Origin: a virus
Virus record (IMG/VR): IMGVR_UViG_3300032296_000415
Coordinates: 1-28,380 of that record
DNA length: 28,380 nucleotides
Strand: one strand, 5' to 3'
Below, in pieces: positions 1-28,380 of this stretch. The notes under the pieces were generated by a model. It searched no databases, had not been told where the DNA came from, and was given only the letters and a program-made list of their open reading frames with translations. Numbering within the stretch: position 1 is the stretch's first letter; each line of letters starts with the position of its first letter. Position numbers and translations under genes: made by a program.

Positions 1-12
1 CTAAGAGACTCT

Positions 13-47
13 ATGTACTACTGTGTACTAACAGTATACATGTGTAC
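13..47. promoter_or_regulatory. Phased array of RTRTAC hexamers upstream of terL
   Basis: Four related hexamers lie at 13-18 (ATGTAC), 23-28 (GTGTAC), 34-39 (GTATAC) and 42-47 (GTGTAC), with starts 10, 11 and 8 bases apart, close to one DNA turn. The last two form a near-palindrome at 34-47. The stretch is clearly AT-richer than the genes. A regulator, terminase small-subunit (pac) or phage-promoter site are all possible. No good -35/-10 pair was found here, and no gene is visible in 1-214. Confidence 0.35.
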
Positions 48-68
48 CTGTTCTTGACTGATCTGTGG

Positions 69-198
69 CCTTGGGGAGTTGGTCACAAGGGTTAGTTCCG
101 ACGCACCGTTTGTCTGGTCGACGTTCTCCCTGCGTTGGAACTAGGGCAGAGTCTTGCAGTGGGGTTTCTCCCTCCTCAACTCCGGCGAGGCTCTGCCC
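69..198 (+). ncRNA. Candidate structured RNA / leader upstream of terL (three consecutive hairpins)
   Basis: Three adjacent inverted repeats fill this gap. H1 pairs 69-73 with 86-90 (5 bp). H2 pairs 93-105 with 131-143 (13 bp, one G-U at 100/136). H3 pairs 144-157 with 185-198 (14 bp, G-U at 152/190 and 155/187). All three non-Watson-Crick pairs are allowed only in + strand RNA; on the other strand they would be A-C mismatches. There is no U-tract after H3, so it is not an ordinary terminator, and the terL ribosome site at 207-210 lies just outside. It may be a leader, a processing signal, or by analogy with phi29 pRNA a packaging RNA. That analogy is speculation from position only. Confidence 0.45.
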
Positions 199-214
199 AC
201 CACCTCGAGGCAAC

Positions 215-1723
215 ATGGGTAAGTACGACAGCATCATCGCGAAAATCTCGCAGCTACCACTCAGTGAGCAAGAGGCACTCCTCCGAGACCTCGAAGAACT
301 CGAGAAGCGCAAGAACGTCGAAGAAGCTCAATTGAACTTTTTGCCGTTCGTGAATCAGATGTGGCCAGCCTTCATCGCTGGCAGGCACCACAAGATCATG
401 GCGGATGCCTTTGAGCGCATCGCGAATGGCACCCTCAAGCGTCTCATCATCAACATGCCACCCCGACACACCAAGTCGGAGTTTGCGTCCTACCTGTTCC
501 CAGCGTGGTTCATGGGGCGCTTCCCGGGCAAGAAGATCATCCAGACAGCCCACACCGCAGAGCTGGCAGTGGGCTTTGGCCGTAAGGTCAAGAACCTCAT
601 CGATGGCAACGACTACCAGCAAATCTTCCCCAAGACGAAGCTGGCAGCTGACTCCAAGGCATCCGGTCGATGGTCCACCTCAGAGGGTGGCGATTACTTC
701 GCTATCGGTGTCGGTGGTGCCGTCACAGGTAAGGGCGCTGACGTGCTTGTCATCGACGACCCTCACTCGGAACAGGAGGCAACCATGGCTGCCTTCAACC
801 CGGAAATCTATGACAAGGTGTATGAATGGTACACCTCAGGTCCTCGTCAGCGTCTGCAGCCCGGTGGTGCCATCATCATCGTTATGACGCGCTGGGCAAA
901 GCGCGATCTCACCGGGCAGATCATCAAGAGGTCCTCGGAACGCAATGGCGTTGATGAGTGGGAGGTCATCGAGTTCCCCGCGATCATGCCATCAGGGGCA
1001 CCACTGTGGCCGGAGTTCTGGCCTATTGGCGAACTTGAGGCCATCAAGGAGGAAATCCCGGTAGGGAAGTGGAACGCCCAGTACATGCAGAACCCCACCT
1101 CAGAGGAGGGGGCACTCATCAAGCGTGACTGGTGGATGGAGTGGGACAAGGAAGACCCTCCGCCATGCGAGGCTGTGATCCAGTCTTGGGACACCGCGTT
1201 CCTCAAGACGCAACGCTCCGACTACTCGGCATGCACCACATGGGGCATCTTCTACAGGACCGACAGCACTGGTGCTCAGATTCCAAACGTCATCCTTCTG
1301 GATGCGTACAAGGAGAAACTGGAGTTCCCAGAGCTCAAGCAGAAGGCCAGAGAGAAGTACTACGAGTACGAACCTGACCAGCTTGTGGTGGAGAAGAAGG
1401 CGTCCGGTGCGCCGCTCATCTTCGAACTCAGGCAGATGGGTCTGCCGGTCACGGAGTTCGTGCCAAGCCGTGGCAACGACAAGATCGCCCGCGTCAACGC
1501 GGTGTCTGATCTTTTCTCATCAGGTTGCGTATGGTATCCGCCGACAAGGTGGGCGGAAGAGGTCATCGAGGAATGCGCCTCATTCCCGTCAGGTGACCAT
1601 GATGACTACGTCGATAGCACCACTCAGGCATTGATACGCTTCAGGCAGGGCGGTTGGATCAGGGTAGACACAGATGATTGGGAAGATGATGACGGGTATC
1701 GAGAGCCTGTTGAATATTACTAA
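215..1723 (+). CDS. terL: Terminase large subunit
   Basis: The 502-residue protein is the ATP-driven DNA packaging motor and headful-cutting nuclease, which docks on the portal. The N-terminal ATPase shows a Walker A-like loop MPPRHTKS at 81-88, Walker B VLVIDD at 177-182, and an MTRW coupling motif at 224-227. The C-terminal RNase H-fold nuclease shows acidic residues at D326 (SWDTA), E393 (VEKKASG) and D463/D464/D467 (HDDYVD). The frame is open upstream to 65, but ATG 215 is chosen because GAGG at 207-210 precedes it, and the upstream extension is arginine/serine/proline-rich and overlaps the hairpins. No small terminase subunit is recognisable in the window; it may lie upstream. The 3' end overlaps the next gene by 50 bases. 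Confidence 0.95.
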   Translation: MGKYDSIIAKISQLPLSEQEALLRDLEELEKRKNVEEAQLNFLPFVNQMWPAFIAGRHHKIMADAFERIANGTLKRLIINMPPRHTKSEFASYLFPAWFMGRFPGKKIIQTAHTAELAVGFGRKVKNLIDGNDYQQIFPKTKLAADSKASGRWSTSEGGDYFAIGVGGAVTGKGADVLVIDDPHSEQEATMAAFNPEIYDKVYEWYTSGPRQRLQPGGAIIIVMTRWAKRDLTGQIIKRSSERNGVDEWEVIEFPAIMPSGAPLWPEFWPIGELEAIKEEIPVGKWNAQYMQNPTSEEGALIKRDWWMEWDKEDPPPCEAVIQSWDTAFLKTQRSDYSACTTWGIFYRTDSTGAQIPNVILLDAYKEKLEFPELKQKAREKYYEYEPDQLVVEKKASGAPLIFELRQMGLPVTEFVPSRGNDKIARVNAVSDLFSSGCVWYPPTRWAEEVIEECASFPSGDHDDYVDSTTQALIRFRQGGWIRVDTDDWEDDDGYREPVEYY

Positions 1724-1901
1724 CCAGCCCAGCGTCACCAAGGAAGTTCTCGAGGAGCATGATCGGCTGAAGTACAAGTTCGGTCGTGCCCTCGAGAAGG
1801 CAGCTGGGACAAGGGGCAGAGTTGGACGTGCCCTCATGGAAGAAGAAGAGGTTGCCCGTGCGAATCTCAGGGCATTTGAGAGACGTCATGGGTTGACATA
1901 G
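1674..1901 (+). CDS. Small helical protein overlapping terL
   Basis: The gene encodes 75 residues, highly charged (many Glu, Arg and Lys) and probably all helical, with no membrane segment or cysteine. Start ATG 1674 has AGGG at 1661-1664 with 9 bases spacing; ATG 1686 and 1689 are alternatives. It overlaps the terL 3' end by 50 bases in another frame, so it is probably translated from the same message. Function is unknown. A small terminase subunit usually precedes terL, and no DNA-binding helix-turn-helix is evident, so I do not assign that role. Its stop is followed by 175 bases without a gene. Confidence 0.7.
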   Translation: MIGKMMTGIESLLNITNQPSVTKEVLEEHDRLKYKFGRALEKAAGTRGRVGRALMEEEEVARANLRAFERRHGLT

Positions 1902-1929
1902 GCCTTAATGGCACCTATCGTCACCAACA

Positions 1930-2010
1930 GGGGGCGCACACGAAACTTGCGGTTTTGTATTGGTCGAGGATCAGACTGCGCTACGGCTCATCATTCACCA
2001 TAGCGCCCCC
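1930..2010 (+). ncRNA. Candidate three-way-junction RNA downstream of the terL operon
   Basis: An 8-bp perfect stem (GGGGGCGC at 1930-1937 with GCGCCCCC at 2003-2010) encloses two arms. Arm 2 pairs 1940-1946 with 1952-1958 (7 bp, one G-U at 1942/1956, five-base loop). Arm 3 pairs 1961-1964 with 1997-2000 (TGGT/ACCA), with GAG/CTC further in at 1966-1968/1987-1989. Only two unpaired bases lie at each junction strand. The G-U favours + strand RNA. It is not a tRNA: there is no D or T arm of normal form on either strand. It sits just before a predicted promoter, so it would be in the 3' UTR of the terL transcript or act as DNA. Confidence 0.4.
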
Positions 2011-2019
2011 AAACATCGG

Positions 2020-2049
2020 TTGGACATTTTATCACGCCGCCTGTACTAT
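2020..2049 (+). promoter_or_regulatory. Predicted sigma70-like promoter for the head module
   Basis: The -35 box TTGGAC (2020-2025) and -10 box TACTAT (2044-2049) are 18 bases apart in an AT-richer gap, about 30 bases before the next start codon. TG directly precedes the -10 box. It lies just after the candidate three-way junction and would start a new unit for 2077 onward. Confidence 0.5.
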
Positions 2050-2076
2050 CCTCAAAACCAAACTGAGGAGGCCATG

Positions 2077-2592
2077 ATGGCTCGTGACAAGGACGACGCA
2101 GTAGAGGGCAAGGACTTCATCTGGGTCGATATGAAAGACTCCAGTGGCAATATCGTCAAGGACGGTAAGGGCAATGCCGTAAAGACGCGCAAGTTTGGCA
2201 AGGACATGGCCAAAAAGTCGTCCCCCGCCCCGAAGCCTCAGACCTCCACCAAGAGCGCACCGAAGCCGCCCGCTGGCATGAAGTCGTCTCCGCGTCCGAA
2301 GGCACGTCCAGAAAAGCCATCGATTGTTGGTCCCGCTACCAAGGCACCCCAAGTCAAGGGTAGTGGTACTGGAATGGCTGGCGCTGTTGGCTCCGCTGTC
2401 AAGAAGGGCATCACTGCCATGACGGGCGGGAAGCCTGCAATGGCACCGAACCGGGCAGCAGTTGCGCCCAAGTCTGGCCCAGCCGCAGCAAATGCCTCCC
2501 GCCTCAAGAAGCTGCGTGAGGACCTCGCAGCGCAGAAACGCCGTAGCTCCGTCAAGAGCGGCATGACCCTGCGCGAGCGCAACCAGCCCTAA
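2077..2592 (+). CDS. Basic Lys/Pro/Ala-rich low-complexity protein
   Basis: The 171-residue protein has an ordered-looking N terminus (residues 1-45, with IWVDMKDSSGN) and a long disordered middle rich in Lys, Pro, Ala and Ser. It ends in a basic helix near residues 140-160 (SRLKKLREDLAAQKRR). No enzyme motif is seen. The frame is open further upstream to 1960, but ATG 2077 follows GAGGAG at 2065-2070 at a good distance; ATG 2074 is the near alternative. Its place between terminase and portal and its charge suggest a DNA- or capsid-associated accessory protein, which is inference only. Confidence 0.75.
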   Translation: MARDKDDAVEGKDFIWVDMKDSSGNIVKDGKGNAVKTRKFGKDMAKKSSPAPKPQTSTKSAPKPPAGMKSSPRPKARPEKPSIVGPATKAPQVKGSGTGMAGAVGSAVKKGITAMTGGKPAMAPNRAAVAPKSGPAAANASRLKKLREDLAAQKRRSSVKSGMTLRERNQP

Positions 2593-2632
2593 GGTCCAAA
2601 GCTGACAGCACTTCCTTACTGCACCGTTTTGC

Positions 2633-2641
2633 TGCTATAGT
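2633..2641 (+). promoter_or_regulatory. Predicted extended -10 promoter before the portal gene
   Basis: TGCTATAGT at 2633-2641 fits the extended -10 consensus (TGnTATAAT) with one mismatch. No good -35 box is present (TTCCTT at the right distance), as is common for extended -10 promoters. It lies in the 75-base gap before the portal start. Confidence 0.4.
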
Positions 2642-2667
2642 GCTGCAAACCTTTCAGGGGATATGCC

Positions 2668-5127
2668 ATGGCAGTCGATAAGCCGCTCACTCCGTTTGAC
2701 ATTGAGATCGAGGCAGAGGACGAACTTGATGACATCGATGAACTCGGTGTCATTGAGGAGTCGGTTCTGACGGAGACTCCGACTGAGGACGGCGGCGTTG
2801 TCATCGAGTTTGAGTCCGTGTCGATTGAGCCAGAGTACGAGGACATCCCTCACGGTGACAACCTAGCCGAGCTGATCCCAGAAGATGAGCTCGAGTCCAT
2901 GGCAAGCGAGCTCGTGGGCAACTTCCTATCCGACCGCCGCACCCGTGATGATTGGGCCATGGCATACGTCAAGGGGCTCGATCTTCTTGGCATGAAGATC
3001 GAAGACCGCACACAGCCGTGGGAAGGCGCATCTGGCGTCTTCCACCCGATGCTGACTGAGGCGGCGATCCACTTCCAAGCTCAAGCCATGGGCGAAGTGT
3101 ACCCGGCCTCCGGCCCTGCCCGTTCAAAAATCCTCGGCAAGATGACTGCTGAGAAGTTTCAGCAGGCAACCCGCGTCGAGAATGAGCTGAACTACCTCAT
3201 CACCGAAAGAATGCCCGACTACCGCGAAGAGACGGAGCAGATGCTGTTCCGCCTTGCTCTGGCCGGAAGTGCCTTCAAGAAGGTGTACTACGACCCCATC
3301 CGAGAGGTCCCACGGTCAACCTTCGTGCCAGCCGAAGACTTCGTCGTGCAGTATGGGGCATCCAGCCTTTCAGACTCCGAGCGCTATACGCACGTCATGA
3401 GGAAGACGAAGGTCGAGATCATGAAGCTGCAAGCGAGCGGCTTCTATCGCGACGTCGATCTGCCTGATCCTTCGCAAGAGAAGAGCGACATTCAGGAAAA
3501 GTACGACGAGCTTCAGGGCATCGAAGACGTCGATAACGGTGATGACCGGTACATGATCCTCGAGATGCATGTCGATATGGTCATGCCGGAGGGCTTTGAG
3601 GACGGTGATGACATCGCTCGCCCATACGTCGTCACCATCGACAAGTCGTCTATGACCATCCTGTCGATCCGCAAGAATTGGTACGAGGACGACACAAAGA
3701 AGCAGAAGCGCATGCACTTTGTGCCGTACTGCTACCTGCCCGGTATGGGGTTCTATGGCATCGGCCTGATTCACCTCATCGGTGGCCTGACCAAGTCTGC
3801 GACGTCCATCCTGCGCCAGCTCATCGATGCTGGCACCCTTGCCAACCTTCCGGCTGGCCTCAAGGCTCGCGGCCTCCGCATCAAGGGCGACAACACCCCG
3901 CTGCGCCCGGGTGAGTTCCGTGACGTCGATGTACCGAGCGGCTCTATCCGCGACTCGATCACCTTCCTGCCGTACAAAGAACCTTCGAACGTCCTGTACC
4001 AGCTGCTGGCAAACGTTGTCGAAGAGGGTCGTCGCATCGGTTCTGTCGCCGACGTGAAGATCAGCGACATGAACGCTCAGGCTCCAGTTGGCACGACCCT
4101 TGCACTCCTCGAGCGCAACATGAAGGTCATGTCTGGCGTTCAGGCTCGTCTCCACTCGTCGATGCACAAGGAGCTTCGCCTGATCGCGAGCATCGTCCGT
4201 GACTTCATGGACGACAAATATGCATATGATCCAGACGGTGACTTCAGCCGCTCCGCTGACTTTGATGATCGAGTCGATGTCATCCCGGTCTCCGACCCCA
4301 ACGCGGCCACGATGGCTCAGCGCGTCATGCAGTATCAGGCTGCCCTGCAGATGTCTCAGCAGGCACCTCAGCTCTACGACATGGGCAAGCTGCACCGGAA
4401 CATGCTCGAGGTCCTTGGCATTCAGGACGCCGCCGACATCATCAAGCTGCCCGGCGACATCAAGCCGAAGGACCCCGTCAGCGAGAACATGGCTATGCTG
4501 AAGCAGGAGCCTGTAAAGGCCTTCCTGTATCAGGATCACGAGGCGCATATCCAGACCCACATGGCCGCGATGCAGGACCCGAAAATCCAGCAGCTGGTGG
4601 GCCAATCACCCTTCGCCTCAGCCATTCAGTCGGCGATGTCAGCGCACGTTACTGAGCACGTCGCCATGCAGTACCGCAAAGAGATCGAAAAGAGACTCGG
4701 CGTTGAGCTGCCGCCTGAGGATGCACCGCTGCCGGAGGACGTTGAGGTCGAGCTGTCTCGCCTTGTCGCCATGGCGGGCCAGAAGCTGACGCAGGAGAAT
4801 CAAGCTGCGGCGCAGCAGGCCGAGGCCGAGAAGCAGGCTCAGGACCCTCTGACGCAGATGCAGCAGAAGGAACTGCAGATCAAGGAGGCCGAAGTCATGG
4901 GTCGTCTTGAGATCGAGCGTGAGCGTCTCGACCTTGATCGGGCCAAGTCTGAGAGCAACATCGACGTCCAGCGTGAGCGCATCCGCTCCGAAGACCGCAG
5001 GGAGGGTGCCCGCATTGGTGTCCGCGTTGCGTCTCAGATTGAGGATGCCAAGCACAAGGACAAGACCGAGGGCGTTCGTCTTGGCATCGATATCGCCAAG
5101 GAACTCTCTAAGGGCGGAGGTCAGTGA
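2668..5127 (+). CDS. Portal protein (P22-like)
   Basis: The 819-residue protein forms the dodecameric ring at one capsid vertex through which DNA enters and leaves, and on which terminase and adaptors dock. An acidic leader (about residues 1-60) is followed by the portal core, with a TQPWEGASGVFHPMLTEA segment typical of P22-family podoviral portals. The C terminus from about 705 is a long charged coiled coil rich in Glu, Arg and Gln, comparable in place to the helical barrel of P22 portal. It is somewhat longer than P22 portal (about 725). Start ATG 2668 follows AGGGG at 2656-2660. Its stop overlaps the next start (TGATG). Confidence 0.92.
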   Translation: MAVDKPLTPFDIEIEAEDELDDIDELGVIEESVLTETPTEDGGVVIEFESVSIEPEYEDIPHGDNLAELIPEDELESMASELVGNFLSDRRTRDDWAMAYVKGLDLLGMKIEDRTQPWEGASGVFHPMLTEAAIHFQAQAMGEVYPASGPARSKILGKMTAEKFQQATRVENELNYLITERMPDYREETEQMLFRLALAGSAFKKVYYDPIREVPRSTFVPAEDFVVQYGASSLSDSERYTHVMRKTKVEIMKLQASGFYRDVDLPDPSQEKSDIQEKYDELQGIEDVDNGDDRYMILEMHVDMVMPEGFEDGDDIARPYVVTIDKSSMTILSIRKNWYEDDTKKQKRMHFVPYCYLPGMGFYGIGLIHLIGGLTKSATSILRQLIDAGTLANLPAGLKARGLRIKGDNTPLRPGEFRDVDVPSGSIRDSITFLPYKEPSNVLYQLLANVVEEGRRIGSVADVKISDMNAQAPVGTTLALLERNMKVMSGVQARLHSSMHKELRLIASIVRDFMDDKYAYDPDGDFSRSADFDDRVDVIPVSDPNAATMAQRVMQYQAALQMSQQAPQLYDMGKLHRNMLEVLGIQDAADIIKLPGDIKPKDPVSENMAMLKQEPVKAFLYQDHEAHIQTHMAAMQDPKIQQLVGQSPFASAIQSAMSAHVTEHVAMQYRKEIEKRLGVELPPEDAPLPEDVEVELSRLVAMAGQKLTQENQAAAQQAEAEKQAQDPLTQMQQKELQIKEAEVMGRLEIERERLDLDRAKSESNIDVQRERIRSEDRREGARIGVRVASQIEDAKHKDKTEGVRLGIDIAKELSKGGGQ

Positions 5128-5315
5128 TGGACATCGACCTCATCCCAACGCTCCTTTTGGGCATCGAAGAGAAGAAACGTTCAATTGAACTTTTCTTGGC
5201 AAGCGGTGGAGCCAAGTCCTACGAGGACTACTGCCGTGCTGTCGGTGAGTATTCCTGCCTCCAGAAGGTGGAGCAGGACATAAAGGACATCGAGCAAAGG
5301 TTTATTGAAAGTTAA
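5127..5315 (+). CDS. Small portal-associated hypothetical protein
   Basis: The 62-residue protein is helical and charged, with two predicted helices and a Tyr/Cys-containing centre (YEDYCRAVGEYSC). ATG 5127 overlaps the portal stop (TGATG) and has GGAGG at 5116-5120 with 6 bases spacing; GTG 5124 is possible but worse placed. Small proteins of this type and place are common after portal genes in marine podoviruses. Function is unknown. The stop codon lies inside a 7-bp hairpin (5298-5319), and the gene carries the 12-base palindrome GTTCAATTGAAC at 5179-5190. Confidence 0.75.
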   Translation: MDIDLIPTLLLGIEEKKRSIELFLASGGAKSYEDYCRAVGEYSCLQKVEQDIKDIEQRFIES

Positions 5316-5319
5316 ACCT
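5298..5319 (+). terminator. Hairpin over a stop codon, weak terminator or processing site
   Basis: AGGTTTA (5298-5304) and TAAACCT (5313-5319) form a perfect 7-bp stem with an 8-base loop containing the last codons and stop of the preceding gene. There is no U-tract, so termination is doubtful; it could protect or process the message. The 77-base gap after it holds no convincing promoter. Confidence 0.25.
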
Positions 5320-5392
5320 CGATGATCTAGGGTGGCGGCGTCGGGCTAGAGCAACAGGCTACGGTGGGGCTAAAACCACTGCTGGAGAAGAG

Positions 5393-5761
5393 ATGTATAC
5401 CGACAAAACCATAGGGGGCGATGACGTTCTCGCCAAGCTCCCAGAACCTAAGGGTTACCGCATCCTCATTGCGATCCCTGAGGTAAGCCAAAAAACAGAG
5501 GGCGGGGTGTTCATCCCTGATCAACTGAGGAACGCCGAGGAGACGGCGTCTCTTGTGGGCTACGTCATCAAGGTTGGCAGCGAGGCATATGCCGACCCCG
5601 TGCGCTTCCCCACGGGCCCTTGGTGCAAAGAGGGCGACTTCGTCATCTTCCGCTCTTACTCAGGCACACGCTTCAAGGTGCATGGCAAGGAGTTCCGACT
5701 CATCAATGATGACACCGTAGAGGCTGTCGTCGAAGACCCACGGGGGTATAGCCGCGCATGA
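5393..5761 (+). CDS. GroES-like (Cpn10-like) co-chaperonin protein
   Basis: The 122-residue protein has the chaperonin-10 beta-barrel pattern: PKGYRILIAIPE near residues 18-29, a mobile-loop-like stretch (KTEGGVFIPDQLR, about 34-46), a GYVIKVG turn (about 55-61) and CKEGDFVIFRSYSGTRF near 78-94, then VKxxGKEFRLI-like strands. GroES caps the GroEL chamber to fold client proteins. Phage versions such as T4 gp31 replace it for capsid folding. Its place between portal and scaffold suggests capsid assembly, but the mobile loop lacks a clear canonical IVL anchor, so a structural reuse of the fold is possible. ATG 5393 follows GGAG at 5384-5387. Confidence 0.8.
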   Translation: MYTDKTIGGDDVLAKLPEPKGYRILIAIPEVSQKTEGGVFIPDQLRNAEETASLVGYVIKVGSEAYADPVRFPTGPWCKEGDFVIFRSYSGTRFKVHGKEFRLINDDTVEAVVEDPRGYSRA

Positions 5762-6675
5762 ACACTCAACCCAACCAGATCGAAGATGAAGACGAGTTCG
5801 AGCTCGAGATCATCGATGACACCCCGGAGCCTGATCGCGACAAGGCCCGCAGGCCTGACGGTGCAGAGCCTGAGCTCCCAGAGGACGATGAGATCGCCTC
5901 TTACTCCGAGTCCGTACAGAAGCGCATCAAGAAGCTGAAGTACGAGTTCCACGAGGAGCGCCGCTCCAAGGAGGAGGCAGCACGTCTGCGTGATGAGGCT
6001 ATCTCCTTCGCTCAGCGTGAGTACGAGGAGAAGCTTCGCCTTCAGCGCATGCTGGAGGAGGGCGAGGGTGTGCTGGTCAATCAGGCACGGCAGCGTCTCG
6101 GCATGCAGCTCGAGAAGGTGAAGGCCGAGTTCAAGACAGCCTATGAGATGGGTGACGCTGACGCTATGGCGGATGCTCAGTCGAAGATGAGCGAGCTCAA
6201 GAACGAGGAGTATCGACTTAGCTCGTACACTCCCGCTCCACGTCGCGCACCGCAGCAGGCTCATGCTCCGCAGCCGCAGAAGCCATCTGTGCCCCCTCCG
6301 ACCCCACGAGCACAGGACTGGGCCAAGAAAAACGAGTGGTTCATGCGGGCGGGCGATGAGGACATCACTGCCCTCGCAATTGGTACGCATGAGAAGCTGG
6401 TTCGCTCGGGAGTTGCGCCAGATACGGATCAGTATTATGCTCAGATCGATAGCGCGGTTCGCCGTGCTTTCCCGGAACGGTTTGCCGACGCCTCCGAAGA
6501 GGTGAAACCACAGCGACGGCAGGCTGGCAACGTGGTGGCCCCGGCTGGACGTGCGTCCGGCCAAACACCGCGCAAAGTGGTCCTCACCTCCTCTCAGGTC
6601 GCTCTCGCCAAGCGTCTTGGGCTGTCCAACCAGCAATACGCGGCGCAACTTATGAAGGATGCATCCAATGGCTGA
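5758..6675 (+). CDS. Capsid scaffolding protein
   Basis: The 305-residue protein begins with a very acidic tail (1-45), followed by a long coiled coil (about 50-150, rich in Glu, Arg and Lys), a proline-rich linker (about 158-185) and a C-terminal globular part with WAKKNEWFMRAGDED near 190. It ends in a basic helix motif, LTSSQVALAKRLGLSNQQYA, close to the C terminus. This arrangement and the position just before capsid genes fit scaffolding proteins that guide procapsid assembly and are then removed. Start ATG 5758 overlaps the previous stop (ATGA), so translation is coupled. The call rests on architecture and gene order. Confidence 0.85.
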   Translation: MNTQPNQIEDEDEFELEIIDDTPEPDRDKARRPDGAEPELPEDDEIASYSESVQKRIKKLKYEFHEERRSKEEAARLRDEAISFAQREYEEKLRLQRMLEEGEGVLVNQARQRLGMQLEKVKAEFKTAYEMGDADAMADAQSKMSELKNEEYRLSSYTPAPRRAPQQAHAPQPQKPSVPPPTPRAQDWAKKNEWFMRAGDEDITALAIGTHEKLVRSGVAPDTDQYYAQIDSAVRRAFPERFADASEEVKPQRRQAGNVVAPAGRASGQTPRKVVLTSSQVALAKRLGLSNQQYAAQLMKDASNG

Positions 6676-7114
6676 CCGTACCCCCAGAGCGCTCACAACT
6701 CGTGAAGGCGGAGAACGTCGCAAAGGATGGCAACGCCAATCACTCCTCCCTACCCCCGAACCCCGTGACGGCCTGAAGTTCCGTTGGGTTCGCACCTCAA
6801 CGCTGGGAAATGAGGACAACAAGAACGTCTCTAGCCGATTCCGCGAGGGTTACACCCCGTGCTTGGCAAGCGACTTCCCCGAACTGCGTGTGCTTTCGGA
6901 CCACAATTCACGGTTCCCTGAGAACGTTGAAGTTGGCGGTCTGTTGCTCTGCAGCATCCCATCAGAGTTCGCGGACGAACGTACTGTCGGACAGCTAGAT
7001 CAGGCTCAAGCCCAGATGGACGCTGTTGACCGTAGCTACCTCCGCGAGAGCGATCCCCGAATGCCCGTGCTTCGGCCCGAGCGTTCTACAAAAACCACGT
7101 TCGGACGGGGTTAG
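6668..7114 (+). CDS. Hypothetical head-module protein
   Basis: The 148-residue soluble protein has a basic N terminus and the motif FRWVRTSTLGNEDNKNVSSR near residues 38-57. A short run GGLLLCSIPSEFA (about 89-101) is followed by a glutamine-rich helix. I do not recognise a named domain. Proteins of this kind sit between scaffold and capsid genes in several marine podoviruses, so a head assembly role is likely but unproven. ATG 6668 is preferred over 6659 because AAGGA at 6655-6659 is then 8 bases upstream; it overlaps the scaffold 3' end by 8 bases. Confidence 0.75.
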   Translation: MADRTPRALTTREGGERRKGWQRQSLLPTPEPRDGLKFRWVRTSTLGNEDNKNVSSRFREGYTPCLASDFPELRVLSDHNSRFPENVEVGGLLLCSIPSEFADERTVGQLDQAQAQMDAVDRSYLRESDPRMPVLRPERSTKTTFGRG

Positions 7115-7143
7115 ACCCCTCCGACCACTGAAGGAGAGAACCA

Positions 7144-7743
7144 ATGGGTTCCGTAAATGCACCCTTCGGTCTGCGTGTGACTGGCCGTCTCGACAATGGC
7201 TCGCTGGAGGTTTTCCGCCAGTACCCCATCGCGTCGGGCCTCGCCGTCAACATCGCCGCTGGCGACATCGTCAACCTCGTTGACAATGGCACCTCGACGA
7301 CCGTCACCAAGCAGACCGCCACCGGCGACACCTCGACCGACATCGCCATGCTCGGCGTGTTCGTCGGCTGCTCGTACACCGATCCCTCGACTGGGCAGAT
7401 CACGTTCAGCAACATGTGGCCGACCGGCACTGTTGCCTCGGACGCTCTGGCGTTCGTCGTGGATGACCCGCAGGCCCTGTACGTTGTGCAGGCAGACGAG
7501 GCCATCACCAACTCGCTGGACATCTACGGCAAGAACGCCGCGATTGTTCAGGGCGCGGTGAACACCACGTTCAAAGCCTCGCGTGTCGCTCTCGATGCGT
7601 CCACCATCGGCACCGATGCCAACCTCCCGCTGCGAATCATCGACTACGTCGGTGGACCCCGTGGCGACGAGACGGGCACCTCGTTCCCGCTGCTGGTCGT
7701 GAAACTCAACTACACGCAGCTGACCGCTGCGGTTGGCGTCTAA
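7144..7743 (+). CDS. Capsid-associated structural protein (decoration-like)
   Basis: The 199-residue protein is beta-rich, opening with VNAPFGLRVTGRLDNG and continuing with alternating hydrophobic strands and few charged helices. Such proteins directly before the major capsid gene are frequent in marine podoviruses and are thought to be head decoration or minor capsid proteins. No catalytic motif, signal peptide or membrane segment is present. ATG 7144 has AAGGAGAG upstream. Only 13 bases separate it from the capsid gene, and both share the strong C-ending codon bias expected of highly expressed genes. The exact role is inferred from position. Confidence 0.75.
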   Translation: MGSVNAPFGLRVTGRLDNGSLEVFRQYPIASGLAVNIAAGDIVNLVDNGTSTTVTKQTATGDTSTDIAMLGVFVGCSYTDPSTGQITFSNMWPTGTVASDALAFVVDDPQALYVVQADEAITNSLDIYGKNAAIVQGAVNTTFKASRVALDASTIGTDANLPLRIIDYVGGPRGDETGTSFPLLVVKLNYTQLTAAVGV

Positions 7744-7756
7744 GGAGGGCTGACCA

Positions 7757-8662
7757 ATGGCTATTTCACGCGCACAGGCCCTCAAAGAACTGCTTCCGGG
7801 CCTCAACGCCCTGTTCGGTCTTGAGTACGCCAAGTACGAAAACGAGCATGCCGAGATTTACGAGACTGAGACTTCGGAGCGTAGCTTCGAAGAGGAAGTG
7901 AAGTTGTCCGGCTTTGGCGCAGCTCCGGTCAAGCCGGAAGGCGCTGCCATCTCGTATGACAACGCACAGGAATCGTTCACCGCTCGTTACAATCACGAGA
8001 CGGTGGCCATGGGCTTCTCGATCACCGAGGAAGCCATGGAAGACAACCTGTACGACTCTCTGTCGGCTCGCTACACCAAGGCACTTGCTCGCGCCATGGC
8101 GTACACCAAGCAGGTCAAGGCAGCTTCGCTGCTGAACACCGGTTTCACCACGTTCCAGTCGGGCGACGGTGTGACCCTGTTCAACACCGCCCACCCGACG
8201 GTGGCTGGTGGCAACAACTCGAACCGTCCTGCGGTCGATGTTGACCTGAACGAGACTGCCCTCGAGCAGGCTGTTATCGACATCGCTGCGTTCAAGGACG
8301 AACGTGGCCTGTTGATCGCAGCTCGCCCGCGCAAGCTGATCGTTCCGCCGGGTCTGATGTTCGTGGCTACTCGCTTGCTGGAAACCGAGCTCCGCGTCGG
8401 CACCGCTGACAACGATCTCAACGCCATCAAGTCGAACGGCTCGATCCCGCAAGGCTACCGTGTGAACCACTATCTCACGGACGCCGACTCGTGGTACATC
8501 ACCACTGACATCCCGAACGGCATGAAGCACTTCGTCCGTACCGCGATGACTCAGTCGATGGACGGCGACTTCGACACTGGCAATGTCCGCTACAAGGCTC
8601 GCGAGCGCTACTCGTTCGGCGTGTCGGACCCGCTGGGTATCTACGGCTGCCCCGGCGCTTAA
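7757..8662 (+). CDS. Major capsid protein
   Basis: The 301-residue protein resembles the Mu gpT-like/HK97-fold capsid families. It has a Glu/Tyr-rich N-terminal arm, an ITEEAMEDNLYDSLSARY segment around residues 93-110, LFNTAHPTVAGGNNSN around 140-155, and a VPPGLMF strand followed by a basic ARERYSFGVSDP ending. It forms the icosahedral shell on the scaffold. Position after the scaffold, strong codon bias and a strong terminator directly after it support the most abundant virion protein. The start at ATG 7757 has AGGAGG at 7743-7748. No sign of a fused protease is present. Confidence 0.9.
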   Translation: MAISRAQALKELLPGLNALFGLEYAKYENEHAEIYETETSERSFEEEVKLSGFGAAPVKPEGAAISYDNAQESFTARYNHETVAMGFSITEEAMEDNLYDSLSARYTKALARAMAYTKQVKAASLLNTGFTTFQSGDGVTLFNTAHPTVAGGNNSNRPAVDVDLNETALEQAVIDIAAFKDERGLLIAARPRKLIVPPGLMFVATRLLETELRVGTADNDLNAIKSNGSIPQGYRVNHYLTDADSWYITTDIPNGMKHFVRTAMTQSMDGDFDTGNVRYKARERYSFGVSDPLGIYGCPGA

Positions 8663-8666
8663 TCCC

Positions 8667-8689
8667 CTACATGCCCCCCGGGTATGTAG
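8667..8689 (+). terminator. Auxiliary hairpin after the major capsid gene
   Basis: A 10-bp stem (8667-8676 with 8680-8689, one G-U) with a 3-base loop starts four bases after the capsid stop codon and directly precedes the main terminator. It may block 3' exonuclease decay of the capsid message. Confidence 0.6.
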
Positions 8690-8691
8690 TG

Positions 8692-8722
8692 AAAGGTCCA
8701 CTTCGGTGGGCCTTTCTTTTTT
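8692..8722 (+). terminator. Strong rho-independent terminator after the major capsid gene
   Basis: AAAGGTCCAC (8692-8701) pairs with GTGGGCCTTT (8706-8715) around a C(UUCG)G tetraloop, with one G-U pair, followed by CTTTTTT. This is a textbook intrinsic terminator. It should cap the highly expressed capsid transcript and limit reading into the tail genes. Confidence 0.93.
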
Positions 8723-8831
8723 ACTATATGCCGTGTACACTGAGCGCAGGGTAACATCAGCCACGCAGACAGGACGCCCGACCTGACGATGCACAGACTG
8801 CGCGGCGAATCCTTGTGCAAGGGGTACCACC
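8723..8831 (+). promoter_or_regulatory. Intergenic gap expected to hold a promoter
   Basis: The gap follows a strong terminator and precedes a long unit of tail genes, so a promoter is expected. TACTAT at 8722-8727 equals the -10 box used at 2044-2049, and GTGTACAC at 8733-8740 echoes the leader hexamers. No matching -35 box was found. Only a weak candidate can be offered. Confidence 0.25.
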
Positions 8832-9095
8832 ATGGCTTCCACAACCTTCTCAGGTCCCGTGACCTCGACCAACGGCTTCGTTGGCTCCGTCACCGGCAAC
8901 GTCGCAGGCGACGTGACCGTCACCAGCTTCGTTAAGCTCACCGCTATCGCGACCGCATCGCTGCCCGCAGCCGCTGCTGGCAACGCTGGTCAAGTTCGCC
9001 TCATCAACGACAACGGTGCTGGCAATAACGAGTACTGCCTCGTCATCTCGACCGGCTCTGCTTGGGTCACTGCTGTTGGCGCAGCCCTCAGCTAA
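8832..9095 (+). CDS. Small beta-rich structural protein
   Basis: The 87-residue protein is rich in Thr, Ser, Val and Gly. The start resembles trimeric fibre repeats (GFVGSVTGNVAGDVTV), followed by an Ala-rich turn and a C-terminal strand region with ECLVIST-like order (EYCLVISTGSAW). Such short proteins often decorate virions or act as fibre caps. ATG 8832 follows AAGGGG at 8819-8824 with 7 bases spacing. It is the first gene after the terminator. Function is not established. Confidence 0.7.
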   Translation: MASTTFSGPVTSTNGFVGSVTGNVAGDVTVTSFVKLTAIATASLPAAAAGNAGQVRLINDNGAGNNEYCLVISTGSAWVTAVGAALS

Positions 9096-9107
9096 TAGGA
9101 GGCCCTG

Positions 9108-9383
9108 ATGGCCGACGAATATGACGTAAGCTCTAAACGCCTGACGGGCACTGGTGCGGCTTCAATTGGCCGCGCCCGCATCCGTCAGATCGTCACCACG
9201 GTGTCTGGGGCTGGCAGGATCACACTGACCTCCGGCGACGGCGGAGCGACAAAGATCGACTTGGACTTTGGCGCAGCTGGCACCTATGACATTTTCATCC
9301 CCGGGACTGGCGTCCTCTTTGACGTTGACCCCTACATCTCGACAGCCACCAACGTCACGGCTGTGACGCTGTTTTGGTCGTAA
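9108..9383 (+). CDS. Small beta-rich structural protein
   Basis: The 91-residue protein has alternating hydrophobic strands and no cysteine, signal peptide or membrane segment. GGAGG at 9098-9102 precedes ATG 9108. It lies between two other beta-rich small proteins and is probably a virion component of the same assembly. I do not recognise a named family. The pattern VSGAGRITLTSGDGG-TKIDLDFG suggests a jelly-roll or immunoglobulin-like fold, which is a guess from strand pattern only. Confidence 0.65.
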   Translation: MADEYDVSSKRLTGTGAASIGRARIRQIVTTVSGAGRITLTSGDGGATKIDLDFGAAGTYDIFIPGTGVLFDVDPYISTATNVTAVTLFWS

Positions 9384-9393
9384 GGAGAAATCA

Positions 9394-10170
9394 ATGGCTC
9401 GGGAATACTCATCCATCTCTCGGTTTGGGCTTACCGAGCCATTCGAGCTTCAGGTGGCTCGCGGCCAAATCTCTTGGCACAAGAGCGTCACTGTCTTCGG
9501 GTACAACCCCGACGTCGATACCTCCCGTGTCACTGTGTGGCCGCACACTGGAATCATTCCGCTACCTGCAGTCGCGCTGCAGATGAAGGTGAGTTCATCG
9601 AGCGCGAACGACACCGCCAACGGCACTGGCGCTCGCACGGTCTACGTCGAGGGCTTGGATGCCAACCACAGCGAGATCAGCGAGGTTGTCACCCTCAACG
9701 GCCAGACCGCCGTGCTGACGACGCAGTCGTTCCTTCATATCAATCAAGCGTATGTCGGGACCGCGGGTTCGAGCCTCTCCGCTGAGGGCGACATCTACTT
9801 CGGAACGGGTACCGTCACCGCTGGCGTCCCCGCCACGGTGTACGACCTCATTAAGTTTGACTACAACCAGCGCATCACCGGGAGCTACACGGTGCCCGCG
9901 GGTTACACTGGATACCTGTCTCAGGGTCTCTTCTCTGCGGGACAACCCGGTGGCTCGGCTCAGGTCAGTGGTCGCCTGATGACGATTGGCACAGATGGCA
10001 TTCGCCGCACTGCAGCGATCACCACCGTCAACAACGGTGCCGCAGACTACGTCTTTGAGTACCCCGTCGGGATACCGGAGAAGACCACTCTGGAGTCCAC
10101 CGCTCAGGCTAGCTCAAACAACAACGAGGCCTCCTCCATGTTCATTCTTCTCTTGGTGGCAAATGGCTAA
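9394..10170 (+). CDS. Virion structural protein (marine podovirus family)
   Basis: The 258-residue protein contains a pattern I recognise from many marine phage structural proteins: SSANDTANGTGARTVYVEGL near residues 69-88, then EISEVVTLNGQTAVLTTQSF near 93-112. It ends in a beta-rich part and a hydrophobic C-terminal strand (MFILLLVANG). No catalytic motif is visible. It likely lies on the head or tail exterior, but no function is proved. AAGGAGA precedes ATG 9394. Its last 8 bases overlap the next gene. Confidence 0.75.
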   Translation: MAREYSSISRFGLTEPFELQVARGQISWHKSVTVFGYNPDVDTSRVTVWPHTGIIPLPAVALQMKVSSSSANDTANGTGARTVYVEGLDANHSEISEVVTLNGQTAVLTTQSFLHINQAYVGTAGSSLSAEGDIYFGTGTVTAGVPATVYDLIKFDYNQRITGSYTVPAGYTGYLSQGLFSAGQPGGSAQVSGRLMTIGTDGIRRTAAITTVNNGAADYVFEYPVGIPEKTTLESTAQASSNNNEASSMFILLLVANG

Positions 10171-10417
10171 GTCACCCGCATGGACCCGCAAGGAGGGCAA
10201 GAACCCCAAGGGCGGACTGAACGCCAAGGGTCGCGCCAGCTATAATCGCGCCAATCCCGACAAGCCGGGACTCAAGGCTCCGCAGCCTGAGGGTGGCGCT
10301 CGCAGGGATAGCTTCTGTGCCCGGATGAAGGGCATGAAGAAGAAGCTCACATCGGCCAAGACGGCCAATGACCCCAACAGCAGGATCAATAAAAGCCTGC
10401 GCGCATGGAAGTGCTGA
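10163..10417 (+). CDS. DUF6321-like small basic protein
   Basis: The 84-residue basic protein starts MAKSPAWTRKEGKNPKGG and continues with GLNAKGRASYNRANP and RRDSFCARMKGMKKKLTSAK, ending in SRINKSLRAWKC. This pattern matches the DUF6321 family as I recall it from phage and environmental proteins; function is unknown. Two cysteines (near the middle and last residue) flank a very basic helix. The ATG at 10163 overlaps the previous gene by 8 bases. It begins a run of four very small basic genes. A nucleic-acid contact role is plausible from charge only. Confidence 0.8.
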   Translation: MAKSPAWTRKEGKNPKGGLNAKGRASYNRANPDKPGLKAPQPEGGARRDSFCARMKGMKKKLTSAKTANDPNSRINKSLRAWKC

Positions 10418-10418
10418 C

Positions 10419-10556
10419 ATGCCACTGAACGCCAAGGGCAAGAAGATCAAGGCCGCGATGGCCAAGCACTATGGCAAGAAGGCCGGTGCTCGCGTCTTCT
10501 ACGCCGCTGAAAACAAGGGCACCATCAAGGGTGTGAAAAAGGAGAAGAAGAAATGA
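10419..10556 (+). CDS. Tiny Lys-rich protein
   Basis: This is a 45-residue, strongly basic protein of the form MPLNAKGKKIKAAMAKHYGK, then a VFYAAENKGTIKGV segment and a poly-Lys tail. Short proteins with this FYAxENKGTIKGV pattern recur next to structural genes in several phages. ATG 10419 overlaps nothing and follows a 1-base gap after the preceding stop. No function can be given. Its tail carries the GGAG (10541-10544) that serves as ribosome site for the next gene. Confidence 0.7.
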   Translation: MPLNAKGKKIKAAMAKHYGKKAGARVFYAAENKGTIKGVKKEKKK

Positions 10557-10849
10557 TGGGACGTATGAACATGGGCAAGCAGATCGCAGAAGCTCCGAGC
10601 TCCAAGGGAGTGAAGAAGATGCTCGGTGGAGGCATGGCCTCCATGACCCCAAGCATGTTCGGCAAGGGAGGCAAATCGGGTCGCGGTCCTGTTCCCGCTC
10701 CCGGCGGGGCTGCAGCTGGCTTCGGGTCGGCGCTCGCGAAGCTTGGGGCACCGAAAGTGGGGGCATCTGGAGCAGTCCGCGGCATGGCCAAGGGCGGCAA
10801 GATTGACGGCTGCTGCATGAAGGGCAAGACTAAGGGGATGATGCGGTGA
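10553..10849 (+). CDS. Gly/Lys/Met-rich small protein with C-terminal KGGKIDGCCMKGKTKG motif
   Basis: The 98-residue protein is low-complexity, rich in Gly, Lys, Met and Ala, and ends in a motif with paired cysteines (GGKIDGCCMKGKTKG) seen at the ends of small phage structural proteins. The gene at 12384 ends in a related G/K/M motif. Start ATG 10553 overlaps the previous stop (ATGATGG); ATG 10556 is an alternative. The function of the motif is unknown. A flexible tag contacting capsid or DNA is a reasonable guess. Confidence 0.7.
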   Translation: MMGRMNMGKQIAEAPSSKGVKKMLGGGMASMTPSMFGKGGKSGRGPVPAPGGAAAGFGSALAKLGAPKVGASGAVRGMAKGGKIDGCCMKGKTKGMMR

Positions 10850-11001
10850 GCAAGAAGCCCACAAAAAAGGACACCGCCGAAACCGTCGTGGTGGCGGGCG
10901 TTGTCGCGGCAACTCAAGCTCCAGTGTTTACGCCATGCGTCCAGTGCAGCTATCCCGCTGACTGTGCCCGCGCAGCCAAATGCTCGAAGGGGTTCAAGTA
11001 A
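10846..11001 (+). CDS. 51-residue protein with four-cysteine motif (possible zinc binder)
   Basis: This GTG-start gene overlaps the previous stop as GTGA. The protein has a basic start (SKKPTKKD), a short hydrophobic stretch (VVVAGVVAA) and a cysteine cluster C31-x2-C34-x5-C40-x5-C46, compatible with a small zinc site or two disulphides. The reading frame fits exactly between its neighbours with a 2-base gap to the next ATG, which supports it as a real gene. No SD-like site is needed because of coupling. Family unknown. Confidence 0.6.
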   Translation: MSKKPTKKDTAETVVVAGVVAATQAPVFTPCVQCSYPADCARAAKCSKGFK

Positions 11002-11003
11002 CC

Positions 11004-11378
11004 ATGGGCCGCACCAACGAGAAGCTGTGGGAGCAGTCAAAGGCGCAAGCCAAGGCCAAGATGGGTGGCAAACACTCAGCTCGCGCAATGCAGCTCGCTG
11101 GCAGGATTTATAAAGAGAAGGGTGGCGGTTACACCGGAGAGAAGACCGCCGCCCAGAAGTCCCTCAGCAAGTGGGGGAAAGAGGATTGGGGCACCAAGAG
11201 CGGCAAGCCGTCCGGTAAGACGGGTGAGCGTTACCTCCCTAAAAAGGCCCGTGACGCCCTGAGCCCTTCGGAGTATGCTGCCACCACCCGAGCCAAGCGC
11301 GAGGGGACCGCCAAGGGCAAGCAGTTCGTGGCACAGCCGAAACGCATCGCGAAGAAGACCGCGAAATTCAGGGACTAA
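11004..11378 (+). CDS. DUF5872-like protein
   Basis: The 124-residue basic protein carries a recognisable pattern: NEKLWEQSKAQAKAKMGG at the start, ARAMQLAGRIYKEKGGGY (about 32-49), SLSKWGKEDWGTKSGKPS (about 60-77), GERYLPKKARDALSPSEYA (about 81-99) and AKKTAKFRD at the end. I assign it to DUF5872 from memory of this signature, which occurs in phages and large viruses. Function is unknown; charge suggests nucleic-acid or capsid interior contact. ATG 11004 is preceded by GAAGGGG at 10986-10992, somewhat distant. The longer frame start at 10980 lies inside the previous gene. Confidence 0.8.
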   Translation: MGRTNEKLWEQSKAQAKAKMGGKHSARAMQLAGRIYKEKGGGYTGEKTAAQKSLSKWGKEDWGTKSGKPSGKTGERYLPKKARDALSPSEYAATTRAKREGTAKGKQFVAQPKRIAKKTAKFRD

Positions 11379-11381
11379 ACC

Positions 11382-12059
11382 ATGCCTGTCATCGTACCTG
11401 ATCTGCCGGAACTCTTTGAGGAAGCCTTCGAGAGGGCTGGCCTCGAGATGCGCTCAGGGTATGACCTTAAGACTGCACGTCGCAGCCTGAACATCATGAC
11501 CTTGGAGTGGGCCAACCGTGGCCTAAACCTCTTCACCATTGAGTCAGGGACGCAGGTCCTGACGCCCGGTACGGCGACATATACCATGCCGACGGGCACC
11601 ATCGACCTGATCGAGCATCAACTCCGTACCGGCACTGGCACGAACCAGACCGACACGTTCCTAGAGCGCATCTCGGTATCGACCTATGCCCAGCAGACCA
11701 ACAAGCTGATCACTGGCAGGCCGACCCAAATCTTCGTGCAGCGTCTGTCTACGTCCACGCAGGTGACGCTGTGGCCACTGCCTGACGCGACCATGCCGTA
11801 CACGCTCTTCTACTACCGCCTGAAGGGCATTGATGGCCTGTCGGCTGGTATCGGTGGGGAAACCACGATGGTGCCTCCACGCTTCGTCCCTGCGCTTGTG
11901 GCTGGCCTTGCCTACTACATCGCAGCCAAGAAGCCATCAGCACAGCCTCTGATGCCCACGCTGAAGCAGGAGTACGAGGAGCAGTTCGCCCTTGCGGCTG
12001 ATGAGGATCGTGACCGTGCTTCCGTGTCGTTCGTGCCAATGAGCCCGTGGAGCTACTGA
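11382..12059 (+). CDS. Head-tail adaptor-like protein (P22 gp4-like)
   Basis: The 225-residue protein starts with a helical part (LPELFEEAFERAG, then RRSLNIMTLEWANRGLNLFT near residues 34-53), followed by a beta-rich region and a C-terminal helical segment (FVPALVAGLAYYIAAKKP near 168-185). This is the layout of podoviral head-completion/adaptor proteins that assemble under the portal. P22 gp4 is the model, but I see no gp4 hydrolase motif. Position after capsid genes and before a second adaptor fits. ATG 11382 follows AGGGAC with short spacing; the stop overlaps the next start (TGATG). Confidence 0.75.
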   Translation: MPVIVPDLPELFEEAFERAGLEMRSGYDLKTARRSLNIMTLEWANRGLNLFTIESGTQVLTPGTATYTMPTGTIDLIEHQLRTGTGTNQTDTFLERISVSTYAQQTNKLITGRPTQIFVQRLSTSTQVTLWPLPDATMPYTLFYYRLKGIDGLSAGIGGETTMVPPRFVPALVAGLAYYIAAKKPSAQPLMPTLKQEYEEQFALAADEDRDRASVSFVPMSPWSY

Positions 12060-12382
12060 TGGCGTATGCAAGGGGCAGCAAGGCGTTCGGGTTCTGTGAT
12101 AGGACTGGTCGCAGGTATCCCCTGAGCGACCTCGTCTATGAGTACCAGAACGGCCAGCGCACGGGGTTCCGTGTGGGCAGGGATGTCCGCGATCCGGACC
12201 AGCCCCAGAACTTCTTGGGCAAGGTCAAGGTGAACGATCCCCAGTCGCTGTACGATCCTCGCCCTGACACTGCAATTCTGGAGTCCAACGCCCTCTGGGG
12301 GTGGAACCCTGTTTGGAATTCAGCGCAGTACATGATATCGTCTGTAGGAACCGTGACCGTGGTCACAACTGATGGAGAATGA
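12059..12382 (+). CDS. Hypothetical connector-region protein
   Basis: The 107-residue protein has the pattern KAFGFCDRTGRRYPLSDLVY near residues 8-27, followed by GRDVRDPDQPQNF and a tail containing WGWNPVWN. Proteins with this FCDRTGxRYPL motif accompany head-tail connector genes in many phages. Function is unknown. The ATG at 12059 overlaps the previous stop, which favours it over the upstream ATG 12047. A single cysteine excludes a simple zinc ribbon. Translation is probably coupled to the adaptor gene. Confidence 0.7.
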   Translation: MAYARGSKAFGFCDRTGRRYPLSDLVYEYQNGQRTGFRVGRDVRDPDQPQNFLGKVKVNDPQSLYDPRPDTAILESNALWGWNPVWNSAQYMISSVGTVTVVTTDGE

Positions 12383-12383
12383 C

Positions 12384-12788
12384 ATGAAGGGCAAGGTCAT
12401 GGGCGTTGACGCCGCCAACCGCCGCAAGAACGCCAAGCTGAAGGTCACCGCATCTGGAGGTGCCAATCCCGGTGCCAACCTGAAGCCGCTGAGCGAGCTT
12501 GCCCCCAAGGGCAGCATTCGCCCCCGTACCCGCAGCGACAAGGAAGCCGAAGACGAGGCTGATGCCGCAGCTGACCGCGCCATGAAGCACTCTCAGCCTC
12601 CGAAGCTGGTGTACAAGGCTGCTGGCGGTGCAGTCAAAAAGATGGCCATGGGCGGCAAGCTCAAGATGGTTGAGAAGGACGGCAAGCAGGTCCCGTCGTT
12701 TGCTGCTGATGGCGTTGGCAAGATGGCTATGGGCGGCATGTGCCGTGGCATGGGCGCTGCCAAAAAGGGCGGCAGCTACAAGGGATAA
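12384..12788 (+). CDS. Gly/Lys/Met-rich low-complexity protein
   Basis: The 134-residue basic protein has a disordered N-terminal half, a charged helix (SDKEAEDEADAAADRAMKH, about 54-72) and a C terminus of KMAMGGK / KMAMGGMCRGMGAAKKGG repeats. This resembles the tail of the gene at 10553 and other small phage structural proteins. ATG 12384 is preferred to 12372 because GGAGA (12374-12378) then has proper spacing. Its stop codon lies in the AAGTTC/GAACTT inverted repeat. Function is unknown; the repeated motif suggests a shared partner in the virion. Confidence 0.7.
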   Translation: MKGKVMGVDAANRRKNAKLKVTASGGANPGANLKPLSELAPKGSIRPRTRSDKEAEDEADAAADRAMKHSQPPKLVYKAAGGAVKKMAMGGKLKMVEKDGKQVPSFAADGVGKMAMGGMCRGMGAAKKGGSYKG

Positions 12789-12802
12789 GTTCAATAGAAC
12801 TT
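12787..12802. repeat. Intergenic inverted repeat AAGTTC-N4-GAACTT
   Basis: Perfect 6-bp arms (12787-12792, 12797-12802) around AATA, in an otherwise GC-rich region and overlapping the stop codon of the preceding gene. The same core recurs at 26642-26659 and, as GTTCAATTGAAC, at 5179-5190. It may be an operator or RNA processing hairpin; it lacks a long U-tract here. Confidence 0.4.
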
Positions 12803-12813
12803 CTGGGTGACCC

Positions 12814-13470
12814 ATGAACTACGCGGAACTGACACAGGACCTGCAGGACTACTTGGAGACGAGCGAGACGTCGTTCGTCAACAATATCTCCACGTTCGTG
12901 AGGCAGGCAGAGGAGCGCATCTACCGCTCTGTGCAGATTCCAGAGCTGCGGAAGAACGTCACGGCGGCGACAACGGCTGGCAACCAGTACCTCGCCCGCC
13001 CGTCCGACTTCCTGTCGGTGTTCTCTCTGGCCGTCGTTGATGGTTCGGGGAACTACAGCTACCTGTACGACAAGGATGTCAACTTCATCCGCGAGGCCTA
13101 CCCCAGCTCATCCACGCAGGGGACCCCGAAGTACTATGCCCAGTTTGATGGAGACCAAGTCGGGACTGAGGGCAACTTTATTCTCGGCCCAACGCCCAGC
13201 GGTGCTCTCACTGTTGAGCTCCATTACTACTATGACCCGCCGTCCATCGTTGACACCGGGACGTCGTGGCTTGGGACCAACGCAGAGACCGCCCTCCTCT
13301 ACGGCAGCCTTGTGGAGGCGTACACCTACCTCAAGGGTGATGCTGACATGCTGCAGGTCTACATGGAGCGCTACGCTGACGCCATGGAGAAGCTCTTCGG
13401 GATCGACATCAGGTCGAAGCGGGATGACTATAGGGATGGTGTCATCCCCGGCTCTGGGACTGGTCGCTGA
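12814..13470 (+). CDS. Phage head-tail adaptor / tail connector protein
   Basis: The 218-residue protein opens with YAELTQDLQDYLETSE and FVRQAEERIYRSVQIPELRK (about 28-47), followed by a beta-sheet region (about 60-150) and a C-terminal helical bundle (LLYGSLVEAYTYLKGDADML and the next 25 residues). This is a pattern I recognise from podoviral adaptor proteins that bind beneath the portal and are often annotated as tail tubular-like. No enzymatic motif appears. It follows the first adaptor by two small genes. GGGTGA just before ATG 12814 is a weak ribosome site. The stop overlaps the next start. Confidence 0.75.
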   Translation: MNYAELTQDLQDYLETSETSFVNNISTFVRQAEERIYRSVQIPELRKNVTAATTAGNQYLARPSDFLSVFSLAVVDGSGNYSYLYDKDVNFIREAYPSSSTQGTPKYYAQFDGDQVGTEGNFILGPTPSGALTVELHYYYDPPSIVDTGTSWLGTNAETALLYGSLVEAYTYLKGDADMLQVYMERYADAMEKLFGIDIRSKRDDYRDGVIPGSGTGR

Positions 13471-13754
13471 TGTTTGTTGGTTCGGCATCCCCCGGATCGG
13501 TCAGCGTCATGACGTCGTCCAACGGCGGTCATAGCCCCGAGCAGATCGCAGAGCTGTGCGTCAGCCGCTTGATGTCTGTCTCCGACACTGCCCCGCCAGA
13601 GATCGCAATGCAGGCTCGCGCCTTCAAAGATCAGATGCTGGCAGTTGTCCTGCAGTATGTTAAGCTGGCGGCAAGAGAAGACCGCGAGTCGGTCGTGGCT
13701 AAGCTCGAGCAGGTCGGGGCGACTGACGTGGCTCAACAGATCAGGAGACTTTGA
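13470..13754 (+). CDS. Small helical structural-region protein
   Basis: The 94-residue protein has a Ser/Gly-rich start followed by a helical domain with HSPEQIAELCVSRLMSVSDT, PPEIAMQARAFKDQML and a C terminus ending DVAQQIRRL. Small proteins of this kind follow adaptor genes in many podoviruses, and function is unknown. ATG 13470 overlaps the adaptor stop (TGATG) without a clear SD, suggesting coupled translation. ATG at codon 14 is an alternative start. Confidence 0.7.
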   Translation: MFVGSASPGSVSVMTSSNGGHSPEQIAELCVSRLMSVSDTAPPEIAMQARAFKDQMLAVVLQYVKLAAREDRESVVAKLEQVGATDVAQQIRRL

Positions 13755-13755
13755 G

Positions 13756-14202
13756 ATGGCCTTCACCGGCAATTACATGTGCACCTCGTTCAAGAACCAG
13801 ATTCTTGAGGCCGTCCACGACTTCCGCTCCAGCGGAGGCGACACCTTCAAGATCGCGCTCTACACGAGCTCTGCCACTCTGGACGCGACGACCACTGCAT
13901 ACTCTGCCACGAACGAGGTCGCAAACTCTGGCACCTACGCGGCTGGCGGCGGCACACTGACCAACGTCAGCCCGACGACCTCTGGCACCACTGCGTTCAC
14001 GGACTTCGACGACATCTCGTTTACGTCGGCGACCATCAACGCCCGTGGCGCTCTGATCTACAACACGACTCCGACACACACCTACACCAACCCATCGGTG
14101 GCCGTGCTGGACTTCGGCGGCGACAAGATTTCTACGTCGGGCACCTTCACCATCCAGTTCCCTACGGCAGACGCCTCGAACGCCATCATCCGTATCAGCT
14201 AA
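13756..14202 (+). CDS. Beta-rich phage structural protein
   Basis: The 148-residue protein starts with a short helix (SFKNQILEAVHDFRSSGGD) followed by a long beta domain rich in Thr, Ser and Gly with FKIALYTSSATLDATT near residues 31-46. The same pattern occurs in tail or connector-associated proteins of many marine phages. No catalytic residues are evident. AGGAG at 13743-13747 lies 8 bases before ATG 13756. It directly precedes the large fibre gene and may connect it to the tail, which is inference from position only. Confidence 0.75.
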   Translation: MAFTGNYMCTSFKNQILEAVHDFRSSGGDTFKIALYTSSATLDATTTAYSATNEVANSGTYAAGGGTLTNVSPTTSGTTAFTDFDDISFTSATINARGALIYNTTPTHTYTNPSVAVLDFGGDKISTSGTFTIQFPTADASNAIIRIS

Positions 14203-14211
14203 GGAAGTGCT

Positions 14212-16677
14212 ATGGCTCTCGTAGTAGCTGATCGTGTCCAAGAAACCACGAGCACCACAAGCACGTCCAGTTACGTCCTGCTAGGTGCCGCCAATGGCTA
14301 TCAGTCCTTCGGGGCTGTGCTGGCCAATGGAGACACGACATACTACGCGATCACCAACGACACCGACTGGGAGGTCGGTATTGGCACCTACTCGACCACA
14401 GGGCCGACCCTAGCCCGCACGACAATCCTTGCATCGAGCAACGGCGGTTCCGCTGTAAACTGGGGCGTTGGCGTCAAGAACATCTTCATCTCCTACGCCG
14501 CCAGCAAGTCTGTGTATCAGGACGAGTCCGGTGCCGTCCTCGTAGCCGACAAAATTGTCCACACGGGCGACACCGACACTGCGATCCGCTTCCCTGCCGC
14601 CAACACGATGTCCGTGGAGACCGGAGGCACAGAGCGCTTCAAGGTCGAGAACAGCACCATCACCACGACTGTGCCCGTGCTTCTCCCTGCCGACCCCACA
14701 CTGCCACTGCAGGCGGCGACTAAGGAGTATGTGGACACCATCGCTTCGGCTGGCATCCACTACCATGCGCCCGTGCGGGTCGAGTCTCCGATCAACCTCA
14801 ACGCCACCTATAACAACGGCACCTCGGGTGTCGGCGCGACCCTGACCAATGCTGGGACGCAGGCAGCCCTTGTGATCGACGGCGTGACGGTTGCCACCAA
14901 TGACCGCGTTCTGGTGTACGAACAGACCGACCAGACCCAGAACGGTGTCTACACGGTCACCAATACTGGCTCCGGCAGCACCAACTGGGTCCTGACCCGT
15001 TCGACGGACACCGACAGCTATGGCCCCAGCGACCCCGATGCCTTGGGTGCTGGTGACGCATTCTTCGTGCAGCAGGGCAACACAGGCGCTGGTGAGCTCT
15101 ACGTCTGCAACACCGAGGGCACCATCACCTTCGGTACGACGAACATCACGTTCACGCAGATCGCAGCCACGGCGGTCTACACGGCTGGCAGCGGCTTGGC
15201 CTTGACGGGCACCGTGTTCTCGAACACCGCTCAGGATCAGATCGTCACGCTCACCCAAGGCGGAGCGACGACGATCACGGGTACTTACCCAAACTTCACG
15301 ATCACCTCGACCGACACGACCTACACGGCAGGTGGCGGCATTGGCCTCGCTGGGACAACCTTCTCGGTTGCCGCAGGCAGCGGCCTGACGCAGGACACAG
15401 ACGGCCTCTCACACGCCGACACCTCGTCGCAGACCAGCGTGGACAACACGGGAGCTGTGTTCATTCAGGACGTCAGCCTTGACGCCTTTGGTCACGTCAC
15501 CAGCCTTGCCTCGACCACCATCACTCCCGCGCTGATCGGGGCTGCTACAGCCGACTCTCCGGTGTTCACTGGCGTTGCTTCTTTCCCCGACGGCTCTGCC
15601 GCCGCGCCGTCTATTACCAACACTGGCGACACAAATACAGGGATATTCTTCCCAGCTGGGGACACCATCGCCTTCTCTGAGGGCGGTGTTGAAGCTATGA
15701 GGGTGGACTCCGTGGGCAGGCTGCTTATCGGGGATACCGCTGGCAGAGCCACATACAATAGCGCTGGCACTGGTTCGGAAAATCCCCATATTCAGGTTTC
15801 AGGAATTACTGAAAGCACGTCGGGTATGGGTCTGTATAATTACAGCGCAACCACCACGTCCGTCCCAAATATTGTTTTCAACAAGTCCCTCAGCGGCATC
15901 ATTAACTCCCAAACGGCGGTGACCTCGGGAACCGGGCTTGGCGGGATCGGTTTTAACGGCAGTGATGGACTGGCTTTTAACTCCGGGGCGAGCATTCTTG
16001 CTTACGTGGATGGCGCTGTTGCTACTGATTCCGTCCCCGCTTGTTTGGCGTTTAGAACCAATGCCGCAGGGGAATTTTTTTCCACCGAGCGCATGAGGAT
16101 CACCTCTACAGGCAACGTTGGCATCGGGACCACCTTGCCGTCTACCGCCCTTCATGTGAACGGCACGGTCACGGCGACAACATTTGCGGGGAGTTTGTCG
16201 GGCAACGCCACCAGCGCCACAACCGCTACCACTGCTACCACTGCCACCACTGCCACGACCGCAAACGCCCTGAACACTGCCAATGACTATCGTGTTGACA
16301 GCCTTGGCGTTGGTACTGCCGCTTCGGGCGTGAGTGGCGAAATCCGGGCCACCAATAACGTCACGGCATATTTTTCTGACGACCGCCTGAAGACCCGCTT
16401 CGGAAACATTGACGATGCCCTCGGCAAGTTGATGTCTCTGTCCGGTTTCTATTATGAGCCGAACGGTGTCGCGCAGACGCTCGGTTACGAAGTCAAGAAA
16501 GAGGTCGGGGTCTCCGCTCAGGAGGTTCAGGCCGTCATGCCAGAGGTTGTTGCCCCGGCCCCCATTGACGAGCAGTACCTGACCGTTCGGTACGAGCGTC
16601 TCGTGCCTTTGTTGATCGAGGCCATCAAGGCACAGCAGGTCCAGATCGACGAACTCCGCGCTAAGCTGGAGGGCTGA
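14212..16677 (+). CDS. Tail fibre with C-terminal S74 self-cleaving chaperone domain
   Basis: The 821-residue protein begins with an N-terminal part likely to bind the tail, followed by long Thr/Ser/Gly-rich beta segments (about 100-690). A five-copy 9-base repeat codes for TTA units near residues 670-685. The C-terminal S74 (intramolecular chaperone autoprocessing) domain has SDDRLK with S722 and K727, the Ser-Lys pair of this family five residues apart, then QEVQAVMPEVV and a final coiled coil (YERLVPLLIEAIKAQQVQ). The domain directs trimer folding and then cuts itself off before the serine. AAGGAAG precedes ATG 14212. Probably the main receptor-binding fibre. Confidence 0.9.
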   Translation: MALVVADRVQETTSTTSTSSYVLLGAANGYQSFGAVLANGDTTYYAITNDTDWEVGIGTYSTTGPTLARTTILASSNGGSAVNWGVGVKNIFISYAASKSVYQDESGAVLVADKIVHTGDTDTAIRFPAANTMSVETGGTERFKVENSTITTTVPVLLPADPTLPLQAATKEYVDTIASAGIHYHAPVRVESPINLNATYNNGTSGVGATLTNAGTQAALVIDGVTVATNDRVLVYEQTDQTQNGVYTVTNTGSGSTNWVLTRSTDTDSYGPSDPDALGAGDAFFVQQGNTGAGELYVCNTEGTITFGTTNITFTQIAATAVYTAGSGLALTGTVFSNTAQDQIVTLTQGGATTITGTYPNFTITSTDTTYTAGGGIGLAGTTFSVAAGSGLTQDTDGLSHADTSSQTSVDNTGAVFIQDVSLDAFGHVTSLASTTITPALIGAATADSPVFTGVASFPDGSAAAPSITNTGDTNTGIFFPAGDTIAFSEGGVEAMRVDSVGRLLIGDTAGRATYNSAGTGSENPHIQVSGITESTSGMGLYNYSATTTSVPNIVFNKSLSGIINSQTAVTSGTGLGGIGFNGSDGLAFNSGASILAYVDGAVATDSVPACLAFRTNAAGEFFSTERMRITSTGNVGIGTTLPSTALHVNGTVTATTFAGSLSGNATSATTATTATTATTATTANALNTANDYRVDSLGVGTAASGVSGEIRATNNVTAYFSDDRLKTRFGNIDDALGKLMSLSGFYYEPNGVAQTLGYEVKKEVGVSAQEVQAVMPEVVAPAPIDEQYLTVRYERLVPLLIEAIKAQQVQIDELRAKLEG
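16219..16263 (+). repeat. 9-base tandem repeat (five copies) in the fibre gene
   Basis: Five near-identical 9-base units (accactgct and variants) run 16219-16263 and code for repeated Thr-Thr-Ala. Copy-number change would keep the reading frame. Confidence 0.75.
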
Positions 16678-16678
16678 C

Positions 16679-17557
16679 ATGGTACTGCCAGCTTCTGGAA
16701 CGATAACCATGAATCAAATCCAGACCGAGTTTGGAGGGTCCAACCCCATATCCCTGAATGAGTATTACCGGGGTACTGGCAGTGTGACGAACAACAATAC
16801 CAACATCCCGACATCCGGGACGATATCGATGAGTAACTTCTACAATGGAGTGACATCGACGATAACCTATGTTGGGGGACTTACGTCTGCCGCAGGCGGC
16901 ATCTCGGCTGGCGTCAGGACCATAACGATCAACGGCGCTTTGACTGGCGGTGTTGCAGCATCGCCCTCTGTGGGTGACTTGGTTCTCCTAACTTGGTGCT
17001 GCAGTGTCACGGCCACGGCGTCGTTCAGCGCCACCACTGCAGGGTGGACAACTATTTTTTCAATCTACAACCCATCGACTACAGGTCGTGGGCAGGGCAC
17101 CGTCATGTCGGTTTCCTATAAAATTTGGGCCTCGGGCGACTCTGCGGTAACCTTCACTGTTAGCCCCAGCAGCAACAATGGCTCTGCCGCTTCGATAAAA
17201 GTGTTCCGTAATATTCGGCGCTCGGGGTCAACTCCAGAACTGCTGACCGCCACCAACTCGCAGGCAAACGGCTCTTCGGCAACCATTAACCCGCCTGCGA
17301 TCACTACTGGAAGCAAGAATTTCGTTGCCGTGGTGTGCGTGGGTTTTGGCAACAACGACAGCTCGGCCCTCACGGCACCGGGAAACATGTTGGCCGTCCT
17401 GACATCCAACGGCAACGACTACAGGGATGCTAGGATCGGCATGGGTCACTCGGCCACGATATCGAACGCTGGCACATACACCCCAAGCAATTGGACCATG
17501 GCCACCGCAGTCGATAGAGCGCCCGTATCCATCACCATTGGGCTGCGGCCAAACTGA
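16679..17557 (+). CDS. Tail/adhesin-associated protein with SGTIxM repeats
   Basis: The 292-residue protein starts with LPASGTITMNQIQTEFGG, then ISLNEYYRG and a second TSGTISMSNFYNG. This duplicated motif is common at the start of phage tail fibre or baseplate-attached proteins. The rest (about 60-292) is a beta-rich Ser/Thr/Asn-rich domain without catalytic motif, possibly a lectin-like sandwich. ATG 16679 follows the fibre stop by one base and has GGAGGG upstream, so it shares its message. It may be a second adhesin or a fibre adaptor. A promoter follows it. Confidence 0.75.
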   Translation: MVLPASGTITMNQIQTEFGGSNPISLNEYYRGTGSVTNNNTNIPTSGTISMSNFYNGVTSTITYVGGLTSAAGGISAGVRTITINGALTGGVAASPSVGDLVLLTWCCSVTATASFSATTAGWTTIFSIYNPSTTGRGQGTVMSVSYKIWASGDSAVTFTVSPSSNNGSAASIKVFRNIRRSGSTPELLTATNSQANGSSATINPPAITTGSKNFVAVVCVGFGNNDSSALTAPGNMLAVLTSNGNDYRDARIGMGHSATISNAGTYTPSNWTMATAVDRAPVSITIGLRPN

Positions 17558-17572
17558 CGGCACAAAGCTGGG

Positions 17573-17601
17573 GTGACCGACACCGCGCCCCGTGATATAA
17601 T
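17573..17601 (+). promoter_or_regulatory. Strong sigma70-like promoter with extended -10
   Basis: The -10 TATAAT (17596-17601) is perfect and preceded by TGA, giving TGATATAAT, the full extended -10. The -35 GTGACC (17573-17578) is 17 bases upstream. It lies in a 72-base gap before the repeat-protein gene (ATG 17630, with GGAGGAGGG just upstream). This is the best promoter match in the window. Confidence 0.75.
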
Positions 17602-17629
17602 GTCGTAAACCAGATGGAGGAGGGACATC

Positions 17630-18652
17630 ATGTTTGGCTTTAGTCCCTTCTCCGCAGCCCCATTCTCGGCGCTCGGCAGGAAGGACGACATTGTCGTCGG
17701 TCTCGTCGGCGTTGATGCGTCCGGTGCCGTTGGGAGCGTTGTCGCCCCCGCTGCGGCCATCCTCACGGGCGTGTCTGCCTCCGCCGATCTCGGCTCCGTC
17801 ATCGTCACTGCCTCCGCCCTTGTCCCCGTGTCCGGCGTGTCGGCATTTGTGGATGTCGGCTCCGTCAATGCCCAAGCTGGTGCTGATGTAGCTGTTTCCG
17901 GCGTCTCTGCGTCCGCTGACCTTGGTTCCGTCACCGTCACGGCCTCCGCGCTTGTGCAGCCATCTGGTGTGTCCGCTGCATGGCAGCTTGGCGACGTCAC
18001 TGTTGCAGCCTCTGCCCTTGTCCTCGCAACGGGCGTTTCCGCTGAAGCGCAGCTTGGTGATGTCGTCGTCACGGGATCGGCCCTAGTCCTTCCCACGGGC
18101 GTCTCGGGTGCATCGGCTCTTGGTGCGGTGGTCGTTCAGGCTGGCGCGGAAGTTCCTGTGGTCGGCGTCTCCGCCTCCGGTGCTGCTGGTTCCGTCACCG
18201 TTACTGGCTCTGCGGTCGTCATCCCGCTCGGCGTCAGCGCCGTTGGCCGCGTTGGTCAGGCCACCGTGTGGGGCAATATTGTGCCGAACCCCGGAACATC
18301 TTGGGACCCGCTCAACCCGGTGCCACCCACATCTTGGGACCCGCTCAACCCGGTGCCACCCACCTCTTGGAGTGCGATCTCCCCCTCGCCCGGTTCTGCG
18401 TGGACGGAGGTCGATCCAGATGCCATAAATTCATGGACAGAGGTGGAGCCAGCGCCCACCCCGGTATGGGGCAGCATCGTTCCAAACCCCGGCACGGCTT
18501 GGGACCCCCTCAACCCCACACCACCCACATCGTGGGCTGGCATCACACCTGCACCGGGTTCGGCGTGGACGCAGGTCGATCCTGATGCTATAAACGTGTG
18601 GACAGAAATTGAGCCAGCGCCCACCACGGTATGGGCCCCAGTCGCCGCGTGA
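17630..18652 (+). CDS. Repeat protein with 22-residue beta repeats and Trp/Pro C-terminal repeats
   Basis: Of 340 residues, about 25-215 form roughly eight 22-residue repeats of the type GVSASADLGSVTVTASALV, suggesting a beta-solenoid or stacked sheet rod. The C-terminal third (about 216-340) is built from WDPLNPxPPTSW and VWGxIVPNPGT modules; a two-part module of about 60 residues occurs twice. The DNA shows an exact 33-base tandem copy at 18296-18361. It has its own strong promoter. Proteins of this kind occur in marine phage tail modules. A fibre or outer-surface decoration is likely; no enzyme motif is seen. Confidence 0.8.
   Translation: MFGFSPFSAAPFSALGRKDDIVVGLVGVDASGAVGSVVAPAAAILTGVSASADLGSVIVTASALVPVSGVSAFVDVGSVNAQAGADVAVSGVSASADLGSVTVTASALVQPSGVSAAWQLGDVTVAASALVLATGVSAEAQLGDVVVTGSALVLPTGVSGASALGAVVVQAGAEVPVVGVSASGAAGSVTVTGSAVVIPLGVSAVGRVGQATVWGNIVPNPGTSWDPLNPVPPTSWDPLNPVPPTSWSAISPSPGSAWTEVDPDAINSWTEVEPAPTPVWGSIVPNPGTAWDPLNPTPPTSWAGITPAPGSAWTQVDPDAINVWTEIEPAPTTVWAPVAA
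18296..18361 (+). repeat. Exact 33-base tandem duplication
   Basis: Two identical 33-base copies (18296-18328 and 18329-18361) code for two TSWDPLNPVPP units. Exact identity shows a recent duplication or selection to keep it. Confidence 0.9.
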
Positions 18653-18661
18653 GGATGAGAG

Positions 18662-19819
18662 ATGCCTAGCACATACACAAGTAACCTCGGTATCGAGCTT
18701 CCAGCCGACGGCGAACAGGACGGCGTCTGGGGTGATGTTGTCAATGACAACATGAATATCTTGGACCGGAGCATCAACGGGTCGGTCAGCCTGTCCTTGA
18801 GCGGAACATCCTCAACGCTGACCACCTCCGATGGCGTTCTCAGCAACGGCCAGTACAAGGCCCTGATCCTCGGTGGCACCCCCAGCGGAACCCACACGAT
18901 CACCATCGCCCCAAATGACGCCCAAAAGATTTACTACGTCTACAACCTTTCTGGTCAGTCGGTCGTCCTGTCGCAGGGGTCCGGCACAACCGTGACTATC
19001 GCCAACAACGATACTGCGGTAGTCTACTCGGACGGGGGTGGCGGCGCGGCTGGCGTTGTAAACCTGACCGACCATTTTGCCATGAACTCGGCAAAGATCA
19101 CGGGCGGAGCCATCTCCGGGGTGTCCTTGTCCACCAGCAGTGCGACAGTGACGGGCGGTACGATCAACGGTACAACCGTAGGTGCCTCGACTGCATCCAG
19201 TGGTGCCTTCACCACGCTGTCGGCGTCAGGAGCCACGGCCCTTTCGGGAGCCACGGCCCTTTCAGGGACCACCACGCTTACCGCCCAGCTCGGCCTTGGC
19301 GGCGCAAACTACGGAACAGGGGGGCAGGTGCTGACGTCTCAGGGCGCAGGGAGCGCCCCCGCTTGGGCCAACAGCTTCCCGTCCGGCGGCATCATACTCT
19401 GGTCAGGCTCTGTGGCCTCGATCCCCGCCGGTTGGCTTTTGTGCAACGGAAGCAGTGGAACTCCTGACCTTCGGGATCGTTTCGTCGTTGGTGCTGGATC
19501 GACATATGCCGTAGCTGCAACTGGCGGCTCTGCTACTGTCACGCTGTCCACCTCGGAGATTCCGTCCCACACGCACACGTTCAGTGCCACGACCTCCACT
19601 AACGGCGCTCACACCCACACCTACCAGCTCCCAGATTTGATCTCGAACGGTGAGCGCGACAACAATCCGCAGTTTGGCGACACAACTTCGACTGCGACAA
19701 CATCAAGCGCAGGCGCACACAACCACACCGTCAGCGGCACCACCGCTGCGTCTGGCTCTGGGGGCGATCACGAAAACCGTCCGCCGTACTACGCTCTTGC
19801 CTACATCATGAAGTCGTAA
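18662..19819 (+). CDS. Tail fibre / collar-domain adhesin
   Basis: The 385-residue protein has an N-terminal part ELPADGEQDGVWGDVVND found in podoviral tail proteins, a Ser/Thr/Gly-rich shaft (about 45-238) and a C-terminal collar domain starting near 239. That domain has GGIILWSGSVASIPAGWLLC, GTPDLRDRFVVGAG and HTHTF near 303-307, and ends NRPPYYALAYIMK. The His-x-His pattern resembles T4 gp12-type tips that bind metal in a trimer, and microcystin-dependent-like proteins. GAGGATGAGAG precedes ATG 18662. An 18-base tandem repeat lies at 19229-19264. Likely a second receptor-binding or fibre protein. Confidence 0.85.
   Translation: MPSTYTSNLGIELPADGEQDGVWGDVVNDNMNILDRSINGSVSLSLSGTSSTLTTSDGVLSNGQYKALILGGTPSGTHTITIAPNDAQKIYYVYNLSGQSVVLSQGSGTTVTIANNDTAVVYSDGGGGAAGVVNLTDHFAMNSAKITGGAISGVSLSTSSATVTGGTINGTTVGASTASSGAFTTLSASGATALSGATALSGTTTLTAQLGLGGANYGTGGQVLTSQGAGSAPAWANSFPSGGIILWSGSVASIPAGWLLCNGSSGTPDLRDRFVVGAGSTYAVAATGGSATVTLSTSEIPSHTHTFSATTSTNGAHTHTYQLPDLISNGERDNNPQFGDTTSTATTSSAGAHNHTVSGTTAASGSGGDHENRPPYYALAYIMKS
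19229..19264 (+). repeat. 18-base tandem repeat in the collar fibre gene
   Basis: Two 18-base units (19229-19246, 19247-19264) match at 17 of 18 positions and code for GATALS twice. In-frame length change is possible. Confidence 0.7.
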
Positions 19820-19822
19820 GCT

Positions 19823-20065
19823 ATGACACCCGAGATGCTCTGGAGTCTTGGTCTCAGCGCGGCACTCGGCCTGATCGGCTGGGTCCTGAAAAACCATGTC
19901 GAGGAGGTGAAGCGGTTGCAAATCCTGCTGAACCGCACCCGCGAGGAGGTCGCCAAAGACTACGTCACAAAGACCGACGTCGCTTCCAGCGTCAATATGC
20001 TTGTGACACGCATCGACAACCTAGATCGCAAGATCGACGACATCTTGCGAAGCCTAGCAAAGTGA
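19823..20065 (+). CDS. Single-pass membrane protein with coiled coil
   Basis: The 80-residue protein has an N-terminal membrane segment (about 6-23, SLGLSAALGLIGWVL), then a charged coiled coil that includes VTRIDNLDRKIDDILRSL. This layout occurs in holin- or spanin-associated small phage proteins. ATG 19823 lies 3 bases after the previous stop, and no good SD is seen. It starts the envelope cassette. Inner-membrane location with a cytoplasmic or periplasmic helix is predicted; which one cannot be told from sequence alone. Confidence 0.7.
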   Translation: MTPEMLWSLGLSAALGLIGWVLKNHVEEVKRLQILLNRTREEVAKDYVTKTDVASSVNMLVTRIDNLDRKIDDILRSLAK

Positions 20066-20072
20066 GCCTGCG

Positions 20073-20561
20073 ATGTTCGACCCTGCTAGCATAGGCATTG
20101 CGCTCAGTGTCGGCAGCAAGGCTTTCAGCCTGCTAAAGCAGGGCATTGCGGCTGGCCGCGAAATCCAAGACATGTCGTCCCAGCTCTCTGAGTGGGGAAA
20201 GGCTGTCTCTGACATTGCCTATGCCGCTCAGAGGGCAGACGAGCCTCCGGGCGTGTTTAGGACGCTGTTTGGCGGCAAGACCCACAATGCCATCGACACC
20301 TTCGCGGCGCAGAAGCAGTGCGAGCAGCAACGCAAAGAGTTGAAGCAGCTCATCACATACCAATATGGGCATGATGCGTGGCAACAGTTCACCGACATTG
20401 AGCGTCGTGTGCGGGAGCAACAGCGCGAACAGGTCTACCGCCGCCGCGAGATCATTGAGGGCATCGTTGAGTTTTTTCTGTGGTCTGGCATAATCCTGAC
20501 CACCATAGTTATATCTGGCGTCGGCCTCTACTTCTGGGGCCGCTACTTAGGGAGATGGTAG
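20073..20561 (+). CDS. Membrane-anchored protein of unknown function
   Basis: The 162-residue protein has a glycine/alanine-rich helix at the N terminus (ASIGIALSVGSKAFSLLKQG), a middle charged region with RTLFGGKTHNAIDTF, a long basic/acidic helix (RRVREQQREQVYRRREIIEG) and a C-terminal membrane segment (about 133-155). Proteins of this build occur near lysis genes in marine podoviruses. The C-terminal anchor suggests a protein exposed to the cytoplasm. The start ATG 20073 lacks a strong SD. The next gene starts one base after its stop and may be coupled. Confidence 0.65.
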   Translation: MFDPASIGIALSVGSKAFSLLKQGIAAGREIQDMSSQLSEWGKAVSDIAYAAQRADEPPGVFRTLFGGKTHNAIDTFAAQKQCEQQRKELKQLITYQYGHDAWQQFTDIERRVREQQREQVYRRREIIEGIVEFFLWSGIILTTIVISGVGLYFWGRYLGRW

Positions 20562-20562
20562 A

Positions 20563-20778
20563 TTGAGACTTGTCCTCGTCCTCTTGGTCGCCGGATGCGG
20601 CCCTGTTACTGTATCGTCCGTGGCCTACACGACGGCCTGCCCAAAAGGTGACCGACAGTGCGAGATTCGTCAGAACGCGGAAACGCTGTACTACATGGCC
20701 ATGCCAGACGCGGCCAACCAGCTCCTGTGCTCTGGCGACACGCGGGATGCTATGGGAGCCTTGTGCTCTATCTACTGA
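20563..20778 (+). CDS. Small lipoprotein (TTG start), possible outer-membrane lysis partner
   Basis: The 71-residue protein starts at TTG 20563, with AGGGAG at 20549-20554 and 8 bases spacing. A hydrophobic signal (VLVLLVAG) ends in lipobox VAGC with C12 as lipidation site. Four more cysteines (26, 33, 56, 68) could form two disulphides in the periplasm. A short lipoprotein beside membrane proteins is the usual layout of outer-membrane spanin subunits, but those lack such cysteines, so this is only a possibility. The stop overlaps the ATG at 20778. Confidence 0.65.
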   Translation: MRLVLVLLVAGCGPVTVSSVAYTTACPKGDRQCEIRQNAETLYYMAMPDAANQLLCSGDTRDAMGALCSIY

Positions 20779-21443
20779 TGGCCCCGCCCGCTGCCGCCCA
20801 AGTCACGGGCGACCTGAACACCAACAGCGGCAACACCAACTCGACCATCGATAGCAACAACGTCTCCACCAGTGAGACTAGAAACTACAACGGCGCAGGC
20901 TCGTCTCCGTTCTCAACGCCCGTGCCGACAGCAGCTGCACCGACAGTCATGGGCGGCGGCGGTAACGACTCATGCTTGATACCGAGGCAGCAGGCGTTCC
21001 AGATCAGCATCTTTGGTCGCGCCGAGGGCAGCATGGAGCAGGACCCTGAGTGCAACCGTCGTAAGGACGCGAGGCTGCTTGGCACACCGCAAGAGGCCGG
21101 TGGCTTGGGCCTGCAGGTCAGCGGCATTTCTGTGATGTGCGACAACCCGGAAATCTATAAAGCCATGGCCTTGGCATCGACGCCCTGCCCGATCTACTCA
21201 ATTGAGACGGGCAAGCTCTTGGTAGGCCGCGAGGGCTATCTGGCTATGCGTGACAACCCTCATACCTATGTGGTAGGATACGCTCAAGATCGGTCCTTTT
21301 GGGACACATTCCTGATGATCGGAGAGGAACTGCCCGATGTCGTTGCTCAAGAAAACAGCGGCCCTACTCTGTCTGAGCGTTTCCGCCGCTCACGCCGATC
21401 CGACGATAACCAATCTACAGGGGTCAGCCCAAACAATCCTTGA
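20727..21443 (+). CDS. Secreted protein with cysteine-rich domain (signal peptide)
   Basis: Starting at GTG 20727 gives about 238 residues, with a signal-like region (RHAGCYGSLVLYLLMAPP) and likely cleavage after AAA before QVTG. GTG 20763 (GGGAG four bases upstream) and ATG 20778 (overlapping the previous stop) are shorter alternatives that lose most of the signal. The mature part starts Asn/Thr-rich, followed by a conserved domain with SCLIPRQQAFQISIFG, ECNRRKDARLLG and LQVSGISVMCDNPEIYKAMA, with paired cysteines. The pattern occurs in marine podoviruses; function unknown. Its last 107 bases overlap the next gene in another frame. The start choice is uncertain. Confidence 0.7.
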   Translation: MLWRHAGCYGSLVLYLLMAPPAAAQVTGDLNTNSGNTNSTIDSNNVSTSETRNYNGAGSSPFSTPVPTAAAPTVMGGGGNDSCLIPRQQAFQISIFGRAEGSMEQDPECNRRKDARLLGTPQEAGGLGLQVSGISVMCDNPEIYKAMALASTPCPIYSIETGKLLVGREGYLAMRDNPHTYVVGYAQDRSFWDTFLMIGEELPDVVAQENSGPTLSERFRRSRRSDDNQSTGVSPNNP

Positions 21444-22086
21444 CCAACTGTCGGCAGCCCAGAGCCTGACGGCTGGTGCGACTTACTACGCAGACGACGG
21501 TAGCATCCTCGCCCCCGGCATCATGCAGACGGCGACCGTCACCGAGCAGATGCGGCTCGACTACAATTCCGACATTCAGGGGGTGATCGACGCGACGTAC
21601 TACAACGCCGAGCTCCTGTTTCAGGATCAACACACCGCAGCGATGGCAAATCTCGATACGGCTGTCGATCAGCTCGTTGCCGCAACTGCGGTTTTGATGG
21701 AGGTGCAAGCGGTTGCGAACATGGCCGCCAACGCAGACACCGTGCAGGAGCAGATGGCCTTCCAAACGATCCTGACCAACAACGACATGACCATCAGCGC
21801 CGCTGACGTGAGCAACTACAACTCGGCCCTCGGCGCTGTGCAGACCTATGCCCGTGATGCTGGTGCCTTCTTGGCTGCCTCGCGAAACGCCAGCATGACC
21901 AGCTCGGTTGACAACTACGCGGCCAACACCGGGGCCAGCCTCTACGGCGCGACGGTGGCCTACAGCGCTACGGCTGACATCATCAACGTGAGCATGGGTC
22001 AGGTCTACAGCATCGGCCTGCAAGGGCTGCTTGGTGATGACACTGTTACGCTGTCTGATGTCTACGCTGCGGGCTACGGTTCGTGA
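21337..22086 (+). CDS. Secreted Ala-rich helical protein (signal peptide)
   Basis: The 249-residue protein begins with a classical Sec signal (SLLKKTAALLCLSVSAAHA) and cleavage after AHA near residue 20. The rest is rich in Ala, Thr, Asn and Gln and mostly helical, with repeats such as QTILDQLSAAQSL and LDTAVDQLVAATAVLM. GGAGAGGAA at 21321-21329 precedes ATG 21337. It overlaps the previous gene by 107 bases, unusually long for a compact phage. No enzyme motif is found. Export suggests action in the periplasm or on the cell surface, possibly during lysis, which is unproven. Confidence 0.75.
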   Translation: MSLLKKTAALLCLSVSAAHADPTITNLQGSAQTILDQLSAAQSLTAGATYYADDGSILAPGIMQTATVTEQMRLDYNSDIQGVIDATYYNAELLFQDQHTAAMANLDTAVDQLVAATAVLMEVQAVANMAANADTVQEQMAFQTILTNNDMTISAADVSNYNSALGAVQTYARDAGAFLAASRNASMTSSVDNYAANTGASLYGATVAYSATADIINVSMGQVYSIGLQGLLGDDTVTLSDVYAAGYGS

Positions 22087-22514
22087 GCGAGGAGGCTGAA
22101 ACCAACGGCCTGCGGATCGCAGGTTTTGACATCAAGGGCTGGTGGCTTGCCGCCGCCCTTCCTGTCTTGTCCGGCTTGAGTGGCGCGATCTATGTTGGCT
22201 ACGATACCGTCAACCGTTTCTGGGCAGTTGAGGAGAGCGTGGATGGCGTCTTGGGCGTTGAGAGCCGGGTGCAGACCCTAGAGCAGGCCATACAGGACAA
22301 TGACGTGCGCGGCCTTGCCCCTAAGCTGTCGGCGATCAGCACCCAGATGGTGTCGATCCTCGAACAACAGAAAGAGCTGATGGACTTGCGGTCCATGGTT
22401 GAGAAGTCGGACGCTGTCACCAGCGGCCTTGAGGGCAAGCTGGAGAAGTATGACGCTGAGATCGAGGACCTGTGGAAAGCTATGGACGACCTCATAAGGA
22501 ACCCGATGCAATGA
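22083..22514 (+). CDS. Membrane protein with long coiled coil
   Basis: The 143-residue protein begins with a short charged start (GTG, GTGA overlap with the previous stop) and has one membrane segment (about 19-40, WWLAAALPVLSGLSGAIYVG). A long heptad-like helix follows (ESRVQTLEQAIQDND, then KLSAISTQMVSILEQQKEL and LEGKLEKYDAEIEDLWKAMD). Inner-membrane anchoring with a periplasmic coiled coil would resemble an i-spanin, but the domain is also common in marine phages of unknown role. No SD is visible, so translation is probably coupled. Confidence 0.65.
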   Translation: MSEEAETNGLRIAGFDIKGWWLAAALPVLSGLSGAIYVGYDTVNRFWAVEESVDGVLGVESRVQTLEQAIQDNDVRGLAPKLSAISTQMVSILEQQKELMDLRSMVEKSDAVTSGLEGKLEKYDAEIEDLWKAMDDLIRNPMQ

Positions 22515-22702
22515 TGAAACTTGAGAACTTCGTTTGGCTGGGCTTCATCGCCGCCTTGGGTGCGATCTTCTACCTGTCTGGTGACGGGTTTTATCGCTAC
22601 CCCTGCCAAGACCCCGTGAACTGGACTGCACTCGAGTGCACTCCCCCGATTTGCCTACGCACTGGAATGTGCGCCAATGATCTGACAGGAGCCTCGCAAT
22701 GA
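22511..22702 (+). CDS. Small Cys-rich membrane protein
   Basis: The 63-residue protein has a membrane segment at about 7-24 (FVWLGFIAALGAIFYLSG), then YRYPCQDPVNWTALECTPPI with C-x-R-T-G-x-C (CLRTGMC). The pattern is familiar from marine phages and is conserved enough to suggest a disulphide-stabilised periplasmic loop. Tandem start codons at 22511 and 22514 overlap the previous stop; AAGGA at 22496-22500 is a plausible ribosome site. Function unknown. Confidence 0.65.
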   Translation: MMKLENFVWLGFIAALGAIFYLSGDGFYRYPCQDPVNWTALECTPPICLRTGMCANDLTGASQ

Positions 22703-22980
22703 GCAAGAATGACCCAGACGTGATGGAAGCCAAGCTGCGCTACTTTATCGGCGTGGCCCTGACCGTGATCCTCGGTGGGGTGATCTTCTCCATCCTCTAC
22801 AGCCTGATCTTCGTGACCCAGCCGCTCGGCGACTCGAGCGAGAACGACCGCAAGTTCTTTGAACTGCTGACCCCGATTGCCTCGTTTATCGTTGGCGCTC
22901 TCGGCGGCGTGATGGCGGCAGGCAACAACAAACAAAAGGGTGGCAATGACGAGCCCCCGACACAGGAGTACACCGAATGA
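22699..22980 (+). CDS. Two-TM membrane protein, holin candidate
   Basis: The 93-residue protein has two predicted membrane segments (about 16-37 and 58-75), a short charged N terminus and a hydrophilic charged tail rich in Lys, Asn and Glu. Class II holins have this topology, and the gene is followed closely by the nuclease and endolysin genes. AGGAG at 22687 is well placed before ATG 22699, which overlaps the previous stop. No sequence proof of pore activity exists, so it is a position and topology call. Confidence 0.55.
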   Translation: MSKNDPDVMEAKLRYFIGVALTVILGGVIFSILYSLIFVTQPLGDSSENDRKFFELLTPIASFIVGALGGVMAAGNNKQKGGNDEPPTQEYTE

Positions 22981-23204
22981 TCGGTCGCATCGTAGGAATG
23001 CTTGTTGGCCGCAAGCTCAAAGAAAAGGCCGTGGACGCCGTGCTGGACAAGGTGAACCTGCCTGACCCGGTCGAGAACGCAATCAAGGTCGCGGCCACAG
23101 GCAATGTGGGTGATCTGCTCGGCGGCATGGGAAAAGACATGGCGCAAGAGGCTGTGCTTGGTGAGATCACCAAGAAGGTGCCGATCAAGAGACCCAAGAA
23201 ATGA
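22977..23204 (+). CDS. Small hypothetical protein
   Basis: The 75-residue basic, glycine-containing protein starts MIGRIVGMLVGRKLKEKA. The N terminus may form an amphipathic helix, and the C terminus is Lys/Pro-rich. No motif is recognised. ATG 22977 overlaps the previous stop (ATGA) and follows AGGAG at 22964-22968. The next ATG again overlaps its stop. It belongs to the lysis cassette by position only. Confidence 0.65.
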   Translation: MIGRIVGMLVGRKLKEKAVDAVLDKVNLPDPVENAIKVAATGNVGDLLGGMGKDMAQEAVLGEITKKVPIKRPKK

Positions 23205-23608
23205 GGTGGCTCGTTGCCCTGCTCTTGTCAGCAACCCCTGCGCTTTCTACGCCCTACGAGATCACTCGGGTCATCGACGGCGATACGGTGGAGATTGCGG
23301 TGGATTTTCTCCCGTCGCCCCTCCCGCCCAAGCTCTCGATCCGGGTGATGGGCATCGATACTCCCGAGAAGGCACCTCGCGCACAGTGCGATGCCGAGGC
23401 TGCTTTGGCGAAGAAAGCCAGCGCGTTCACCAAGGACGCAGTGGCCAACGCCCTCGAGGTCGATGTCGTGATCCTCAAGTGGGATAAGTACGGTGGCAGG
23501 GTGCTGGGGGAGGTCTATCTGGACCACCAGAGCCTCGCTGAAAGCCTGATCTCTGCGGGCCTAGCCCGTCCATACAAAGGCGAGGCCAAGTCCTCGTGGT
23601 GCGAATAG
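23201..23608 (+). CDS. Exported staphylococcal-nuclease-like (TNase) enzyme
   Basis: The 135-residue protein has a Sec signal (MRWLVALLLSATPALS) followed by an SNase OB-fold domain. Calcium and catalytic residues are complete: D26/D28 (VIDGDTVEI), R48, D53, T54, E56 (RVMGIDTPE) and R100 (KYGGRVLGEVYLD). SNases cut DNA and RNA with calcium. An exported copy in a lysis module could digest nucleic acid in the periplasm or released during lysis, or act against competing DNA; this role is inferred. Two cysteines (63, 134) could pair after export. ATG overlaps the previous stop. Confidence 0.9.
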   Translation: MRWLVALLLSATPALSTPYEITRVIDGDTVEIAVDFLPSPLPPKLSIRVMGIDTPEKAPRAQCDAEAALAKKASAFTKDAVANALEVDVVILKWDKYGGRVLGEVYLDHQSLAESLISAGLARPYKGEAKSSWCE

Positions 23609-23618
23609 GAGCCCCTAG

Positions 23619-24479
23619 ATGAGCCTGATTACCGAAGCCCAGCTGGCCGTGATGATTCCAACAAACAAGGAGATCGGTGAGTGGTGCGCTGCTCTCAACG
23701 AGATGCTGCCGAAGTATGGCATCACCACCGACAAGCGGATCGCTGGCTTCATTAGCCAGTGCGCCCATGAGAGCTCTGACTTCCGGGTCTTGCAGGAGAA
23801 CCTGAACTACAAAGAGGCCACCCTCCTGAAGGTCTTCCCGCGCTACTTCGGACCCGGCAAGGAGAACGCCGCCGAGTATGCGGGTAAGCCCGAGAAGATC
23901 GCCAACTATGTGTACATGGACAAGAACCGCTCCAAGGGCGGCGCTTTGGGCAATGTGAAGGATGGGGACGGTTGGCTTTTTTCTGGAAAAGGTCTGAAGC
24001 AAGTTACTGGCCGTGCGAATACGACGGCCTTCGGCAAGACCATCGGCATGACCGCCGAGGAAGCCGCCGCCTACCTGCTGACCAAGAAGGGCGCACTCGA
24101 AAGCGCACTTTGGTTCTGGGACAGCCGCAACCTGAACGAGGTGGCAGACACAGGCGACCAAGTGCGGCTGACCAAGATCATCAACGGCGGCGACATCGGC
24201 CTCGCAGACCGTCAGGCGCGTTATGCCAAGGCCATGGCTGCTCTGGGTGGCAAGATCGACACCCCGGCCCCTGTGGCCTCTCCCAGCGCCTCTGGCGGCA
24301 CACTGCGCCGTGGGTCCAAGGGTGATGACGTCAAGAAGATGCAGGCCAAGTTGGGCTTGACAGCTGACGGGGACTTTGGTCCCGGCACAGAAGCAGCCCT
24401 CAAGAAGTGGCAGGCCGACAATGGACTGACCGCTGATGGCGTTGCTGGTCCGAAGACATTGGCGAAGCTGCTCGGTTGA
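23619..24479 (+). CDS. Endolysin: GH19-like glycosidase with peptidoglycan-binding domain
   Basis: The 286-residue enzyme has a GH19 (chitinase-like lysozyme) catalytic domain (about 10-205). FISQCAHES contains E51, the expected catalytic acid in the AHE motif; E61 lies nearby, GDGWLFSGKGLKQVTGR (about 116-132) forms the active groove, and INGG follows later. The C-terminal domain (about 220-285) shows LRRGSKGDDVKKMQAKLG and GVAGPKTLAKL, typical of PG_binding_1. Cell-wall lysis is the expected role. It has no signal peptide, so it would need a holin for access. AGGAG precedes ATG 23619. Confidence 0.93.
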   Translation: MSLITEAQLAVMIPTNKEIGEWCAALNEMLPKYGITTDKRIAGFISQCAHESSDFRVLQENLNYKEATLLKVFPRYFGPGKENAAEYAGKPEKIANYVYMDKNRSKGGALGNVKDGDGWLFSGKGLKQVTGRANTTAFGKTIGMTAEEAAAYLLTKKGALESALWFWDSRNLNEVADTGDQVRLTKIINGGDIGLADRQARYAKAMAALGGKIDTPAPVASPSASGGTLRRGSKGDDVKKMQAKLGLTADGDFGPGTEAALKKWQADNGLTADGVAGPKTLAKLLG

Positions 24480-24487
24480 TGTAATAT
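24459..24487 (+). promoter_or_regulatory. Predicted promoter before the gp10-like gene
   Basis: TTGGCG (24459-24464) and TAATAT (24482-24487) are 17 bases apart, with TG directly before the -10 box. The -35 part lies in the end of the endolysin gene. TGTAATATC resembles TGTACTATC at 2042-2050. The ribosome site (CAGGAGA) and ATG 24509 follow. Moderate match, no experimental support. Confidence 0.4.
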
Positions 24488-24508
24488 CTCCGGCAACAGG
24501 AGACCATC

Positions 24509-26371
24509 ATGGCACTCACCAAGCTCGTATTCCGGCCCGGTATCAACCGCGAGACCACCGCCTACGCCAACGAGGGCGGATGGTATGACTGCAATCTCGT
24601 GCGTTTCCGGGCCGGTAAGCCTGAGAGCATTGGTGGGTGGACGCGGTACACTAGGTCACAGATGCTTGGTACCGGGCGGTCTCTCATGACATGGACCGCG
24701 CTTGACGGCACCATTTACAGCGGCATGGGAACCAACCTAAAGTACTACGTTATTCGCGGTGGTGCGCTGAACGACATCACCCCGATCCGAGAGACGACCA
24801 CTGCTGGCGCGGTGGTGTTTGACGCGACCACCGGATCGTCGGTGATTAAGGTGACGGACTCGGCAAACGGCGTGTACCTAGGAGACTTCGTGACGTTCTC
24901 TGGCGCTGCCAGCTTGGGTGGGAACGTGACCGCTACGATCCTGAACACAGAGCATCGAGTGACGAGGGTCATCGATACGAATAACTACGAGATCACCGTA
25001 AGTGTCACGGCCAACTCGTCTGATTCTGGAAACGGCGGTGCCTCCGTAATTGGCATCTACCAGATCAACACAGGCCTAGACACGTCGGTGTTTGGAACCG
25101 GGTGGGGCACAGGACCTTGGTCTCGTGGAACTTGGGGCTCTGGGTCCACCACGACCATCCCCGGGGCGCAGCTTCGTGTGTGGTCTCAGGACAACTACGG
25201 CGAGGACCTCATCATCTGCGTTCAGGATGGTGGAATCTTTTACTGGAGCAAGAGCGGCGGGCTCGCAGCTAGGGCTGTTGCCCTCGAAGACTTGGCTGGC
25301 GCTCAAGCGGCCCCCACCATAGCAAAGACCGTCATCGTGTCGGAGCGTGATCGCCATGTCATTGCCTTTGGCTGCGACCCCGAGGGCGACCCCGGAGTGC
25401 AGGACCCCCTTGTCATCCGGTTTTCGGACCAAGAAAACGCCGCAGAGTGGCGCACCTTGCCGACTACCACTGCTGGTGAGCTTCGCATCGGTACGGGCTC
25501 CGAGATCATCGGTGCTGTCCAGACGAAGCAGCAGATTGTCATCTTTACTGACGTTTCGATTCACGCCATGCAGTATATTGGCGACCCCTTTACATTCGGG
25601 CTTCAAGAGGTGTCGTCGTCGATCTCGATCACCAGCCCGAATGCCATGGTTGCCGTAGGTGACGCTGTCTACTGGATGGGAAAGAACGAGTTCTACGCCT
25701 ACGATGGTGCCGTTGTTCAGATTCCCTGCGACGTCAAGGAGTACGTTTTCTCCGGCATAAACATCCAGCAGCAGCTCAAGGTTTATGCTGGGCACTCCAG
25801 CTCGTTCTCTGAGGTGTGGTGGTTCTACCCAAGCCTGAACAGCCAAGAGAACGACAGCTACGTGGTGTATAACTACGAGCAGAAGGTGTGGTACTACGGA
25901 ACGCTGTCTCGCACGGCATGGCAGGACCGAAACGTGCTGCCCTTCCCTACGGCAATTTCCACAGACGGGTACGTCTACTACCAAGAGAACGGTCTGGACG
26001 ACGGAAGCTCCAACCCCCCAGTCGCTCTGGCTCCCTACATCGAGTCCAGTGTCGTTGACATGGGGGAGGGCGATCAGTTCATGTTCGCCACGCGAGTCAT
26101 TCCCGACCTGACGTTCCGCAACTCAACCAACGCCGCGCCGACCGCAACCCTGACCATCAAGGCCAGAAACTTCCCCGGGGGTGCATACTTTGCTACGGAC
26201 GCTGACCCCGTGACAAAGACCTCCTCCCTCCCGGTCGAGCAGTTCACGAACCAACTATTCACGCGCCTGCGCGGGCGCTCGATGTCGCTTCGCATTGAGT
26301 CCAACCAGACGGGCACGGCATGGCGCTTAGGTGATCCTAGGATCGATCTTAGAACCGACGGGAGGCGCTGA
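24509..26371 (+). CDS. P22 gp10-like packaged-DNA stabilisation / tail hub protein
   Basis: The 620-residue protein resembles the Phage_stabilise (P22 gp10) family: an N-terminal region with FRPGINRETTAYANEGGWYD and NLVRFRAGKPESIGGW, then repeated beta-propeller-like blades (for example RVWSQDNYGEDLIICVQDGG and SYVVYNYEQKVWYYG), and a C-terminal beta domain. P22 gp10 closes the portal channel after packaging and joins the tail needle. The protein is longer than P22 gp10 (472), possibly from an inserted domain near 100-170. GGAGA before ATG 24509 provides a ribosome site. The stop overlaps the next start. Confidence 0.85.
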   Translation: MALTKLVFRPGINRETTAYANEGGWYDCNLVRFRAGKPESIGGWTRYTRSQMLGTGRSLMTWTALDGTIYSGMGTNLKYYVIRGGALNDITPIRETTTAGAVVFDATTGSSVIKVTDSANGVYLGDFVTFSGAASLGGNVTATILNTEHRVTRVIDTNNYEITVSVTANSSDSGNGGASVIGIYQINTGLDTSVFGTGWGTGPWSRGTWGSGSTTTIPGAQLRVWSQDNYGEDLIICVQDGGIFYWSKSGGLAARAVALEDLAGAQAAPTIAKTVIVSERDRHVIAFGCDPEGDPGVQDPLVIRFSDQENAAEWRTLPTTTAGELRIGTGSEIIGAVQTKQQIVIFTDVSIHAMQYIGDPFTFGLQEVSSSISITSPNAMVAVGDAVYWMGKNEFYAYDGAVVQIPCDVKEYVFSGINIQQQLKVYAGHSSSFSEVWWFYPSLNSQENDSYVVYNYEQKVWYYGTLSRTAWQDRNVLPFPTAISTDGYVYYQENGLDDGSSNPPVALAPYIESSVVDMGEGDQFMFATRVIPDLTFRNSTNAAPTATLTIKARNFPGGAYFATDADPVTKTSSLPVEQFTNQLFTRLRGRSMSLRIESNQTGTAWRLGDPRIDLRTDGRR

Positions 26372-26622
26372 TGCCATCAAACAATCCGGCACCATTCTTC
26401 CCCACCCCTCCCGGTGAGTACAACCGTCAGTACATGGCGCAGCTTATACGATCCTTTGCGGTGTTCGTTCAGCAGGTCAACAATCCCGGGGATGCAATCT
26501 TCACCACCCTGCGGCTGACAGCGCTGCCGATCTACGCAAACAACGCCGCCGCTCTGGCTGGCGGTTTGATCGCTGGGGACGTTTACAAGACATCTGGCGG
26601 CGAGCTCAGGATCGTCGTTTAA
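26371..26622 (+). CDS. Small phage protein with AAALAGGL motif
   Basis: The 83-residue protein has a proline-rich start (MPSNNPAPFFPTPPGEYNR), a helix with QLIRSFAVFVQQVN, and the C-terminal pattern YANNAAALAGGLIAGDVYKT ending in a hydrophobic strand (LRIVV). This pattern is common in marine phage genomes, usually after tail genes; function is unknown. GGAGG at 26361-26365 precedes ATG 26371, which overlaps the previous stop. The gene ends before a promoter-containing gap. Confidence 0.75.
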   Translation: MPSNNPAPFFPTPPGEYNRQYMAQLIRSFAVFVQQVNNPGDAIFTTLRLTALPIYANNAAALAGGLIAGDVYKTSGGELRIVV

Positions 26623-26641
26623 GTCAGGCATCATCGCGAAG

Positions 26642-26661
26642 AAAGTTCTATGGAACTTTTT
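26642..26661 (+). terminator. AAAGTTC-N4-GAACTTT hairpin, possible terminator or operator
   Basis: A perfect 7-bp stem (26642-26648/26653-26659) with loop TATG is followed by two further T, giving five T in a row at 26657-26661. As a terminator it would be weak because the stem is AT-rich. It partly overlaps the position of the -35 box of the next promoter. The same core occurs at 12787-12802. Confidence 0.4.
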
Positions 26662-26671
26662 CAGCGCACTG

Positions 26672-26680
26672 TGATAGAAT
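26672..26680 (+). promoter_or_regulatory. Predicted extended -10 promoter for the ejection module
   Basis: TGATAGAAT (26672-26680) fits the extended -10 pattern with one mismatch in TATAAT. The -35 position is occupied by GGAACT inside the inverted repeat. A short hairpin (CCGC/GCGG at 26682-26693) follows at the expected start of the message. The next gene starts at 26715. Confidence 0.45.
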
Positions 26681-26714
26681 CCCGCAAAAGCGGAAAGACG
26701 TACTGGAGCAAGAC

Positions 26715-27836
26715 ATGGTTCTTCCACTGATTCTCGGGGCTCTTGGTGGGTCACTTGGCGGAGCTGGCCTCCTCGGCGGCATCGGTGCCCTAGGTGGCGC
26801 GGCCATTGGCTCAGGCCTTGGCGGCTACGCTGAGACGGGAGACCTAGAGACGGGCATCCTGACGGGCCTTGGCTCCTTCGCTGGTGGTGCACTGCTAGGC
26901 CCATTGATGGGTGGTGCTGGGGGTGCAGCATCTAGTGCCGGAGGCACCGTTAGCTCCATTGCTCCGCAGCTGCAGGCGGCAACCACTGGTGCTACCGCCG
27001 CTGGTGGCGTTGGCTCTGGCCTTGCAGGCCTAGGGAAGAACGCCCTGAACTTTGCACAGAGCGGAGCCGGTATCGGAAGCAGCGTCGGCGGTGCCATGGG
27101 TGCATCGTTCGCGATGCCATCGGACGACGACAAGAAGAGCAAGAGCAAGTACGCCGACACCCCCGGCCCAGCCCTGCAGAGAACCCCCACGTTCCCCGGC
27201 TCCGACTATGTCCCGGGCGTCAGCGGTGAGTTCGATTATGGATTCGGACCACCGGAGACGGCAGATGAAATCCTTGAGTTCCGCAAGCGCCAAGTCGGAG
27301 CGATGGCTGGTGGTGGTCTCATCAGCAGCATCGAGCGCACGTTCGGCCCAATCAATCTGGCAGAGGGCGGCATCGTTGATGTCCTCATGCGTGGAGAGCC
27401 TCAGGCAATGTCTGGCATGAACGAGAAAGAGGTTGTCGCCGAGGCCATTCGGGCAATCAAGGGTGAGAGTGCAAGCCCAGAGGTTGCCCTCGCAGCGTTC
27501 CTGTCGTCCTACGGCGAGGATGCCCTGCGTGACCTCGTCGATAAGGTCGAGTCCGGCGAGATGGACGACACCGTGGAGCGCAGCGAAGGCAAGATGTCGG
27601 GCCCGGGTGATGGCATGGATGACTTGATCCCAGCCAACATTGAGGGCGATCAGGACGTACTTCTGAGCGATGGCGAGTTCGTCGTGCCAGCAGACGTTGT
27701 CTCTGGCCTTGGTAATGGCTCCTCAGACGCTGGTGCTCGCGCCCTCGATGAGATGATGCAGCGTGTACGCTCGGCCAGAAATGGCTCACCTGAGCAGCCG
27801 CCGCAGGTGCCACAAGAAGAGGTGATGCCAGCGTGA
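26715..27836 (+). CDS. Gly-rich probable internal virion / ejection protein
   Basis: The 373-residue protein starts with a long glycine/alanine/leucine-rich hydrophobic region (1-125), possibly membrane-active. A charged middle and a C-terminal motif follow: SGPGDGMDDLIPANIEGDQD, then LLSDGEFVVPADVVSGLGNG and GARALDEMMQRVR (about 295-355). This C-terminal motif is well known in internal virion or tail-associated phage proteins. A glycine-rich membrane-like N terminus would suit a protein ejected into the host envelope. GGAG at 26704-26707 precedes ATG 26715. The stop overlaps the next GTG start. Confidence 0.75.
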   Translation: MVLPLILGALGGSLGGAGLLGGIGALGGAAIGSGLGGYAETGDLETGILTGLGSFAGGALLGPLMGGAGGAASSAGGTVSSIAPQLQAATTGATAAGGVGSGLAGLGKNALNFAQSGAGIGSSVGGAMGASFAMPSDDDKKSKSKYADTPGPALQRTPTFPGSDYVPGVSGEFDYGFGPPETADEILEFRKRQVGAMAGGGLISSIERTFGPINLAEGGIVDVLMRGEPQAMSGMNEKEVVAEAIRAIKGESASPEVALAAFLSSYGEDALRDLVDKVESGEMDDTVERSEGKMSGPGDGMDDLIPANIEGDQDVLLSDGEFVVPADVVSGLGNGSSDAGARALDEMMQRVRSARNGSPEQPPQVPQEEVMPA

Positions 27837-28258
27837 GTAGCGAAGGACTCATCTTCACGCCTGTTCCGAAGCACCTTCTTGGTATAGTATGGCCGAAGGT
27901 GGAGCGCTATCTGGCCGCAGCAGTAGAGACCGCAGGCGGAAAGTGTAGCGTAGAGGACGTCAAGGCTGGGATAGAGTCGGACGTCTACCTGCTGTGGGTT
28001 GTTGTCGATGGCGAGGACATTCTTGCCGCTATCACTACGAGGGTGATCACATACCCTCAGCGTAATGGAATGGCGCTTGACTGGATCGGCGGAAGGCGCA
28101 TGAAGGATTGGATCGGCATGGTGAACGATACTGTGTCGGAACATGCAAGAAACCATGGGTGCTCGCACCTAGAGGGTTACGGTCGTCCGGCGTGGAGCAG
28201 GTTCTTGCACCCGCATGGATGGAAGGAAGAATACGTCGCTTTCAGGCTAGAGGTGTGA
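27833..28258 (+). CDS. GNAT-like phage protein (T7 gp13-like)
   Basis: The 141-residue protein has the pattern of small phage GNAT-fold proteins: a helix pair, LWVVVDGEDILAAITTRVI near residues 54-72, LDWIGGRRMKDWIG (about 81-94), then ARNHGCSHLEGYGRPAWSRFL (about 104-125) and HGWKEEYVAF. T7 internal virion protein gp13 has this fold, without proven acetyltransferase activity. Position between two probable virion genes suggests an internal or assembly protein. GTG 27833 overlaps the previous stop (GTGA). Confidence 0.7.
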   Translation: MSSEGLIFTPVPKHLLGIVWPKVERYLAAAVETAGGKCSVEDVKAGIESDVYLLWVVVDGEDILAAITTRVITYPQRNGMALDWIGGRRMKDWIGMVNDTVSEHARNHGCSHLEGYGRPAWSRFLHPHGWKEEYVAFRLEV

Positions 28259-28259
28259 G

Positions 28260-28380
28260 ATGGGCAAGGGCAAGTCGACAGAGCAAACGGTCACACAGCA
28301 GAACATCCCCAAGGAGTTCTTCCCGTACTTCGACCGACTCTTGGCTCGCACGGAGAACGAATCCCAAAAGGAGTACGTTC
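28260..28380 (+). CDS. Partial gene: structural/ejection protein (5' end only)
   Basis: The reading frame from ATG 28260 (AGAGG upstream) remains open to the window end, giving the first 40 residues: MGKGKSTEQTVTQQNIPKEF, then FPYFDRLLARTENES and EYV. Such starts belong to large virion proteins in marine podoviruses. The product cannot be identified from this fragment. Its position suggests an ejection protein or part of the tail complex. Confidence 0.6.
   Translation, partial: MGKGKSTEQTVTQQNIPKEFFPYFDRLLARTENESQKEYV

Follow-up and report, generated by a model that had tools for sequence, protein, structure and literature searches.

A predicted structured leader RNA ahead of the large terminase gene in an uncultivated phage

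The sequence ahead of terL, the gene for the large terminase subunit, in an uncultivated member of the Caudoviricetes is, as judged by comparison with related phages, a structured + strand leader RNA, and the back-to-back hairpins that it contains are confirmed as a genuine structure. The stretch of DNA analysed, referred to here as the window, is a complete virus record of 28,380 bases, which is probably a fragment; the genes recognised in it are all on the + strand, and its terminase/structural operon is the late operon. The leader is backed by compensatory mutations, has no match in Rfam and is joined by a relative family in dozens of phage contigs. It probably sits where late gene expression starts, and its likely role is to control the late genes of the phage. 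For uncultivated phages there are usually neither hosts nor RNA data, and leaders with a structure of this sort therefore tend to be overlooked.

Architecture and fold of the leader

The elements of the leader and the genes of the operon are the following.

1-60, + strand: 5' stretch from the promoter-like AT element to the hairpins, with GTGTAC/GTAC dyads; kept in the clade relatives
64-87, + strand: hairpin H1, 64-70/81-87, loop UUGGGGAGUU; both-side changes in five of six counted pairs
93-143, + strand: hairpin H2 (A), 13 bp, 93-105/131-143; from the fold and aligned relatives
144-198, + strand: hairpin H3 (B), 14 bp, 144-157/185-198, plus inner pairs; from the fold and aligned relatives
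207-210, + strand: probable Shine-Dalgarno of terL, GAGG; from the sequence
215-1723, + strand: terL, large terminase subunit, 502 aa; phrog_38 (E 5e-107), Pfam Terminase_6C
2668-5127, + strand: portal gene
5393-5761, + strand: GroES-like co-chaperonin gene, between the portal and head genes; phrog_3188
7757-8662, + strand: major head protein gene

The start of terL was placed at ATG 215, 17 nt past H3, and relatives begin with similar residues, backing this start. The tail genes lie beyond the major head protein gene, and tandem coding repeats with 33/66/132-base spacing are present at 17741-18635, in a gene upstream of a tail collar fibre gene. Directly after the major head protein gene, at 8691-8716, there is a strong intrinsic terminator with an 11-bp stem, a UUCG loop and a T-run; past it stand TACTATATGCC and GTGTACAC, which are similar to the promoter/operator letters upstream of terL.

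Judging by alignment, a promoter-like AT element would lie immediately beyond the edge of the window; in the relative L002 it is seen at approximately 1064-1087 (TTATATATATTATATATACTAC). A sigma-70 consensus scan for a promoter in the 5' stretch gave no match, and a search for a T7-like RNA polymerase (PF00940) in 17 related records gave no match either, as did its control. The GTGTAC/GTAC dyads are repeated at 14-47, after the presumed promoter, and are operator-like and conserved in relatives.

The initial annotation had drawn H2 and H3 with the coordinates given above and no base between them, and both were found exactly so, H3 beginning at the base directly after the end of H2. Its H1, a stem of 5 bp at 69-73/86-90, is broken in two relatives (CAACGG in L164 and CTAAGG in L084) and was redrawn as 64-70/81-87. 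The GGGGAG at positions 73-78 of the H1 loop is invariant in 14 relatives. The H2 loop is asymmetric, with a small inner hairpin followed by UUCUCCC (124-130) adjoining the 3' stem strand, and the H3 loop carries UUCUCCC at 166-172. The GGGGAG of the H1 loop has a complement in the CUCCCU of the H3 loop, and in the second lineage of close relatives (clade B, defined below), which has CUCCCC, the match is perfect. It was agreed that no U-tract follows H3.

The fold of 93-198 has an energy of -55.0 kcal/mol, compared with -33.7 +/- 3.5 kcal/mol for shuffled sequences (z -6.15, with none of 200 as low), and the opposite strand of the same stretch reaches -41.9 kcal/mol (z -2.5). Among 5656 segments of 106 nt sampled from both strands of the whole record, one folds as well. 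A long-range helix in the minimum-energy fold, 69-76/203-210, would hide the Shine-Dalgarno, and was rejected because it is mismatched in L084 and L178 and not kept in clade B. An Rfam search for known RNA families gave no match at gathering or relaxed thresholds.

Compensatory changes in close relatives

Close relatives were collected by searching for TerL, portal and TerS proteins and by matching a pattern to the TerL start. Their TerL proteins are 84-100% identical, and their leaders diverge much more than the protein does. Fourteen leaders from two lineages were aligned, namely the window lineage (the window, L002, L084, L164 and L178) and clade B (L004, L006, L007, L009, L086, L088, L093, L095 and L173), and pairs were counted with H1 taken as 65-70/81-86 and with H2 and H3 as in the window. 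The results showed that all three helices are kept across the 14 leaders, with standard pairs in 94.8% of cells. Both sides have changed in 48 cells compared with 18 expected by shuffle (0 of 500 shuffles), these relatives not being independent samples, and pairing falls to 37-43% when the partner is shifted by 1-3 columns. Most of the both-side change falls in H1 and H2, and H3 has two such pairs. Two of the five covariation measures, pairs with both-side change and further pair types, were not above shuffles, because the changes stem mainly from one split between the two lineages. The covariation in the clade of the window can accordingly be rated as good, not deep, on these alignments. The loop-loop pairing in the window clade is without covariation, its GGGGAG side being invariant.

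The initial annotation had argued from three wobble pairs, 100/136, 152/190 and 155/187, all of which are indeed G-U as + strand RNA. As an argument this bias is weak from three pairs alone, but strong across relatives. The 13 distinct close leaders contain 36 G-U cells and 0 A-C cells, implying that the constrained molecule is + strand RNA, and the ratio is 18 to 0 in the 30 distinct sequences of the compact family described below. The suggested selection on a + strand RNA is thus borne out by compensatory changes together with strand-specific wobble, and the covariation check proposed for homologous terL leaders found the pairing kept, with compensatory changes above shuffle.

Further variation was seen in individual relatives. 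In L003 (TerL 89% identical), an H3 counterpart with a different sequence is kept and H2 is rearranged; a match of the model R3, built from the window clade, at L003:3146-3225 (E 0.16), where stably folding hairpin sequence lies in the interval from terL to the portal gene, was judged to be due to chance. In L010 (TerL 84% identical), a long hairpin stands in the place of H3 and is followed by a U-run. This hairpin, at L010:690-760 and followed by seven U, is terminator-like, and attenuation before terL could take place in L010. At L176:930-945, a deletion of 12 nt between CACC repeats removes the Shine-Dalgarno region of terL relative to clade B, and is either a natural variant or an assembly error.

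A compact tandem-hairpin family in distant relatives

In contigs whose TerL is 70-75% identical, a compact tandem hairpin heads the same operon, and RNAs of this type are absent from the public RNA family library. Its consensus is GAGGCGC UAAGUCUCCCG GCGCCUC, directly followed by CGGUGGGG UU GAGCU NCCUCCCU AGCUC CCCCACCG and then UCA. The covariance model R1, built from 15 compact leaders, matched 53 members, 30 of them distinct (the model E-values are rough). In an alignment of the 30 distinct sequences fitted to R1, 97.8% of cells are paired, 13 of 20 pairs have both-side changes, and both sides have changed in 90 cells compared with 24 by shuffle (0 of 500); a MAFFT alignment of the 15 founders gives a like picture. 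The stems vary freely, and UCUCCC of the first loop (invariant in all 25 aligned loops) and CGUCA past the second stem are nearly invariant in the family. Conservation of the loops and not of the stems suggests that the loops probably contact something, and since such a contact would be specific and easily mutated, it could be tested with reporters and without phage culture.

A single significant match per record was obtained in records searched whole (sets of 14 and 7, the longest record reaching 65.6 kb). Wherever the flank is readable in these fragmentary records, the compact RNA lies inside the terL operon, in most cases some 20-35 nt upstream of the first start codon. The first gene after it is terL in L044, L047, L073, L117 and L147, and elsewhere a small ORF (NIIQFP type), MREDIIRAL or another ORF. 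About half of the members have a TATACT box 5-15 nt upstream of the first stem, with a CTAGTTA box approximately 17 nt further upstream in a subset, and these boxes are presumed to be a promoter. Because the distant RNA stays next to the promoter-like element whichever gene follows, its function lies with the operon and not with TerL. Of the earlier idea of a leader that controls terL translation, the leader stands, but the wider family follows the promoter and operon start rather than terL; translation control of whichever gene comes first is possible.

When bacterial and archaeal genomes were scanned with a pattern, one contig was found, in an Akkermansiaceae metagenome bin, which carries the same terL and is therefore phage DNA. 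The cultured relatives HTVC027P and HTVC023P, and the named phages 023Pt_psg01, DSL-LC04 and Pag-Yong1, gave no match to the compact model. In L117, positions 8482-8527 gave a near-threshold Rfam match to Mu-gpT-DE (47.6 bits, gathering threshold 49), a family named for its position downstream of Mu gpT-type head genes.

The compact models R1 and R2 do not match the window, even in searches run without filters, and R3 matches the compact member L032 at E 6 only, so that the evidence from the compact family transfers to the window element only by analogy of place and anatomy. The two have in common tandem hairpins 0-1 nt apart, a position at the head of the terL operon and an AT promoter-like element before them, and in the window, too, UCUCCC in the first loop adjoins the 3' stem strand and the second loop is UCC-rich. 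A descriptor search of 1.23 Mb of loci on both strands returned almost only such leaders, with two off-target matches, and the window clade scored highest. The TerL tree groups the compact members in a single cluster (support 86), with the window clade elsewhere; L105, on the window side of the tree, carries ahead of terL a compact double hairpin of intermediate appearance. The window element and the compact family appear likely to share common descent.

Possible modes of action and known systems

The reading that we prefer, tentatively, is that the element is a cis-acting 5'-leader of the late operon, whose anti-Shine-Dalgarno-like loops pair with purines of the leader and tune the first gene. 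The mRNA would start a little upstream, on the first bases of the window or immediately ahead of them, and the hairpins would fold as soon as they are made, acting in cis on the long late transcript. The UUCUCCC loops of the window and the UCUCCC loops of the distant relatives may serve as anti-Shine-Dalgarno-like arms, a guess at mechanism, and pair reversibly with a purine stretch in the same leader. The partner would be the H1-loop GGGGAG in the window and, in many relatives, the Shine-Dalgarno of the first gene, GGGAG; the pairing would set ribosome loading or mRNA lifetime of the first gene of the operon. In 16 of 22 relatives the ribosome site of the first gene contains GGGAG, whereas in the same loci the ribosome site of terL contains it in 5 of 22 (the rows are related). 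Together with the H1-loop GGGGAG, this favours control of ribosome loading by pairing inside the leader. Pairing with the local Shine-Dalgarno was rejected as the sole explanation, since loop A does not vary even in members that lack a following GGGAG; the members with an invariant UCUCCC loop and a first gene without GGGAG are L044, L047, L069, L073, L076, L117 and L147. A protein or another RNA as the partner, or a put-like action on RNA polymerase, is therefore possible.

Free stems with near-invariant UCUCCC and CGUCA are the usual pattern of a protein site, and the invariant loops could be the recognition sequence of a phage or host RNA-binding protein that autoregulates translation or acts in processing or mRNA stability; the loci pointed to no particular partner protein, however, and we regard this as a rather unlikely alternative. 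Slightly more doubtful is a put-like action, in which the emerging tandem hairpins bind the host RNA polymerase, which then ignores terminators along the late operon. The layout matches that of HK022 putL, the first stem in the distant family is about 5-15 nt past a TATACT-like element, the compact RNA stands at the operon head whichever gene is first, and a clear intrinsic terminator, that at 8691-8716 after the capsid gene, lies within the operon of the window. Terminators after capsid genes are common, though, and this one may simply work; moreover, the hairpins of the window clade sit 60-90 nt into the leader, and put stems are irregular, whereas the conserved part here is the pyrimidine loop. 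If the leader were instead cut out as a small RNA, its anti-Shine-Dalgarno loops would act in trans to silence mRNAs of the host or early mRNAs of the phage, as do the hairpins of alpha-r14, which the two hairpins with variable stems and CUCC-type loops resemble. Such a processed leader RNA would cover ribosome sites and switch translation to late genes, as a phage counterpart of alpha-r14. This is quite unlikely: no terminator lies past the second hairpin, so that a free RNA would need processing, the element is always joined to the operon, and the loops of the window clade drift (UUCUCCC, UUCCUCCC, GCUCCUCCU).

Two further readings are highly improbable. Likeness to the packaging RNA (pRNA) of phi29, raised in the initial annotation, has the position beside terL as its sole point; it is disfavoured by the Rfam search, which gave no pRNA match, the TerS gene (PF03592) in the close relative L004, the annotated small terminase in phage 023Pt_psg01 and the presence of similar RNA before different first genes. 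A DNA feature (pac/cos or a protein-binding dyad) is at odds with wobble pairs confined to one strand. A coding extension of terL could be read from the frame, which in the window has no stop as far back as GTG 65, but this extension was rejected as it is not kept in clade B, where the terL frame of L004 has no start further up.

A search limited to a library of open papers found no account of such a leader. Like phi29 pRNA, the RNA of the window is a phage RNA adjoining a packaging gene; it differs in having no sequence or structure match to pRNA and in that the close relative L004 has an ordinary small terminase of the Terminase_2 type, the window's own upstream genes being outside the record. 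The nearest positional parallel is put of HK022, whose adjacent stem-loops follow a phage promoter and open a long operon (PMC9378689). HK022 putL has two stem-loops in about 70 nt, just past the promoter, and exerts its effect over at least 10 kb; the stems of put RNA are irregular, and it contains a triplex as well as internal bulges (PMC9378689). Two stem-loops are established here as in put, and closeness to the transcript 5' end is presumed. Unlike put, the window and compact RNAs have regular stems and conserved pyrimidine loops and belong to a late operon, and antitermination by them is putative. Copies of put stand at two early operons, whereas one significant copy per record was found in the compact family, which also speaks against a put-like action.

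The nearest loop design is that of the alpha-r14/cuckoo sRNAs of Alphaproteobacteria (NfeR1, CcsR), which are likewise tandem hairpins with variable stems (PMC10746234). In alpha-r14 RNAs, the loop of each hairpin shows CCUCCUCCC, which is ultraconserved and blocks ribosome sites (PMC10746234). This motif is absent here, where the loops are UUCUCCC, UCUCCC or UUCCUCCC, and alpha-r14 RNAs are separate or processed trans-acting bacterial sRNAs, whereas the phage element is part of a leader with no terminator following it. What alpha-r14 and the phage leader share is a CUCC-rich anti-Shine-Dalgarno motif conserved in unpaired loops (PMC10746234).
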